The position numbers and the translations under genes are program-made. A stretch of DNA of 64,000 nucleotides from an uncultured Actinomycetes bacterium (GTDB lineage Bacteria > Actinomycetota > CADDZG01 > WHSQ01): positions 1 through 64,000 of the forward strand of contig CALMBW010000007.1 in the NCBI GenBank assembly GCA_937863385.1. Reading direction: 5' to 3'. This document shows, piece by piece, positions 1 through 64,000 of this stretch. Below the pieces are notes generated by a model, which saw nothing but the letters and a program-made list of their open reading frames with translations, did not search any database and was not told the origin of the DNA. The first letter of the stretch is position 1, and every line of letters begins with the position of its first letter.

Positions 1-47
1 CAATGTCCGCCTCGAAGGATTTCCTGGTGGTCCGGTATGTCTCTCTA

Positions 48-77
48 ACCATACTCGAACAGACGTTCGATAGTCAA
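48..77 (-). promoter_or_regulatory. LexA/SOS-box promoter reading leftward off the window
   Basis: Positions 55-70 read TCGAAC-AGAC-GTTCGA, a perfect match to the actinobacterial SOS box TCGAAC-N4-GTTCGA. On the minus strand it lies exactly between a -35-like TTGACT (77 to 72) and a -10-like TATGGT (53 to 48) with an 18-nt spacer, so bound LexA would occlude the promoter. The gene it drives would be transcribed leftward and its body is outside the window. The rightward neighbour ends here and cannot be the target. Confidence 0.7.
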
Positions 78-146
78 CCCCAAAGCCCATATCTAGCGGG
101 GTTTTTCGAGATATATAGCGGGACCACCATCGCCCAGCCCACCAGC

Positions 147-168
147 CCGGACCTCGATCGAGGTCCGG
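147..168. terminator. 22-bp perfect palindrome, terminator-like
   Basis: A perfect 22-bp palindrome with the core CTCGATCGAG lies downstream of the minus-strand crotonyl-CoA carboxylase/reductase gene, behind a first hairpin. The same 12-bp core (CCTCGATCGAGG) recurs in the convergent terminator at 22321-22352. No clear T-tract follows, so termination is inferred from position. Confidence 0.45.
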
Positions 169-194
169 CTCCGGGGTCCGTTCTAGCCGGCTCT

Positions 195-220
195 GCAAGG
201 ACCGTCACGGCGGTCCTTGC
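195..220 (-). terminator. Terminator hairpin of crotonyl-CoA carboxylase/reductase gene
   Basis: A 10-bp perfect stem (GCAAGGACCG / CGGTCCTTGC) with a 6-nt loop starts a few bases past the TAG stop of the minus-strand gene at 226. There is no long U-tract, as is common for high-GC actinobacterial hairpin terminators. Confidence 0.65.
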
Positions 221-225
221 CTGGT

Positions 226-1569
226 CTATTCGAAGGAGCGGAAGGCTTTCATCTGGTCTTCGTGCTGGGCGCGCATCTCGGGGTCGCTGACTCCGAGGCC
301 CTCCTCGGGGGCCAACACCAGGATGCCCAGCTTGCCGGTGTGGAGGTTCTTGTGCACCTGATACGCGGCTTCACCGGCTTCTTCGAGTGGATAGGTCTTT
401 GACAGGATGGGGTGGATCTTTCCGAGATAGGCGAGGCGGTTGGCTTCCCAGGCTTCCTTGTAGTTGGCGAAGTGACTGCCGATGATGTCCTTGAGATTCA
501 TCCACAGGTAGCGGTTGTCGTAGGTGTGCATGTAGCCAGAGGTCGAGGCGCAAGTGACGACCTTGCCGCCCTTCTTGGCGACGAACACCGAAGTTGCGAA
601 AGTCTGACGACCGGGATGCTCGAAGACGATGTCGGGGTCCTCGCCGACCAGCTCGCGGATGCGCTTGCCGAATCGCCGCTGCTCCGCCATGTTGGGCTGG
701 TCGCCGTCCCAGAAGTTGAATCCCTCCGCCTTGCGATCGATCACCGCTTCGACGCCGATGTCGTTGAGGATCTTCACCTTGTCTTCCGACGACACCACAC
801 CGACCGGGATACCGCCGCCGTTCAGTACGTACTGGCAGGCGAAACCGCCGAGCCCCCCCGTAGCACCCCAGATGAGCACTACGTCACCTTGCTTCATGTT
901 GGCTCCGTTGGGGGAAACGAGCATGCGGTAGGACGTGGAGGACACGAGTCCGAGGCACGCGGCCTCTTCCCAGGTCATGTGCTTGGGCTTAGGCATCAAC
1001 TGGTTCGCTTTAACCATCGCGATGTCGGCGAAGCTGCCGAAGTTGGTTTCAAAACCCCAGATGCGCTGGCGTGAGTCGATCATCGAATCGTTGTGCCCCT
1101 CAGGGCCTTCCATGTCGACGTAGTTGCAGTGCACGGTTACCTCGTCGCCGGGCTTCCATCGGGTGACTCCGGGTCCGGTGTCGAGGACTACCCCCGAGGC
1201 ATCGCTTCCGATGATGTGGTAATCGAGGTTGTGGCGTGCTCCGAGTTCGCCTTCCCGCCCGAAACGCTCGAGGAATGCGAACGTGGGCAGCGGCTCGAAG
1301 ATCGACGTCCACACGCTGTTGAAGTTCACGGCCGAAGCCATCACCGCGATGCGCACTTCGTTGGGGCCGAGCGGTGGGGTGGGCACCTCATCGATGTGGA
1401 GCGACTTACGGGGGTCCTTGTCGCCCGAGTCCATACCATCGAACATGTCGGCTTCGTCCTTGCGCACGAAGCCGGCTCGGACCGACTCCGGCATCTCGAG
1501 TGCTGCCAGCTCCTCGCTCGATGCTCCGTTCAGGATCGCTTGCTTGATCTGTTCGATGGAACCGGCCAT
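226..1569 (-). CDS. ccr: Crotonyl-CoA carboxylase/reductase
   Basis: A 447-residue medium-chain dehydrogenase/reductase that matches crotonyl-CoA carboxylase/reductase over its whole length. The family makes (2S)-ethylmalonyl-CoA from crotonyl-CoA, CO2 and NADPH in the cytosol, for the ethylmalonyl-CoA pathway or as an extender unit. Visible: the N-terminal extension typical of the family, VNFN near residue 82, WGFETNFGSF near 171, the NADPH loop GATGGLGG at 235-242 and GSHFANY further on. These correspond by motif to the Asn, Phe-Glu and His of the CO2 pocket described in characterised enzymes. I chose the ATG at 1569 because AAGGAG lies 11 bases upstream; an in-frame ATG 39 bases earlier has no such site. 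It is monocistronic, and a hairpin follows. No other ethylmalonyl-CoA pathway gene is in the window, so the route it serves is unknown. Confidence 0.93.
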   Translation of the reverse strand: MAGSIEQIKQAILNGASSEELAALEMPESVRAGFVRKDEADMFDGMDSGDKDPRKSLHIDEVPTPPLGPNEVRIAVMASAVNFNSVWTSIFEPLPTFAFLERFGREGELGARHNLDYHIIGSDASGVVLDTGPGVTRWKPGDEVTVHCNYVDMEGPEGHNDSMIDSRQRIWGFETNFGSFADIAMVKANQLMPKPKHMTWEEAACLGLVSSTSYRMLVSPNGANMKQGDVVLIWGATGGLGGFACQYVLNGGGIPVGVVSSEDKVKILNDIGVEAVIDRKAEGFNFWDGDQPNMAEQRRFGKRIRELVGEDPDIVFEHPGRQTFATSVFVAKKGGKVVTCASTSGYMHTYDNRYLWMNLKDIIGSHFANYKEAWEANRLAYLGKIHPILSKTYPLEEAGEAAYQVHKNLHTGKLGILVLAPEEGLGVSDPEMRAQHEDQMKAFRSFE

Positions 1570-1674
1570 GGGGGGTTGGTCTCCTTGGGTTGGGGCCTGC
1601 CAGGGCAATGCAGCCTAACCAAAGTCGCCGGGGGCTCAATCCGGGGGACAGACCGGCCGAAGTAGGACACAACG

Positions 1675-3762
1675 ATGAAAGGTCCCCCTTCCCTACCGGC
1701 TCGGATGAATAGGACCCCCATCGGGCGATTGATGATGTACGCCCTGGGGTCCCTCTTCTTCGCCCTCCTGCTGGTCGGTGTGGTTGCCGAAGTCTCGCTG
1801 AGAACTGCGCACGATCGGTTCGAGGGTGGCGGCAAGGAGGCGATAGCCGAGATCAGGGGCGTGTCCAAGGTCCGCACCCTGCTCGTCGATGCCCGGGGGC
1901 TCACTCCGCTGATCGAGCGTGACGACCCCGGAGCGTTGACACGTTTCGAAGGTTTGAGCCGGGCGTTGGACTCTGCGCTCGCAAGGCTCGATCTGGATCG
2001 GCCAACCGAGATCGCTATGGCTGCGTCGGCCAAAGGGCATTGGGAAACCGCCGAGCTCGTGGTCTCCGAGCTGTGGCTGGGGCAGCGTTTCCGCCCGAGT
2101 GCATATCGCGGCCACATCGTTGGTGCGATCGGAGAGATGCGATCGTTAGCCAACGATGTGCTCGATGACCTTCATTCGGACATCGAAGTAGTCGCTGCCC
2201 AGACGCATGCCACTGAGTACACGTTCCTGGCGGTGTTCTTGCTCGGGCTATCCGGAGCGTTCGTCTTCTCGAGGATGTTCCGTCGCGCCACCACGGTTCC
2301 GTTGCGACGCCTGCAGGAAGCCGCGGTCCAGTTCGGCATGGACGATCTCGACCATCGGATCGAGGTGGAGCGCGATGACGAGCTCGGAGCTCTTGCTGAT
2401 GCGTTCAACACGATGGCGTCCAGTCTGCAGCAGAGCCGTCAGGCGCTCATGCACCAAGCGTTCCACGATTCACTGACCGGATTGCCCAACAGGGCACTGT
2501 TCAAAGATCGCGCCGAGCATGCCCTGATGCGTGCCAAGCGCCACGGCGACACGATCGCGGTTCTCTTCGTGGACCTGGACGATTTCAAGCACGTGAACGA
2601 TAGCTACGGACACAGCTCGGGCGACGAGCTGATCCTTCAGGTCGCGAGTCGACTGCGATCGGTGATGCGAGCAGAGGACACCATCGCCCGATTCGGAGGC
2701 GATGAGTTCGCTGTTCTGCTCGAAGACGTCGATCCCGATAGCCGCGCAGCTGTCGGTGGCGCCGAGCGCATCCTCGCTGCACTTGAGGCGCCGATCCCTC
2801 TTTCCGACATGGAGATCTCTGTGCGGGCCAGCATCGGGATCTACACCTGTACCTCGAGCCTCGACGATGCCGACGAAGCCTTAAGGCGAGCTGATGTCGC
2901 GATGTACGCAGCGAAAGCCGAGGGGAAAGGCCGCTACCGAGAGTTCGAGATGAGCATGCACGAGGCGCTGAGCGAACGGGCACGGTTGGAGGCCGACCTC
3001 GCCCGGGCTCTGGCCGGCAACGAGTTGGACGTGCACTTCCAGCCGATCATCTCGTTCGAGACGGGTGAGGCTCTTGGTGCCGAAGCTTTGTTGCGTTGGA
3101 ACCATCCCGTGTTGGGGATGGTGCCCCCGGACAGGTTCATTCCCGTCGCGGAGCAAACGGGCCAGATCGTGCCCATCGGCAGGGTGGTGCTGGAACGTGC
3201 GGCTGCTTTGGCGGCCGGCTTCAAGGAGCGAGATGGATCCGTGAAGTGCGTGATGGTGAACCTGTCGATCCGGCAACTTCAGCACCCCCGCTTCGTGGAG
3301 GAGCTGCAAGAGGTTTTGACCGCCTCGGGGTGTGATCCGTCACGCATCGCGATCGAGATAACCGAATCGATGTTGGTCACCGATGTCGACAACACGGTTC
3401 GGACTCTTCGGGCGATCCGTTCGTTGGGAGTGAAGATCGCAGTGGATGACTTCGGTACGGGCTATTCGTCCCTGGCCTATCTGAAGCGTTTCCCACTAGA
3501 CATCCTCAAGATCGACAAGACCTTCATCGACGGCATCGCCGGGCCTGCGACTCAAGAGGCTGCCCTGGCTCGGTCGATCATCACGCTCGCCCAGCACATG
3601 AACCTCACGACCATCGCGGAAGGTATCGAGCATTCCGAGCAAGCGTCCAGACTGCGCGAGATGGGCTGTGACTGCGGGCAAGGCTTCCTTTTCTCTCGCC
3701 CCGTCCCGGAACCCGACCTCCAGGGTGCCTTCGCCCGGCTCTCATCGGGCGAGCTCGTCTAG
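1675..3762 (+). CDS. Membrane GGDEF-EAL cyclic-di-GMP signalling protein
   Basis: A 695-residue membrane protein with a full cyclic-di-GMP turnover module. Domain order: a membrane segment near residues 20-42, an extracytoplasmic sensor region of about 140 residues with no recognisable fold, a second membrane segment near 180-200, HAMP to about 255, GGDEF, then EAL. The GGDEF motif (near 341) is intact and carries an RxxD product-inhibition site (RAED) five residues before it, so cyclase activity with feedback is plausible. The EAL domain keeps EALLRW (near 469), DDFGTGYSSL and KIDKTFI, so phosphodiesterase activity is also plausible. The start is uncertain: ATG 1675 and ATG 1705 both lack a good Shine-Dalgarno site. 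Which activity dominates cannot be read from sequence. Confidence 0.92.
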   Translation: MKGPPSLPARMNRTPIGRLMMYALGSLFFALLLVGVVAEVSLRTAHDRFEGGGKEAIAEIRGVSKVRTLLVDARGLTPLIERDDPGALTRFEGLSRALDSALARLDLDRPTEIAMAASAKGHWETAELVVSELWLGQRFRPSAYRGHIVGAIGEMRSLANDVLDDLHSDIEVVAAQTHATEYTFLAVFLLGLSGAFVFSRMFRRATTVPLRRLQEAAVQFGMDDLDHRIEVERDDELGALADAFNTMASSLQQSRQALMHQAFHDSLTGLPNRALFKDRAEHALMRAKRHGDTIAVLFVDLDDFKHVNDSYGHSSGDELILQVASRLRSVMRAEDTIARFGGDEFAVLLEDVDPDSRAAVGGAERILAALEAPIPLSDMEISVRASIGIYTCTSSLDDADEALRRADVAMYAAKAEGKGRYREFEMSMHEALSERARLEADLARALAGNELDVHFQPIISFETGEALGAEALLRWNHPVLGMVPPDRFIPVAEQTGQIVPIGRVVLERAAALAAGFKERDGSVKCVMVNLSIRQLQHPRFVEELQEVLTASGCDPSRIAIEITESMLVTDVDNTVRTLRAIRSLGVKIAVDDFGTGYSSLAYLKRFPLDILKIDKTFIDGIAGPATQEAALARSIITLAQHMNLTTIAEGIEHSEQASRLREMGCDCGQGFLFSRPVPEPDLQGAFARLSSGELV

Positions 3763-3784
3763 CAACCTCGTCCGGTGGACCCGG

Positions 3785-3812
3785 GGCACAGATGGCCCTC
3801 GCCGTCTGTGCC
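3785..3812. terminator. Hairpin between convergent genes
   Basis: A 12-bp stem with one T-G wobble and a CCTC loop lies between the stop of the GGDEF-EAL gene (3762) and the stop of the convergent winged-helix gene (3833). It could end transcripts from both sides, although no T-tract is present. Confidence 0.55.
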
Positions 3813-3832
3813 ATGGATGGGAGAAAAGCCGC

Positions 3833-4105
3833 TCATCCGAAAAGCTCGATGAGATCGCGGACTCGGTGGGAGGCTTCGGACGGATGACGGAAGTGAGCAG
3901 AGAGATCGACCGTATAGGTGTTTCGACGACCTACGCGGCGACGGGTGATGTAGCCGTCGCGCTCGAGATCGGCCACGATCTGTTGCACGGCACGTTCGCT
4001 TATACCGATCTCGGTGGCTACGTCGTGCATCAGAACCTGGGGGTCTCGTGCGATCTGGAGTAGCACTCGGGCGTGGTTCGTCAAGAATGTCCATACCTCG
4101 CTCAT
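3833..4105 (-). CDS. Small winged-helix transcriptional regulator
   Basis: A 90-residue protein made of a single winged helix-turn-helix: the recognition region is DVATEIGISERAVQQIVADL (about residues 28-47), followed by a wing, GYITRRRVGRRNTYTVDL. It resembles the DNA-binding part of MarR/ArsR-type repressors but has no metal-binding cysteines and no separate dimerisation domain that I can see. It is divergent from the terC gene; the intergenic region holds a consensus promoter overlapped by the inverted repeat ATACGA-N8-TCGTAT, a natural candidate for its operator. I infer that it regulates itself and/or terC; the signal it senses is unknown. Confidence 0.75.
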   Translation of the reverse strand: MSEVWTFLTNHARVLLQIARDPQVLMHDVATEIGISERAVQQIVADLERDGYITRRRVGRRNTYTVDLSAHFRHPSEASHRVRDLIELFG

Positions 4106-4123
4106 GTCTGCTCACATGATAGC

Positions 4124-4151
4124 TTGACATACGAGAAATTGTTCGTATGAT
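4124..4151 (+). promoter_or_regulatory. Sigma-70-type promoter of the terC transcript
   Basis: Consensus TTGACA (4124-4129), a 16-nt spacer and TATGAT (4146-4151). Transcription would begin near 4158, just before the manganese riboswitch. This is the best housekeeping promoter in the window. Confidence 0.8.
4129..4148. promoter_or_regulatory. Inverted repeat overlapping the terC promoter, candidate operator
   Basis: ATACGA, 8 nt, TCGTAT fills the spacer and half of the -10 box of the terC promoter and lies 24 bp from the start of the divergent winged-helix gene. This is a typical repressor-site position; assigning it to that regulator is inference. Confidence 0.5.
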
Positions 4152-4160
4152 GCAGCGAAC

Positions 4161-4252
4161 GGATCGGAGGGGAGTACCCCAAAGGGAGCGTCGTCATTTC
4201 GGCTTAGTGCCCGGCGCCCCGTCCTGCTAAGCCAGGCGGAGAGACCTCCACG
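4161..4252 (+). ncRNA. yybP-ykoY manganese riboswitch
   Basis: The leader between the promoter and the terC start carries the hallmarks of the yybP-ykoY (Mn2+) riboswitch: GGAGGGGAGTA at 4166-4176, the GTCGTCAT segment near 4190 and GGAGAGACCTCC near 4238-4249. GGAGG (4166-4170) can pair with CCTCC (4245-4249) to close the basal helix, with a GC-rich stem-loop between. These riboswitches turn on manganese exporters and often precede TerC-family genes, as here. The ribosome-binding site at 4264-4273 lies just past the closing helix, so control could be at translation. Confidence 0.85.
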
Positions 4253-4278
4253 CAGATGACCCTAGGAAAGGGGAAAGC

Positions 4279-5256
4279 GTGGAAGTGTCTTTGTGGCTGT
4301 GGCTAGCAGTCATCGGATTCATCGTTGTCGCCCTGTTGTTCGACCTCTTCGTGTTGCATCGAGACGCACACGAGGTCACCATGCGCGAGGCTGGATGGAC
4401 GAGCGCGGTGTGGATCGCGTTCGGTCTCTGCTTCGGTGTGATCGTGTGGGTTCTGTTCGGAGCCGACCGAGCGGGTGAATACTTCGCTGGCTATCTCATC
4501 GAGAAGAGCCTGTCCGTCGACAACATCTTCGTCTTCGCACTTATCTTCAGTTACTTCGCGGTTCCGAGCATCTATCAGCACCGGCTGCTGTTCTGGGGTG
4601 TGCTGGGGGCTCTCGTGTTCCGTGCGATCTTCATCGCTGCGGGGGCCGCCCTGCTCGAGAACTTCCATTGGATGATCTACGTCTTCGGGGCCTTCCTCGT
4701 TCTCACGGGGATAAAGATGGGGGTCTACCGGGGCCATGCGGCGGATCCCGGAAAGAACCCGGTCCTGAGGCTGCTTCGCCGGCTGATGCCGATGACCGAT
4801 ACCTACGAAGGGCAGCGCTTCTTCATACGCAGGGCAGGACGGCTGGTTGCGACGCCGCTCCTCGCCGTGCTCGTGGCGATCGAAACGACAGACATCATCT
4901 TCGCGGTTGATTCCATACCTGCGATCTTCGCGATAACGAGTGAACCGTTCTTGGTGTTCACCTCGAATGCCTTCGCCATCCTCGGCCTGAGGGCCCTCTA
5001 CTTCCTCCTCGCCGGCATGATCCGTCGCTTCGCCTACCTGAAGCTCGGCCTCGCAGTCGTCCTCGTCTTCGTCGGTGTGAAGATGCTGCTGACCGACGTC
5101 TACAAGGTGCCGGTGTGGACCTCGCTGGGGATCATCGCCGCGATCCTCGGCCTTGCGGTCGGAGTGTCCTGGCGAAACTCGGATGGCGACGATAACGAAC
5201 CGAGGTCGGACCATGCCGACGACCGATCCCGCGCGGAGGTGGAATCGCCTATGTAG
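4279..5256 (+). CDS. TerC/Alx-family membrane protein, probable manganese exporter
   Basis: A 325-residue integral membrane protein of the TerC family with about seven to nine membrane segments. Conserved acidic signatures are present: EKSLSVDNIFVF (about residues 75-86) and IETTDIIFAVDSIPAIFAIT (about 201-220), whose aspartates are invariant in the family. Family members such as Alx and MeeF export manganese; others are linked to tellurite resistance or to metalation of secreted enzymes. The yybP-ykoY riboswitch just upstream argues strongly for manganese. The start is GTG at 4279, preceded by AGGAAAGGGG. The C-terminal tail is charged and probably cytoplasmic. The baeRF gene follows after 52 bp and is probably co-transcribed. 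Confidence 0.9.
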   Translation: MEVSLWLWLAVIGFIVVALLFDLFVLHRDAHEVTMREAGWTSAVWIAFGLCFGVIVWVLFGADRAGEYFAGYLIEKSLSVDNIFVFALIFSYFAVPSIYQHRLLFWGVLGALVFRAIFIAAGAALLENFHWMIYVFGAFLVLTGIKMGVYRGHAADPGKNPVLRLLRRLMPMTDTYEGQRFFIRRAGRLVATPLLAVLVAIETTDIIFAVDSIPAIFAITSEPFLVFTSNAFAILGLRALYFLLAGMIRRFAYLKLGLAVVLVFVGVKMLLTDVYKVPVWTSLGIIAAILGLAVGVSWRNSDGDDNEPRSDHADDRSRAEVESPM

Positions 5257-5308
5257 CCCGTCGCAGACGCCCCCGTCCGTCACGTCACCGAACAGATAGG
5301 GAGTATCG

Positions 5309-6343
5309 ATGCAACTGAATGTGCGAGACATCGTCGAATTGCAGGCGCAGCGGGATAACCCGATGGTCTCGATCTTCGTCCCATTGACGCCTCACCAACC
5401 GCGTCAAGCGACCATCGCCCTTCGCAACCTGCTACGCGAAGCCGAACGCCGCCTCAACCTCGAGTTCACTCCGGCTGAGGTCAAGCCTCTTCTGGCCGGC
5501 CTGAGGGATCGTGCCGCTTCGGCAGACCTCACGCGTGGGCGTGGGTCGGTGGCCTTCTTCGCCAGTGGTGAGGGCACCCGGATCATCTCATTGCCGTATG
5601 ACGTCGAGCCCGAAGTGGTCGTGGATGAGACCTTCGCGACCCGCAACCTGGTCCACGCGCTGCAGAGGGCACAGCGCTACCTCGTTGCTGTGATCGATGA
5701 GGGAGCGATGCGCTGCTTCGAGGTTGTCGGGGCTACGGCGGTAGAACTTGACGACTATGCCTTGTCGATGATCGACGACCTCCGTCCTGGGGCCGGCTGG
5801 CAGGGGCCATTCGCCCGAAAGGTCGACGAACTGTTAGATGCTCGTCAGACTGATGATCCCCTTCCCGTCATCTTGCTTGCGCCTCCGGGGATGGAGGCCG
5901 CGTTCCTGAAGCGATCGTTGATTCGCCGGCACGTGATAGCAAGCGCAACCGGACGTTTCGAAGGAGCCGCGACCGAGCGCGTTAGAGATGTCGCGCTCCG
6001 ACTCGTGAAACAGCACGTGATGGAGGACCTGCGGGAGGTCTTCCGGCGTCTGGCAGAGGCGCACGACGGCCACCGTATGGCCAGAGGGATCCACGAAGTG
6101 TGGGAGGTAGCTGGTCAGGGCCGCATCTCGCTGCTTGTCGTCGAACACTCCTTCCGTTTCCCTGCAACCCTCGAATCGAACGGATCGCTCGTCGAGGTCG
6201 GAGACGCCAGCTCACCGGGAGTGATGGACGATGCTGTTGATGAGGTCGTCGAGATCGCGCTGCGACACGATGCTGAGCTTCGCTTTCTGCCCGACGGGGA
6301 CCTTGGAGAGTGGGGTCGTATCGTCGCTATCACCCGATGGTGA
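5309..6343 (+). CDS. Bacterial archaeo-eukaryotic release factor (baeRF)-like protein
   Basis: A 344-residue soluble protein resembling the baeRF families (baeRF family 3 or a near relative), distant homologues of eukaryotic eRF1/Vms1 that are proposed to act on ribosomes or peptidyl-tRNA. Seen: the N-terminal VSIFVPLTPHQPR region followed by a helical RNLLREAERRL segment, a central beta-rich domain with RYLVAVIDEGAMRCFEV, and a C-terminal domain ending in a short WGRIVAITRW strand. No GGQ motif is visible. The start has GGGAG five bases before the ATG. Its place behind the manganese-controlled terC suggests that it belongs to the same stress response; this is inference and the biochemical role is unknown. 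Confidence 0.6.
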   Translation: MQLNVRDIVELQAQRDNPMVSIFVPLTPHQPRQATIALRNLLREAERRLNLEFTPAEVKPLLAGLRDRAASADLTRGRGSVAFFASGEGTRIISLPYDVEPEVVVDETFATRNLVHALQRAQRYLVAVIDEGAMRCFEVVGATAVELDDYALSMIDDLRPGAGWQGPFARKVDELLDARQTDDPLPVILLAPPGMEAAFLKRSLIRRHVIASATGRFEGAATERVRDVALRLVKQHVMEDLREVFRRLAEAHDGHRMARGIHEVWEVAGQGRISLLVVEHSFRFPATLESNGSLVEVGDASSPGVMDDAVDEVVEIALRHDAELRFLPDGDLGEWGRIVAITRW

Positions 6344-6442
6344 CCGTTGAGCGCCCCTGCTTCAAGCGGCTGGGGCCATGATCGAACGAGGGTTATTGCA
6401 GACTTCCTCCCTGTGGGGTGTCTGACATGAGGTGCTGTCGGG

Positions 6443-6448
6443 TAACGT
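6443..6448 (+). promoter_or_regulatory. Leaderless-type -10 box (TAACGT) of phosphatase gene
   Basis: TAACGT ends 6 nt before the ATG at 6455, so transcription would begin at or near the start codon. No Shine-Dalgarno sequence is present. Confidence 0.5.
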
Positions 6449-6454
6449 CCGGCC

Positions 6455-7237
6455 ATGACGACGTGGGTGGTGGGAGATATCCATGGCTGTTACGAAACGG
6501 TCGTGGAGCTGCTCCGAGAGATCGGATGTGTCGACCGGGAGGGGTCCTGGGCAGGTGGGAGCAATCACCTCTGGTTCATCGGTGATCTGACCGATCGCGG
6601 CCCCCACGGTATCGAATCGATCGATCTCGTGATGCGGCTGCAGCGACAAGCGGCCGAAGCGGGTGGGTCCGCCGGCTGTCTTCTCGGCAATCACGAGATC
6701 CTGCTCTTGGGCGCTCGCCGGTTCCTCGATACGCAGATCGGCGAGACGGGGGCGGACTTTTTAGGACTGTGGTTGATGAACGGCGGCAAGCCTCGTGACC
6801 TCGAATCGCTCACCGCCGACCATCTGGCATGGCTCTCGGCCTTGCCGGCGGTGGCGAGTGTTGGGCGTTATCTCTTGATCCATGCGGATGCTGGCTTCTA
6901 CGCGGGCCTTGGTTCGAACATCGAAGAAGCCAACACCGCGGTGGCTCGGATCTTGGCGTCACCGTCGATCCTCATCTGGGAGGAACTGCTGACGGCGTTC
7001 GTGCGCCGCAAGGAACTCGATGATTCCGAGCCTGAGGGGGCCGAGAGCCTAGACCGGCTGTTCGAGGTGTTCGGGGGAGAAGTGGTTGTCCATGGACACA
7101 CCCCCATCCCGGTTCTCCTCGACGTTCCTGCGGCCGAGGTCTCCGAGCCGCTGGTCTACTCGGGCGGCCGGTGCATCAACATCGACGGGGGGATGTTCCT
7201 CGGGAGCCCGGGCGTGGCTCTCGATCTGCGGCTCTAG
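6455..7237 (+). CDS. PPP-family metallophosphoesterase
   Basis: A 260-residue calcineurin-like phosphoesterase of the PPP (serine/threonine phosphatase / bis-nucleosyl-tetraphosphatase) type. The metal-binding motifs are in order: GDIHGC (7-12), GDLTDRGPHG (about 43-52), GNHE (about 76-79), a lone histidine near 150 and HGHTP near 212. Relatives hydrolyse phosphoproteins or Ap4A; the substrate cannot be told from sequence. There is no signal peptide, so it is cytosolic. A TAACGT box six bases upstream with no ribosome-binding site suggests a leaderless mRNA. The acyl-CoA dehydrogenase gene follows after 9 bp. Confidence 0.88.
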   Translation: MTTWVVGDIHGCYETVVELLREIGCVDREGSWAGGSNHLWFIGDLTDRGPHGIESIDLVMRLQRQAAEAGGSAGCLLGNHEILLLGARRFLDTQIGETGADFLGLWLMNGGKPRDLESLTADHLAWLSALPAVASVGRYLLIHADAGFYAGLGSNIEEANTAVARILASPSILIWEELLTAFVRRKELDDSEPEGAESLDRLFEVFGGEVVVHGHTPIPVLLDVPAAEVSEPLVYSGGRCINIDGGMFLGSPGVALDLRL

Positions 7238-7240
7238 ACT
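7235..7240 (+). promoter_or_regulatory. Leaderless-type -10 box (TAGACT) of acyl-CoA dehydrogenase gene
   Basis: TAGACT lies 6 nt before the ATG at 7247, and its TAG is also the stop codon of the upstream phosphatase gene. Confidence 0.5.
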
Positions 7241-7246
7241 GTGGCG

Positions 7247-8407
7247 ATGAGCGAAGGACTGAGCTTCACTTTCACAGACGAGCAGAACATGTTCCGCCAA
7301 GCCGTCCGGGAGTTGGTCGAGGACAAGCTTGCCCCGCGCGCGGCCGAGATCGATGAGGCCGACGAGTACCCATGGGATATCGACGAGCTTCTCGTCCGCA
7401 ATGGCTTCGCAGGGGTGAGTTACCCCGAGGAGTTCGGCGGAGCGGGTGGCGGTGCGGTCGAGATGTGCATCCTGACCGAGGAGCTTTCTCGTGTCTCGGC
7501 CGGCGTGGCCCTGATCCCGGCCGTGAACAAGCTCGGCGCGATCCCGGTGCTGCTGGCGGGACACGACGACATGAAGCGGCAGATCTGCACCGGCATCACG
7601 GAAGGCACGCATCGCATGAGTTACTGCCTGACCGAGCCGAGTTCCGGCTCGGACGCAGGCGCGATGAAGTCCCGCGCCGTCAAAGACGGCGACGACTGGA
7701 TCCTGTCGGGAACCAAGCGTTTCATCACCGGTGCCGGTGCATCGGACCTCTACACCTACTTCGCAGTGTCCGACCCCGACGGTGAGAAGGGCCGCAACAT
7801 CACCGCGTTCCTCGTGTCCAAGGACATGAAAGGGTTCGAACTCGGCCGCAAGGAAGACAAGATGGGCATCCGGGGATCGCCCACTCGCGAGGTGATCCTC
7901 GACGACGTTCGGGTTCCGAAAGAGAACGTGATCGGCGAGGTCGGCCAGGGCTTCCGCTACGCCATGCGGACACTCGATTTCTCGCGGCCCACCGTGGGGG
8001 CGCAGGCATTGGGCATCGCGCAAGGGGCTTTCGACTATGCGAGCTCATACGTGCGAGAGCGCAATCAGTTCGGCAAGCCGATCGCTGCGTTCCAGGGGCT
8101 GCAGTTCATGTTCGCGGACATGGCGATGAAGATCGAAACCGCTCGCATGGCCGTCTATCGGGCGGCGGTTGCGGTTGACTCCGAGGACCCGAACGTCTCC
8201 TACTGGGCCGCCATCGCGAAGTGTTACGCGTCCGATGTTGCGATGAGCGTCACCACGGACTGCGTACAAGCTCTGGGCGGGTACGGATACATCAGGGAAT
8301 ACCCCGTCGAGCGCTTCATGCGCGATGCCAAGATCACACAGATCTACGAGGGCACCAATCAGATCCAGCGTGTAGTTATCGCTAGATCGGTACTCGGCAA
8401 ACAGTAG
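7247..8407 (+). CDS. Acyl-CoA dehydrogenase
   Basis: A flavoprotein of 386 residues covering the full acyl-CoA dehydrogenase fold: N-terminal helices, the FAD/substrate beta domain with YCLTEPSSGSDAG (about 126-138) and WILSGTKRFITGAGASD, and the C-terminal helical domain ending in IYEGTNQIQRVVIAR. The Glu of YEGTNQ is the usual catalytic base of short- and branched-chain members. It would dehydrogenate an acyl-CoA at the alpha-beta bond and pass electrons to electron-transfer flavoprotein. Which acyl chain is used cannot be read. ATG 7247 is preferred; an in-frame GTG lies 6 bases earlier. It is close to, but not translationally overlapped with, the phosphatase gene. Confidence 0.93.
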   Translation: MSEGLSFTFTDEQNMFRQAVRELVEDKLAPRAAEIDEADEYPWDIDELLVRNGFAGVSYPEEFGGAGGGAVEMCILTEELSRVSAGVALIPAVNKLGAIPVLLAGHDDMKRQICTGITEGTHRMSYCLTEPSSGSDAGAMKSRAVKDGDDWILSGTKRFITGAGASDLYTYFAVSDPDGEKGRNITAFLVSKDMKGFELGRKEDKMGIRGSPTREVILDDVRVPKENVIGEVGQGFRYAMRTLDFSRPTVGAQALGIAQGAFDYASSYVRERNQFGKPIAAFQGLQFMFADMAMKIETARMAVYRAAVAVDSEDPNVSYWAAIAKCYASDVAMSVTTDCVQALGGYGYIREYPVERFMRDAKITQIYEGTNQIQRVVIARSVLGKQ

Positions 8408-8573
8408 GGAGCGCCCAGAGGTCCTGATAGGCCCGGGATCCGATCGTATGTGCCGAGCTTGGGTGTTCTTACGATGCGGACCGTGTGAAGGTTGTGTGGG
8501 GAGATGAGATCGTTCGGGCTCCGGCCGGAACCGTCTACTAATGTCATGCGCTTTGGAGGTTTGACGCGCTCAT

Positions 8574-10034
8574 ATGAGATTCAACCCATTCAAGAAAGAG
8601 AAGGATCCGTTCGCTCACGACCTGAGCGGGTTGGTTCGCACCAGCTATCGTCCGAAGAAGCAGAAGCCGTGGCTGCTTCGGCACCGATGGGTGGCCGTCA
8701 CGCTGGCCGTATTCGTACTGCTCATGAGCCTTATCGGCTATGGCATCTATCGCTTCTACAAGTTCCAGGGTGAGATCCAAGAGGACATCCCGAACGTGGT
8801 GGAAGCCGAAGAGGCCCAGCCGTTCAACGTGCTCTTGGTTGGGTCGGATTCCAGAGATGGTTTGACCGAGGATGAGCAATTGGAACTGGGAGCCGACGAA
8901 GTCGCTGGCCAGCGCGCCGACACACTGATCCTGGCCCACATCGATCCCGGGACCAACAAGATCATCATGGTCCAGTTCCCGCGCGATCTCTATGTGCCCC
9001 TATCGACGGGTGAGAGCAACAAGATCAACGCAGCTCTGCTCGGAGGCAAAGGGGAGATGGTGAAGACCATCACCGATCTCACCGGTCTCGAGATCAACAA
9101 CTACGCCCAGGTCAACATCGCCGGGTTCCGGGACATCGTCGACGCGATCGGAGGGGTGGACCTCTGCATCACCGAGCCGATCCCCTTCGATAGCCAAACC
9201 GGTATCGAGGTAACTCAGGAAGAGATCGACGAGTCGCCGCTGATCCACTTCGACGGGGAGCGAGCGCTGCGATTCGTCCGAGCCCGCAAGGTGTTTGCAG
9301 GTGGCGATTTCGATCGGATCCGCAACCAGCAGCGGTTCCTTTCTGCCGCCATCAACAAGGTGACGTCGATCGGGACCATCTTCTCGCCCACGAAGATCAC
9401 TCGCCTCATGAGCGCAGCGGGCAAGAACCTTCGGGTCGACAAGAACACGACCGTGGGGGAACTCGTGTCGATCGGGAAACGCTTCCGAAACTTCGATCCC
9501 AAGAACTATGAGGCGTACACGGCCCCTAACTTCGGGATTGGTAACAACGAGGCCGGTTCGGTCGTGCTCCCAGACATGGCGACGATGGAGGTCATGTTCG
9601 AGCAGATCGCTCGTAACGAGTCACCGCTGGAGGCCGACGGCCTGGTTCCGCCAGACGTTGATATGCCGAGCATCAAGGTCGGGGTCTACAACGGAACCTT
9701 CGAGGAGGGTGTCGCTGCCGAGGCGAAGGAAGAACTGGAGGCTGCTACCCAGGTCCCGTCCGGAACGGTGACGGTGGCAGAGATCGCCAATGCCGATCGC
9801 ATCGGCTACCGCAATACGATCATCCGGTACGACGGGTCCGTCGAAGGTGCCCGAGAGAAGGCCGAAGTGATAGCCCAAGCGGTGCCGAACGCCGAAGTGA
9901 AAGAGGGCAAGCTCACCGGTGACGTGGATGTGGCCCTGATCGTGGGCAAAGAGGGCGTCGAGTTCACCAAGCTCGTTCAGATCGTCCCCATCGACATCCC
10001 CGAGCCGGGCGAGGTACCCCAAGCCTGCAGGTAG
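8574..10034 (+). CDS. LytR-CpsA-Psr (LCP) family cell-wall glycopolymer ligase
   Basis: A 486-residue protein with a basic cytoplasmic N-terminus, one membrane segment (about 41-62), an extracellular LCP domain and a C-terminal LytR_C domain. LCP motifs are clear: NVLLVGSDSRDG (about 85-96), the Arg-Asp pair in QRADTLILAHIDP, QFPRDLYV, and the later ALRFVRAR. The LytR_C part begins near MPSIKVGVYNGTFEEG (about 365). LCP enzymes transfer undecaprenyl-linked glycans such as arabinogalactan or teichoic acid to peptidoglycan at the outer face of the membrane. The nearby glycosyltransferase region (12229-22326) fits a role in attaching a surface glycan. GGAGG lies 14 bases before the ATG, which is rather far. 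Confidence 0.9.
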   Translation: MRFNPFKKEKDPFAHDLSGLVRTSYRPKKQKPWLLRHRWVAVTLAVFVLLMSLIGYGIYRFYKFQGEIQEDIPNVVEAEEAQPFNVLLVGSDSRDGLTEDEQLELGADEVAGQRADTLILAHIDPGTNKIIMVQFPRDLYVPLSTGESNKINAALLGGKGEMVKTITDLTGLEINNYAQVNIAGFRDIVDAIGGVDLCITEPIPFDSQTGIEVTQEEIDESPLIHFDGERALRFVRARKVFAGGDFDRIRNQQRFLSAAINKVTSIGTIFSPTKITRLMSAAGKNLRVDKNTTVGELVSIGKRFRNFDPKNYEAYTAPNFGIGNNEAGSVVLPDMATMEVMFEQIARNESPLEADGLVPPDVDMPSIKVGVYNGTFEEGVAAEAKEELEAATQVPSGTVTVAEIANADRIGYRNTIIRYDGSVEGAREKAEVIAQAVPNAEVKEGKLTGDVDVALIVGKEGVEFTKLVQIVPIDIPEPGEVPQACR

Positions 10035-10136
10035 GCGACTCGTTTGGCAAGCTCGCCGGGAATCCCTATCGTATCCGTGGGTTGGATCAGGCACGGAGAT
10101 GTGGCGAGAACGGATGACTAGGGCAGGGAGAACCTC

Positions 10137-11039
10137 ATGAGATTGGACGGGGTGCACCACATCACATTGATCACGGCAGATGCCCGCCGAAATGTGGACT
10201 TCTACCGCAACCTCTTGGGACTGCGTTTCCTGAAAAAGACGGTGAATCACGATATGCCCACCGTGTATCACCTGTACTACGGGGACGACGCTGCTGTTCC
10301 CGGCAGCCTCCTGACATACTTCGAGTTTCCGGACGCCGGGCCCGGCAGGGCTGGCGCCGGCATGATCCACACGATCGTTTGGCGTGTCCCTTCGACGGCC
10401 TCGCTCGACTACTGGGCGGATAAGTTGGAAACGGCCGGTGTGAAGGTCGAACGCGGCGACACGCTGATCTTCGAGGACCCGGACGGGATGCGCTACGAAC
10501 TGCTCGTCGATGAGTCGACGGATGAGCCTCTGGTTGCGAGCAACCCCAACGTCGATCCACAACACGCACTGCGAGGTTTCGCTGGGGCCAAGGCCTACGC
10601 CTCGGACACGAAGCGTTCCGAGTCGTTCCTCACGCAGATCCTCAGTTTCGAGCGCGATGGCGACGCGTTCTCAGCCGCGGGCAAGGATCGCAGTGCCTTC
10701 TATTCCTACGAACAAGCCTCAGAGGCAGGCATAGAAGGGTCCGGCACCGTTCATCACATCGCCTGGGGTTCCGAGGTGGATGAGCACCAGGCCTGGCGCG
10801 ACGAGATCGCTTCGGTGCACCCTGGGGTCACTCCGATCATCGACCGGATGTACTTCCGCAGCATCTACTTCCGCGAGCCCTCGGGAGTGCTGTTCGAGGT
10901 AGCGACGAAGGGGCCGGGCTTCACCTACGACGAGCCCCTAGAAACCCTCGGCGAGAAGCTGGTGTTGCCGCAGCGCTACGAGCATCTCCGTGAAGATCTG
11001 GTCCAGCGCCTGACCCCGATCGACGACCTCCTGGTCTGA
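10137..11039 (+). CDS. VOC-superfamily ring-cleaving dioxygenase
   Basis: A 300-residue protein with two vicinal-oxygen-chelate (glyoxalase-fold) halves, like the MhqA/MhqE/MhqO dioxygenases of Bacillus. The first half starts GVHHITLIT, with a metal-ligand-type His; the second contains GTVHHIAWG (about 203-211) and ends at SGVLFEVAT, whose Glu completes the usual 2-His-1-Glu iron site. Relatives open hydroquinone or catechol rings and protect against quinones. The start has GGGAGAAC upstream of the ATG. It lies 1 bp from a serine hydrolase gene, the same pairing as mhqE-mhqD. No MhqR-type regulator is adjacent. Confidence 0.8.
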   Translation: MRLDGVHHITLITADARRNVDFYRNLLGLRFLKKTVNHDMPTVYHLYYGDDAAVPGSLLTYFEFPDAGPGRAGAGMIHTIVWRVPSTASLDYWADKLETAGVKVERGDTLIFEDPDGMRYELLVDESTDEPLVASNPNVDPQHALRGFAGAKAYASDTKRSESFLTQILSFERDGDAFSAAGKDRSAFYSYEQASEAGIEGSGTVHHIAWGSEVDEHQAWRDEIASVHPGVTPIIDRMYFRSIYFREPSGVLFEVATKGPGFTYDEPLETLGEKLVLPQRYEHLREDLVQRLTPIDDLLV

Positions 11040-11040
11040 C

Positions 11041-11679
11041 GTGACCGATCTGCAGTTCCGGGTCCGGGAGCCAGAAAGCGATGGCGGCGGCGCACTGATT
11101 CTCCTGCACGGCAGGGGGGCTGACGAGCACGATCTGTTCCCCCTGTTCGACATGTTGGATCCCGAGCGCCGCCTGTTGGGCGTCTGTCCGCGCGGCCCCC
11201 TTTCACTGCCGCCCGGCGGCGCACATTGGTACGCGGTGCATCGCGTCGGCTTCCCCGACCCCGAGACTTTCTTTCCTACCTACGCTCGACTCGCTGCCTG
11301 GTTAGATGACTACTTGGCCGAGCGTGGGATAACCCATGACAACACTGCGATCGGCGGCTTCAGCCAAGGCGCAGTCATGAGCTACGCGCTCAGTCTCGGC
11401 CCCGACCGCCCGCGTCCGGCAGGAACGATCGCTCTGAGCGGGTTCCTTCCCACCGTGGAGGGCTTCGACCTGCATCTCGACAACCTCGGCGGCTATCCGG
11501 TTGCAATCGGTCACGGGACGAACGATCCGATCATCACCGTGAACTTCGGGCGTGATGCGAGGGCTCGCCTTGAGGGGGCCGGAGCCGATGTCACGTGGCG
11601 AGAATCGCCCATGTCCCACACCATCGACCCCAACTACATCGACGAGTTGCGAGGTTGGCTGTCGGCTCTTCGCTCCTGA
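11041..11679 (+). CDS. Phospholipase/carboxylesterase-type alpha/beta hydrolase
   Basis: A 212-residue alpha/beta hydrolase of the phospholipase/carboxylesterase family (MhqD/YodD-like). Visible: the oxyanion region LILLHGRGADEHD, the nucleophile elbow GGFSQGAVMS (Ser near residue 109), an Asp in HGTNDPIITV and the catalytic His in SHTID. Translation starts at GTG 11041, one base after the TGA of the dioxygenase gene, so the two are coupled. In Bacillus this partner of the ring-cleaving dioxygenase is part of quinone detoxification; the same role here is inference. Confidence 0.82.
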   Translation: MTDLQFRVREPESDGGGALILLHGRGADEHDLFPLFDMLDPERRLLGVCPRGPLSLPPGGAHWYAVHRVGFPDPETFFPTYARLAAWLDDYLAERGITHDNTAIGGFSQGAVMSYALSLGPDRPRPAGTIALSGFLPTVEGFDLHLDNLGGYPVAIGHGTNDPIITVNFGRDARARLEGAGADVTWRESPMSHTIDPNYIDELRGWLSALRS

Positions 11680-11752
11680 GCGCGGGGTTTCCGCGGTTTC
11701 CGCGTCGAGAGATGGTTGCGCAGCCGTCGTATTCCGACGTAGAAACTGGGGC

Positions 11753-12187
11753 GTGCAGATCATTCGCTATGAGAGTGAAGAGCAGTTGCGACGGGCCTTC
11801 GGCGTCATGCACGAGCTGCGTACGCATCTTGACGAGGACGGCTACATGGAGTTGCTCGCGGAGATGATCCCGCAGGGGTACGAGCTCTACGGGATCGAGG
11901 ATGAGGGCGAGATCAAGGCTCTTGCCGGCATCGCCGAGCGGACGAACTTCTACTACGGGCGCTACATCTGGGTGTTCGATCTGATCACCACGGAGTCCGC
12001 GCGTAGCCAAGGCTATGGCGAGAAGCTCCTTGGCCACATCGAAGACATCGGCCGGGAGCGGGATTGTGATGTGGTCGCACTATCGTCTGGTGTGCAACGC
12101 GTGGATGCTCATCGCTTCTACGAAGACAAGATGGCCTATGACCGTTTCAGTTACACGTTCCGCAAGAACCTCTCCGGCCGCTTCTAG
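11753..12187 (+). CDS. GNAT-family acetyltransferase
   Basis: An N-acetyltransferase of about 144 residues. The acetyl-CoA-binding signature is RSQGYGEKLLGHIE, followed by VALSSGVQRVDAHRFYEDKMAY, the usual terminal strand-helix of GNAT enzymes. I placed the start at GTG 11753, giving QIIRYESEEQL near the N-terminus; the frame stays open upstream into the hydrolase gene, so other starts are possible. The substrate is unknown. It converges with the glycosyltransferase operon, with 41 bp between stop codons. Confidence 0.75.
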   Translation: MQIIRYESEEQLRRAFGVMHELRTHLDEDGYMELLAEMIPQGYELYGIEDEGEIKALAGIAERTNFYYGRYIWVFDLITTESARSQGYGEKLLGHIEDIGRERDCDVVALSSGVQRVDAHRFYEDKMAYDRFSYTFRKNLSGRF

Positions 12188-12228
12188 CACCGCGGACAAG
12201 AGCCTCCTTCTAACGCAGCAGAGTTTCG

Positions 12229-13452
12229 CTAGGGCGCGATGAGACTCTGGAACAGATCCTCGTAGGCCTTCGCCACTGCAGCAGGGGATGCCCACGTCTC
12301 AACGAAGGTGCGTCCCGCGTTGCCCATGGACTCCAACTCCTGGGGGGACGAGAGCAGCCGCTCTAAGGCGGAGATGAAGGCGGAAACGTCTTCGGCAGGG
12401 ACGGCGACGCCGGCTCCGCTGTCCTCGACGAGACGAGCGATCTCCGTCCCGGGGTCGACGGAGGCGATGACCGGCCGGCCGGCAGCAAGGATCGAATAGG
12501 TCTTGCTGGGAACCGATGAGGCAGCAAGTCCCTTCTTCAGTGGAACGAGGTGGAGGTCCGCAGCAGCAAGCAGCTCGGGCAGGCGCTCGATGGGTTGCTG
12601 ATCGATGAAGTGAACGTTGTTCAGGTCGGAAGCGGTGGACTCGAGGTCTGCGCGGGCCGCCCCTTGCCCATTGATGACGAACGCAAGGTCGTCATGGTGT
12701 GCCAGCTTGCGTGCTGCAGCGATGACCATATCGAGGGACTGTGACAGACCCACGTTTCCCGCATACATAACGACCCGTTTGCCTGAGAGACCGAACTGTC
12801 GCCGGTAGGTGTTCTCGCGCTCGGCCGGCTGGATGGCATCGGTGTCGACGAAGTTCGGGATCACGTGGATCTTGGATGGGTCTGACGTCTTGGCCGCGAG
12901 GTTGTTGCGGAGGTCATCGGAAAGAACGGTTATGGCGGCAGAACGTTCGTAGCAGAAGCGCTCGAGCTTGTGTGCTGAACGGATCAACGCCGGGCTGCTC
13001 AAGACCCCAAGCTCGACAGCTACGTCGGGGTAAACATCTTGGATGTTGAAGACGAACCTCGCGCCCCGGGCCCGAGCGATCAACCAGCCGTCAACCCCAA
13101 GTGTGAGTGGCGGCGAAACAGCGAGGACGATGTCGGCCCTCGCTCCCTTCCTGCCAACGGCTGCTGCGAGGGCACTGAACCCAACGAAGGCAAGGGCCCG
13201 CTTGGGGATGTTGCGCTTGTCCTCTGTGGGAAAGGGATGGAGGCGAAGGATGCGGCCCCAAGCGGTGTCCTCGGTACGAACCAGCTTGCCCTCGAACCCC
13301 TTTTCGATCTTGTGGTCGCGATACCAGGGCAGAGCGGTGATGACTTCGAGTTCGTGTCCGCGAGCTGCCAGCTCGGTCACGATGCGTGTGATGACAGTGC
13401 CGGTGGGGGCGGTGTCGGGGGCGAAGTGGGGGGTCAGGACGATGATCTTCAC
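12229..13452 (-). CDS. GT4-family glycosyltransferase (WcaI/WbuB-like)
   Basis: A 407-residue GT-B glycosyltransferase. The N-terminal domain begins MKIIVLTPHFAPDTAPTG, typical of the WcaI/WbuB branch (fucosyl- or aminosugar-transferases of capsule and O-antigen synthesis). The C-terminal nucleotide-sugar domain has VVMYAGNVGLSQSLD, LVPLKKGLAASSVPSK and an acidic PGTEIARLVEDSG segment. It is the last gene of a three-gene minus-strand operon; its ATG overlaps the upstream stop by 4 bp. Donor and acceptor are unknown. Confidence 0.87.
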   Translation of the reverse strand: MKIIVLTPHFAPDTAPTGTVITRIVTELAARGHELEVITALPWYRDHKIEKGFEGKLVRTEDTAWGRILRLHPFPTEDKRNIPKRALAFVGFSALAAAVGRKGARADIVLAVSPPLTLGVDGWLIARARGARFVFNIQDVYPDVAVELGVLSSPALIRSAHKLERFCYERSAAITVLSDDLRNNLAAKTSDPSKIHVIPNFVDTDAIQPAERENTYRRQFGLSGKRVVMYAGNVGLSQSLDMVIAAARKLAHHDDLAFVINGQGAARADLESTASDLNNVHFIDQQPIERLPELLAAADLHLVPLKKGLAASSVPSKTYSILAAGRPVIASVDPGTEIARLVEDSGAGVAVPAEDVSAFISALERLLSSPQELESMGNAGRTFVETWASPAAVAKAYEDLFQSLIAP

Positions 13453-14603
13453 AACGTGGTTTCCAACGCGTGGTTATAGGCATCCTCAAGGATGCCGGCG
13501 GAAAGGTCCCAGTTGTAGAGCTGCGCGCGCTGGGGTCCACCTTCCACGAACCGCTTGCGCAAGATCTCGTCTTCAACCATCAGGCTCATCGCATCGGACC
13601 ACTCGTCGGCGTTGTCGGGCGATACCAAGAGGCCCATGTCGGCGATCACCTCTGGAAGGGCCGTTGCGTTCGATGCGATCACTGGGCATCCGCGTGCCAT
13701 CGCTTCCAAAGCTGGAGCTCCGAATCCTTCGAAGCGCGATGGAAAGGTCAACGCCGTGGCCTCGCGATACAGAGCCTCAAGGTCGGACGAGGGGACATAG
13801 CCGAGCTGGCGCACCTGGGTTTCGATCCCCAGTTTCCTGATCTCGCTGGTGATCCTCTGCGCCATCTCTTTGGCCACGATCCACTCTTGCCACGCTTTGG
13901 CCCCCGTGAGCACGAGCGTGCTTTCTGGATGGGCACCGAGATGACGCACGAAGGCTCGAAGCAGGGTCAGGTGATTCTTGTGTGGGTACGTGGCGGCCGG
14001 GTAGAGGAAGAACGGTCCGGGTATGTCGTATCGCTCGCGGATGTCGGTCGGTAGCTCTGTTATCTCGCGCGGTGCGATCCCGTGAGGAACCACGATGACC
14101 AAGCTGGGGTCGATGTGCAGCCGTTCGATCACCGTTCGGCGTGAGAACTCGCTTGGAACCAAGACCAAGCGAGCGTGCTCGGCGGAACGCGGCACCATCG
14201 CGCGCAGGAAGGTCAGTTTCGTGCGGGTGAAATACTCGGGGAAATAGAGGAACTGCAGGTCGTGGATCGTCAAGACAGATCGTGTCGTTCGGATGACGGG
14301 CATCGTGCCCCCACCGTGGTGTATCAGGTCGATCTTCTGCCTGCGGCATTGGTAGGCCAGCCACGAATTCTCCCCTGCGACGCGGAAAGATTTCACCTGG
14401 CCGGTCAGCGGCGCGTACTCGGTCTTGAAGATGCTTGCGAGTTCGGGGTGTGCTTCTGCGAACTGAGGCAGAGCGAAGACGACGTACTCGAGGTTCGACC
14501 GGCGCTCATTCAGTCCGCGCAGTAGCCTGGTGAGATAGGTCTCGGACCCGCCAACGACACCGGGCACCATCCACAGGAGATTGATCGCAACCTTTTGACT
14601 CAT
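13449..14603 (-). CDS. GT4-family glycosyltransferase
   Basis: A retaining GT-B glycosyltransferase of about 384 residues. Seen: VPGVVGGSETYLTRLLRGL near the N-terminus, TIHDLQFLYFPEYF, the C-domain start FFLYPAATYPHKNH and the EX7E-type signature FPSRFEGFGAPALEAMARG. The start is ATG 14603, which overlaps the upstream TGA as ATGA and has GGGAGG eight bases before it. It probably adds one sugar of a lipid-linked surface glycan together with its two operon partners. Confidence 0.88.
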   Translation of the reverse strand: MSQKVAINLLWMVPGVVGGSETYLTRLLRGLNERRSNLEYVVFALPQFAEAHPELASIFKTEYAPLTGQVKSFRVAGENSWLAYQCRRQKIDLIHHGGGTMPVIRTTRSVLTIHDLQFLYFPEYFTRTKLTFLRAMVPRSAEHARLVLVPSEFSRRTVIERLHIDPSLVIVVPHGIAPREITELPTDIRERYDIPGPFFLYPAATYPHKNHLTLLRAFVRHLGAHPESTLVLTGAKAWQEWIVAKEMAQRITSEIRKLGIETQVRQLGYVPSSDLEALYREATALTFPSRFEGFGAPALEAMARGCPVIASNATALPEVIADMGLLVSPDNADEWSDAMSLMVEDEILRKRFVEGGPQRAQLYNWDLSAGILEDAYNHALETTL

Positions 14604-15688
14604 CCGGCAGCCTCCCGGTAGGCAGCCGCCGTAAGTTGAGCGGTACGTGTCCATGAGTAGTCGCTGGCTCGTTGGCGACCGGCCTCCGATAGCTGGGCGC
14701 GCAGAGCGGGGTCGTCAAGCACGCGTCGCAGGCCCTCCATGATCGAATCGGCGCTACGTGGATTGACCAGTACCGCGGCTCCCCTCCCAAGCTCTTCGGT
14801 GGAAGTCCCCAACGACGTCACGACCGGCGTTCCCTGCGCCATCGCTTCGAGAACGGGCAGTCCGAAGCCTTCTTCCAGACTAGGGAAACAGAAGACATCG
14901 GCTCCGGCATAGAGAGCGCTTAGGTCCATCGAGTCCATGAAGCCCAGGATCTTGATGTCGGGTCGCTGGCCGGCCAACAGTCGGTCGATGTTCTCCTTCC
15001 AGCCCTTCGGTCCGACCAGAACCAGGTCCATCTCGGGGGCGAGCTTCCCGAACGCATGTAGGAGGCGCGGGAGGTTCTTGCGCGGTTCCATCGTTCCCGT
15101 CCACAAGATGTAGGGCCGCTGAAGTCCGTAGCGAGCTTTGGTGTCTGTCACCAAGGCATCGGCGGCGACCTCAACCCGCACGCCCATCGGCACGAGGCGC
15201 AACCGTTCTTCCTCGAAGCCGCTATCGAGGCATGCCTGCATGGTGGAGGTCGAAGGCACGAGGATCAGATCCGCTTCCCGCCACGCGATCGCCAAACCCT
15301 TACGGAAGAAAGAGACCCCGCGCTTGGTGAAGTTCTTCGGTTCGGTGAGGAACGCCAGATCGTGGATCGTGACGACCAAGGGGGCGGTCCGGGGCGGGAT
15401 GGCGATGGTCGTTGCGTGGATCACATCGACCGCGCCGGTCGCGTCTCGGATGTCGGCACGGCGGAACCGATGCCACAACTCGTACATAGCCAGTCGCCGC
15501 ATCTTCATGTGCCTTACCTCTATCGGCGGCTTCCAGGGATCGGGCGGGGGCTGGGAGTGCTTCGCGGCAACGCCGACCACCTCGACGCCCGGCTGTTCGC
15601 GCAGCGCCCGCGCCAGTTCGATCCCCGCCACTGCCGTTCCTCCGGGGACTTCGTGCCAGCACTGTTCCAACGTCATCGCCACCTTCAC
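14600..15688 (-). CDS. GT4-family glycosyltransferase
   Basis: A 362-residue GT-B glycosyltransferase, first gene of the three-gene operon. It contains EVPGGTAVAGIELARALRE, VVTIHDLAFLTEPKNFTKRG, YILWTGTMEPRKNLPRLLHA and the donor-site signature FPSLEEGFGLPVLEAMAQG. It starts at GTG 15688 without an obvious ribosome-binding site. It is most similar within the window to the plus-strand enzyme at 16731, which suggests duplication inside the locus. The specific sugar is unknown; mannosyl- and rhamnosyltransferases share this motif set. Confidence 0.88.
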   Translation of the reverse strand: MKVAMTLEQCWHEVPGGTAVAGIELARALREQPGVEVVGVAAKHSQPPPDPWKPPIEVRHMKMRRLAMYELWHRFRRADIRDATGAVDVIHATTIAIPPRTAPLVVTIHDLAFLTEPKNFTKRGVSFFRKGLAIAWREADLILVPSTSTMQACLDSGFEEERLRLVPMGVRVEVAADALVTDTKARYGLQRPYILWTGTMEPRKNLPRLLHAFGKLAPEMDLVLVGPKGWKENIDRLLAGQRPDIKILGFMDSMDLSALYAGADVFCFPSLEEGFGLPVLEAMAQGTPVVTSLGTSTEELGRGAAVLVNPRSADSIMEGLRRVLDDPALRAQLSEAGRQRASDYSWTRTAQLTAAAYREAAG

Positions 15689-15750
15689 GGCAAGGAATCA
15701 TGCCTCACATGCCGCTGGGGACAGGAAGCTAGGGGCGTAGTACAGCGTTG

Positions 15751-16731
15751 ATGACCTACGCTGAGGAGGTGAGTGACTTCTTTACAGACAAACGGATCAT
15801 GGTCACCGGCGGAGCCGGATTCTTGGGGCGGCATCTTGTCGAGAAGCTGGTGGCTCGCGGGGCGCCTGCGCCATTCATCGTCCGAAGCAGCCAGTACGAC
15901 TTGACCGACCGTCAGCAGGTTAAGCGCTTGTACGACGACGCCAGGCCCGACCTGGTGATCCACCTAGCGGCTCGCGTCGGGGGGATCGGGGCGAACATGA
16001 AGGCGCCCGCAGACCTTTATGTAAGCAACCTGCTCATGGGCACGTACATCATCGAGGAGTCACGTCTGCGCGGGGTCGCCAAGACGGTCCTTCTGGGCAC
16101 CATCTGCGCGTATCCGAAGTTCACCCCCGTTCCTTTCAGCGAGGACGATCTTTGGAACGGGTACCCAGAGGAAACGAACGCACCCTACGGCGTGGCGAAG
16201 AAAGCTCTTTTGGTCCATGCACAATCCAACCGGGCTCAATACGGACAGAACGCGATCTTCCTTCTTCCGACGAACCTCTACGGGCCGTGGGACAAGTTCG
16301 ATCCCGGTGTGTCTCACGTGATCCCCGCGCTGATCAAGAAGGCGGTCGAGGCGGTCGAGACGGGCTCGGACCACATCGATGTTTGGGGCACCGGCAGCGC
16401 GACGCGCGAGTTTCTCTACGTCGACGACTGTGCCGAAGGCATCGTGCTTGCCACCGAGCGTTACGACGGAGCCGAGCCGGTGAACCTCGGCACCGACTCC
16501 GAGATCGCGATCAAGGATCTGGCAGAGCTCATCTGCAAGCTCGTGGGCTTCACCGGCGAACTCAGGTGGGATCGCTCCAAGCCCGATGGGCAACCACGTC
16601 GTCACGTGGACGCCAGCCGAGCGGCGCAGCTCTTCGGATTCGAGGCAAAGATGTCGCTCGAAGAGGGGCTTCGGCGCACGATCGAGTGGTATCGGGCCAA
16701 CCGCCAGCAGGCCGAGGCCGCAAAGCTCTAG
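15751..16731 (+). CDS. GDP-L-fucose synthase-like epimerase/reductase
   Basis: A 326-residue extended short-chain dehydrogenase that follows GDP-L-fucose synthase (Fcl/WcaG) throughout: NAD(P) motif [22 protein letters not shown], the catalytic Ser region [10 protein letters not shown], and the YGVAKKALL motif with the active-site Tyr and Lys. The family turns GDP-4-keto-6-deoxymannose into GDP-L-fucose. No GDP-mannose 4,6-dehydratase is in the window, so the substrate supply is not shown. ATG 15751 is preferred over TTG 15748. The next glycosyltransferase starts on the G of its TAG stop. Confidence 0.87.
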
Positions 16732-17801
16732 TGCTCTCCGAAAAGAACCTTACGGTGGGCTACGACGCCGGCCCCCTGCTTGACCCCCCCACTGGAGTAG
16801 GCCGCTACACATCAGAGCTCGCAAGAGCGCTCGAGATCAGAGGGGTGGAGTTGCGTCGTTACGCGGTGGCATGGAAAGGGAAGCCGCCGGACGATGTTCA
16901 GCGCATCCGCATGCCCGCCAAACTGGCCCACAGGACGTGGCGGGCCTTCGGTCGCCCCTCTGTCGAAAGGGCCGTGGGCGATGTGGATCTCGTTCACGCC
17001 ACGAACTACGTTCTTCCACCGACGAAAGCACCGGGGGTCGTGACGATCCACGACCTGACCTTCTTGCGGGACGACGTCTACCCGGGTGGCCAAAGATTGC
17101 GAAAGTTGGTGCCAGAGTCTCTGCGGCGTGCCGCTCGAGTGATCACGCCCAGCGTTGCTATCGCCGATGAGCTTGCCGAGAGGTGTGAGTATCCGCGCGA
17201 CAAGATCTCGGTGACTCATGAAGGCGTGTCTGAAGAGTTCTTTGCCGCAAGTCCGCTGTCCGACACCGCTTTGGGGCGACTGGGCATCGCCGGGCGGTTC
17301 GTCATCGCAGTGGGAACGATCGAGCCCCGCAAGAACCTGCGTACGTTGCTCGCCGCATGGCGTAAGGCGGAACTCGATGGCCACACCTTGGTCATCGCGG
17401 GACCGAAGGGGTGGGGTCCCGCTCTGCCAGAGACCCCTGGTGTCGTGCTAACGGGATGGGTGGGGGACTCGACCCTCCCCGGGTTGTACGCAGCTGCGGA
17501 TGCCTTCTGCTACCCGTCACTGTACGAGGGCTTCGGACTACCTCCGGTCGAGGCGATGGCAGCGGGAACTCCGGTGGTCGCCGGGGCTTACTCGGCGGCA
17601 ACAGAGATCCTCGGTTCGGCCGCCTTGATCGTTGACCCTTTGGACGCAGATGCCCTTGCGGGTGCCATTCGTCAAGCTTTGACCGACGATGCCACCCGGG
17701 CGCAACTCCGGGTTGCAGGGCGGGCCAGGGCGGCTGCTTACACCTGGGATGCGACCGGCAAGGCAACCATCGACTGCTACCGGAGCGTTATCCAGGGGTA
17801 G
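16731..17801 (+). CDS. GT4-family glycosyltransferase
   Basis: A 356-residue GT-B glycosyltransferase. It starts at GTG 16731, overlapping the stop of the preceding gene by one base (TAGTG), so the two are translationally coupled. Seen: GYDAGPLLDPPTGVGRYTSE, VVTIHDLTFLRDD, FVIAVGTIEPRKNLRTLLAA and CYPSLYEGFGLPPVEAMAAG, which carries the EX7E-type donor motif. Being coupled to a GDP-fucose-synthase-like gene, it may use a GDP-deoxysugar; this is inference. Confidence 0.88.
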   Translation: MLSEKNLTVGYDAGPLLDPPTGVGRYTSELARALEIRGVELRRYAVAWKGKPPDDVQRIRMPAKLAHRTWRAFGRPSVERAVGDVDLVHATNYVLPPTKAPGVVTIHDLTFLRDDVYPGGQRLRKLVPESLRRAARVITPSVAIADELAERCEYPRDKISVTHEGVSEEFFAASPLSDTALGRLGIAGRFVIAVGTIEPRKNLRTLLAAWRKAELDGHTLVIAGPKGWGPALPETPGVVLTGWVGDSTLPGLYAAADAFCYPSLYEGFGLPPVEAMAAGTPVVAGAYSAATEILGSAALIVDPLDADALAGAIRQALTDDATRAQLRVAGRARAAAYTWDATGKATIDCYRSVIQG

Positions 17802-17844
17802 TTGTCGATCTCAAGAACCTCCAGCTACCCGCCGATACCAAAAG

Positions 17845-17861
17845 TGGGGCATATGTTGCTG
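17845..17861. promoter_or_regulatory. Intergenic 17-mer shared with 62857-62873
   Basis: TGGGGCATATGTTGCTG lies 56 bp before the SpoIID gene. The same sequence with one change (C to T at position 6) lies 22 bp before the M23 peptidase gene. Both genes encode secreted cell-wall proteins, so a shared promoter or operator is likely. The binding factor is unknown. Confidence 0.45.
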
Positions 17862-17917
17862 GTGGGGCTACTGTCTTAGATGTCCGATGTCCGAGCTATC
17901 CGGATCTGGGTGAGGCG

Positions 17918-19864
17918 ATGAGGATCATCAGGGCGCTGTTGGTGCCGGCGATCGCTGCTGCGTTGCTGGTGCCGGGCGTCGCAATAGCTCAAGAGCGCAC
18001 CGTCATCATCACCGGCGGGGGCTGGGGGCACGGTCTCGGGATGTCGCAGTATGGCGCTCTCGGCCGGGCTCGCAACGGCAAGAGTGCCGAGCAGATCCTC
18101 GAGCACTACTACTCCGGAGCAAGCGTCGAGGACCGAACCATCGGCGGCAATATCCGGATCAATCTCTTGCCCGGGTACGGCTCGCACCAAGGGTCGCTTT
18201 CGCTTACCTCGACACCTTTCCGGGCCGGATCCGGGAAGATCGCGATCAAGGTCCAAGGCGAGAAGACGCCCATCGTCGAAGGCGAAGGGGACGAATTCCG
18301 ATTCGAGGCGAGCGGCACCGGCGGGATGCGCCTGAGCAAGAACTCCAAAGATGTAGAGCGAGATGGGAAGTCGGTGTTCGGAAGCCCCTCCGAATCTTTG
18401 ATCGTGGTCTTTTCGAAGTTCGGATCCGCTCTTGAGCCTTCGGCGAAATCGCACCGTTACGTTTATGGCAAGGGCCGTGTCGAAACCTACGCTTCGGGTG
18501 CCTGCGGGAGCGGATACTGCATCCGGCTGGTTCTCGATCTGCCGATGCAGAAGTATCTCTATGGGTTGGGAGAGGTTCCTTCCTCATGGCCGAAGGCGGC
18601 ACTAGAAGCACAAGCCATCGCCGGTCGCACCTACGCATTCAAGCGCAAGCTTCGTTACGACCCTAGCCTCCGTGAATGCGGTTGCCACCTTTATGACTCG
18701 ACGATCGACCAGGCCTACATCGGGGATAGCAAGCGCACGGGCTCGGGCCAGTGGTGGACCGACTGGAAGGGCGCGGTCGACGACACGAACGAGATGGTTA
18801 TCACCTATGCGGGTGACGTTGTGGAGTACGCCTTGTACTCGTCCTCGTCGGGGGGGCATACCGAGAACAACGAGAACGTGTGGGGCGGGTCGCCGGTCGA
18901 ATATCTGCGGGGGGTCAGTGATTCTCCGGATAGAGCCGGAGGCGATAACCCGAACTACAAGTGGGAGCTCGAGATGACGTGGAGTGATTTCTCCAACAAG
19001 CTCGATGCTCGATTCGGGGTGGGGGACCTTGAGGAATTCGAACTCGTCAAACCTTTCGGGGTTTCGGGCCGGGTCACCGTGGTCGATGGTAGTAGCGGCG
19101 GCGTCCGCATCGTGGGCTCGAGCAAGACTGCCCGAGCGAGCGGCTGGGATGTGCGCGCGGCCCTCGGACTGAAAGACACGCTGTTCCGCGTGGATCTCGG
19201 ATACGAAGTGGCCAAGCGGTTCCGAAGCAAGTACGACAAGCTTGACTCCGCGCCCGGCTCGGCAACATCGAGGGCCTACGACGTTCCCCGAGGTTGGAAA
19301 GAGGCCCGGGGACTGGCCCAGAACTTTTCGGTCGGTCGCATGACCTACACGGCTTCGATCGAAAAGGTCGTGTGGCAGTACGGGCGGATCTTGGCTACCT
19401 ATGACGCTCTCGGCCGCGAGAAGTCTGCCCTTGGGATGCCCGCCAGTGGCATCTGGTCGGGTGAAGGGTTCAAGGCAGCGTCCTACATCGCCGGACGCCT
19501 GGTGAGGGTCGAAGGGTCGGGTGTGTTCGCGGTGCTCGGTTCCTTCGAAGAGGCTTACAAGCGGACGGGTGCTATCACGGGGGCCTTGGGCGTTCCGAAG
19601 GCAGATCGCCGGGCTGACCCTGCTCTTGGTACCGGCGGCCGCCTCCAACGGTTCGTGAACGGCTCGATCTACAAGTCCGGCGAAGGCACTTTCGCCATCT
19701 TCGGACCGATCGAGGATCGTTATCGCAAGCTCGGCGAAGGCGAGTCGGCTTGTGGTGCACCGACGTCGGACGTCGAGCAACAAGGTGATGGTTGGGTCGC
19801 TTTGTTCGCCGAAGGCTCGATCGTCGTGAAGGGTTCCGGCAAACTGCAGGTCAACTGCGGCTAG
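17918..19864 (+). CDS. SpoIID/LytB-domain secreted protein with LGFP repeats
   Basis: A 648-residue secreted protein. It has a signal peptide (about 1-25, ending VAIAQE), the N-terminal SpoIID motif GGGWGHGLGMSQYGA, and the lytic core GEVPSSWPKAALEAQAIAGR, whose Glu matches the catalytic Glu of SpoIID. SpoIID proteins are lytic transglycosylases that cut denuded glycan strands. The C-terminal third carries LGFP-type repeats (LGMPASG, LGVPKAD, CGAPTSD), which in mycolata and related bacteria are thought to anchor or modulate cell-wall enzymes. A spore function is not implied, as there are no other sporulation genes here. Confidence 0.88.
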   Translation: MRIIRALLVPAIAAALLVPGVAIAQERTVIITGGGWGHGLGMSQYGALGRARNGKSAEQILEHYYSGASVEDRTIGGNIRINLLPGYGSHQGSLSLTSTPFRAGSGKIAIKVQGEKTPIVEGEGDEFRFEASGTGGMRLSKNSKDVERDGKSVFGSPSESLIVVFSKFGSALEPSAKSHRYVYGKGRVETYASGACGSGYCIRLVLDLPMQKYLYGLGEVPSSWPKAALEAQAIAGRTYAFKRKLRYDPSLRECGCHLYDSTIDQAYIGDSKRTGSGQWWTDWKGAVDDTNEMVITYAGDVVEYALYSSSSGGHTENNENVWGGSPVEYLRGVSDSPDRAGGDNPNYKWELEMTWSDFSNKLDARFGVGDLEEFELVKPFGVSGRVTVVDGSSGGVRIVGSSKTARASGWDVRAALGLKDTLFRVDLGYEVAKRFRSKYDKLDSAPGSATSRAYDVPRGWKEARGLAQNFSVGRMTYTASIEKVVWQYGRILATYDALGREKSALGMPASGIWSGEGFKAASYIAGRLVRVEGSGVFAVLGSFEEAYKRTGAITGALGVPKADRRADPALGTGGRLQRFVNGSIYKSGEGTFAIFGPIEDRYRKLGEGESACGAPTSDVEQQGDGWVALFAEGSIVVKGSGKLQVNCG

Positions 19865-19895
19865 CGTGCGAGGCACCGCCCGCGCGCTGGCGCAC

Positions 19896-19901
19896 TAGAC
19901 T
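19896..19901 (+). promoter_or_regulatory. Leaderless-type -10 box (TAGACT) of small membrane protein gene
   Basis: TAGACT lies 7 nt before the ATG at 19909; no ribosome-binding site is visible. Confidence 0.5.
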
Positions 19902-19908
19902 GCCGCAC

Positions 19909-20364
19909 ATGGCGCTCGAAGTTCCGCCGCCTCAGGCGATCCCCGTTCCTACCTCCGAACATTCGGGGGCCGGCCGCCTCGTGTCCCTTTTCCTGCTGCT
20001 CGTGAGTGTCTCGTTCTCGATCGGCGGCCAGTTGATGCTCAAGGCTGCGATGGACCGCGTAGGACGGATCGGGGGGGCCGAGATCGCAGCGGCCGGTGAC
20101 ACCCTTGCTCGTGCAGCGAAGGAGCCGAGGCTGTGGATCGGGCTGTTCCTCTTCGGGATCTCCGCGATCTTCTGGCTGGTAGTGCTGTCTCGCGTTCCCC
20201 TTTCGGTTGCCTATCCGATCGTCGGGATCTCTTACATCCTCATCGTGTTGCTCGGGCGCTTCGTTCTCGATGAGCCGGTGCCCGCTCTCCGCTGGGTCGG
20301 AGTCCTAGTGGTAGCCACCGGGATAGCGATCATCGGGATCTCGTTCCGGCGTTCGATGACCTGA
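19909..20364 (+). CDS. Four-helix SMR/EamA-type membrane protein
   Basis: A 151-residue protein with four predicted membrane helices (about 26-45, 73-95, 97-117, 125-144), like the small multidrug resistance and ArnE/ArnF families. Helix 1 has the SFSIGGQLMLKAAM pattern and helix 3 the VPLSVAYPIVGISYI pattern of EamA half-transporters. In glycan loci such proteins often flip or help flip lipid-linked sugars, which fits the neighbours. It is coupled to the next gene by TGATG. The start is ATG 19909 with a TAGACT box. Confidence 0.75.
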   Translation: MALEVPPPQAIPVPTSEHSGAGRLVSLFLLLVSVSFSIGGQLMLKAAMDRVGRIGGAEIAAAGDTLARAAKEPRLWIGLFLFGISAIFWLVVLSRVPLSVAYPIVGISYILIVLLGRFVLDEPVPALRWVGVLVVATGIAIIGISFRRSMT

Positions 20365-21350
20365 TGAAGGCTCTTCTTATCGCGGGTGGATTCGGCACCC
20401 GCTTGCGTCCGCTGACCTTCACCCGTCCCAAACACCTGCTGCCGATCGCCAACCGGCCACACCTCCATCACGTCTTCGATCTTTTGCAGCGCCATGGCAT
20501 CGACGAGGTAGTACTGCTCACCTCTTACCTCGCCGAGACGTTCGAAGCATCTGTCGCGCACGGTCGTGAGAGAGGGATGCGAGTGGAGGTCACCCATGAA
20601 GAACACCCCCTGGGGACGGCAGGAGCCCTGAAGAATGCCCAGGGTTTCATCGGCGATGAAACCTTCTTCGCCTTCAACGGCGATGTTCTCACCGACTCGG
20701 ACCTTCAAGCGATGTTGGCTTTCCATCGTGAACGTGAGGCCGAAGCGACGATCCTTCTTACGCCGGTGGATGATCCCTCGGCTTATGGAGTCGTTCCGAC
20801 GAACGGGTCGGGCAGGGTTCAAGGCTTCATCGAGAAGCCCCCTCCCGATCAAGCTCCGACGAACCTGATCAATGCCGGTGTCTACATCATGGAACCGAGC
20901 GTCTTGGATCGGATCCCCGAAGGGGTCGAGTACTCGGCCGAGAGGGCGCTTTTCCCCGATCTGGTCGAAGAGGGAGCTCGTTTGTTCGCTACGGGGACGG
21001 ATGCCTATTGGATGGATATCGGAACTCCGGCCAAGTATCTGCAGGCGAACATGGATGCACTCACGGGTGCATTCCAGACGGATGCGGTCGGGGACCCGGG
21101 TGAGGGAGCGGTTGTCGCTGCGGAAGGTGTGAGTGTTGCCGAAGGTTGCCGGCTATCGGCGGTGTGTCTCGGACCCGGCACTCGGGTCGAAACTGGTGCG
21201 CATGTGGAGAGATCTGTATTGCTGGCCGAGGCGGTAGTGGAACGGGGTGCTCGTGTGGTGAACTCGATCCTGGGCAAGGGCACCCGGATCGAAGCTGGTG
21301 TATCGATAGAGGGGGAGACCCTCGCCGACGAAACCCGAGTAGGAGGGTGA
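20364..21350 (+). CDS. Sugar-1-phosphate nucleotidyltransferase
   Basis: A 328-residue NDP-sugar pyrophosphorylase with a beta-helix tail, close to mannose-1-phosphate guanylyltransferase and glucose-1-phosphate thymidylyltransferase. Seen: the nucleotide loop AGGFGTRLRPLT with the activating Lys in TRPKHLLP, GTAGALKNA, FNGDVLTD with the metal-binding Asp, FIEKP, and hexapeptide repeats from about residue 245 (VAAEGVSVAEGCRLSAVCLG). It would supply an activated sugar such as GDP-mannose, which would suit the GDP-sugar genes nearby, but the base specificity is not certain. It is translationally coupled to the genes on both sides. Confidence 0.85.
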   Translation: MKALLIAGGFGTRLRPLTFTRPKHLLPIANRPHLHHVFDLLQRHGIDEVVLLTSYLAETFEASVAHGRERGMRVEVTHEEHPLGTAGALKNAQGFIGDETFFAFNGDVLTDSDLQAMLAFHREREAEATILLTPVDDPSAYGVVPTNGSGRVQGFIEKPPPDQAPTNLINAGVYIMEPSVLDRIPEGVEYSAERALFPDLVEEGARLFATGTDAYWMDIGTPAKYLQANMDALTGAFQTDAVGDPGEGAVVAAEGVSVAEGCRLSAVCLGPGTRVETGAHVERSVLLAEAVVERGARVVNSILGKGTRIEAGVSIEGETLADETRVGG

Positions 21351-21351
21351 C

Positions 21352-22326
21352 TTGAAGGTTCTCGTAACTGGTGCTGCCGGATTCATCGGCTCGCATCTTG
21401 TGGATCGGTTACTAGCGGAGGGCGAAGAGGTTCTCGGCATCGACGACCTCTCTTCCGGCAGCCTCGCCAACCTTGCCGATGCCCGGTCGACTTCTACCGG
21501 GAAATTCACATTCTCGAGGATCGATGTGCGGTCCGACGCGATCATCGATTTCATCAAGCGGACCAAGCCAGAAGTCGCGTTCCATCTAGCGGCCCAGGTG
21601 GACGTTCGCAAGAGTGTCTCGGATCCGATCCACGACGCGATGATCAACGTGATAGGGACCCTCAACGTCTTGCACGCTAGCGATCAAGCGGGGGTCCGCA
21701 AGGTCGTGTTCACCTCGTCGGGAGGCTGCATCTATGGGGAGCCGGGCGAGGATCGGCTTCCCGTTGGCGAAGACCAGTTCTTTCTGCCCGACGCGATGCC
21801 GGAGTCCCCTTACGGAGTGAGCAAGCGGATCATGCTGGACTACCTCCGTTACTTCAAGAAGATCAAGGATCTCGATTACACGGCTCTAGCCCTCGCGAAC
21901 GTCTACGGTCCCCGGCAGGAGCCCGCCGCCGAGGTGGGGCTAGAAGGTCAGGTCGTAGCGATCTTCTCTCGTCGTCAATTGGCCAAGCGCTTGTGCACCG
22001 TCTATGGCGACGGAACGCAGACGCGTGACTTCGTGTTCTCTGACGATGTCGTCTCTGCTTTCGTCGCGGCTCGTGACAAAGGCAGTGGCGAACTCATCAA
22101 CATCGGCAGCGGCGTCGAGACTTCGGTCAACGAACTGTTCGCCGAGTTGAGCAAGATCACGGGCAACGACATGGAACCTCGCTACGCGGAGGCGCGCCCC
22201 GGAGAGCTCGAACGGATCGTTATCGACTACAGCAAGGCAACTGAGGTTCTGGGATGGCGCCCTCAGCACGATCTTCAAGAGGGCCTGAAGCAGACCGTCG
22301 CCTACTTCAGGGCCCACCCGAAGTAG
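21352..22326 (+). CDS. NAD-dependent UDP-glucose 4-epimerase-like enzyme
   Basis: A 324-residue extended SDR with VTGAAGFIGSHLVDRL at the N-terminus, HLAAQVDVRKSV, the catalytic TSSGGCIYG and SPYGVSKRIML (YxxxK), and NVYGPRQEP. It is most like UDP-glucose or UDP-glucuronate 4-epimerases. The start is TTG 21352, one base after the previous stop, with GGAGGG in the end of the upstream gene. Its stop codon is part of a 32-bp palindrome that forms the terminator. Confidence 0.86.
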   Translation: MKVLVTGAAGFIGSHLVDRLLAEGEEVLGIDDLSSGSLANLADARSTSTGKFTFSRIDVRSDAIIDFIKRTKPEVAFHLAAQVDVRKSVSDPIHDAMINVIGTLNVLHASDQAGVRKVVFTSSGGCIYGEPGEDRLPVGEDQFFLPDAMPESPYGVSKRIMLDYLRYFKKIKDLDYTALALANVYGPRQEPAAEVGLEGQVVAIFSRRQLAKRLCTVYGDGTQTRDFVFSDDVVSAFVAARDKGSGELINIGSGVETSVNELFAELSKITGNDMEPRYAEARPGELERIVIDYSKATEVLGWRPQHDLQEGLKQTVAYFRAHPK

Positions 22327-22352
22327 GGAACCTCGATCGAGGTTCCCTACTT
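22321..22352. terminator. 32-bp perfect palindrome, bidirectional terminator
   Basis: A perfect 32-bp palindrome (half-site AAGTAGGGAACCTCGA) contains the TAG stop of the epimerase gene and lies 22 bp past the end of the convergent acylase gene. RNA from either strand forms the same long hairpin, ending CUACUU. The core CCTCGATCGAGG is shared with 147-168. Confidence 0.75.
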
Positions 22353-22373
22353 CGTGCTGATCGTGACGAGTGC

Positions 22374-24908
22374 TTAGTCGTGGATCTCGACCAGGTGGTT
22401 CCAGGTTCCCCGGTTCTGCCACGGGATGGGTGCGACCGATGGGCTTCCGAGTGAGTTGAACTCCAGGTAGTCGGCAGGCCACTCCCATGTTGCCGGGTCG
22501 GCACCCAGTTCCGAAGTCAACGTGGCCATGGTGTAGTCGAAGGATTCCTGGATCATCTGGGCGCAGGTCTCCGTGACATCGGTGTCGATGTTGTCGCAGT
22601 AATCCAAGCTGTACTTGCCTGCGTTGCCTGAGGCGAGGTTCCACAGGTAGTTGACCCACGAGTAGAAGTAGGAGGAGCCGTTGCTAGACGCAGCGTCATC
22701 CGTCAGCTCGATGCCCCAGCTCTCCAGGTCCCCGATCTCATCGGTGAAAACGCGCAGCACCAGGTCCTCGAGCATCGTGTCCCACGCAGCGACTGCCGTG
22801 GCCGAGTCTTGGTTCTCGTCACGGTCGATGTCCGTGCGATGCGAACCCATGTCCACCCAACCCTGGATCGCATCCTTGACCTCTGCACCTGCGGTATCCG
22901 CGGGGGAGATCGATCCACTGAGGTGCTCCCAGAGAGCCATCGCGTTGATATCCCGTGTGGCAGCCTCTTGCTCGACCTGAGCAACGTCGGCAGGGGTGAA
23001 CGGACCGCCCTGCATCTCCATGCCTTCTTTAAGCGCGAGAACCCGTTGCACCGAACCCCAACCACCACTTGCGGAGTTATCCCACCCTGTTGACGGCTTG
23101 CTGTTCCAGTTCACGAGCCACCCCTGTGTCGGATCGACGACGTGCGGGCGCTGCTCTTCGGAGATGACACCTTGCCACTCCCACTTGCCGGTTCCCCACG
23201 AGGGAAGGCGTGGGTTCACGCCATCAGCGCGGATCATGTGACGGCCCGAGTACCAATAAGCGACCACATCTTCGTCCGCGTACAGAAGATTGAACGAGAA
23301 GGGGAAATAGTCCGAGACGCCGACCTGGAACTCTTCGATCGTGTCGGTGCTCTTCAACGACCAGTACATCAGGGTAGTTAGAACGTCGGGTTCGTAACCC
23401 CAGGTTGCTCGTTGCTGACTTATGGCGATCGGTTTCTTTTTCACGGTTCCTCGTGACACCACGGGTCCGTGAACGGTGCGGTAGTACTTCACGCGGAACG
23501 GATCTTCCGATGGATCATCGGTGTAGATCAGCTCCGTGCGGCTCTTCATCTTCTTGCATCTGTTGTTGAACATGTAGAACTTGGAGTTCTTCTTCACGTT
23601 CTTCAAGGGGTTGTCCGACGCCGGGTTGCAGAGGCGCTCCGCGCGCTCGTCCATCATGTCCCCGACGCCAACCGGGACCATCCAAGCGTGCTGTCCAGTG
23701 CGACCGAGGCCCATCCAGGGAGATCCGGGGATGTTGGCGCCTGCGTAGTCGAAGCTCGGCGAGTGAGCTTCGACCTCCCACAGCGAGGCGGGTGCGTTAT
23801 ATCCAAGCTGAGGTGCCCCGAACTGGATCGGGTCGTCGTTCACCGTTGCATCACCCGCCACAACGATGCCGTTGGATGCCATCTTGGGGAGGCCGAACTG
23901 CCTTCGGATGCGAGCGTCGAGTCTTGATTCCCGCTCGAGTTGCGTGGCAAGGGCCTTGACGTTGTCAGGGATCGCTACCGCTTTGGGGTCGTACTCGTCG
24001 GAGAAGGTGGGGCTTTCGAACGTTCCGTCCTCAGGCTGGATCGATGGATAGGAATCAGGATCGTTGGCGAACAAGATGTCGTTGAAGACAGCATCACCGG
24101 TTGCCTTACCGAGCCGTGACCGCAGGTGCTTCAAGAACGCAGCTCTCTGGACCTCGTTACCGCCGTTTCCGCCGAGATCACGGCCTTGGTAGACGGCTAT
24201 CGCCACGGTGTCGAGAACGCTCCACGGAAGTAGTTGCTCACCCTGGTTGTAGTACTCCACGGGCATACCGGACTCGTTAGCCTCTTGGACGTATGCATTG
24301 ATGCCATCGGTGAATGCCTCGAGCAGGCTTTGAGTTTGTGCCCCGACCTCTCCGAAACGGTCATCGAGGGCGTCGTACATATCCTGCAGCTCGTCGGTTG
24401 TGTAGAGGTTGCGACGGATGAATTCATCGATCTCCAGGTAGGAGTCGCCAATGAGTTCCGACAGGCGGCCGGTGGAGAGGTGGCGGACGATGTCGATCTG
24501 CCACATGCGGTCCTCCGCTTGCGCGTATCCGATGCCATACATGAGAGCTTCATCGGTGTCGCCGTAGATATTGGGGACTCCGACCGAGTCACGATAGATC
24601 GTCACGTCGGTTCGGCCCGGAGGCTGGTATTCCTCTTCGATCTCATCGGGCGGGACGCCCCACTGCAACGGGTGGAAGTAGTTGCCGAGCTCGTCGGCTG
24701 TGATCTGGTCGTCATCGACGAAGGCGGCATAGTCCAAACGCTGGTCCTCTTCATGCGGGGTGAAACCCACTCCGCTTTCTCCCGGGACCAAGATGCCCCA
24801 TGCGGTCATCTTGTCTTCCAGTTCAGGTGTGGCTGCAGCAGCCCCGGTCGAAAGCGATGAAACCAGGAGCGCGCACACGGCGATGGGCGCGGATAAGCGG
24901 CGATGCAT
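22374..24908 (-). CDS. Secreted penicillin acylase-family (Ntn) hydrolase
   Basis: An 844-residue protein of the penicillin amidase family: signal peptide (about 1-26), alpha chain, spacer, then the autocatalytic Ser345 in PKMASNGIVVAG, which becomes the N-terminal nucleophile of the beta chain. DVTIYRDSVGVPNIYGDTDE near 101-120 is the usual N-terminal signature, and YFPFSFNLLYADEDVVAYW matches the family core. Members cleave amides such as beta-lactam side chains, N-acyl homoserine lactones or cyclic lipopeptides; the substrate here is unknown. ATG 24908 is chosen because AGGAG lies 7 bases upstream; the frame continues 48 bases further without such a site. Size is normal for the family. Confidence 0.9.
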   Translation of the reverse strand: MHRRLSAPIAVCALLVSSLSTGAAAATPELEDKMTAWGILVPGESGVGFTPHEEDQRLDYAAFVDDDQITADELGNYFHPLQWGVPPDEIEEEYQPPGRTDVTIYRDSVGVPNIYGDTDEALMYGIGYAQAEDRMWQIDIVRHLSTGRLSELIGDSYLEIDEFIRRNLYTTDELQDMYDALDDRFGEVGAQTQSLLEAFTDGINAYVQEANESGMPVEYYNQGEQLLPWSVLDTVAIAVYQGRDLGGNGGNEVQRAAFLKHLRSRLGKATGDAVFNDILFANDPDSYPSIQPEDGTFESPTFSDEYDPKAVAIPDNVKALATQLERESRLDARIRRQFGLPKMASNGIVVAGDATVNDDPIQFGAPQLGYNAPASLWEVEAHSPSFDYAGANIPGSPWMGLGRTGQHAWMVPVGVGDMMDERAERLCNPASDNPLKNVKKNSKFYMFNNRCKKMKSRTELIYTDDPSEDPFRVKYYRTVHGPVVSRGTVKKKPIAISQQRATWGYEPDVLTTLMYWSLKSTDTIEEFQVGVSDYFPFSFNLLYADEDVVAYWYSGRHMIRADGVNPRLPSWGTGKWEWQGVISEEQRPHVVDPTQGWLVNWNSKPSTGWDNSASGGWGSVQRVLALKEGMEMQGGPFTPADVAQVEQEAATRDINAMALWEHLSGSISPADTAGAEVKDAIQGWVDMGSHRTDIDRDENQDSATAVAAWDTMLEDLVLRVFTDEIGDLESWGIELTDDAASSNGSSYFYSWVNYLWNLASGNAGKYSLDYCDNIDTDVTETCAQMIQESFDYTMATLTSELGADPATWEWPADYLEFNSLGSPSVAPIPWQNRGTWNHLVEIHD

Positions 24909-24978
24909 CGAGACTCCTAACGTAGGGAACCCTCCGAAAACCCTGCCGCTTAGCATGTCAAGCAGGATGGGTAAAGGA

Positions 24979-24997
24979 AAGGGCGTCGCGGGCCCTT
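24979..24997 (-). terminator. Terminator hairpin after the DUF3105 gene
   Basis: On the minus strand AAGGGC, 7 nt, GCCCTT is followed by TCCTTT, 23 bp past the stop of the DUF3105 gene. It separates the F420 operon from the acylase gene. Confidence 0.45.
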
Positions 24998-25020
24998 CGC
25001 GGCTTTAGTCCCTAGGTAAC

Positions 25021-25662
25021 TTAGGAACCTGAGCTGTAGGTCTCGATCCCCACCTGTTCGGGGCCCTTACCCTGGAAACGCTCCCTGAAGCCACCGAGCA
25101 CCTCGCCAGAGACTTCTTCGCAGGACTGGGAGGCGCCCCAGGCAACGATCGTGAAGTTATAGCCGCTGGGAACGCTCTCGTAGGGCGTGCCCACCAGCGG
25201 AAGTCCGGCGTCATCGACGTAGGTCTCGAGGTCTTCTAGTACCGATGCTGGGGCTTGCGGGTCGTACCAGACGACTAGCTGACCGTGTTCGAGGTTGTGG
25301 ACGAGGTTGCCCTCCGTGAGAGGTTCACTCGAGAAGCCAGGGTCGGCCGTGGTGGGGTAGTGCTCGCCGGATGTCGGCGGTTGGGTCTGGTAGGAGAGCG
25401 GGGAACCCTCGTCAATGTGGCCGCGGCCCTCTTCGTCGAAAGTCTCGATGTCGGTGCAGCCTGCCTCATCGCTGGCGACACCGAATTCATCACTGACCTC
25501 GTCGGGGCGTTCCATGATGATCAGAGCGACCACGAGGGTGGCCACGATCGCTGTGACCGCAAGTGTCATCACGTTCCGCTTGCGGGCTGCCTGGGTCTGT
25601 TGCTGGCGTTTGCGCTCTTCCTCTAAACGCCGCCGCTGCTTCTCTTCTAACTTCTTACTCAC
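25021..25662 (-). CDS. DUF3105 membrane-anchored protein
   Basis: A 213-residue protein of the DUF3105 family. It has a charged, coiled-coil-like cytoplasmic N-terminus (KKLEEKQRRRLEEERKRQQQ), one membrane segment (about 30-50) and an extracellular domain with the family motifs PPTSGEHYPTTADPG and NLVHNLEHGQLVVWY. The function is unknown; the conserved histidines suggest a metal site. It starts at GTG 25662, overlaps the nitroreductase gene by 8 bp and so is the last gene of the F420 operon, although no F420 role is known for the family. Confidence 0.82.
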   Translation of the reverse strand: MSKKLEEKQRRRLEEERKRQQQTQAARKRNVMTLAVTAIVATLVVALIIMERPDEVSDEFGVASDEAGCTDIETFDEEGRGHIDEGSPLSYQTQPPTSGEHYPTTADPGFSSEPLTEGNLVHNLEHGQLVVWYDPQAPASVLEDLETYVDDAGLPLVGTPYESVPSGYNFTIVAWGASQSCEEVSGEVLGGFRERFQGKGPEQVGIETYSSGS

Positions 25663-26281
25663 GAGGCAGGAGGCTACCAGGCTCGACGAGGTATGAGCTC
25701 GCGTCCGGTACCTGCCGGGGGCGGGCGACGTAAGCGGAGGACGCGTAGCCCACGAGGATCAGTGCTTGGGGCTCGACCTGCCGATCGAGACCGAGATGCT
25801 CTCTTACGATCTCGGCGCAGAAGGCCGGTGCCGAGATCCAGCAACTGGCGATGTTCTCGGTGGCCAAGGACAGCATGAACGTCTGCAAAGCAGCTCCGAT
25901 GCTGTGAGCGAAGAGGTTCGATTCTGCTCGGGCGCGACGCTCGTCTGGATAGTGGTGGGCCCGGCTCTGGTCGGCACAGCAGACCACCAGTAGCGGTGTA
26001 GCGGTCAGCATCTTGTGCGACCGACCGACGATCCCTTCGATCCTGCTGGGATCCAGCCCGTCATCGGCCAGATCTCTCCGCCACGCCTCACCCATCCGGT
26101 TGGACAGGGCCTCCTTCTGGGCTGGGTCCCACAGCAGAGCGAAGCGCCACGGGGAGGAGTGGTGAGGCGCGGGCGCTTGGACCGCCAACTCGATCGCGCG
26201 ACGAACGGCCCCAAGGTCAACCGGCCGGTTTTCGAAGCTACGGATGCTTCGGCGCGCCCGCACCGCGTCACGCAGGTTCAA
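25655..26281 (-). CDS. Nitroreductase-family protein, stand-alone equivalent of the FbiB C-terminal domain
   Basis: A 208-residue FMN-dependent nitroreductase fold protein. It begins RDAVRARRSIRSFENRPVD and contains APAPHHSSPWRFALL, the flavin-contacting region. In mycobacterial FbiB a domain of this kind is fused behind the CofE-type ligase and reduces dehydro-F420-0. Here it is a separate gene overlapping the cofE stop by 4 bp (ATGA), directly after fbiA and cofE, so I read it as the missing half of FbiB. A general nitroreductase cannot be excluded from sequence alone, but the position is telling. Confidence 0.8.
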   Translation of the reverse strand: MNLRDAVRARRSIRSFENRPVDLGAVRRAIELAVQAPAPHHSSPWRFALLWDPAQKEALSNRMGEAWRRDLADDGLDPSRIEGIVGRSHKMLTATPLLVVCCADQSRAHHYPDERRARAESNLFAHSIGAALQTFMLSLATENIASCWISAPAFCAEIVREHLGLDRQVEPQALILVGYASSAYVARPRQVPDASSYLVEPGSLLPRE

Positions 26282-26955
26282 CGGAACATGTCTCCATCAG
26301 GGCGTCTCACGATGTCGCTCGCTGCACCACGATCCCAGATCACTTCGGCCCCCCGTACGACTACCGCGCACACCTCTTTGGTCTTGCCCATCACAAGCTC
26401 TGCCGCGGACGCCAACTCATCGGCGACGCAGATCTTCGTAGCGGTCATCGGTCTGCCTTGGGTGTCGGGTTGTCCGGCGTGATCGATGAAGGGGTCTATC
26501 CCAGCAACCCCGATCGCCACGTCCGTTTGCCCGATGCGCCACGCTCTCCCGAACGTATCGCTGATGATGACGGCAACATCCACGCCCGGGTGGTTCTGCA
26601 GTCTGGAGCGGATGCGGCGGGCGGAAGCATCGGGGTCGATGGGGAGCAGGACGAGGTTGTCGCCCGGCACGTTGGAGACGTCGATACCGGCATTGGCGCA
26701 CACGAATCCGTGGCGTGTCTGCGAGATAACCATCCCGTCGGGAGTCCGGCGCAGGATCCGTACGCTCTCGGCATCGACATGGGCAGCCTTTTCTTCCTCT
26801 GGCGCGAACCTCGACTCCGCCTTGGACACCACCTTCTGGGTGATGACAACGACGTCACGGTCCATCAGCTCCGTCGGGCTGGAGGCGATCAAGGCTGCGA
26901 GATCGTCGTTCGGATGGACCTCGCCTATCCCGGCGACGGGGATCAGCTCGATCAC
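26278..26955 (-). CDS. cofE: Coenzyme F420-0:L-glutamate ligase (CofE-type)
   Basis: A 225-residue CofE-family ligase that adds gamma-linked glutamate residues to F420-0 with GTP. Seen: VVVITQKVVSKAESRF (about 35-50), GFVCANAGIDVSNVPGDNLVLLP in parts, VAVIISDTFGRAWRIGQTDVAIG near 128-150, and DELASAAELVMGKTKE. It is slightly shorter than archaeal CofE and lacks the C-terminal domain of mycobacterial FbiB, which is encoded by the next gene. Its ATG overlaps the fbiA stop by 4 bp. Confidence 0.92.
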   Translation of the reverse strand: MIELIPVAGIGEVHPNDDLAALIASSPTELMDRDVVVITQKVVSKAESRFAPEEEKAAHVDAESVRILRRTPDGMVISQTRHGFVCANAGIDVSNVPGDNLVLLPIDPDASARRIRSRLQNHPGVDVAVIISDTFGRAWRIGQTDVAIGVAGIDPFIDHAGQPDTQGRPMTATKICVADELASAAELVMGKTKEVCAVVVRGAEVIWDRGAASDIVRRPDGDMFR

Positions 26956-27860
26956 AGTAAAGAGCTGGCCAGTCGCAGGGAGGCTGCAGCGTCGGTCATC
27001 ACGGTGTCGGTAACCCTCACGTCGATCCCTAGTTCCTCGATGGCGTGCGTGTGGTCTCGATCGGCCAAGTCGACGACGAACACATCGAGGAGATCGGAGT
27101 ACAACTTCGCGACACCGGCCGCCGAAACTTCTTCGCCCTGCGCGCCGAGCATCTCGGCCGCAGGCCCTTTCAGCGCGGCCCCCGCGATGATGGGGCTTAC
27201 TCCGGCGACCCTCGGGTGCTCGATCAGCGTTTCCCGTATCTCGGGCAGGGCGAGTATCGGTCCGATCGACACCACAGGGTTCGAGGGGCAGATAACCACC
27301 AGATCGGCGCTTCGTATCGACTCGATCACACCCGGAGCAGGCTTAGCGTCGGCAATCCCCGCGAAGCGAACCTCGGCGACGCCGGGCTCGCATCGGTGTT
27401 TGACGAAGTATTCCTGGAAATCGAGGGTCCGCCCGTCGGTAGTGCCGATACGTGTTCGGACTGGGTCGTCGGACATAGGTATCAGAGCCATCTGCACGCC
27501 CAGAGCGCGACGGATCAGTTCGGTGGCACCCGTCAACGTCTCGCCCGACGCAAGGAGATCCGTGCGTCGCAGACAGGTGGCGAAGTCCCGGTCTCCGAGA
27601 CGGAACCAATCCTCCACCCCGAGTTTGCCCAGAGCATCGATGACTTCGAAAGAGTCATCTTGCAGCCCCCACCCGCGCTCGGTATCCGCCAGCCCGGCCA
27701 GCCAATACGTACAGATATCGATGTCTGGACAGACATGGACCCCGTACATCTCCGCGTCGTCGGCGGTGTTGATGATCGCAGTGGTGTCGGCTTCTAGTTG
27801 GTCTAGACCTATGAGGAGCTTGGCCCCTCCGACACCTCCCGCCAGCGCAGTGACCTTCAT
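26952..27860 (-). CDS. fbiA: Phosphoenolpyruvyl/2-phospho-L-lactate transferase (FbiA/CofD)
   Basis: A 302-residue CofD/FbiA enzyme that joins the activated phospho-carboxylate donor to the deazaflavin Fo, making dehydro-F420-0 or F420-0. Motifs: LAGGVGGAKLL (6-16), INTADDAEMYG (30-40), SDDPVRTRI and VVICPSNPVVSIGPIL (about 187-202). It is the first gene of the minus-strand F420 operon. A -10-like TACACT lies 8 nt before the ATG, next to the oppositely directed -10 of fbiC. Confidence 0.94.
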   Translation of the reverse strand: MKVTALAGGVGGAKLLIGLDQLEADTTAIINTADDAEMYGVHVCPDIDICTYWLAGLADTERGWGLQDDSFEVIDALGKLGVEDWFRLGDRDFATCLRRTDLLASGETLTGATELIRRALGVQMALIPMSDDPVRTRIGTTDGRTLDFQEYFVKHRCEPGVAEVRFAGIADAKPAPGVIESIRSADLVVICPSNPVVSIGPILALPEIRETLIEHPRVAGVSPIIAGAALKGPAAEMLGAQGEEVSAAGVAKLYSDLLDVFVVDLADRDHTHAIEELGIDVRVTDTVMTDAAASLRLASSLL

Positions 27861-27868
27861 CGAGGGGC

Positions 27869-27881
27869 AGTGTATTAGCGT
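27869..27881. promoter_or_regulatory. Back-to-back -10 boxes of fbiA and fbiC
   Basis: TACACT on the minus strand (27874 to 27869, 8 nt before fbiA) and TAGCGT on the plus strand (27876-27881, 6 nt before fbiC) are one base apart. Each -35 region must lie inside the coding start of the other gene. Confidence 0.5.
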
Positions 27882-27887
27882 TGAGGG

Positions 27888-30320
27888 ATGGACCGACTCT
27901 TGGCGCTATCCGAGCGCGTCGCTCATGGCGGTCGCCTCGAAGATGCCGAGGTCCGGGAGCTGGCCCACTTGGCGACGCCCGATCCTGGCCCCCTGATGAT
28001 CGCAGCGGCAGCCCTGCGCGATGGATCGATAGGGCCACGCATAACCTATTCGCGTAAGGTCTTCGTTCCCTTGACGGTGCTGTGCCGGGACTCGTGCGGG
28101 TACTGCACCTTCGCTCAACCGCCCACCGGATCTTCTCCGGCTTACATGACTATCGACGAGGTCCTCAAGGTGGCCCGAGCCGGAGAGGCTGCCGGGTGCA
28201 AAGAGGTCTTGTTCACACTCGGCGACAAGCCGGAACGGAAATGGCCCGACGCTCGGGATGCGCTGGCGGCGATGGGATACGGCACCACGATCGAGTATCT
28301 GGCTGCAGCTTGTGAAGCAGTACTCGAAGAAACGTCACTGTTGCCCCACGCGAACCCTGGTGCCATGACCTTCGCGGAAGTCGTGGCTTTGCGAGCGGTA
28401 TCGGTGAGCCAGGGAATGATGCTCGAAACCCTCTCGGAACGACTGCTGCGAAGGGGGATGGCTCATTTCGGTGCCCCCGACAAGAAACCCGGTGTGCGAC
28501 TAGCAACGCTCGAAGCTGCAGGCCGGGCCAAGGTTCCTTTCACGACCGGCATCTTGGTGGGGATCGGAGAGACCCTCGACGAGCGTGTCGATGCATTGCT
28601 AGCGATCCGTGAGTCACACGAACGCCACGGCCACATCCAGGAAGTGATCGTCCAGAACTTCCGCCGTAAGCCGGACATCTTGATGCGCGATCACACCGAA
28701 CCAGATCTCAACGAGATGCTGGTGGCGATCGCTCTGGCGCGTGCCGTGATGGGTCCCGAGGTCGGGATCCAGGCTCCTCCCAACCTGACCCCAAGTGACT
28801 ACGGGCGTTACCTCGCCGCCGGACTATCGGACTGGGGGGGCGTCTCTCCCGTTACCCCCGATCACGTCAATCCCGAGCGTCCTTGGCCCAAGCTCGATGA
28901 GTTGGAAACCGTTACCGAGGGGGCCGGATTCGAGCTGCTCGAACGCCTCGCCGTCTATCCGGGCTTTTGCGGAACTCCCGCTGCGCTTGGGGAGTGGGTC
29001 GACCCGCGCATGCATCGACAGATTCTGGATTCCATCGATGGCGAGGGATACCGGCGCCCCCGGGCCGAGGTTTGGTATTCGGGCGCCGACGCGGATCCGC
29101 CGGAGTCCGCCCGCATCACTGTAGAGGCGGCGCTCGATGGAGCGTGGCGGGTTCCCGGACGTGTCGTGAGGAGATCGTTGTGGAACGCGCTCGATAGGGC
29201 AGCAGACGAGCAGAGGCTCACCGAGGACGAGATAGCTCTTCTGTTCACGGCTCGCGGCCGCGAAGTTGAGCGTCTCTATGCAGTCGCCGACGAACTTCGG
29301 CGCGCCGCAGTGGGGGACGAAGTCACCTACGTCGTGAATCGGAACATCAACTACACGAACATGTGCTACTTCAAGTGTGGGTTCTGTGCGTTCTCCAAGG
29401 GCCCGAAGTCGCTGAACCTTCGTGGAGACCCCTATCTGCTATCCCCTGAAGAGGTGGCGGACCGAGCGCAGGAAGCTTGGGACCTCGGAGCGACCGAGGT
29501 CTGCATGCAGGGCGGCATCCACCATTCGTTCACCGGCGATCACTACGCGGAGTACCTCGCGGCGGTGAAAGACCGGCTCCCACAGATGCACGTGCACGCC
29601 TTCACGGCTCTGGAGGTGTCGCAGGGCGCAGCCGCTTCCGGAACCGATGTGCGCTCTTTCTTGAGCAGGCTGCGCGACTCGGGACTGGCGACGCTGCCGG
29701 GTACCGCTGCAGAGATCCTCGATGACGAGATCCGGGCATTGATCTGCCCGGACAAGATCGATACCGCCGGTTGGGTTGAGGTTCACCGGATCGCCCACGA
29801 GCTCGGTTTACGCAGCAACGCCACCATCATGTTCGGCACCGTGGAGGGCCCGCGGAACTGGGCCAGGCATCTGATGGTGGTGCGCGCTCTGCATGACGAG
29901 ATCGTTGCAGCCGGTCACGACGGACTTTTCGAGTTCGTGCCTCTTCCCTTCGTTCATATGGCTTCACCGATCTACCTACAGGGGAGGTCGCGACGCGGCC
30001 CCACCTTCGAAGAGACCCTGAAGATGCATGCGGTGGCGCGGATCGCTCTACATGGGGCTATTCGCAACATCCAGGTCTCATGGGTCAAGATGGGCGTGGA
30101 AGGTTCGAAGCTGGCGTTGCAGGCCGGCGTCAACGATCTTGGTGGAACCCTTATGGACGAGAACATCTCGCGCGCGGCCGGAGCCAGCCATGGCCAGGGC
30201 CTCACGGCAGAGCAGATGGAAGAGCTGATCCGGTCCCTCGGCCGGATACCTCGGCGACGCACGACTCTCTATGGGACTCCGCCGGCCGACGCCGCTCAAA
30301 GCCTCGGTAAGAGGGGCTAG
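27888..30320 (+). CDS. fbiC: FO synthase FbiC (fused CofG-CofH)
   Basis: An 810-residue fusion of two radical SAM enzymes that makes the deazaflavin chromophore Fo from tyrosine and a pyrimidine precursor of riboflavin. The CofG half has the cluster motif C66-R-D-S-C70-G-Y-C73; the CofH half has C493-Y-F-K-C497-G-F-C500. Both halves are full length. Fusion of the two is typical of Actinobacteria, while archaea and cyanobacteria keep them separate. It is divergent from fbiA with 27 bp between start codons, and a leaderless mRNA is likely. Together with the minus-strand genes it completes most of the F420 pathway; the guanylyltransferase FbiD/CofC is not in the window. Confidence 0.96.
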   Translation: MDRLLALSERVAHGGRLEDAEVRELAHLATPDPGPLMIAAAALRDGSIGPRITYSRKVFVPLTVLCRDSCGYCTFAQPPTGSSPAYMTIDEVLKVARAGEAAGCKEVLFTLGDKPERKWPDARDALAAMGYGTTIEYLAAACEAVLEETSLLPHANPGAMTFAEVVALRAVSVSQGMMLETLSERLLRRGMAHFGAPDKKPGVRLATLEAAGRAKVPFTTGILVGIGETLDERVDALLAIRESHERHGHIQEVIVQNFRRKPDILMRDHTEPDLNEMLVAIALARAVMGPEVGIQAPPNLTPSDYGRYLAAGLSDWGGVSPVTPDHVNPERPWPKLDELETVTEGAGFELLERLAVYPGFCGTPAALGEWVDPRMHRQILDSIDGEGYRRPRAEVWYSGADADPPESARITVEAALDGAWRVPGRVVRRSLWNALDRAADEQRLTEDEIALLFTARGREVERLYAVADELRRAAVGDEVTYVVNRNINYTNMCYFKCGFCAFSKGPKSLNLRGDPYLLSPEEVADRAQEAWDLGATEVCMQGGIHHSFTGDHYAEYLAAVKDRLPQMHVHAFTALEVSQGAAASGTDVRSFLSRLRDSGLATLPGTAAEILDDEIRALICPDKIDTAGWVEVHRIAHELGLRSNATIMFGTVEGPRNWARHLMVVRALHDEIVAAGHDGLFEFVPLPFVHMASPIYLQGRSRRGPTFEETLKMHAVARIALHGAIRNIQVSWVKMGVEGSKLALQAGVNDLGGTLMDENISRAAGASHGQGLTAEQMEELIRSLGRIPRRRTTLYGTPPADAAQSLGKRG

Positions 30321-30330
30321 GCCCACCGCC

Positions 30331-33300
30331 ATGGCGATGAGGACCGGCAAGGAGCCGGAGCTAGATCCGCGGGAGTCACAGCTTCCAAGTGTTCTCGCAG
30401 TGGTCGTTACCCACAATGGCCGTCGGTGGCTTAGAGACTGCCTCGTAGGGCTCAACACGCAGACCTATCCACTGCTCGACGTGTTGGTTGTCGATGACGC
30501 CACGTTCGACTCGCGCGAACGCCCCCAGATCCGGCGGATAGCCAAGCGGCACCTGGGCCGCCGCCGGTGGGGCTACATGCGATCCTCTCGCCCGTTGGGA
30601 TACGGGGGAGCGATCAACTGGGCCATGTCCCGGGTACGCACCGACGCGGACTTGCTGTTGTTCATCCACGACGACGCTGCCCTTGACGAGCGGTCGGTAG
30701 AGCGGATGGTTGCTCGCATCACCGCGGACGACGCCACGGCGATCGTTGGACCAAAGATCGTTGCGTGGGACGACCCACAACGGCTTGAAGAGGTAGGGAT
30801 GCTGATCGACCGCTTCGGGTACCCATACAAGGGACTCGAAGAGGGCGAGATCGACCTGGGCCAACACGACTCGATGAACGAGGTCTTCTACGTCACGTCC
30901 ACCTGCATGTTGATCCGACATGATGTGTTCAAGCAGTTGCGGGGGTGGGATGCCCGGATGCGAGCTTTCTCCGAAGACCTCGACCTTTGCTGGAGAGCTC
31001 GCCTGCTGGGGTACTCGGTCCGCGTCGAGGCCGGAGCCAAGGCGCGTCATGCGATCGCTCTGGCTACCGGGCAGCGTCCATCACCGTTCCAGCCGGCCCG
31101 GTATTTCATCCGCAGGAACCGTTTCCGCACGGTCATCAAGAACGCGTCGCGGTGGCGGCTGCTTGGGATCGTTCCTCAGTTCTTCTTTCTGACGATCGCC
31201 GAGATGATCGCCTTCGTGATCCTTCGTCAACCCAGAGAGATCGCCAACCTGGCGAAGGCATTCGGGTGGAACACGGTGACCATCCCTCAGGCGATATCCG
31301 AGCGCGCGAAGGTGCAGAGCCGCCGCAAGGTGTCCGACCTGAAACTGAAGCGCTTGACCGTGACCCAAGGCAAACGGCTTCGCTTCTATGCCAGCCATCA
31401 GCGCGATCGGTTGGAGGTCGCGTGGGGGAGGCGAGCCGAATTGTTCGCCCGCCGGAGCACCCAAGCGAAGATCTTCGGATTGCAGTTCAAGGGCTGGTTC
31501 GGTGTTGCAGCCGTGCTTACGATCTTCGCCCTCCTCCTTGGCTTCCGAGGCGTGTGGTGGTCACAACCAACGGCCCTCGGCGAGTTGCTTCCCTTCCCGG
31601 ACCGGATGACCGGATTGTGGCGAGGGTTCTTGTCACCGTGGCGAGGCAGTGGATTGGGGCAGCCGGGCCCAGGAACGCCTGCCTTGGCTCTGTTGGGCAC
31701 GGTGCAGTTGGCGACCTTAGGAGCGGCCGGGGCTGCCCAGAAACTCCTGATCGTCACCCTTGGCGTCGCTGCGTTCGCCGGTGGCTACCGGCTTGTTGCC
31801 GACTTGGTCGACCGGCCGGGAAGGATCGCCGCGGGGGCTGTCTATCTCTTCGGTCCGGTTGGGTACGCGGGCATCCGCACGGGCTCACTCGGAGCACTGG
31901 TTTTCGGGGCAGCGGCACCCTGGGTGTTGCTCATGTTCGTTCGCATGGCCGGCTGGGCGCGGCCCCCCGCGTGGCAGGTCGAACGGGGGGTAGCGCGGGT
32001 CGCTCTTGGGGTCGCCATCTCGGGGGCGTTCGTTCCAGGGTCGCTATTCATGTACGCATCCGCCGCACTGCTTCTTACGACTGCTAGGGCGGTGTTCGTT
32101 CGCGGCCAACAGGTGTTGAGAGGCGCCCTAACATCGCTACTCGGGATCGCCCTCGGTTGGGTACTCCTGTTGCCCTGGAGCGCTTCCTGGTTCTCCGGCG
32201 GAGGTCCGTTGGGCCTGCTCCGTGGAGAGTCGTGGGAGCGCTATTCGGATGGATTCTCCGAGCACGGCGTGCTTAGCGTCATGCTTGGTCAGACACCGGA
32301 TGCTCTGGTTCTAGCGGGTATAGCTTCGGCGCTCCTTGGGGTGGTGGCGGTCGTGACGGCGGAAGGCCAACGCAGGCGACTGGCCTTGGCTCTTTGGTTC
32401 GTTATCGCAGTCGTCGGCCTCTTCTGTTCCATGTTCGCAACAGGATGGATCCGGCCCTTTGTCGCCAACCCGATCGAAGCCGGCGTTATCCCTTCGGCTT
32501 GTTTCGCGGGACTCGTGGGATTGGCGATAGGCGCTTTCAGATTGGACCTGCCACGCCGAGGCTTCGGTGTGATGCATTGGGCCACGCTCGGTGCCTTGGC
32601 GGTGTCCGCCCTGCTGTTCCTCACGGCCCTTGGTCCTGCGGTGCTGGGCGGTGATTGGGGTCCTGGCCGAGGGGTCGACAGGGAAGGAGCCGAAGTGGTG
32701 GCTCAGGTACAAAGCCTCTTCGAGGCTGAGGCCCAGAACAGCGGTCAGTTCCGAGCCTTGTGGGTCGGCGAGGGGTGGGGCTCTCCCGTTCCGAGCGCCG
32801 CGAGACCTGCATTCGATCATCTGATAACGGGTTCGGGCGGCCTGGGGCCGGGGGATCTGTTCGAGTCGAGCGACGGTGAAGCGAACCGACAACTCGAGAC
32901 GGTGATCGATTCGGTCGAGACCGGCACCACTGATCGTGGAGGGTCTCTGCTGTCGGCATTCAACGTTGCCTTCGTCGTTCTAGAGAGAACCGAGACAACA
33001 AGTCCGTGGTTAGCGCAGCGTGACCTTGCTTTGGTTCGGGCCGAGGAGACCTACCTGTTGTTGCGTAACGAGATGCCCATCGCGCGCGCCGCGATCTATG
33101 AAGAGGTTCCTCCATACGTGAGTGCGATCGCCACCGATGATCCGGTGGTGGGGGCGCTGCCGGATCAACCTCTGGCGCAGCTGACCGCGGTCAGGGCAGC
33201 GCGTTACGAAGCCGAGCAAGCTGCAGGCCCGGGTGTCGTCTTCACCGCCGAACGCAGAGACGATGGGTGGCAAGCACGCCTCGGTGACACCACACTTGAA

Positions 33301-33552
33301 CGCGTTGAGGGCGGATGGGGAAATGCATTCGCTTTGCCGGCAGGGGCTTCGGGTGAACTCGTAGTGGAGTATCCGAGACCTCTTGCGACGACACTGCTGC
33401 TGTTCGTGCTGTTTCTGGCTTGGGTGGTCGTGCTTGGTTCGTCGTTCTCGCGCCGCAAACGCAGCGCTCAAGCCCCACGAGTCCCACGTCGCCCTAAGCG
33501 TGATGGCATACCGACGACTTCGCTTCGTCGTCAGAAGGCTGGGGGTGTTTGA
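30331..33552 (+). CDS. Giant GT2 glycosyltransferase with polytopic membrane domain
   Basis: A protein of about 1073 residues. Residues 1-290 are a GT2 glycosyltransferase (AVVVTHNGRRWLRDCL, VVDDATFD, FIHDDAALDERS with the DXD-like site, FSEDLDLCWRARLLGY). The rest is a membrane domain with about 12 helices, a large extracytoplasmic insert near 810-990 and a last helix near 1030-1050 followed by a basic tail. This architecture, next to a DUF5719 gene, is common in Actinobacteria near fbiA, whiB and manB, and is thought to work in cell-envelope glycan synthesis, but its product is not known. ATG 30331 is chosen; ATG 30337 is also possible. It overlaps the next gene by one base (TGATG). Confidence 0.82.
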   Translation: MAMRTGKEPELDPRESQLPSVLAVVVTHNGRRWLRDCLVGLNTQTYPLLDVLVVDDATFDSRERPQIRRIAKRHLGRRRWGYMRSSRPLGYGGAINWAMSRVRTDADLLLFIHDDAALDERSVERMVARITADDATAIVGPKIVAWDDPQRLEEVGMLIDRFGYPYKGLEEGEIDLGQHDSMNEVFYVTSTCMLIRHDVFKQLRGWDARMRAFSEDLDLCWRARLLGYSVRVEAGAKARHAIALATGQRPSPFQPARYFIRRNRFRTVIKNASRWRLLGIVPQFFFLTIAEMIAFVILRQPREIANLAKAFGWNTVTIPQAISERAKVQSRRKVSDLKLKRLTVTQGKRLRFYASHQRDRLEVAWGRRAELFARRSTQAKIFGLQFKGWFGVAAVLTIFALLLGFRGVWWSQPTALGELLPFPDRMTGLWRGFLSPWRGSGLGQPGPGTPALALLGTVQLATLGAAGAAQKLLIVTLGVAAFAGGYRLVADLVDRPGRIAAGAVYLFGPVGYAGIRTGSLGALVFGAAAPWVLLMFVRMAGWARPPAWQVERGVARVALGVAISGAFVPGSLFMYASAALLLTTARAVFVRGQQVLRGALTSLLGIALGWVLLLPWSASWFSGGGPLGLLRGESWERYSDGFSEHGVLSVMLGQTPDALVLAGIASALLGVVAVVTAEGQRRRLALALWFVIAVVGLFCSMFATGWIRPFVANPIEAGVIPSACFAGLVGLAIGAFRLDLPRRGFGVMHWATLGALAVSALLFLTALGPAVLGGDWGPGRGVDREGAEVVAQVQSLFEAEAQNSGQFRALWVGEGWGSPVPSAARPAFDHLITGSGGLGPGDLFESSDGEANRQLETVIDSVETGTTDRGGSLLSAFNVAFVVLERTETTSPWLAQRDLALVRAEETYLLLRNEMPIARAAIYEEVPPYVSAIATDDPVVGALPDQPLAQLTAVRAARYEAEQAAGPGVVFTAERRDDGWQARLGDTTLERVEGGWGNAFALPAGASGELVVEYPRPLATTLLLFVLFLAWVVVLGSSFSRRKRSAQAPRVPRRPKRDGIPTTSLRRQKAGGV

Positions 33553-34952
33553 TGGACCCCGATCGCCGGCGCGAGATATCGGTGGGCATGGCTGCAGTTG
33601 CAGTGGTGCTTGCAGGGATAGCCGTTCAAACGGTGGGTGCCGATGTTGAACCGGCCGAGCCGGCGCGATCCAAGAGCCTGTTCTACGAGCGCTCGCAGTA
33701 CTGCATGCCGGTTCCCGGCGGTTTGGATCTGTCGGGCGAAGCCTTCGAGGCTGACGCAACTGCACACCTCATCGGTTCACCCACCGATGGTGATCCCGTG
33801 ACGATAGGCATCGACCCTTCCACCTCGGACCCCGTCGAGACCCAAGGAAACCTCGTCACGGTGGGCGTGACCGACCAAGCTCCCGTTCGACTCGTCGGCT
33901 ACGGCCCGATAGGGGCTTCAACCTTCACGGCGTTCCGTGGCCCAACGGAGGGCCTTGGAGCCGCGGAGTGTAGTCAGGATGCGTCTTCCGAGTGGGTCTT
34001 TCCCGCAGGTTCGAGCGCCCGAGGGTTCAACGAATGGATCGTTCTCTACAACCCCTTCCCCGATGAAGCGGTCGTCCGGATCGACTTCCTGACCGAGGAA
34101 GGCCCATTGGCCAAGTCGGCGGTTTCGGATGTCCCGGTCCCGGCCGGGCAGATCACCACGGTACGTGTGAACGACGTACTGCTTCAGCGCAAGGGCCTTG
34201 GGGTGCGTGCCCGCTCGATCCGGGGGCGGGTGGTGGCTTGGAAGACGATGTTCGCGCAACCTGAAGGTAGAGCGCCCGGCGTAGGTGTAACTCTCGGCGC
34301 TCCGAAAGGAGCAACGGATTGGTACTTCCCTGTTGGAGGCAGTGCCGCCGGCATCGAAGAGCACATCTCGATCGCCAACCCCACCTCGAACGAGGCGATC
34401 GTGACGGTGCTGGCCATCACAGACTCGGAGGCGATCCCGATCGCTTCCGAAGAAACCATCCCGGCTGGATCGGTGTTGCCCGACATCAACCTGCGGGAGG
34501 TGCTGGAGGGTCGTGACCTTGGAGGGGCCAGTGTTTGGGTCAGTTCGTTGAATGACATCGAAGTTGTGGCCGAGCAATCGATCTTCTACAACGACGAGAC
34601 TTTCAAAGGCTATGTAACCGAGGTCGGAGCCTCGTCGATCGCAAACAGTTGGTGGGTCGGACCGGCAGCGGCCAACGCCACCAGCGATGCCCTGCTCCTG
34701 ATGACAACTTCCGAGGATGAAGTCGCCGTCGATGTGCAGTTGTTCGCGCAGGATGGCGAACCCATCACGTCGGCGGAATTGAGTGGCCTCACGATCTCTG
34801 CAGGGGGTCGTTTGCGCATCCCGCTCGACGAGATCACCGGCGGCAGGGTTGCCGTGGCACTTGTGAGGGCGTCGGATGGGATCGTCGCACAACGGATCTC
34901 GGCGACCTCCAGCGATGTTTCGACCCTGATGGGTACACCGCTCGGCGAGTAG
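33552..34952 (+). CDS. DUF5719-family secreted/membrane-anchored protein
   Basis: A 466-residue protein with one N-terminal membrane anchor or signal (about 11-32) and a beta-rich extracellular region in which a unit recurs (EWVFPAGSSARGFNEWIVLY and DWYFPVGGSAAGIEEHISIA, then SWWVGPAAANATSDALLLM). This matches DUF5719, known only as the neighbour of giant GT2 proteins in Actinobacteria. Its ATG overlaps the GT2 stop, so the two are made together, and I infer that they act together at the outer face of the membrane. There are no catalytic motifs that I can name. Confidence 0.78.
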   Translation: MDPDRRREISVGMAAVAVVLAGIAVQTVGADVEPAEPARSKSLFYERSQYCMPVPGGLDLSGEAFEADATAHLIGSPTDGDPVTIGIDPSTSDPVETQGNLVTVGVTDQAPVRLVGYGPIGASTFTAFRGPTEGLGAAECSQDASSEWVFPAGSSARGFNEWIVLYNPFPDEAVVRIDFLTEEGPLAKSAVSDVPVPAGQITTVRVNDVLLQRKGLGVRARSIRGRVVAWKTMFAQPEGRAPGVGVTLGAPKGATDWYFPVGGSAAGIEEHISIANPTSNEAIVTVLAITDSEAIPIASEETIPAGSVLPDINLREVLEGRDLGGASVWVSSLNDIEVVAEQSIFYNDETFKGYVTEVGASSIANSWWVGPAAANATSDALLLMTTSEDEVAVDVQLFAQDGEPITSAELSGLTISAGGRLRIPLDEITGGRVAVALVRASDGIVAQRISATSSDVSTLMGTPLGE

Positions 34953-34968
34953 CCGTTCGCGGCTGTGT

Positions 34969-35817
34969 CTACGCGGCCGCTGTGCGTTCCCGATATCTGC
35001 GAGCGGCGTTGACGAACTCTTCGAAGAGTCTCAGCTGTCCCGACGACATCGGGGCCATCACCTCTGGGTGCCACTGAACGCCAACCACCCATGTGTAGCC
35101 CGATGCGATCACTGCTTCCAGGACGCCGTCACCGGACCACGCGATCTGATCTAGGCCCTCTGCAACGATGTCCAAACCCTGATGATGGTGCGAGTTCACC
35201 GGAACCTCGAGTTTGCCGAATATCTCGGCCAGGTAGCAGTTGGGATCGATCTTCAGGCTATGTACGGGTTCGGCGCGAGGCATGTCCCGATCGTGGTCGA
35301 GGCGCTCACCTTCGTCTGCGAGGTGTTGGATCAGCGTGCCACCCATCGTCACGTTGAGTAGTTGGAAGCCACGACAGATGGCGAGCACCGGCATATCGCG
35401 CTTGAGAGCCGAGCGAAGAAGGTTGATCTCATATCGGTCACGCTCCCGGCTAACACCGCGAGTCCGAGGATGTCTTGGTTGCCCGTACTGGATCGGGTCG
35501 ACATCTCCGCCGCCGGGCAAGAGCAGTCCGCAAGCCTTATCGAGCACTGAAACGTCCTCGAGGTCGACGTCCATGTGGATCGTGATGTCCTCTGGGACAT
35601 TCTCGTCTGCACGCAGCTGATCGAAGGGGCAGAAGACCTGAGCTCGGCCGCCGGCCTTCTCCACAGCCCTGATGTATAGGGTTGGTATGCGTGCCGCGCC
35701 GGCAACCCCTTGACCGGGGATGGCTATGAAGCCGGAGGCAGCGTCGTCAAGTGGCGTGGTATCCAAGTCCTTCGACAGTTCCTTCCCTCCCGATGGAGAT
35801 CGACTATGACCCAACAT
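34969..35817 (-). CDS. Class I glutamine amidotransferase / gamma-glutamyl-GABA hydrolase-like
   Basis: A PuuD-type peptidase C26. Catalytic residues: the Cys in LAICRGFQLLNV, and the His and Glu in VGVQWHPE. GLLLPGGGDVDPIQYGQ and VNSHHHQGLD are also characteristic. Relatives cleave gamma-glutamyl amides such as gamma-glutamyl-GABA. The start is uncertain: ATG 35817 would overlap the divergent gene by 12 bp, while TTG 35766 leaves 39 bp between the genes and fits the usual family length better. It converges with the DUF5719 gene, 16 bp apart. Confidence 0.82.
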   Translation of the reverse strand: MLGHSRSPSGGKELSKDLDTTPLDDAASGFIAIPGQGVAGAARIPTLYIRAVEKAGGRAQVFCPFDQLRADENVPEDITIHMDVDLEDVSVLDKACGLLLPGGGDVDPIQYGQPRHPRTRGVSRERDRYEINLLRSALKRDMPVLAICRGFQLLNVTMGGTLIQHLADEGERLDHDRDMPRAEPVHSLKIDPNCYLAEIFGKLEVPVNSHHHQGLDIVAEGLDQIAWSGDGVLEAVIASGYTWVVGVQWHPEVMAPMSSGQLRLFEEFVNAARRYRERTAAA

Positions 35818-36960
35818 ATGCGTTTCGAGACCGCCGCTATCCATGCCGGGCAAGATCCCGACCCGGCAACCGGAGCAGCGGTGGTTCCCATCTATCAAAC
35901 ATCGACCTACGTGCAAGATTCCGTAGGAAAGCACAAGGGATTCGAGTATTCGAGAACCGACAACCCGACTCGGCGTGCGGTGGAAACGTGCCTGGCGGCT
36001 CTCGAGGGGGCCGAGCACGGGATCGCGTTCGCTTCGGGGATGGCCGCGACCACCACCTTGGCGATGACCCTGGATGCAGGAGCTCGCGTTGTGCTTTCCG
36101 ACGACGTCTACGGCGGTACGTATCGCCTGTTCGCGAAGGTGATGTCCCGTCTGGGTATCGAGTGGGCCAGCGCCGACCTAACCGACGAGGCGTCGGTGCG
36201 AGCAGCTCTCGGCGAGTCCGCAGGCTTGTTGATAGCTGAGACTCCGACCAATCCGACCTTGAAGGTGGTCGACCTCGAGATGCTCGCGACGGCGGCACAT
36301 GATGCAGGCGCGCTGCTGTGCGTGGACAACACATTCGCCACTCCATACCTGCAGCGACCTCTGGAATTCGGGGCCGATGTCGTCTTCTATAGCGCAACCA
36401 AGTATCTCGGTGGGCACAGTGATCTGGTCGTGGGTGCCATCACGACGAGCAACGATGAGCTAGCTGCGAGCCTCCGGTTCCTTCAGAACTCGGTGGGAGC
36501 TATCCCCGGCCCCCTCGATTCATGGCTCTTGCTGCGGGGACTCAAGACGCTTGCCATCCGAATGCGGGCTCACAGCGACAACGCCCTTCAGGTGGCGAAC
36601 TGGCTGGCACAGCGCTCCGACATCGGCAAGGTCCACTATCCCGGGCTAGCCGGCGACGCCGGTCACTCCCTTGCTCGCAAGCAGATGGCCGCTGCCGGCC
36701 AACCCCATTTCGGGGGCATGGTCACCTTCGACGCAGGTTCCGAAGAACGAGCGCTTCAGGTTTGTGGAGCGACGAAGATCTTCTTCCTCGCCGAATCCCT
36801 GGGTGGGGTCGAGTCCTTGATCGAGCACCCCGGCAAGATGACGCACGCGAGCCTCGAGGGCTCCGGGATGGAGGTTGGACCGGGGCTGGTCCGCTTGTCG
36901 GTGGGGATCGAGCATCCCGAGGACCTGATCGCCGACCTTGAGGCGGCCCTGGCCCGGTAG
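35806..36960 (+). CDS. Cystathionine gamma-synthase/gamma-lyase (PLP)
   Basis: A 384-residue PLP enzyme of the Cys/Met metabolism family. Seen: FETAAIHAGQDPDPATGAAV, YSRTDNPTRRAVE, ASGMAATTTLAM, VDNTFATPYLQRPLEFGADV, the PLP lysine in SATKYLGGHSD and the C-terminal ESLGGVESLIEHP. Gamma-synthase and gamma-lyase cannot be separated safely by eye. With the cystathionine beta-synthase at 41043-42422 it would form a (reverse) transsulfuration route from homocysteine to cysteine, and adenosylhomocysteinase at 50755 supplies homocysteine. GGAG lies 7 bases before ATG 35806. Confidence 0.93.
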   Translation: MTQHMRFETAAIHAGQDPDPATGAAVVPIYQTSTYVQDSVGKHKGFEYSRTDNPTRRAVETCLAALEGAEHGIAFASGMAATTTLAMTLDAGARVVLSDDVYGGTYRLFAKVMSRLGIEWASADLTDEASVRAALGESAGLLIAETPTNPTLKVVDLEMLATAAHDAGALLCVDNTFATPYLQRPLEFGADVVFYSATKYLGGHSDLVVGAITTSNDELAASLRFLQNSVGAIPGPLDSWLLLRGLKTLAIRMRAHSDNALQVANWLAQRSDIGKVHYPGLAGDAGHSLARKQMAAAGQPHFGGMVTFDAGSEERALQVCGATKIFFLAESLGGVESLIEHPGKMTHASLEGSGMEVGPGLVRLSVGIEHPEDLIADLEAALAR

Positions 36961-36985
36961 CAGGCATTACGACTGCAGTAGTAGG

Positions 36986-36991
36986 TAGGCT
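36986..36991 (+). promoter_or_regulatory. Leaderless-type -10 box (TAGGCT) of the ABC operon
   Basis: TAGGCT lies 7 nt before the ATG at 36999. Confidence 0.5.
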
Positions 36992-36998
36992 TCTGTCG

Positions 36999-37676
36999 AT
37001 GGAGGGGGACAAGGCCACCGGCGCCCATTGCCGCGACGTATCAAAGACGTACCGGCGAGCTACCGGTGCGACCCCAGCACTCGACGGTGTCGACATCGAT
37101 CTTCAGCCTGCAACGGTAACGGCGCTGGTGGGTCCGTCCGGTAGCGGTAAGTCGTCGTTGTTGCGGATCGTTGCCGGTCTGGACAAGCCCGATCGCGGGA
37201 CGGTGGTCGTAGGTGACATCGATATCGCTCGACTCTCGGAGCGATCACGCCGCCGTTTCCGCCGCGCTCGGATCGGCTACGTATTCCAGCGCCCGTCCGA
37301 CAACCTCATCTCTTACCTGACGGTCATGGAGCACATGGATCTGGCAGCCCGGGTCCGTGGGGCCTCTCACGAAGGCTCTGTGGAGATCCTCGAGCGCCTT
37401 GGCATAGCGGCGCGTGGCGACAATCATCCCCACCAGCTCTCCGGCGGAGAACAACAGCGGCTCGCCTTCGGGCTGGCCGCGATCGGGTCACCTTCACTGG
37501 TGATCGCGGATGAGCCGACCGCCGAACTTGACCACGAAAGTGGAGCTGCGCTGATGGGGCTCGTGACATCTCTGGCGCGGATGGGAACCTCTGTGGTCAT
37601 CGCTACGCACGATCCAGAAGTAGCGCGCTTCGCCGACGTGAGGGTGACCTTGGATGAGGGCAAGGTCGTGCCCTGA
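36999..37676 (+). CDS. ABC transporter ATP-binding protein (LolD/MacB type)
   Basis: A 225-residue ATPase: Walker [11 protein letters not shown]-loop VFQRPSDN, signature LSGGEQQR, Walker B LVIADEPTAELD, H-loop THD. All catalytic residues are intact. It belongs to the group that works with FtsX-like permeases in lipoprotein release, peptide export or mechanotransmission. It overlaps the second ATPase gene by one base (TGATG). Confidence 0.9.
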   Translation: MEGDKATGAHCRDVSKTYRRATGATPALDGVDIDLQPATVTALVGPSGSGKSSLLRIVAGLDKPDRGTVVVGDIDIARLSERSRRRFRRARIGYVFQRPSDNLISYLTVMEHMDLAARVRGASHEGSVEILERLGIAARGDNHPHQLSGGEQQRLAFGLAAIGSPSLVIADEPTAELDHESGAALMGLVTSLARMGTSVVIATHDPEVARFADVRVTLDEGKVVP

Positions 37677-38395
37677 TGGCGCTCGTTGCCGTTACGGAGA
37701 TCACGAAGTCCTACCAGCGAGGGCCCGAGACCATCCACGCCGTGCGCTCGGTCTCCTTCGAACTCCACTCGGGTCAAGTGTGCGCGTTGATCGGCCCGTC
37801 GGGGAGTGGCAAGTCCACGGTCCTGAACATCATCTGTGGCTGGGAGAGCCCCGATGCCGGGACGCGCGCTTGGAAAGGCGACAAGGTGATCGATCCGCGC
37901 ACGCTCGACTGGAGCCACATCGGACTCGTTCCTCAGCGTTTGGGGTTGCTGGAAGACCTGACCATCGCCGAGAACATCGAACTGCCACTGGTCCTTCTGG
38001 GAGGCAACCCCGAGGACGTGGCGGGAAAGTCCGGCGAGATACTGTCGGCCCTCGACCTCTCGGGATTGCGTGACCGGTTGCCTGCCGAGACTTCACTGGG
38101 TGAACAGCAAAGAGCATGCATAGCGCGTGCTCTCGTTGCCGAACCGGAGTTGGTCTTAGCCGACGAACCAACGGGGAATCAGGATCACGTGCGCGAGACG
38201 AAGGTCCTTGCTCGTTTCCGTGCCGCCGCCGCCGGAGGCGCTGCTTGTCTGCTGGCGACCCACAACCCCGCCGTACTCGAACGTTGCGATCGCATACTCG
38301 AGATGCACGACGGCGAGCTCGTCTCAGATACCCAGTCAGACCCGTTGGCGGTGGCGCGAGCGGACTGGGCCCCCGACCGGACAACGAAGCGATGA
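37676..38395 (+). CDS. ABC transporter ATP-binding protein with degenerate signature motif
   Basis: A 239-residue ATPase: Walker [10 protein letters not shown] and Walker B LVLADEPTGNQDH are intact, but the signature reads TSLGEQQR where LSGGEQQR is usual, and the D-loop is GNQD rather than GNLD. With the canonical partner upstream this suggests an asymmetric heterodimer with one weakened ATP site. Its stop overlaps the permease start (ATGA). Confidence 0.88.
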   Translation: MALVAVTEITKSYQRGPETIHAVRSVSFELHSGQVCALIGPSGSGKSTVLNIICGWESPDAGTRAWKGDKVIDPRTLDWSHIGLVPQRLGLLEDLTIAENIELPLVLLGGNPEDVAGKSGEILSALDLSGLRDRLPAETSLGEQQRACIARALVAEPELVLADEPTGNQDHVRETKVLARFRAAAAGGAACLLATHNPAVLERCDRILEMHDGELVSDTQSDPLAVARADWAPDRTTKR

Positions 38396-41031
38396 GAACC
38401 CTATGGCTTCGCGCTCCGTTCATGTGGCTGCGCTTCCCAGTGGGCGCCTTGGCGACCCTCTTCGTGGCGGCGATCACGGCGATGACTGCCGTCACTTCAA
38501 CAGCGTTCCTCGCTTCGACCGAGGAAGGGTCATTACGGGAAGGGATCGAGCCGAATCGTTGGGTGGCGGGATACCGCATCGGTTTCCCCAACTACCTCTC
38601 CACCGAGCTGTTTCGTCAGGGCATCGAGTTCTACGAAGCGTTCCTCGGCGAGGCGACCGAGTTCCTGGACGAGCGATTCGCCGATCTTCCCTACGTCGGA
38701 AAGGCGCATCTTAATATCGTTGGAACCCCGATGGTGGCTGCTTCGGGTAACGAGAGCATCAACCTGAGACCAGTCGTCCGAACCGACGCTGTGCGTCACG
38801 TGACGCGGCTGGAAGGTAACGGGACTGCTGGCGCGTGGTTATCGGACGGGGCCGCTGCCGAACTCGGGGTCGGCCCGGGTGACGATGTAGAGCTCATCTT
38901 CGAGTCACGCCGGGCGACGATCGAGATCTCGGGGGTCTACAAGCATCTCGCAGCCGAGCCTCCCCGGGTCTTCTGGTCCAGCTTGAGTCCATACGTGTAT
39001 CGCGATCCCGGCCAGGAGTACGACCCCCCGCCGCTGTTACTCATGGATCTCCCCACTTACCGATCGGTCCTGCCCCAGCTTCGGGATGTCGGTGGGGTCT
39101 CGGTCGATGTGCCAATGGTCGAAACCGAGATGTCTTTAGCTGAAGCCGAACGGATCGCGGCGACCTTTGAGTCGACACTCGCCGCGGTTTCATCAACGGG
39201 TCCGTTGGCCGGCGAAACGCCGTCCTTCCTTTTTAGGGCCGCGGATAGCTCAACCTCGATGTACGGGATCGTCTCCTCCGCGCGCGAACGCCTGACCACG
39301 GTCACACCGGTTACCGAGGTTCTCTCTGCGGGAGCGCGTGTCGTTGCTCTGGCATTGATGGCTGCAGCCGGATTCTTCTTGGTCAAGCGCAGACGCACGG
39401 AGGTTGCCGTGCTCGCTGCTCGGGGGATCGGGCCTTTCGCACAAGCGTCGCGCCTGGGTCTGGAATCGCTTATGCCTCTCTTGGTTGGCAGCACGATCGG
39501 CGCGGTCGGAGGCTTCTTGCTCGTCGAGGTGTTGGGCCCGGCGCGTGACATCTCTTTCGGGTTACTTACCGATGCTCTGCCCGACGTCGCCGTGACGGTG
39601 GGAGCCGGCTTCGTCCTGCTCGTGCTGACGGCAGCGGTCGCGGCACGGCGTGAGGAACAAGCCATCGCCGAGCTACCCGCGTCTGTGAGTGCAACCCACT
39701 GGTTGGTGGGCGGGGTGGTCATCGCTGCTGCAGCCGGGTCGATCGCTTGGAGGATGGCTCAAGATGTCTCGGGTGCCGATGCCGATGCCTTGGAAGACCC
39801 TTGGATCACAGCGGCTCCCGTTCTGATGATCTTGGGGATCGGATTCCTCGCCGCCGGTCTGTTCCGTTTCGCTCTCCCCTTTGTGGCTCGCGTCCTGCGC
39901 TTTCGGATCCCACCCTTGTATCTGTCCGCGCGCCGGCTGTCAGGTGCTTCGATGCTTACCCAAGTGCTGGTGATCGCGGGTGTGTGGTCGCTCGGCATCG
40001 CCATATATGCGTTCACGGTTTCGGCATCGATAGACGCAACAGCGGATGCAAAGTCCAAGCTGTTCATCGGAAGTGACTTCTCTGCGCTGGTTACCGACGT
40101 TCGAACAGTGGACTCGGTGGACTATTCACCGGCTACTGGGGTCGTCAGGGTCGAGAGGATGCCGCTGAACAACGGGGGCGACGTCGCGATCCTCGGTGTT
40201 AACCCAGCCACATTCGCCGATGCCGCGTTCTGGGATAGCTCTTTCGCCGAGAAGGACCTGCACGCTCTGATGGATTCGATGAAGGGATCAACAGAGGCTC
40301 CATTGAAGGTCATCGCGACGGCCGATCTTGGCCCCGAACCGGCATTCGAATCCCCGTCGGGGACCGTTGAGCTGGAGGTTGTCGCGATCGTGGACTCATT
40401 CCCCGGGCAGCCTTCCAACAAGGACATGGTGGTCATGACCCGAGGAGCACTGGCGTACGCGCAGGCCGAGATGGGAGCTTCGTCGGGAGCAGCGCGCCCT
40501 CAGATCTGGGCCAAAGGCGATCGAACGGAGATCGAGGCGGCTCTCTCGTCGAGTGGGTTCTCCTACTACCAAGCTCTTGATTCAGAAACCGTTCTCGAGA
40601 CACCCGGCCTCCAATCCTTGCTGTGGATGCTGGGCCTGCTCGCTGCACTGGGCGGAGCCGCAGCGCTCATCGCGGTGTTCGGTCTGTTGCTCTATCTCCA
40701 AGCTCGGCAGCGCGCCGCACTTGTGTCCAGCGCTCTAACGAGACGCATGGGGATGAGCCGGCGCGCCGAGTTCGTGACCTGGAGCGGTGAGGTGGCAGGC
40801 GCGTTGCTGACTTCTCTGCTTGCCGCGACGCTGATCGGCGTCCAGGTGTCGAACCTTATGAAAGACAGGCTCGATCCGAGACCCGAGCTCCTTCCGCAGC
40901 CGATCTTGGTCGTGCCGGTAACCCTGCTGCTGGGATCGCTCGCCTGCATGCTGGTGCTCTCGGTGGTCTCTGGTTGGCGGATACGGTCCGCGATCGACCG
41001 TGCCGATGTCGCTGAAGTGATGCGCACATGA
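38392..41031 (+). CDS. FtsX-like ABC permease with duplicated membrane domain
   Basis: An 879-residue permease. One membrane helix lies at about 13-38, followed by an extracytoplasmic domain (about 40-290), then FtsX-like helices (about 300-420), a further helix group near 440-560, a second extracytoplasmic domain and a C-terminal set of three helices (about 740-870). The layout is that of two fused MacB/FtsX halves, so one permease with two different ATPases could form a complete transporter. No export substrate is encoded nearby. The C-terminus is 11 bp from the convergent cystathionine beta-synthase gene. Confidence 0.85.
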   Translation: MRTLWLRAPFMWLRFPVGALATLFVAAITAMTAVTSTAFLASTEEGSLREGIEPNRWVAGYRIGFPNYLSTELFRQGIEFYEAFLGEATEFLDERFADLPYVGKAHLNIVGTPMVAASGNESINLRPVVRTDAVRHVTRLEGNGTAGAWLSDGAAAELGVGPGDDVELIFESRRATIEISGVYKHLAAEPPRVFWSSLSPYVYRDPGQEYDPPPLLLMDLPTYRSVLPQLRDVGGVSVDVPMVETEMSLAEAERIAATFESTLAAVSSTGPLAGETPSFLFRAADSSTSMYGIVSSARERLTTVTPVTEVLSAGARVVALALMAAAGFFLVKRRRTEVAVLAARGIGPFAQASRLGLESLMPLLVGSTIGAVGGFLLVEVLGPARDISFGLLTDALPDVAVTVGAGFVLLVLTAAVAARREEQAIAELPASVSATHWLVGGVVIAAAAGSIAWRMAQDVSGADADALEDPWITAAPVLMILGIGFLAAGLFRFALPFVARVLRFRIPPLYLSARRLSGASMLTQVLVIAGVWSLGIAIYAFTVSASIDATADAKSKLFIGSDFSALVTDVRTVDSVDYSPATGVVRVERMPLNNGGDVAILGVNPATFADAAFWDSSFAEKDLHALMDSMKGSTEAPLKVIATADLGPEPAFESPSGTVELEVVAIVDSFPGQPSNKDMVVMTRGALAYAQAEMGASSGAARPQIWAKGDRTEIEAALSSSGFSYYQALDSETVLETPGLQSLLWMLGLLAALGGAAALIAVFGLLLYLQARQRAALVSSALTRRMGMSRRAEFVTWSGEVAGALLTSLLAATLIGVQVSNLMKDRLDPRPELLPQPILVVPVTLLLGSLACMLVLSVVSGWRIRSAIDRADVAEVMRT

Positions 41032-41042
41032 ACGGGTCTAGC

Positions 41043-42422
41043 TCACTGTGCGGCAAGGAACTCCAGTAGGTCGCTGCGCGTGAGAACGCCGGCGGGGATA
41101 GCTCCATCGGCAACGACTACCGCTTCGGCCCCCTTGCTGAGGTCTCGGAACATCGCATCGACATGCTGACCTAGTTGCAAGACGGGGAGTGGCTCATCCA
41201 TGACCTCGGCAACCGCCCTGTCGATCGCTTCGGAGTCGCGGAACACCCTGTCGAGAAGCGTGCGCTCCTGGATGGACCCAACGATCTCTTGGATATCGCT
41301 CGGCGATTCGTTGTGGGCAACTGGGAGTTGAGAGATCCCAAACTCTTGCAGTATGTCGATCGCACGACCGACCTTCTCGTTCTCGCTGACCGCAACGATG
41401 TCGGGCATGGGCGACGAGCTCCGCTTCTTGTAGGCGATCACTTCGGATATGTGCGCTTCGATGCCCGGACGTTCGATGAATCCGTTCTCACGCATCCAAG
41501 CTTCGTCGTAGAGCTTGCTGAGGTAGTTGCGGCCGGAATCCGGCAACAGAACGACGACGATGTCGTCGGGACCAAGCTCTTTGCCGACCTCTAGAGCTGC
41601 CCACATCGCCGTTCCGCATGAGCCGCCCACGAGAACCCCTTCCTCGGACGTGATGCGCCTCGCCGTCAAGAAAGAGTCGCGGTCCGAAACGGTGACCCAT
41701 CGATCGATCACGGAAGCATCGAGGGTGTCCGGCCACGATTCCTTGCCGATCCCCTCGACGAGGTAGGGGCGAGGCTCGCCCCCCGTGAAGACCGAACCCT
41801 CTGGATCTGCACCAACGATGACGATGTTGGGGTCCTGCTCCTTGAGGTACTTACCAACACCACTGATGGTGCCGCCGGTGCCGACCCCGATCACCACGTG
41901 GGTGACGTTCCCTTCGGTCTGCTCCCAGATCTCGGGCCCCGTCGTTCGGTAGTGAGCCTCCGGATTGCGCATGTTGTGGTACTGGTTCGGTTGATAGGCG
42001 CCCGGGATCTCGGCGGTGAGGCGGTTCGCCACCGAGTAGTAGGACTCGGGCGACTCGGGTGCCACTGCCGTAGGAGTGATGACCACCTCGGCACCATACG
42101 CACGCAGCAGGGAGATCTTCTCCTGGCTCATCTTGTCGGGCATCGTAAAGATGCATCGATAGCCCTTGAGCCGAGCGGCGATCGCCAGCCCAACGCCGGT
42201 GTTTCCCGAGGTGGGTTCGACGATCGTCCCGCCCGGCTTGATCTTGCCCTGTTGCTCGGCCGCCTCGATCATCGAGACGCCGATCCTGTCCTTCACCGAC
42301 CCCCCGGGGTTCAGCATCTCGAGCTTGGCTAGGAGCGTGCAGTCAAGCTCGCTACCCACCCGGCTCATCTTGAGCAGGGGAGTCTTTCCGATGAGGTCGA
42401 GGATCGAATCGAAGGTTTCCAT
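41043..42422 (-). CDS. Cystathionine beta-synthase
   Basis: A 459-residue PLP enzyme with a C-terminal CBS-domain pair. Seen: LEMLNPGGSVKDRIG with the PLP lysine, PTSGNTGVGLA for the phosphate cup, YHNMRNPEAHYRTTGPEI and GVGTGGTISGVGKYLKEQ. The two CBS domains begin near residue 330 (VSENEKVGRAIDILQEFGIS). This layout is that of eukaryotic-type cystathionine beta-synthase rather than cysteine synthase, and the CBS pair may sense S-adenosylmethionine or another nucleotide. I chose the ATG at 42422; the frame is open to 42596 but that part does not match the family. Confidence 0.92.
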   Translation of the reverse strand: METFDSILDLIGKTPLLKMSRVGSELDCTLLAKLEMLNPGGSVKDRIGVSMIEAAEQQGKIKPGGTIVEPTSGNTGVGLAIAARLKGYRCIFTMPDKMSQEKISLLRAYGAEVVITPTAVAPESPESYYSVANRLTAEIPGAYQPNQYHNMRNPEAHYRTTGPEIWEQTEGNVTHVVIGVGTGGTISGVGKYLKEQDPNIVIVGADPEGSVFTGGEPRPYLVEGIGKESWPDTLDASVIDRWVTVSDRDSFLTARRITSEEGVLVGGSCGTAMWAALEVGKELGPDDIVVVLLPDSGRNYLSKLYDEAWMRENGFIERPGIEAHISEVIAYKKRSSSPMPDIVAVSENEKVGRAIDILQEFGISQLPVAHNESPSDIQEIVGSIQERTLLDRVFRDSEAIDRAVAEVMDEPLPVLQLGQHVDAMFRDLSKGAEAVVVADGAIPAGVLTRSDLLEFLAAQ

Positions 42423-42567
42423 ACGGGCATAGTTGCGTAGCTCCCGGCGTTGACGCAAGTAAGCCCCGAAGGGCCGTGGTGGCTCTGCTTGACGAGACGA
42501 GCAACCCTGGCGCACTCTGGAGCGTCGAATCAGAGTTACAACCGCCCCATAGGCAGTAAAGGACACG

Positions 42568-43770
42568 ATGAGCGCACCCGCAGACAACCAAGCCAAGCGG
42601 ACCGGCCTTAGCAGGCTGGTTCCTCATCTCAGCAGGCGAACCTGGGTGATCGTGCTGTCTGTGTTCCTCGGGCTCGTCGCGGCGGGTATCGCGGGAGTCT
42701 CCTACGCGAGCTATCGCTACGGGCAGGACCACGAGGGCCGGATCCTGCCGGGATCGGTCATCGCCGGAGTCGACGTAGGTGGCATGTCGACCGAGGAAGC
42801 GATCGAAGCTGTCCGCGACGCGATCGGACCGCAACTCGACCGCCCGATCACCATCTCTTATGACTCGAAGACGTGGACCGTCACCCCGCGTGAATTGGGG
42901 GCCCGCAGCGACGCTCGTAGTGCGGTGCGAGCCGCTTTGAACGAGAGCAACGACGCATCCTTCGTGAAGCTCATGCGCATGCGGGTTCTTGGCGACGACC
43001 TTGGATTCGAGCGTGAGGTTGCGATCACCTACCCGCGGCAGGGGATCCGAGGATTCGTCAAAGGCTTGGCCGAGAGTTTCGATCGTGAGGCGCGCGAACA
43101 GTCGATCGATTACTCCTCGGGATGGGTCAAGTTCATCGACGCGCGCCAAGGCCGGACGGTCAAGCAGAAGGCAACGCGCCAGGACCTGATGGATGCCCTG
43201 GTCGACGAAGACGACTCCATCGAGCTCCAGGTTGCAACCGCCGAGCCCAAGGAGACCGATCGATATGACCAGGTGCTCTTGGTCCGCATCGGCGAGAACA
43301 AGCTGTACCTCTATCAGGACGGCAAGATCACCCACGATTGGGTCGTAGCTACAGGACTGCCCGAGTACCCCACACCGACGGGTGAGTTCGAGGTCGAGCT
43401 CAAGCGTTACCTGCCTACCTGGGTGAATCCGGCACCAGATACCTGGGGGGCGGACATGCCCGAGTCGATCCCGCCCGGCCCCGGTAACCCCCTGGGCCTT
43501 CGCGCCATCAACTGGACTGCCCCCGCTATCCGCTTCCATGGGACCAGCGCTACTTACTCGCTGGGCTTCAACGCAAGCCACGGCTGCGTTCGTATGTCCA
43601 ACGAAGACGTCATCGAGCTGTACGACCTGATCGATGTCGGAACGCCGATCATCTCGATCGAGGTCGCACCATTCAAGCCGTTGTATGGCTCGTCTTCGGT
43701 GGTCGACACCGAGACGACCCAAGAGAACCAGGATGCTGGATCAGAAGGGCCCGACGACTCCGAGGACTGA
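42568..43770 (+). CDS. L,D-transpeptidase (YkuD) with membrane anchor
   Basis: A 400-residue protein: a cytoplasmic N-terminus, one membrane helix (about 25-48), an extracellular substrate-binding region of the type found before YkuD domains (ILPGSVIAGVDVGGMSTEEA), and the YkuD catalytic domain from about residue 235. The active site is HGTSATYSLGFNASHGCVRM, with the Cys near 340. Such enzymes make 3-3 cross-links in peptidoglycan or attach proteins to it. A short Glu/Asp-rich tail follows. AAGGA five bases before the ATG serves as the ribosome-binding site. Confidence 0.9.
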   Translation: MSAPADNQAKRTGLSRLVPHLSRRTWVIVLSVFLGLVAAGIAGVSYASYRYGQDHEGRILPGSVIAGVDVGGMSTEEAIEAVRDAIGPQLDRPITISYDSKTWTVTPRELGARSDARSAVRAALNESNDASFVKLMRMRVLGDDLGFEREVAITYPRQGIRGFVKGLAESFDREAREQSIDYSSGWVKFIDARQGRTVKQKATRQDLMDALVDEDDSIELQVATAEPKETDRYDQVLLVRIGENKLYLYQDGKITHDWVVATGLPEYPTPTGEFEVELKRYLPTWVNPAPDTWGADMPESIPPGPGNPLGLRAINWTAPAIRFHGTSATYSLGFNASHGCVRMSNEDVIELYDLIDVGTPIISIEVAPFKPLYGSSSVVDTETTQENQDAGSEGPDDSED

Positions 43771-43856
43771 GTTCCGTCGTCACGGGCTAGGTCATGCCAG
43801 GCGTTGTAGCGTCGGGCCGCAACCTGTTCTGAGTTCCAACCACTAGGGGGGCCCAA

Positions 43857-44657
43857 CTGGACACGTCCCGGAGACCGCCTCGCTTCGGCGAGGAGGATCG
43901 CAAACTCTCCTACGGCAGCTATCTGCGCGTCAAAGAGTTGATCTCGCAGCAGCACCTGGAGTCCGATCCGCCTGCCCACGACGAGCTTCTGTTCATCATC
44001 GTTCACCAGGCTTACGAGCTCTGGTTCAAGCAGGTCTTGTTCGAGCTCGAAGAAGTGCGTGTCGTCATGGATCGCGGGGACACCGCAAGGGGCCGGCATC
44101 TGCTGCATCGGGTCCATGCGATCGAGCGGCTACTCGTCGAGCAAGTGAACGTGATCGAGACGATGTCTCCGCAAGACTTCCTTCAGTTCCGTATGCACCT
44201 CGCCCCCGCGTCGGGTTTCCAATCGGTTCAGTTCCGCGAGGTCGAATTCATCTCGGGTTTGAAGGACGCGGCCTATATCGGACGCCTGGCTATGACCGAC
44301 GAGGAACGCAGCAGACTCGAAGCGCGTCTGGGCGAGCCGACCCTTTGGGATGCCTTCTGTGGGTTGCTCTCGGAGCGTGGCCTGAAGATGCCTACCGACG
44401 ATGAGGAGATCCGGCGACAGAGTCTCTTGGAGATGGCACGCCGCAGGGACGAGTTCGACGACCTCTTCTATCTTTCCGAGGACCTGCTGACGCACGATGA
44501 GTTGTTCGCGATGTGGCGGTACCGCCACGTCTTGATGGTCGAGCGCCAGATAGGGACCAAGAGCGGAACGGGCGGTTCGACGGGAGCGCCTTACTTGCGT
44601 TCGACCCTCGGCAAGCGCTTCTACCCCGAGCTCTGGGACCTTCGCAGTTACCTCTAG
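43857..44657 (+). CDS. Tryptophan 2,3-dioxygenase, probable CTG start
   Basis: A haem dioxygenase that opens the indole ring of tryptophan to N-formylkynurenine. Seen: LSYGSYLRVKELISQQ, FIIVHQAYELWFKQVLFELE with the active-site His, SGFQSVQFREVEFISG, and YRHVLMVERQIGTKSGTGG with the haem-ligand His. All are in order for a protein of about 266 residues, the usual size. The family-conserved KLSYGSYL segment lies upstream of the first TTG (43938); no ATG, GTG or TTG covers it, but CTG 43857 does, with AGGGGGG six bases before it. I therefore propose a CTG start. No other kynurenine gene is adjacent. Confidence 0.86.
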   Translation: MDTSRRPPRFGEEDRKLSYGSYLRVKELISQQHLESDPPAHDELLFIIVHQAYELWFKQVLFELEEVRVVMDRGDTARGRHLLHRVHAIERLLVEQVNVIETMSPQDFLQFRMHLAPASGFQSVQFREVEFISGLKDAAYIGRLAMTDEERSRLEARLGEPTLWDAFCGLLSERGLKMPTDDEEIRRQSLLEMARRRDEFDDLFYLSEDLLTHDELFAMWRYRHVLMVERQIGTKSGTGGSTGAPYLRSTLGKRFYPELWDLRSYL

Positions 44658-44969
44658 TTCCGGGGGCTCTTTCGGGCTACCACTCAGAGGCGCGAACAAA
44701 TGTCCTGGAACCCCTTGCGGGAGGGCCGGCCCCCGTCATAGGCTGGTGGAGTACCTCGAAGAGATGAGTAGGCCTCGGCCGGAAGTCACTTCGGGGTACA
44801 TTTTCGTTTCTGCGTCGGGATGTGGTCGTGTGACAGCCACCCATCGACAAAGAAGATCACCCGATCAACCCTCGACCTCTACTTGAGCGCGGGCGGAATC
44901 ACAAAAGTAGCTTAGGTACGGTGGCGATACATAACCGGAGCTTTGGGGTGGAGGCAGGCCCTTCTATGT
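44658..44969. other. 312-bp intergenic region without a supported gene
   Basis: Between the tryptophan dioxygenase stop and the end of the convergent hydrolase gene. It contains a GGGCCGGCCC palindrome near 44726-44735 that could belong to a terminator, and a 40-codon frame from ATG 44764 with no ribosome-binding site and no recognisable product. I see no RNA gene or repeat in it. Confidence 0.5.
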
Positions 44970-45776
44970 TTAGGCGCCGCCGCAGCGATCAAGGAAGTCT
45001 CGGATCATCTCGTTGACCTCGCCCATCTCTTCGATCATGCAGCCGTGCCCGGTCTCGAAAGAGCGGAATTCGGCCTGAGGGATAGCGGTCGCGATCTCTT
45101 GAGAAGCGAAGTAGGGGACCATGATGTCCTGCTTTCCGCCGAAGACAAGGGTGGGGCAGGAAATCTTAGGTAAGTGCTCCAAGACATCGTGCTTGTGGAT
45201 CGCTTCGCTTTGGGCGAGAAGGGTCTCTGGGGCTGCGGGTTCCGGAGCGCCCGGCCCCATGAAAGAGGCGAGCATCCGGTCGAGGTTGTCTTGGCCGATC
45301 TCGAAGAAGTGTGGAGTGAACATCCACAGCATGGCCGCCTCCATGAAGCGCTCCGAGGATACGGTTCGCATCAACTCTTCGGCCAGCGCCTGCCGACGGC
45401 GCATGTATTCGATCGGCCGGGCAAAGGTGATGCCGAGGATCAATGCCTCGACCCTGTCCGGATGGTCCACGACCACCCGTTGGGCGATGGCGCCGCCCAT
45501 CGAGACGCCGAACACCGCGGCCTTGGGGATCTCCAGATGGTCCAGCAGCCGGATGACGTCTGCGGCCATCTCGTCGATCGATGATGGGATGGGTCCTTCG
45601 GTGCGCCCGGTCCCGCGGTTGTCGAAGGTGATGAATCGATTGCGTTCGGCGACCGCAGGTACCTGTGCCGCCCAGAATCGCTGGTCGAGGCCGAAGCCCA
45701 TTATCCCGACCACGGGGGGACCGTTGCCATAGCTGCGGTAGTGGATGCGGGCGTCTGATAGCTCTGCGAATGGCAT
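44970..45776 (-). CDS. Alpha/beta hydrolase
   Basis: A 268-residue alpha/beta hydrolase. Seen: the oxyanion strand VVGIMGFGLDQRFW, DNRGTGRTEGP, the nucleophile elbow FGVSMGGAIAQ (Ser near 92), LVFGGKQDIMVPY with the Asp and ETGHGCMIEE with the His. This is the 3-oxoadipate enol-lactonase / haloperoxidase-like branch; the substrate is unknown. A TAGGGT box six bases before the ATG and no ribosome-binding site suggest a leaderless mRNA. Confidence 0.85.
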   Translation of the reverse strand: MPFAELSDARIHYRSYGNGPPVVGIMGFGLDQRFWAAQVPAVAERNRFITFDNRGTGRTEGPIPSSIDEMAADVIRLLDHLEIPKAAVFGVSMGGAIAQRVVVDHPDRVEALILGITFARPIEYMRRRQALAEELMRTVSSERFMEAAMLWMFTPHFFEIGQDNLDRMLASFMGPGAPEPAAPETLLAQSEAIHKHDVLEHLPKISCPTLVFGGKQDIMVPYFASQEIATAIPQAEFRSFETGHGCMIEEMGEVNEMIRDFLDRCGGA

Positions 45777-45782
45777 CGGGGA

Positions 45783-45788
45783 ACCCTA
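45783..45788 (-). promoter_or_regulatory. Leaderless-type -10 box (TAGGGT) of the hydrolase gene
   Basis: On the minus strand TAGGGT lies 6 nt before the ATG at 45776. Confidence 0.5.
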
Positions 45789-45907
45789 GTGCCCCGCACC
45801 TCCCACTTGGAACATCCCACCTTGGAACACGCCGATACCCGGTCTAAGCACGGAGGGCCTTAGGGAGAACGAACGCACATATCCGGCATGTCCAAGACGG
45901 GGTGTCT

Positions 45908-45913
45908 TAGTCT
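45908..45913 (+). promoter_or_regulatory. Leaderless-type -10 box (TAGTCT) of the DUF3499 gene
   Basis: TAGTCT lies 7 nt before the GTG at 45921, which supports that start over the ATG at 45888. Confidence 0.45.
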
Positions 45914-45920
45914 GCGCCTC

Positions 45921-46250
45921 GTGAGTCTCTGTTCGAAGCCGGGGTGTGCGGGTGCCGCTGCAGCGGTGCTCTCATACGAATACGCCTCATCCCGGGCGGT
46001 TCTAGAAGATCCCGCGGGCATGGGGGTCGATCCCCACCTCTACGTGCTCTGTGCCCGGTGTGCGGACAAGCTTGTCCCTCCGAGGGGCTGGGAGTTGGTT
46101 GACCGTCGTAGCAAGCCCCCGCTGTTCCTGCCCCGTGATCCCGCAACGACGACGGTCGAAGTCGTAGACGTGATCGGCGAAGATCACCGCGCTGAAGCCG
46201 AGCCCGAGCGCCGCAGCTCTCGCCAGCTCTTCTTCGGGCACTCAGCCTGA
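45921..46250 (+). CDS. DUF3499 protein with Cys-rich N-terminus
   Basis: A protein of about 109 residues of the actinobacterial DUF3499 family. It has a zinc-ribbon-like pattern of CSKPGC near the N-terminus and LCARCADKLVPPRGWELV in the middle, followed by a disordered tail. The function is unknown; the family is tied to the whiB/manB neighbourhood in many Actinobacteria. GTG 45921 makes CSKPGC almost N-terminal, as in relatives, and has the TAGTCT box; ATG 45888 would add 11 residues. Confidence 0.75.
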   Translation: MSLCSKPGCAGAAAAVLSYEYASSRAVLEDPAGMGVDPHLYVLCARCADKLVPPRGWELVDRRSKPPLFLPRDPATTTVEVVDVIGEDHRAEAEPERRSSRQLFFGHSA

Positions 46251-46251
46251 G

Positions 46252-46557
46252 ATGGCCATGGTCAACGAGAAGCGACTCCTCACCGAGCTGCGCAAGCTCG
46301 ACCGTCACGGTCTGCGCAGGGTGCTGATCTTCGTCCGGGGGCTTCTCATGGCCCTCGGCGATCAAGAGGCAGCTCAACCTCAGCAGGGAGACCCCGAGGT
46401 CACCTACAGACTCGAGACCGTGAAGTGCGGCAAGCCGAACTGTCGCTCTTGCCCCCACGGCCCCTACTGGTACGCCTACTACCGCGAAGGCACCAAGCTG
46501 AAGTCCCGTTACATCGGACGAGAGCTCCCCGAGGATGTCCGCGACGTCCTAAGGTAA
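46252..46557 (+). CDS. DUF6788-like small protein
   Basis: A 101-residue protein resembling DUF6788. It has a helical N-terminus and the characteristic segment VKCGKPNCRSCPHGPYWYAY, followed by REGTKLKSRYIGRELPE. The Cys pattern CGKPNCRSC suggests metal binding. In other bacteria such domains are found in mobile or DNA-linked proteins, but here the gene is 1 bp from DUF3499, as part of a chromosomal operon. The function is unknown. Confidence 0.65.
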   Translation: MAMVNEKRLLTELRKLDRHGLRRVLIFVRGLLMALGDQEAAQPQQGDPEVTYRLETVKCGKPNCRSCPHGPYWYAYYREGTKLKSRYIGRELPEDVRDVLR

Positions 46558-46664
46558 CTAGTCCAACCGGTCCCTTCAAAGGAGTCGTTCGTACGTGATG
46601 CCGGTTGCTCCTCTTGTCGATACTCCTCCTAGGGAAACGAAGAACGAGCCTTGGGAGGCCGATC

Positions 46665-46850
46665 ATGCTTTGTCCGAGCTGTGCAGGTGAAAACACCACC
46701 CAGATCCAGATCCGACTGAAGAGCGAGGAATCGGTCCGTTTCTTCTCGTGCCGCACCTGCGAGCACAAGTGGTGGAAGTACGAAGGCGAGTCGATCGCCC
46801 TTGATGACGTCCTCAGCCTGACCGCAGAGAAGCAACCCGCCCGCACCTAG
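46665..46850 (+). CDS. Small zinc-ribbon protein
   Basis: A 61-residue protein with C3-P-S-C6 and a second CRTC pair near 29-32 (FFSCRTCEHKWWKYEGE), i.e. a four-Cys zinc ribbon like those of TFIIS-type or ribosome-linked proteins. GGGAGG six bases before the ATG supports this start. A strong terminator follows. Its role is unknown. Confidence 0.75.
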   Translation: MLCPSCAGENTTQIQIRLKSEESVRFFSCRTCEHKWWKYEGESIALDDVLSLTAEKQPART

Positions 46851-46866
46851 ACCCGACCCCCATGTA

Positions 46867-46906
46867 GCAACGAGAAAGGGCCCCCCTGGGGGCCCTTTCT
46901 CGTTGC
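46867..46906 (+). terminator. Strong terminator hairpin
   Basis: A 19-bp perfect stem with a 2-nt gap at the tip starts 17 bp past the zinc-ribbon gene. It is the longest stem among the hairpins of the window apart from the one at 22321. Confidence 0.85.
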
Positions 46907-47029
46907 GTTAGGTGCGGGTGCCGCGGCCCCAAAAGGCCGTCGTTCCGGCAACAGGTGCCAGTTGAGGGGGTCGTGCCGGTCCGTCACCCCAGGACCGAGA
47001 TCGACTCAGCCGAGGGGAGCACTCGGGTT

Positions 47030-47734
47030 TCATGGCCGCGACACCCGCTTCCTGAAGAGATTATCTGCCTGCTTGTTCCCCTTGTATAGACCCATGTGGG
47101 CCATCTTTGACCCATCTACCCGGAGCCTCCCCAAACGTCTCCTATAGGAGATGCGGAACCGTTCTTCGAAGCCTGCCTTGCCGATCGCCCTTCTCGAAGG
47201 CTCGTTGTGCGCCTCTACGGCAACCCAGGCCTGATCGACGGCCTTGGACTTCAGCCCGGTCACTATCCCGGCCAGGGCGAATGGATAGATGCCTCTGCCC
47301 CGGCTGTCGTCTCTCGTGAAGGACTCGTAGATGTATGCCCCACCGGGTGGAGGGCAGAGATACCCGTCTACCTCCCGGGTCCATGCACCCGATGTGGTTA
47401 CCCACGAGGCGTGCACCAACCTGCCTTCGGCGACCACCAACAGACACCAGACGTCATCGGCTAAGCGTGAACTGAAGGAGGCGGCGGAGTCGCTGCCGAT
47501 GTCGCGCGCGTAGGCCTCGGCGTGAGAGTCATCGGCCCAAACCAGATCCAGATCGTCACGATCGACTTCTAGGCGTTCTGTGGGCCTAAAGAACAAGATC
47601 AGCTCGTCTTCCGATCTCACCCATTGCTGGAGACGTTGTCTCGCCAGGGTCAGGACTTCCTTAGGCCCTCGGGTTCTGATCCGAGTGAGCACGCGCGACA
47701 ACCGCAACAACACGGGGGGCCTCAGATCCGGCAT
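47030..47734 (-). CDS. GNAT-family acetyltransferase
   Basis: A 234-residue protein whose C-terminal half is a GNAT domain: YIYESFTRDDSRGRGIYPFA with the acetyl-CoA loop RGRGIY, then AVEAHNEPSRRAIGKAGF. The N-terminal half (about 1-60, basic) looks like an added region, and together they resemble FemAB-like or GNAT-type proteins seen next to cell-envelope genes. The substrate is unknown. The whiB gene lies 12 bp upstream on the same strand, so the two are likely co-transcribed. Confidence 0.75.
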   Translation of the reverse strand: MPDLRPPVLLRLSRVLTRIRTRGPKEVLTLARQRLQQWVRSEDELILFFRPTERLEVDRDDLDLVWADDSHAEAYARDIGSDSAASFSSRLADDVWCLLVVAEGRLVHASWVTTSGAWTREVDGYLCPPPGGAYIYESFTRDDSRGRGIYPFALAGIVTGLKSKAVDQAWVAVEAHNEPSRRAIGKAGFEERFRISYRRRLGRLRVDGSKMAHMGLYKGNKQADNLFRKRVSRP

Positions 47735-47745
47735 CGCCGCGAGGG

Positions 47746-48036
47746 CTATATGGAAAGAGCGCTGCGGTTCTTGAGCGCCCGCTTATAGGCCTTCAGCTCA
47801 ACTTCGGTGAGCCCGCCCCAGATCCCATACGACTCGTTGGCTGCAAGGGCGTAGTCCAGGCACTCTTCCTTGACCAAGCAGCCGGAGCAGATCAACTTCG
47901 CCCGGTCCTCGCGGTTGCGTCGTTCCCCGGGCGGCTCGAGGTCATCGAAACCGAAGAAGAGGGTTGCCGGATGCTTCAAGCAGGCAGCCGTATCCCGCCA
48001 GGTGAACTCCTCGAGTAGCTGCGTCTCGTTGATCAT
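47746..48036 (-). CDS. WhiB-family iron-sulfur transcription factor
   Basis: A WhiB-like protein of about 96 residues. The four cluster cysteines are C19 (TAACLKHP), C50, C53 and C59 (ICSGCLVKEECLDYA), followed by the signature GIWGGLTEVE and a basic tail KAYKRALKNRS. WhiB-like proteins bind a [4Fe-4S] cluster and the primary sigma factor. Position next to phosphomannomutase and near fbiA matches mycobacterial whiB2, a septation and cell-division regulator, so this is probably the WhiB2/WhiB orthologue. ATG 48036 is preferred; GTG 48084 would add 16 residues. The inverted repeat TGTGA-N4-TCACA lies just before the ATG. Confidence 0.88.
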   Translation of the reverse strand: MINETQLLEEFTWRDTAACLKHPATLFFGFDDLEPPGERRNREDRAKLICSGCLVKEECLDYALAANESYGIWGGLTEVELKAYKRALKNRSALSI

Positions 48037-48038
48037 GT

Positions 48039-48052
48039 TGTGAATGGTCACA
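48039..48052. promoter_or_regulatory. Inverted repeat TGTGA-N4-TCACA before whiB
   Basis: A 14-bp inverted repeat sits 2 bp before the whiB ATG and 88 bp before the divergent phosphomannomutase gene. It could be an operator; if whiB starts at GTG 48084 it lies inside the coding region. Confidence 0.35.
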
Positions 48053-48126
48053 GCAGTTGCGCGTTTGGTCAATGTTGTTTTCACAGGTTTTCAACATCGA
48101 CCGTGGGCCGGGGGTTCGGGCGACGC

Positions 48127-48132
48127 TAGGAT
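48127..48132 (+). promoter_or_regulatory. Leaderless-type -10 box (TAGGAT) of the phosphomannomutase operon
   Basis: TAGGAT lies 8 nt before the ATG at 48141. Confidence 0.45.
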
Positions 48133-48140
48133 GCCCGGCG

Positions 48141-49502
48141 ATGAAGGACTTGAACAAGATCTTCAAGGCGTACGACATACGTGGCATCTACCCGGACGAA
48201 CTGGACACCGATGTCGCACGACGTATCGGGTGGGCGTTCGTTAGCTTCACAGGTGCCGAACGTATCGTCGTGGGCCGAGACATGCGGCCGTCGTCGCCTG
48301 CTCTCGTTGGTGCTTTTTCCGCCGGCGCGGTGGCTGCGGGCGCCAAGGTCGTCGACCTAGGCGAGGTGTCCACCGATGCTCTCTACTTCGCTTCGGGCAA
48401 GCTCGACCTGCCCGGGGTGATGTTCACCGCCTCGCACAATCCGGCTCGCTACAACGGTCTGAAGATGTGTCGCGAGAAGGCAACTCCGATCGGGTCGGAC
48501 TCCGGGATGGAGGAGATCCGCCGGCTAGCCATGACCGACGAAGCGGCAGGCCCGGCCAACGCCCCCGGTGAGCCCGATGTCGAGATCCACGACATCCTGG
48601 CCGAGTACGCGAAGCACTGCCGGTCGTTCATCGATGTCTCCTCACTTACGCAACTCAAGGTCGCGATCGATGCGGGTAACGGTATGGCGGGCAAGACGGT
48701 GCCGGAGGTTTTCGAGGCCTTACCGGTAACGGTCATCCCTTTGTACTTCGAACTTGACGGCACCTTCCCCAATCATCCGGCGAACCCGATCGAGGCCGAG
48801 AACCTCGTCGACCTTCAAGAAACGGTCCTCGAAGAACGATGCGACATCGGTATCGCATTCGATGGGGACGCCGACCGGATGTTCATCGTGGACGAGAAAG
48901 GCGACACGGTCTCGGGGTCGATCACCACGGCGCTTATCGCCGAGCGGGTCTTACGCAAGAACCCGGGCAGTTCGATCCTCTACAACCTCATCTGCTCGTG
49001 GGCAGTACCAGAAGTGGTGACGGAGAACGGTGGTCGGCCCATCCGAACGAGGGTGGGGCACTCGTTCATCAAGCAGATCATGGCCGAGACCGGCGCCATA
49101 TTCGGCGGCGAGCACTCGGCTCACTATTACTTCCGAGACAACTTCCGGGCGGACTCGGGCATGATCGCCGCGCTGTTCGTGCTCGAAGCACTCTCATCTT
49201 TCGAAGGGCCTTTGTCGGAGATGCTGGAGCCCTACGACCGCTACTTCCAGAGTGGCGAGATCAACTCGGAGGTGGGTGACCAAGCAGCGGTCATCGATCA
49301 ACTGAAGGCCAACTATGCCGACGGGAAACAAGACCTTAGCGACGGGCTTACGGTTGAGTACGAGCAGTGGTGGTTCAACTGCCGGGCAAGTAACACCGAG
49401 CCACTATTGCGCCTGAACCTTGAAGCTAGAACCGAAGATCTGATGGTCGCCAAACGAGATGAAGTCCTTGGCGTCATCCGAGGAGGCAAAGTTGGCACTT
49501 GA
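48141..49502 (+). CDS. manB: Phosphomannomutase/phosphoglucomutase
   Basis: A 453-residue alpha-D-phosphohexomutase. Motifs: FKAYDIRGIYPDEL, the phosphoserine loop TASHNPARYNGLK, the metal loop FDGDADRMF, the sugar loop GGEHSAHYYF and the phosphate loop RASNTEPLLR. It would interconvert mannose-6-phosphate and mannose-1-phosphate for GDP-mannose, and so supply the glycan genes. It opens a tight operon with the Trm112-like protein, the SIS isomerase and adenosylhomocysteinase, the order seen in other Actinobacteria. Confidence 0.93.
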   Translation: MKDLNKIFKAYDIRGIYPDELDTDVARRIGWAFVSFTGAERIVVGRDMRPSSPALVGAFSAGAVAAGAKVVDLGEVSTDALYFASGKLDLPGVMFTASHNPARYNGLKMCREKATPIGSDSGMEEIRRLAMTDEAAGPANAPGEPDVEIHDILAEYAKHCRSFIDVSSLTQLKVAIDAGNGMAGKTVPEVFEALPVTVIPLYFELDGTFPNHPANPIEAENLVDLQETVLEERCDIGIAFDGDADRMFIVDEKGDTVSGSITTALIAERVLRKNPGSSILYNLICSWAVPEVVTENGGRPIRTRVGHSFIKQIMAETGAIFGGEHSAHYYFRDNFRADSGMIAALFVLEALSSFEGPLSEMLEPYDRYFQSGEINSEVGDQAAVIDQLKANYADGKQDLSDGLTVEYEQWWFNCRASNTEPLLRLNLEARTEDLMVAKRDEVLGVIRGGKVGT

Positions 49503-49658
49503 TCCGAAGTTGCTGGAGATCCTTGCATGTCCGAATTGCAGGGGCGATGTGGAATACATCGAGAGCGAAAACGTCATCGTCTGCCGGGGCGAATGCCACT
49601 ACAGATACCCCGTTCGGGATGACATCCCCGTGATGCTCATCGATGAGGCCGAGAAGCC

Positions 49659-49662
<4 letters not shown>
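49492..49662 (+). CDS. Trm112-like zinc-binding protein
   Basis: A 56-residue protein of the Trm112/YcaR family: LLEILACPNCRGDVEY and IVCRGECHYRYPVRDDIPVM, with a CPNC pair and a third Cys. In eukaryotes and archaea Trm112 activates methyltransferases; bacterial copies are often fused or adjacent to such enzymes or to sugar genes. It starts at TTG 49492 with AGGAGG five bases upstream, overlapping the phosphomannomutase gene by 11 bp. Confidence 0.8.
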
Positions 49663-52017
<2,355 letters not shown>

Positions 52018-52027
52018 GGGCTCCGTT

Positions 52028-52039
52028 TCACCCGGGTGA
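52028..52039. promoter_or_regulatory. 12-bp palindrome TCACCCGGGTGA
   Basis: A perfect palindrome 10 bp past the ahcY stop and 51 bp before comF. It may be an operator or a small terminator stem; no T-tract follows. Confidence 0.3.
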
Positions 52040-52078
52040 GGTCCGCGCTGATCTCACTTAGATGTCACAGGTCGCCGC

Positions 52079-52084
52079 TAGCGT
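52079..52084 (+). promoter_or_regulatory. Leaderless-type -10 box (TAGCGT) of the comF gene
   Basis: TAGCGT lies 6 nt before the ATG at 52091. Confidence 0.5.
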
Positions 52085-52090
52085 CGCCGG

Positions 52091-52687
52091 ATGCTCGTGG
52101 ATGTTCTCGGTGTCAGATGTGTCGGGTGCAGGGCTTTCGGCCCGGCCCTTTGCCGGACATGCTCGAGCGGACTTGAAGCGGCTCCACCAGGCAAGGCGGT
52201 GATCGGCGCAGATGCGACCATCGCTGCGTTCGCCTACCGGGGGCTTGCTCGAGCTCTGGTCTTGGACCTGAAACTGAAACGGCAACGTCCGATGGCCCTC
52301 CCGTTGGCCGAAGGGATGGCTCAGGCCATCTGGCGACATGGTTGCACCGCGGACGTGATCACCTGGGTTCCGGCCCGCCTCGGCGATCGCATCGATCGTG
52401 GTTTCGATCACGCCAAAGTCCTCGCCAAGGGCGTCTCGCGCCGCTTGGGGCTATCCACCCGGGCTCTGCTGGCCAGAGGGGCCAGCCGCCCCGACCAGTC
52501 CCAGTTGAGCAGGGCAGCCCGGTTCGGGAACCTCAAGGGCGCCTTCCTCGGCCTGCCTGCAGAGGGCCTGCGGGTGCTCCTGGTCGACGACCTCATCACC
52601 ACCGGCGCTACCGCCGGGGCCTGCGCGGCCGTCCTGAAGGACCAGGGGGCAGCGTCGGTTGAGGTCATAGCCGCCTGCCGGGCTTAA
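52091..52687 (+). CDS. ComF-family phosphoribosyltransferase-like protein
   Basis: A 198-residue ComFC-type protein: N-terminal zinc finger CVGCRAFGPALCRTC, then a type I phosphoribosyltransferase fold with the PRPP loop VLLVDDLITTGATAGAC near residues 159-175. Relatives act in DNA uptake or repair of single strands; the enzymatic role is unclear. It lies upstream of secA, as in many bacteria. Confidence 0.87.
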   Translation: MLVDVLGVRCVGCRAFGPALCRTCSSGLEAAPPGKAVIGADATIAAFAYRGLARALVLDLKLKRQRPMALPLAEGMAQAIWRHGCTADVITWVPARLGDRIDRGFDHAKVLAKGVSRRLGLSTRALLARGASRPDQSQLSRAARFGNLKGAFLGLPAEGLRVLLVDDLITTGATAGACAAVLKDQGAASVEVIAACRA

Positions 52688-52703
52688 CCAGAGAACCCTG
52701 GTT
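52686..52703 (+). terminator. Small terminator-like hairpin after comF
   Basis: AACCAG, 6 nt, CTGGTT followed by TCC overlaps the comF stop codon. The stem is short, so confidence is limited. Confidence 0.35.
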
Positions 52704-52829
52704 TCCGATACTTCAATGCCTATGCTGGACAGGCCCGAAGTGCCTAAGCATGATTGCCTATGCAAATCGGGCCAGTCTTGCCTCTAGACTTCTGTCCGGA
52801 TAATCCCATCTGAGAGGGGACCTGAAAGC

Positions 52830-53519
52830 ATGTCGAAGGCGGAAGCTCCAAAGAGCACCGAGGCGGTACGGGTGCTCATCGTCGATGACCACGCCCTGTT
52901 CCGCCGCGGCCTTCAGATGGTTCTCGAAGGGGAATCCGACATCGACGTGGTAGGCGAGGCCAGCGACGGTCACGAAGCCGTCGAGCGTGCCGAGAAGACG
53001 ACCCCGGACGTGGTCCTGATGGACGTGCGGATGCCCAAGCGATCCGGCATCGAGGCGACCCGGGCGATCAAGGAAGTTCTGCCATCGGCCAAGATCTTGA
53101 TGCTGACCATCTCCGATGAGGAGGCCGACCTGTACGAGGCGATCAAGGCGGGTGCCTCTGGTTACCTCCTCAAAGAGATCTCGATCGAAGAGGTGGCCAA
53201 TGCCGTGCGTGAGGTTCAGCAGGGCAAGTCCCTGATATCTCCCTCCATGGCATCCAAACTCCTCAATGAGTTCGCTGCGATGGTTAAGCGCCGAGACGAG
53301 CGCACGAACATCCCCGGCCCCCGCCTGACCGACCGCGAGCTGGAGGTGCTCAAGCTCGTCGCCAAGGGCATGAACAACCGGGACATCGGGGCCGAGCTGT
53401 TCATCTCCGAGAACACCGTCAAGAACCACGTACGAAACATCCTCGAGAAGCTGCATCTGCACTCCCGCATGGAGGCCGTCGTCTACGCGGTCCGAGAGAA
53501 GCTGCTCGACATCAAGTAG
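52830..53519 (+). CDS. NarL/FixJ-family response regulator
   Basis: A 229-residue response regulator. The receiver domain has the acidic pair D19-D20, the phosphoacceptor D65 in VVLMDVRMP, MLTISDEE and LLKEIS with the conserved Lys. The C-terminal LuxR-type HTH is RLTDRELEVLKLVAKGMNNR, with the recognition helix in SENTVKNHVRNILEKL. No histidine kinase is adjacent, so it is an orphan in this window. It occupies the place between comF and secA where hpf is found in mycobacteria. Confidence 0.92.
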   Translation: MSKAEAPKSTEAVRVLIVDDHALFRRGLQMVLEGESDIDVVGEASDGHEAVERAEKTTPDVVLMDVRMPKRSGIEATRAIKEVLPSAKILMLTISDEEADLYEAIKAGASGYLLKEISIEEVANAVREVQQGKSLISPSMASKLLNEFAAMVKRRDERTNIPGPRLTDRELEVLKLVAKGMNNRDIGAELFISENTVKNHVRNILEKLHLHSRMEAVVYAVREKLLDIK

Positions 53520-53574
53520 CGCCGGGCCCGGCGGCACGTCACGCATCGCAGGCGGCGTGGGATGATTGGGCGCT

Positions 53575-56310
<2,736 letters not shown>

Positions 56311-56383
56311 CTGCGACAGATCTCCCTTCAGGGGTACGAGCTAGTGCGTTCCGTCGTCGGTTTGGCCGAATCTCTCACTCTAA

Positions 56384-56451
56384 GTAGTCAAATCACTACG
56401 TTTAGATAACTAGTTAGCAGGGAAATCACTCTGTGGCACGTAGTAACTACG
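56384..56451 (+). promoter_or_regulatory. AT-rich upstream region with repeated GTAGT/ACTAC elements
   Basis: The leader of the LPFTG protein gene is unusually AT-rich for this genome. It holds GTAGT-N6-ACTAC (56384-56399) and CGTAGT-A-ACTACG (56439-56451), i.e. two inverted repeats of the same half-site 55 bp apart, and TAGATAACTAGTTAG between them. This suggests paired operator sites. Confidence 0.4.
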
Positions 56452-56488
56452 CAGCGGATGCGACGACCTAGCCAAGGAGTGATCCAAG

Positions 56489-57457
56489 ATGCGACGCAAC
56501 ACCCTGATCTCCATGATCTTCAGCACCATCCTGGTACTTGCTCTGACTATCGCCCCGGCCGCCATGGCCCATCACAAAGATGCTCACGAGGGTGGACCCA
56601 AGAAAGCGGACGAGCAGGCCGATGAGAGCGCCGACACCGGTTCCGATGAGGGATCCCAAGAGTCTGATGATTCCGACGAGGACGAGAAGTCGAACAACGG
56701 CAATGCCTACGGTCACGACAAGGACAAGGGCAACAACGACAAGAAGAACGATGGGGTAGACGACAAGGGCAAGGACGGCGACGAGCCGTACAGCGATGGC
56801 GCTCCCGGCAACAACGGAACGATCAAGATCGACGGCGAGCCCTACGACACCTCCAAGGGCCAGGAAGCTCACGTCGGATGTGATTTCCGGGTGCTCTACT
56901 GGGGCTTCGATGAGGGCGATGACCTTCAGTCTGTCCTGACCTTCACCGCTCAAGCGCCTACCGCCGGAGACTTCGAGTTCACCGACACGATCACCCTGGG
57001 CGAGGGCGAGCCCGACGTCGCAGGTCCCTACAACCTGGTGGACGAGCTTGTCGCGGCCGGCATCAAGCCGCACCCGCAACAGGGTTGGCACATCAGGCTC
57101 ACCACCAACACCGAGTATGCCCAGGGCGCCGACACCAAGCACAAGGTCTTCTGGATCAAGTGCGATGAAACCGCAGTTGCTCCGGTGGCCGAGGTCGAGG
57201 AGGAAACCCAATCGGCTGGTGGCTTCGATGCCTCTGCCGGCAGGGGCGGCGGGAGTGAGGTGCTGGGCAGCACCCTTACAGCGGGGGAAGACTCCGCTTC
57301 GGCGCAGCGCGATGCTCAGGTGGCTGCAGGCGGCGCGAACGCCGAGACGGCTGCCGGAGTGCTTCCGTTCACGGGGATGCAGTTGATGACCTTGCTTGCG
57401 ATCGCTGCCGGACTTATCGCAGCAGGTTTCCTGTTCACGAGGCTTCGCCGCAACTAG
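56489..57457 (+). CDS. Sortase-type LPFTG cell-wall surface protein
   Basis: A 322-residue secreted protein: signal peptide (about 1-27, ending AAMAHH), a highly charged, low-complexity Asp/Glu/Lys/Gly stretch (about 28-110), a single folded region (about 112-230, with IDGEPYDTSKGQEAHVGC and VFWIKCDE, whose Cys residues may pair), an Ala/Gly-rich linker and the sorting signal LPFTG near 292, a hydrophobic helix and RLRRN. This is the classic LPXTG layout, so a class of sortase should attach it to the wall; none is in the window. AAGGAG lies 10 bases before the ATG. The function is unknown. Confidence 0.78.
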   Translation: MRRNTLISMIFSTILVLALTIAPAAMAHHKDAHEGGPKKADEQADESADTGSDEGSQESDDSDEDEKSNNGNAYGHDKDKGNNDKKNDGVDDKGKDGDEPYSDGAPGNNGTIKIDGEPYDTSKGQEAHVGCDFRVLYWGFDEGDDLQSVLTFTAQAPTAGDFEFTDTITLGEGEPDVAGPYNLVDELVAAGIKPHPQQGWHIRLTTNTEYAQGADTKHKVFWIKCDETAVAPVAEVEEETQSAGGFDASAGRGGGSEVLGSTLTAGEDSASAQRDAQVAAGGANAETAAGVLPFTGMQLMTLLAIAAGLIAAGFLFTRLRRN

Positions 57458-57480
57458 AACTCCAGACGGGGAGCGAACAA

Positions 57481-57508
57481 GAAGGGGCCGGCGATAGCCG
57501 GCCCCTTC
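57481..57508. terminator. Bidirectional terminator between LPFTG and EAL-DICT genes
   Basis: A 12-bp perfect stem with a GATA loop is followed by GTTCTTTC on the plus strand, between two convergent stop codons (57457 and 57535). Confidence 0.8.
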
Positions 57509-57534
57509 GTTCTTTCACGGGCGTCTCCGTGCGG

Positions 57535-58791
57535 CTAGTGATCGTGGTCGAGCCGGGACATCAGCGAACGTGCCATGTGCAGCACGAGGTCTCTGTCATG
57601 GGTGACTGCGTAGGTGAACCTTCTTTCCATGTCGGGCCCCGAGTCACCGAGATCCGCGGCTGCGAAAGCAGCAGCGAAGTGGGCGCCCACCACCGCTACG
57701 ACCCATTCGCCTCTCAAGGGGTCGTCGGGACTCATGGTGGCGCCTCGCACTCCGGGAACGGGCTCGGGAGACATCCCGACACCCAGCGCCCCCACCAATG
57801 CCACCCTGGATGCCAGTTGCTCGTAGCGGCGGGCTGTCGCCGGCGAGAACCTCTCGGCTTCTTGGAATGTTGCCAGGACTACCGGAGTGTCCCCCAAGGA
57901 GAGGGCTTGCTCTTCTAGCTGGCGGCTCATCGTCAGCAAGATCGCTTTGGTCCCGGTCTTGGTCGGACGAGCCGGTTCGATCAGCGCGAAGGGCGTCTTT
58001 TCGACCGGTGGCACGTCCAACTGAGGAAGCTCGACCTGGACGTTGGGGGCAGGGATGAGCGCCGGAAGGGGCCCGGGTTTCCCGAACAGCCACCCCTGTC
58101 CCAACGTCGCTCCCAGTGCGATGGCAGTCGCATACTCAACGTGGGTTTCGATCCCCTCGGCGACGACCAACGTCCCCGAGCGTTCCGATTCGGCCTCGAC
58201 GGCATGAACGGTGCGGGCGATCTCGAGGGTCGTGCGCCCTTGGACCAGGCTCATGTCGAGCTTGACGACATCCGCTGCGATGAACGGAAGCATCGCTAGC
58301 GAACGAGGGTCGACCCCTACGTCATCGAGCGCAGCGCCCCAGCCGATCTCTCGGAGACGGTGGATGTTCGTTACCAATTCGGCAGCCCGGCTGGTTGCCG
58401 CTCGTTCTGTGATCTCGAAGACAACGCGCAGGCGTTCGGCGGCTGCCGTCCAAACAGGGACGTGGTCCTCGGGGGCTTCGGAGGAAGGTACGTCGGGTTC
58501 TACGTTGATGAATAGCAAGGTTCGCTTGTCCATCCCCGCTTCGAGCGCACCCCGGAGAGCCGCGGTCCGGCACGCCCAGTCGAGCTCTGCTAGAAGCCCT
58601 TGCGACCGGGCTGCGCCGAAGAGTTGGTCGGGGCGTTCTAGGTCGGTGCCTTGCGGTCCCCGGGCCAGCGCCTCGTATCCGACGACCTCGCCGGTCTCAA
58701 GGTGCACGATCGGTTGGTAGACACAGCGCACGAGGCCGCGCTGCAGGATCTCGCGGAGATCCAGATCTGTTGTGCTCATCGACATGGTCAT
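57535..58791 (-). CDS. EAL-DICT cyclic-di-GMP signalling protein
   Basis: A soluble protein of about 418 residues. The EAL domain (about 10-250) has YEALARG, INVEP, FEITE, VVKLDMSLV, VVAEGIE and LGQGWLFGKP, so the main phosphodiesterase residues are present. The loop usually written DDFGTGYSSL reads DDVGVDPRSL, which may weaken catalysis. The C-terminal part (about 280-400) matches the DICT sensory domain (MSRQLEEQALSLGDTPVVLA and FQEAERFSPATARRYEQL), found with cyclic-di-GMP and two-component proteins. Several nearby ATGs are possible starts; ATG 58791 is used here. Confidence 0.85.
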   Translation of the reverse strand: MTMSMSTTDLDLREILQRGLVRCVYQPIVHLETGEVVGYEALARGPQGTDLERPDQLFGAARSQGLLAELDWACRTAALRGALEAGMDKRTLLFINVEPDVPSSEAPEDHVPVWTAAAERLRVVFEITERAATSRAAELVTNIHRLREIGWGAALDDVGVDPRSLAMLPFIAADVVKLDMSLVQGRTTLEIARTVHAVEAESERSGTLVVAEGIETHVEYATAIALGATLGQGWLFGKPGPLPALIPAPNVQVELPQLDVPPVEKTPFALIEPARPTKTGTKAILLTMSRQLEEQALSLGDTPVVLATFQEAERFSPATARRYEQLASRVALVGALGVGMSPEPVPGVRGATMSPDDPLRGEWVVAVVGAHFAAAFAAADLGDSGPDMERRFTYAVTHDRDLVLHMARSLMSRLDHDH

Positions 58792-58895
58792 TCCCACTCA
58801 TTCGGCATCTAAGGGTCGGTTCTTTCGCAAGCCGCCTCGTATGTTCGTCGACCGCGGGACGAAAGGATGGGTCGGGCGGGTACAGTCACCGCATC

Positions 58896-60003
58896 ATGGA
58901 TGACCTCACCGAACGGCTCGATTCGATACAGAGCAAGCTCGCTCAGATCAAGGAGTACCTTTGACGTCGAGCGAAAGAGCGCTCGTCTAGCGGATCTGCG
59001 CGCTGAGAGCGCGGCCCCCGACTTCTGGTCCGACCAAGCAACAGCTCAAGCGACCATGGCCGAGGCATCGCGCCTAGAGGGTGATGTTGGCGCGTACGAG
59101 AGCATCGCAGCTCGTTCTGCGGACGCCGCCGTGATGTGGGAGCTGGCCCAGTCGGAATCCGACGAGGGCGCTGCTTCAGAGGCCGCGGCAGAGGTCGATG
59201 CTCTCGAAGCTGAGATCGAGCGTCTCGAGGTTCTTTCTCTGCTGGGCGGTGAGTACGACGATCATCCAGCCATCCTCGAGATCCACGCCGGTGAAGGCGG
59301 CACAGACTCGCAGGATTGGGCCGAGATGCTGCTTCGCATGTACACACGTTGGGCCGAACAGAACGGCTTCAAGACGCAACTGATCGAAGCCACCGACGGT
59401 GACGAGGCAGGCCTGAAGGGGGCGACGCTGACGGTTGAAGGCAGACATGCCTACGGGTTGCTCTCCGCTGAAAGGGGAGTGCACCGCTTGGTGCGGATCT
59501 CGCCTTTCGATTCGGCGAAGCGCCGTCATACGTCATTCGCTTCTGTGGATGTGACCCCCGAGGTGCAAGACGACGTGGAGGTCGAGATCGACCCCGACGA
59601 TCTACGTGTGGACACCTACCGTTCGTCCGGTGCAGGAGGACAGCATGTGAACGTGACCGACTCGGCGGTTCGTATCACACATCTGCCGACGGGGATCGTG
59701 GTGTCCTGCCAGAACGAACGGTCGCAGATGCAGAACCGTGCGGTGGCCATGCGCATCTTGAAGTCCCGGTTGCTCCAGAGGGCGATGGAAGAGAGAGCCA
59801 AGGAGCTGGCTGCACTATCGGGGGAGAAGATGGGGATCGGGTTCGGTTCGCAGATCCGCTCGTACGTGCTGCATCCCTATCAGATGGTGAAAGATCACCG
59901 GACGTCTCTTGAGGTTGGGAACGTGCAAGGTGTGCTCGACGGTGACGTCCAGCGCTTCATCGAAGCGGAACTGCGACGGCGGGCACAGGAAGAACACGGA
60001 TAG
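58896..60003 (+). CDS. prfB: Peptide chain release factor 2, with programmed +1 frameshift
   Basis: RF2 ends translation at UGA and UAA. The first 22 codons (ATG 58896, MDDLTERLDSIQ...) end at an in-frame TGA (58962-58964); a +1 shift at CTT-TGA-C enters the main frame (DVERKSARLADLRAE), which runs to 60003. The main frame has the GGQ catalytic loop as SSGAGGQHVNVTDSAVRI and the peptide-anticodon-type region HAYGLLSAERGVHRLVRISPF. Length (about 369 residues) is normal. The frameshift makes the level of RF2 self-regulating. It must be annotated as a joined coding sequence. Confidence 0.95.
58950..58965 (+). promoter_or_regulatory. RF2 programmed frameshift signal
   Basis: AAGGAG-TAC-CTT-TGA-C: an internal Shine-Dalgarno, three bases, then the shifty CUU-UGA-C. 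The spacing is identical to that of the Escherichia coli prfB site. Confidence 0.95.
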
Positions 60004-60116
60004 CAGGACCTCTTCGTTACACGCGTCGTGCTCTGAGCGCATCTGGTTTACACATGTCACTCGATATGCGCGAGCAACCCCTGTTGATATAGACCCCCAA
60101 GTGGTTTGATTGCACG

Positions 60117-61190
60117 ATGGATGCCTCGGTCGAGAAGGTCGTGAAGCGCGTCGATGACGCAACGCTGGAGGAGCTACGTAACGTAGACATCGAAGACGTC
60201 TACGTTCAGATGGACGAGATGCTCAAAGCGCGCCCCACACCACTGGATCTTTACTTCAGGTGGGAGCGTCAGAACTGGGCCACCCAGGATCTTGACTTCA
60301 CCGAAGACCGGCAACACTGGACTTCGATGGAGGGCCCCTTCGGCGGTATCCGCGAGGAACTGCAACGAACCTTCACTCTGTTCTTCTTAGGGGAGCAAGC
60401 CGTTACAGACACTCTTTCGCCCTTGGTGCATGCAGCCCCCGACGAACCGTCCCGCAACTTCCTGTCGACCCAGTTGGTCGACGAGGCACGCCATTCGGTT
60501 TTCTTCTCGCGCTTCTTCGAAGAGGTAGTTGGGATCGAGGGGGGCATCACCGCTGCGCTCGAGCGGTTGCGTGACAGAACCGTAGACGGATACAGGGTGT
60601 TGTTCGACAACGATCTGGTCGAGGCCACCGAGGCGGTGCGAGAGGCACCTCACGACTACAAGGCATGGGTGCGCGGAATCGCTACCTATCACCTTGTGAT
60701 CGAAGGGATGCTTGCACTAACGGGCCAGCGTTACCTGTTGGGCATCGTCCGAGAGATGGGCATCTTGCCGGGCTTCTATGCGGGGTTCACTGCGGTTGCG
60801 CGCGACGAGTCACGTCACGTCAATTTCGGTGTTCGTGCACTGATGGAAGCGGGCGTTCGTGACCGTGAGCACCTCGATGTCGTCTCCGATCAGATCTTCA
60901 AGCTCTTGCCGACGGCTTGCAGGATCGTGGCTGCCCCGGACCGACGCTTCGTGATCTCCCCTCAGGAGACGCCCGAGAACCTGCGGATCAACCCCTTCGA
61001 TGTCAGGGACTTCTCCATGAATTCCCTGCTCAAGCGCCTGAAGGTCATCGGATTGACCGAGACGACGCTGAATGACATGCGAACCAAGGCGATGGGCTAC
61101 TACGACGAGGCGTGGGCCGACTACGAGCGCATCCACAACGAAGAGCACCCGTACCGGTATTTCGAGCGGATGGCGGCCGCAGGGGCCTGA
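60117..61190 (+). CDS. R2-like ferritin-fold dimetal oxidase (ribonucleotide reductase beta-like)
   Basis: A 357-residue protein with the full six-ligand carboxylate/His set of the ribonucleotide reductase R2 superfamily: E93, E123 and H126 (DEARH), E196 (VIEGML), E231 and H234 (DESRH). The residue four after H126, where R2 has its radical Tyr, is F130, as in class Ic R2 proteins; R2-like ligand-binding oxidases also lack that Tyr. There is no large subunit gene nearby, and the C-terminus lacks a typical R2 tail. It may therefore be a Mn/Fe or Fe/Fe oxidase rather than a reductase subunit. A -35-like TTGATA at 60083 and TGATTG at 60106 lie upstream. Confidence 0.75.
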   Translation: MDASVEKVVKRVDDATLEELRNVDIEDVYVQMDEMLKARPTPLDLYFRWERQNWATQDLDFTEDRQHWTSMEGPFGGIREELQRTFTLFFLGEQAVTDTLSPLVHAAPDEPSRNFLSTQLVDEARHSVFFSRFFEEVVGIEGGITAALERLRDRTVDGYRVLFDNDLVEATEAVREAPHDYKAWVRGIATYHLVIEGMLALTGQRYLLGIVREMGILPGFYAGFTAVARDESRHVNFGVRALMEAGVRDREHLDVVSDQIFKLLPTACRIVAAPDRRFVISPQETPENLRINPFDVRDFSMNSLLKRLKVIGLTETTLNDMRTKAMGYYDEAWADYERIHNEEHPYRYFERMAAAGA

Positions 61191-61213
61191 TTCCAAGCTA
61201 GCCTGTAGGGCAG

Positions 61214-61900
61214 ATGATCAAGCTCATAGATGTGGTCAAGGAGTACAAGGGCGGAGTCGCCGCGCTCAAAGGCATCTCGATCGATGTCGAAAAGGGCGAG
61301 TTCGTCTTCGTGGTAGGCCCCTCCGGGTCGGGAAAGTCCACCTTTCTGAAGTTGCTGACCAAGGAAGAGGACCCCAGCTCCGGTGAGGTCTACGTAGCCG
61401 GCAAGAACCTGGCCAGCTTGCCGAAGTGGCGTGTCCCTTACCTTCGGCGAAACGTCGGCTGTGTGTTCCAAGATTTCAAGCTGCTACCTAACAAGACCGT
61501 GTTCGAGAATGTCGCCTTCGCCCTCGAGGTGATCGGCCGTCCTCGCTCGGTGATCCAACGGCAGGTTCCGCAGATCCTGGACCTCGTCGGCTTGGGCGAG
61601 AAGCTCGACCGGTTCCCCGACGAGCTGTCGGGTGGCGAGCAGCAGCGGGTGTCGGTCGCCCGGGCGTTCGTCAACAGGCCTTTGATCCTGGTGGCAGACG
61701 AACCGACCGGGAACCTTGACCCGGCTACTTCGGTAGGAATCATGCGGCTTCTCGATCGCATCAATCGAACCGGCACGACGATCGTCATGGCAACCCACGA
61801 CCACGCGATCGTGGACTCCATGCGACGCCGGGTGATCGAACTCGAGAACGGCCTCATCGTTCGTGACCAGTCCCGTGGCATCTACGGAGTGGGCGGGTAG
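61214..61900 (+). CDS. ftsE: Cell division ATP-binding protein FtsE
   Basis: A 228-residue ABC ATPase: Walker [28 protein letters not shown] (typical of FtsE), signature LSGGEQQR, Walker [12 protein letters not shown] and H-loop THD. With FtsX it forms a membrane complex that activates peptidoglycan hydrolases at the division site. The order ftsE-ftsX-M23 peptidase is seen here. A TAGCCT box lies 9 nt before the ATG. Confidence 0.96.
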
Positions 61901-61903
61901 CAG

Positions 61904-62788
61904 ATGCTTCGTATCAACTACTTCCTAAGCGAGACCATCACCAACCTCCGGCGAAACTTCTTGATGACGATCGCGGCCATCTCGACCGTCGCGATCTCGC
62001 TGCTCCTTCTCGGTGGGGTTCAGATCCTCGGCTTGATCGTCCGCAACGTCACCTACACCTGGGAAGCCAAGGTCGAAGTGTCCGTGTTCCTGTTGGATAC
62101 CGCCACCCAGAATGAGATCAACGACATCCAGTCAACCCTCATCGGTTACGACGAGGTGGCCGAGGTCACCTTCGTTTCGAAGGCCGAAGCCTACGAAGAG
62201 TTCAAGCGCATCTATCGCAACCAACCGGAGTTATACGAAACCCTCCCCGAAGATTCACTACCCGCTTCGTTCCGCGTGAAGCTCCACAACGCGGACGACG
62301 CCGAAGAGATCGATGCTCGCATCGAGGGGGCGCCCGGTGTGGAGGAGGCTCGAACCGGTGGTGAGGTGATCAAGAGACTGCTCCAGGTCAACTCGCTTCT
62401 TCGCACGATCACGTTCGCTATGTCTTTGATCCTGCTGATCGCTGCGGCGGCCTTGATCGCGAACGCGATCCGAGTCGCCATCTATGCCAGGCGCGATGAG
62501 ATCGGGATCATGAAGCTGGTGGGTGCGACCAACTGGTTCATCCGGATCCCATTCATGCTCGAAGGGGTATTCGCCGCCCTCAGTGGGGCTCTTGTCGCCG
62601 GACTCATCGTTTTCCTGGGTAACGCCCTGCTTTTCTCGCGCGTGGGCGACGCCATCCAGTTTTTGGGTCCCGTCCTGTCGTTCTCCACCGGTGAGCTGGT
62701 GGGGGTCTTGGTTCTCCTGGTGGGCGTGGGTATCGCAGTGGGCCTTATCGGCTCCACCCTGGCCCTGCGCCGCTTCCTCGAGGTCTAA
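61904..62788 (+). CDS. ftsX: Cell division permease FtsX
   Basis: A 294-residue membrane protein with a helix at about 20-45, a large extracytoplasmic loop (about 50-165), and three more helices (about 170-290). LRRNFLMTIAAISTVAISL at the start and IGIMKLVGATNWFIRIPFML near 195-215 are typical of FtsX. It transmits the ATPase state of FtsE to extracellular hydrolases. The gene starts 3 bp after the ftsE stop. Confidence 0.96.
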   Translation: MLRINYFLSETITNLRRNFLMTIAAISTVAISLLLLGGVQILGLIVRNVTYTWEAKVEVSVFLLDTATQNEINDIQSTLIGYDEVAEVTFVSKAEAYEEFKRIYRNQPELYETLPEDSLPASFRVKLHNADDAEEIDARIEGAPGVEEARTGGEVIKRLLQVNSLLRTITFAMSLILLIAAAALIANAIRVAIYARRDEIGIMKLVGATNWFIRIPFMLEGVFAALSGALVAGLIVFLGNALLFSRVGDAIQFLGPVLSFSTGELVGVLVLLVGVGIAVGLIGSTLALRRFLEV

Positions 62789-62791
62789 AGA

Positions 62792-62822
62792 CCACCCCGG
62801 CGAGAGCCGATTAGATGGGTGG
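62792..62822 (+). other. Structured hairpin after ftsX
   Basis: CCACCC (62792-62797) can pair with GGGTGG (62817-62822) around an inner GGC-GAGA-GCC stem with a GNRA-type tetraloop. It might end or attenuate transcription between ftsX and the peptidase gene; there is no T-tract. Confidence 0.3.
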
Positions 62823-62856
62823 GGCAAGCTAGGACGAATCGACTCCATCAAGAGGC

Positions 62857-62873
62857 TGGGGTATATGTTGCTG
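62857..62873. promoter_or_regulatory. Intergenic 17-mer shared with 17845-17861
   Basis: TGGGGTATATGTTGCTG, one mismatch from the copy before the SpoIID gene, 22 bp before the ATG of the M23 peptidase. Confidence 0.45.
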
Positions 62874-62895
62874 TTGTTGAAGAAGTTAACTAGCA

Positions 62896-64000
62896 TGGGA
62901 CGCATGAGGGGCCTTAGAGGTGTCGATGCGCGCGTCCCGTTCGCGGCCGCCGTGTTGATCGGTGCACTGCTCCTGGCCGCCATACCGGCCACTGCCGAGC
63001 CCAAGGACAAGCTCGACCGCCTGGAGCAGCGCAGACAACACGCCGCTGCGCAAGAAGCCAAGTACGCCGCCAAGCGCAAGGAACTGCTGACCACTATCGC
63101 CGGGATCGATCGCAAGCGCGCCAAGGTCGAGTCGAAGGTCAACGAACTGGATGCGCGGCTGGACTCGCTGGATCAGCGGATCGACGTCGTCAAAGACAAC
63201 CTGATCGATGCTCAGATAAAGGTGTCGATCCTTACCGAGGATCTGCAAGATGTCCTTGGCGAGCTCGACATTTCCACGGATGATTACACCGCCCGTGCGA
63301 TAGAGGCCTACAAGGGTGGCCCTAGCGCATACATCGAGTCGGTCCTTGGGTCCGGCAGCTTCTCGGATGTGATCGACAAGGTCAACTACTGGCAAGCAGC
63401 CCTGGACTCTGACGCCGAATTGATCGAACAGATCCAACTGCTCCGTGATCAAACCGAGAACCGACGCGAGGTGATCCTCGAGAAGCAGCACGAGATCGCG
63501 ACAGCCAAGAAAGAGCTCGAGAAGAACCGCTCCGAAGTGGCTGCGATCCGATCCCAACACGCTGCGGTGCTCGCCGAACGCCAAGCTTTGCTTGACACCA
63601 AAGAGACCCTGCTCGCCGAGGTCGAGGACCGTAAGGCCTACTACTCGGCCCTTCAGGATCAACTCGAAGCTGAGAGCGAAGAGATCCGTTCGCTGCTTGC
63701 TGGTGGAAGCTCGGGACCTCTGCCTACCGGCGGTGGCCAACTGCTATGGCCCACTGCGGGGGCGGTCACCTCGGGCTACGGGTACCGGACCCACCCGATC
63801 TTCGGAGACCGACGACTTCACACAGGGATAGATATCGGTGCAGGCTATGGCAGCCCGGTCGTCGCCGCAGATACGGGGACCGTCACATACTCCGGTGTGA
63901 TGAGTGGCTATGGAAACGTGATCATCCTCGATCACGGAGGCGGCTTGGCCACGACCTACAACCACCTTTCCGAGCAGTACGTGTCGGCCGGCTCGACGGT
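62896..64000 (+). CDS. M23-family peptidase with coiled coil (EnvC/RipC-like), 3' truncated
   Basis: The reading frame starts at ATG 62896 and runs to the right edge, about 368 residues seen. Residues 1-35 are a signal peptide (FAAAVLIGALLLAAIPATAE). Residues 36-280 are heptad-like coiled coil (DKLDRLEQRRQHAAAQEAKY, ELDARLDSLDQRIDVV), as in EnvC and PcsB. From about residue 280 an M23 domain begins, LLWPTAGAVTSGYGYRTHP, with the zinc ligands in HTGIDIGAG (near 308) and the later TYNHLSEQY. These proteins are the periplasmic or wall partners that FtsEX activates to split the septum, so its place directly after ftsX is expected. Confidence 0.9.

What the first reader, a model, noticed from the sequence alone, without database searches (positions are those of the whole stretch)
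60117..61190. Orphan R2-like oxidase with Phe at the radical-Tyr position
All six metal ligands are present but the residue at H+4 is Phe (F130), and there is no catalytic subunit gene nearby. It may be a Mn/Fe protein or an oxidase of unknown substrate rather than a ribonucleotide reductase part. Its neighbour prfB and the division genes give no hint.
Basis: partly seen in the sequence, partly recalled or inferred. Interest (0 to 1): 0.5.

Follow-up and report, generated by a model that had tools for sequence, protein, structure and literature searches.

The report
Unannotated sister family of R2lox oxidases
The gene resembles the small subunit of ribonucleotide reductase but is almost certainly a free-standing, oxygen-activating metal enzyme related to the R2lox oxidases, from a large unstudied branch in which many relatives carry a lipid-binding domain, so it probably oxidises a lipid-like molecule rather than helping to make DNA precursors.

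Summary
Window 60117-61190 (+) encodes a 357-aa R2-fold protein with six dimetal ligands (E93, E123, H126, E196, E231, H234) and Phe130 at H126+4. The Phe is no oddity: 3 of 3 solved R2lox chains compared have it. The genome has three R2-like genes but one large-subunit gene, a class II (B12) NrdJ that needs no R2. It is not a ribonucleotide reductase part.

[quoted passage not shown] It keeps the R2lox cross-link pair (V96/Y191) and tunnel Ala (A200), but the conserved cavity Tyr is Gln (Q204), and it scores below every R2lox cut-off of NCBIfam. It belongs to a broad, unnamed Gln-type family in Actinomycetota and Chloroflexota/Dormibacterota, in which SCP2 lipid-carrier domains were fused at least twice, in opposite orders; other members sit in acyl-CoA operons. 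The window's orthologs lie at the prfB-ftsE site in 9 of 16 family genomes.

Best reading: an O2-activating Mn/Fe or Fe/Fe oxidase of a lipid-like substrate. Cofactor and substrate are inferred.

The parts
60117..61190 (+). R2lox-like (Gln-type) dimetal oxidase gene, 357 aa
   Evidence: ORF; PF00268 over cut-off; orthologs 59-70% identical; AlphaFold2 model pLDDT 94.8
60393..60395 (+). E93, N-terminal metal ligand (GkR2lox E69)
   Evidence: alignment to 4hr0/3ee4/7qbp; codon position
60402..60404 (+). V96, position of the R2lox cross-link valine (GkR2lox V72)
   Evidence: V in 94 of 98 family rows
60483..60494 (+). E123...H126, metal ligands (E-x-x-H of helix C)
60504..60506 (+). F130 at H126+4 (radical-Tyr position of class Ia R2; Phe also in R2lox)
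60687..60689 (+). Y191, position of the R2lox cross-link tyrosine (GkR2lox Y162)
   Evidence: Y in 94 of 98 family rows
60702..60704 (+). E196, metal ligand (GkR2lox E167)
60714..60716 (+). A200 (GkR2lox A171; Phe in all groups of RNR R2 according to PMC6399176)
   Evidence: A in 97 of 98 family rows
60726..60728 (+). Q204 in place of the conserved R2lox cavity Tyr (GkR2lox Y175)
   Evidence: Q in 86 of 98 family rows, L in 10
60807..60818 (+). E231...H234, metal ligands (E-x-x-H of the last bundle helix)
58867..60003 (+). prfB, upstream neighbour, gap 113 bases
61214..61900 (+). ftsE, downstream neighbour, gap 23 bases
   Evidence: named by eye, no family scan; conserved neighbour
61904..62788 (+). 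ftsX, next downstream
   Evidence: named by eye, no family scan; conserved neighbour

Best explanation
A stand-alone O2-activating dimetal-carboxylate oxidase of the R2lox kind. Shown: R2 fold by confident prediction, six ligands, cross-link pair V96/Y191, tunnel Ala200, no RNR partner, Gln in place of the cavity Tyr. Inferred: two metals (Mn/Fe as in solved R2lox, or Fe/Fe) bind in the four-helix bundle and reduce O2; the high-valent state draws an electron from Y191 and forms the Tyr-Val ether link at first activation; the matured site then makes a two-electron oxidation (hydroxylation or desaturation) of a hydrophobic, probably acyl-type, substrate that enters by the channel which Ala200 leaves open. 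Q204, with H192 and Q119 nearby in sequence, changes the polar surroundings of metal site 1, where R2lox Tyr175 hydrogen-bonds to the metal-bound water (PMC6060897), so substrate or proton handling probably differs from canonical R2lox. Electron donor unknown.
For: Closest solved proteins are R2lox by sequence (7qbp E 5e-24; profile 1e-39 against 4e-15 for the best class I R2) and by structure (first 34 Foldseek rows; Z 28.1-31.2 for 27 R2lox entries against 24.4 and below for the rest). Class I R2 split off at 100/99. V96, Y191, A200 met. V96 and Y191 are lost together in 3 of the 4 rows that lost V, out of 105 (Fisher p 8e-5, but the rows are related: two or three separate lineages), as expected if the two act as a pair. 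The only R1 is class II in 10 of 11 genomes with the ortholog or its near kin; none was found in G008, 68% complete. Lipid link in the wider family: SCP2 domain in 21 of 32 scanned long ORFs, C-terminal in 19 and N-terminal in 2; acyl-CoA ligase next to R2 in Ktedonobacteria, thiolase-fadB-R2 in 4 of 15 loci; acyl-CoA dehydrogenases on both sides of this genome's own R2-SCP2 gene; a canonical R2lox operon with a separate SCP2 gene and fatty acid-CoA ligase on a Rhodococcus plasmid.
Against: No lipid gene stands beside the window's own subgroup: prfB and ftsE here; mnmA and a PLP enzyme in 7 and 6-7 of 13 Chloroflexota/kin loci; and the Dormibacterota-type subgroup lies beside smpB-fmt-def-priA in 18 of 19 loci. 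The window protein has no SCP2 domain. Cofactor, cross-link, activity and ligand were not tested. The placing of the window family as sister to R2lox is only 84/95, and R2lox itself is unresolved (51/81).
Confidence: 0.6

Rival explanations
1. A plain member of canonical R2lox, with whatever function that has (one report: alkane monooxygenase in Geobacillus kaustophilus).
For: Ligands, V/Y pair, Ala and fold shared; NCBIfam's best hits are five R2lox models; PMC10867098 (sections 3 and part of 14 read) reports alkane loss with crude GkR2loxI lysate.
Against: Cavity Tyr is Gln; F119-equivalent and N192-equivalent are Gln and His; 119 bits against a cut-off of 194; the same genome keeps a true R2lox that passes its cut-off (443 against 286). 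In that paper the ligand double mutant lost activity only slightly and lysates were crude.
Confidence: 0.15
2. A natural-product type N-oxygenase or deformylating oxygenase, like VlmB (azoxy synthase), AurF or ADO.
For: VlmB aligns over 293 residues at Z 24.4 and its Kitasatospora homolog at E 1e-6; two Streptomyces plasmid relatives lie in gene clusters with NRPS or amino-acid tailoring genes; weak AurF hits under cut-off.
Against: R2lox is nearer by every measure. The Streptomyces relatives are divergent: one lost both V96 and Y191. Housekeeping neighbours here, no biosynthetic cluster.
Confidence: 0.1
3. A small subunit of a class I ribonucleotide reductase of the Tyr-less class Ic kind (Mn/Fe, Phe at the radical position).
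For: Phe at H+4 as in Chlamydia R2 (2ani is listed as its F127Y mutant); PF00268 hit.
Against: No class I R1 in the genome or in the ten others checked; Ala where all RNR R2 groups have Phe (PMC6399176 passage); V/Y pair present; tree 100/99 apart.
Confidence: 0.02
4. A non-catalytic or regulatory dimetal/O2 sensor tied to FtsEX or to translation.
For: Conserved prfB-R2-ftsE order with 23 bases to ftsE; two relatives in the family (L015, L016) have lost metal ligands and yet remain open frames.
Against: All six ligands are kept in the window protein and orthologs; the site is empty in 6 of 16 genomes with FtsEX intact, and near kin outside the family do not lie there.
Confidence: 0.08

Closest known systems
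R2-like ligand-binding oxidase (R2lox): M. tuberculosis 3ee4/4ac8, G. kaustophilus 4hr0, Saccharopolyspora erythraea 7qbp, Sulfolobus acidocaldarius 7qbk/6qrz
   Same: Fold, six ligands, V/Y cross-link positions, tunnel Ala, Phe at H+4, no RNR partner
   Different: Gln204 for the cavity Tyr, His192 for Asn, Gln119 for Phe; 25-28% identity over 260 residues; under the NCBIfam cut-offs; C-terminal helices beyond residue 316 not aligned to R2lox; some relatives SCP2-fused
Class Ic RNR R2 (Chlamydia trachomatis NrdB, 1syy)
   Same: R2 fold, six ligands, Phe at the radical-Tyr position
   Different: Z 24.3, phmmer E 4e-5, no R1, Ala instead of Phe at the tunnel position
VlmB azoxy synthase (8wvr) and Kitasatospora homolog (6d9f)
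   Same: R2-like dimetal fold, Z about 24 over 285-293 residues
   Different: 20% identity; natural-product context; farther by sequence than R2lox

Membership tests
R2lox | six carboxylate/His ligands of the dimetal site | tested here: met
   E93, E123, H126, E196, E231, H234
R2lox | cross-link valine and tyrosine (GkR2lox V72, Y162), reported as conserved in the group | tested here: met
   V96, Y191; conservation statement in passages of PMC6060897 and PMC6399176
R2lox | Ala at the tunnel position (A171), Phe in RNR R2 | tested here: met
   A200; PMC6399176 passage
R2lox | conserved Tyr lining the ligand cavity (Y175) | tested here: not met
   Q204; conservation statement in PMC4118035 passage
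R2lox | curated NCBIfam R2lox model cut-off | tested here: not met
   best 119.2 bits against 194 (NF006200); four other R2lox models also under
R2lox | tree placement apart from class I R2 | tested here: met
   100/99 split; position relative to canonical R2lox 84/95, not starred
R2lox | Mn/Fe cofactor, ether cross-link formed, fatty acid bound | not testable with these tools
   needs protein
class I RNR R2 | a class I R1 partner in the genome | tested here: not met
   one R1, class II NrdJ
class I RNR R2 | Phe at the position of R2lox A171 | tested here: not met
   A200
class I RNR R2 | Tyr (Ia/Ib) or Phe (Ic) at H+4 | tested here: inconclusive
   F130 fits class Ic but equally R2lox
VlmB / AurF / ADO oxygenases | closest sequence or structural kinship | tested here: not met
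   R2lox is closer by sequence and structure; AurF 17.7 bits against 29.6

The most novel reading that the evidence does not exclude
A large family of R2lox-like oxidases, now annotated as ribonucleotide reductase subunits, whose cavity Tyr is replaced by Gln and which works on carrier-delivered lipids: the SCP2 domain, fused at either end in different lineages, hands a lipid to the dimetal site. The window member is the version that lost or never had the carrier and became fixed in the prfB-ftsEX operon of one actinobacterial family, perhaps oxidising an envelope lipid.
Probability: 0.3. Interest if true: 0.6.

Novelty: new variant of a known kind. Interest (0 to 1): 0.42.

Why it matters
The substrate of R2lox is a long-standing gap (PMC6399176 states that the physiological function is not identified; the 2024 alkane report, PMC10867098, rests on crude lysates). 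A sister family with the same cross-link pair, a different cavity residue, and repeated fusion to a lipid-carrier domain gives a direct handle: the SCP2 domain can be used to fish the substrate. It also flags a mis-annotation: Streptomyces relatives are labelled 'ribonucleotide-diphosphate reductase subunit beta' in public records although class I RNR is not what they belong to.

Tried and rejected
Class Ic RNR reading: rejected (no class I R1; Ala200; tree). Phe130 as an anomaly: rejected, it is usual in R2lox. A supposed internal deletion in the G011 ortholog: rejected, the ORF runs through a stretch of N; left unfilled. Functional meaning of prfB/ftsE synteny: not established. The order is absent outside the family, as tblastn of the window's prfB, ftsE and ftsX found no such arrangement in the kin loci examined, except one Chloroflexi contig (L114) where a different subgroup member lies 1 kb before ftsE-ftsX-M23. 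Promoter/terminator scan around the gene: 1 promoter-like site against 0.9 expected and 5 terminator-like against 1.9; nothing usable. Phages: no relative by tblastn. Literature: R2lox with SCP2 or sterol carrier: no paper for SCP2 + ribonucleotide reductase + R2-like, one unrelated ubiquinone paper for sterol carrier protein + diiron + fusion + ribonucleotide reductase (listing only), none for ribonucleotide reductase-like + gene cluster + diiron + Streptomyces. That is only this open-licence library; Diamanti et al. 2022 on comparative R2lox structures was not found in it and was not read. Families not listed in the structural second look are not excluded by that.

Rows dropped before counts: of 110 unique R2 ORFs 5 with under 200 model positions were left out; 105 were cut to 71 at 85% identity plus 4 references for the tree. 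The seven 'Tyr-type' rows were picked because they carry Tyr at that column (they and the 3 PDB rows also form one group in the tree, 94/62), so that column's contrast is partly circular. The SCP2 count first covered 22 chosen ORFs of 33 with at least 400 aa; 10 of the other 11 were then scanned and had none, one (L088) was not. Many rows are near kin (for example Thermogemmatispora, Nocardia), so counts are not independent events.

Full report
What is there. Window 60117-61190 (+) is an open frame of 357 aa. Pfam gives PF00268 (ribonucleotide reductase small chain) at 45.4 bits, cut-off 33.6, and only sub-threshold AurF. Read from the DNA, the dimetal ligands are E93, E123, H126, E196, E231 and H234, and H126+4 is F130. 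It sits 113 bases after prfB and 23 bases before ftsE, all on the + strand.

Not a ribonucleotide reductase part. The window's own assembly (2.77 Mb, 27 contigs, 99.78% complete) has three PF00268 genes and one large-subunit gene. That one is a class II, B12-dependent NrdJ: NCBIfam NF005122 at 1417 bits against 859, and Pfam PF08471. Class II enzymes need no R2 (established knowledge). In 11 genomes that carry the ortholog or its nearest kin, 10 have an R1 gene at one place each and all 10 carry the class II N-terminal domain; the eleventh (G008, 68% complete) showed none. The two other R2-like genes of this genome are a true R2lox on contig 18 (443 bits against a cut-off of 286; a thioredoxin gene lies just upstream) and, on contig 16, an R2 domain with a C-terminal SCP2 domain between two acyl-CoA dehydrogenase genes. 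The window protein is 39% identical to the latter over 231 residues and 30% to the former over 279.

Kinship to R2lox. phmmer against the PDB ranks R2lox first (7qbp 5e-24, 3ee4 2e-21, 4hr0 1e-16), the best class I R2 at 4e-11, a VlmB homolog at 1e-6 and Chlamydia class Ic R2 at 4e-5. A profile of 14 family members gives 1e-39 for R2lox against 4e-15 for the best class I R2. The AlphaFold2 model from a 33-row alignment has mean pLDDT 94.8 and pTM 0.93. Foldseek's first 34 rows are R2lox, E 3e-10 to 3e-6; class I R2 begin at rank 35, 3e-5. By VIA-align 2, 27 R2lox entries have Z 28.1-31.2; VlmB follows at 24.4 and class I R2 at 24.3 and below. In a 34-row tree four class I R2 separate from the other 30 at 100/99; the window family (20 rows) is one group at 84/95 and canonical R2lox is unresolved at 51/81. 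So sister to, or nested in, R2lox.

Which R2lox marks it keeps. The cross-link valine and tyrosine of GkR2lox (V72, Y162) are V96 and Y191; the tunnel alanine (A171) is A200. PMC6399176 (passages seen) says A171 is conserved in R2lox and that all groups of RNR R2 have Phe there; PMC6060897 (passages) says the valine is completely conserved in R2lox. Phe at H+4 is the R2lox norm (3 of 3 PDB rows). The mark it lacks is Y175, which PMC4118035 (passages) calls a conserved tyrosine lining the ligand cavity and which hydrogen-bonds to the water on Mn1 (PMC6060897): here it is Q204. Over 98 unique family rows, Q is found in 86, L in 10, E and A in one each; A200 in 97, V96 in 94, Y191 in 94, F130 in 95. 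Two neighbouring columns differ too: Q119 (98 of 98; canonical R2lox mostly F) and H192 (97 of 98; canonical mostly N). The Tyr-type comparison rows were picked by their Tyr, so the contrast at that one column is partly circular. V96 and Y191 are lost together in three rows, V alone in one, Y alone in one, both kept in 100 of 105 (Fisher p 8e-5). The losing rows fall into two pairs of sister rows and one single, so this is two or three events rather than five.

The family. A profile search of 396 genomes of the phylum found 37 with a match at E 1e-30 or better. That mixes in canonical R2lox (this genome's own one scores 3e-40); 26 of 396 have a best match at 1e-59 or better. A scan of 84,980 named species genomes returned 78 loci, the capped best of 112, from Actinomycetota, Chloroflexota (Thermogemmatispora, Ktedonosporobacter), Dormibacterota and Nocardia. 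The tree of 75 rows places the window with its family orthologs (100/99), then with two genomes of another actinobacterial family (94/82) and Chloroflexota/Dormibacterota-labelled proteins (16 rows, 99/95). All of these NCBIfam-tested members score under the R2lox cut-offs (window 119 and contig-16 protein 130, against 194), and Streptomyces plasmid relatives are labelled ribonucleotide-diphosphate reductase subunit beta.

SCP2 fusions. Of 33 unique R2 ORFs of at least 400 aa, 32 were scanned: 21 carry PF02036 SCP2 and 11 do not (one, L088, was not scanned). In 19 the extra length is C-terminal; 17 of these were seen individually with the domain there, two follow from the count. In two (L128, L129, Thermoleophilaceae/Solirubrobacterales) the SCP2 domain is N-terminal. 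The 19 form one branch (97/92) and the two lie in another (100/99). Fusion in opposite orders on two branches points to a functional tie between the oxidase and a lipid carrier. A canonical R2lox operon on a Rhodococcus opacus plasmid independently holds a separate SCP2 gene, a fatty acid-CoA ligase, alcohol and aldehyde dehydrogenases, a ferredoxin and a reductase.

Neighbours. In Ktedonobacteria an acyl-CoA ligase cluster appears in 10 of 15 loci; in the seven of the eight printed members other than L103's fragment it ends at the start of the R2 gene, on the same strand. Thiolase and a fadB-type protein precede R2 in 4 of 15. In Nocardia an AMP-binding gene follows in 7 of 7 (Pfam on one). 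Against this, nearer kin of the window have mnmA and a PLP enzyme (7 and 6-7 of 13 loci), and another subgroup has smpB-fmt-def-priA convergent to it in 18 of 19 loci. So the lipid link rests on the wider family, not on the window's own subgroup.

The prfB-ftsE site. In the window's family (16 genomes held), the ortholog lies between prfB and ftsE in 7 with both flanks seen (G000, G001, G010-G014), in G015 on two contigs that each hold one flank, and in G008 after prfB at a contig end: 9 of 16. In 6 of 16 (G003-G007, G009) prfB and ftsE are direct neighbours; for G002 no prfB was found. Kin outside the family lie elsewhere. This shows a gene gained or lost as a clean unit; it does not show a role in division or translation.

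How it most likely works. Shown: fold, ligands, cross-link positions, open tunnel residue, changed cavity residue, no RNR partner. Inferred: O2 activation by Mn/Fe or Fe/Fe, ether cross-link at first activation, then two-electron oxidation of a hydrophobic acyl-type substrate with an unknown electron donor. The reported alkane activity of GkR2loxI (PMC10867098; introduction and most of the results read) is compatible but weak, since lysates were crude and the ligand double mutant lost little activity.

Verdict. The novelty is the family: a Gln-type branch beside R2lox, broad, unnamed in NCBIfam, with lipid-carrier fusions. By the tested features it is not filed as R2lox proper (two features not met), but it very probably works like one.

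Noticed in passing
L004 (G000:C18:233048-235846, minus): The class II NrdJ of this genome carries an intein with a LAGLIDADG domain (Pfam). R1 frames in G010 and G012-G015 are also long (1322-1540 aa), while G001 and G011 are 954 and 923 aa, so intein presence seems to vary within the family.
   Followed up: no
L015:1447-2724 and L016:1114-2382 (G002, G005): Two sister R2-SCP2 proteins have lost metal-site residues (E93 to V/I, H126 to N/S, Y191 to C) but stay open; possibly pseudo-enzymes that keep the lipid-carrier part.
   Followed up: partly
L052:14977-15966 and L053:11950-12915: Streptomyces plasmid relatives inside apparent natural-product clusters, one beside NRPS, tryptophan halogenase and tryptophan 2,3-dioxygenase genes; the first has lost both cross-link residues (V to G, Y to F).
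   Followed up: partly
L001:796-1281: A thioredoxin gene directly upstream of this genome's canonical R2lox gene, a possible electron donor.
   Followed up: partly
L163:2780-8789: Rhodococcus opacus plasmid operon: alcohol dehydrogenase, R2lox, FAD oxidoreductase, ferredoxin, aldehyde dehydrogenase, SCP2 protein, fatty acid-CoA ligase; looks like a complete oxidation pathway with its electron chain.
   Followed up: no
L114:6001-10674: In one Chloroflexi contig a member of a different subgroup lies about 1 kb before ftsE-ftsX-M23; a second occurrence near ftsEX, perhaps chance.
   Followed up: partly
L128:4969-6885 and L129:2916-4904: N-terminal SCP2 domains (two stretches in L129) ahead of the R2 domain, the reverse of the usual order.
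   Followed up: partly
window residues 320-350 (61074-61166): The window subgroup and its Chloroflexota kin share a C-terminal motif around Y-E-x-x-H-x-x-x-H-P in 17 of 17 rows printed, beyond the part that aligns to R2lox.
   Followed up: no
L033:4154-5026, L035:6337-7251 (G008, G009): A further subgroup follows branched-chain-amino-acid-type ABC transporter genes; in one of them (L019 = L035) the first ligand aligns as Asp and V96 as Met.
   Followed up: no
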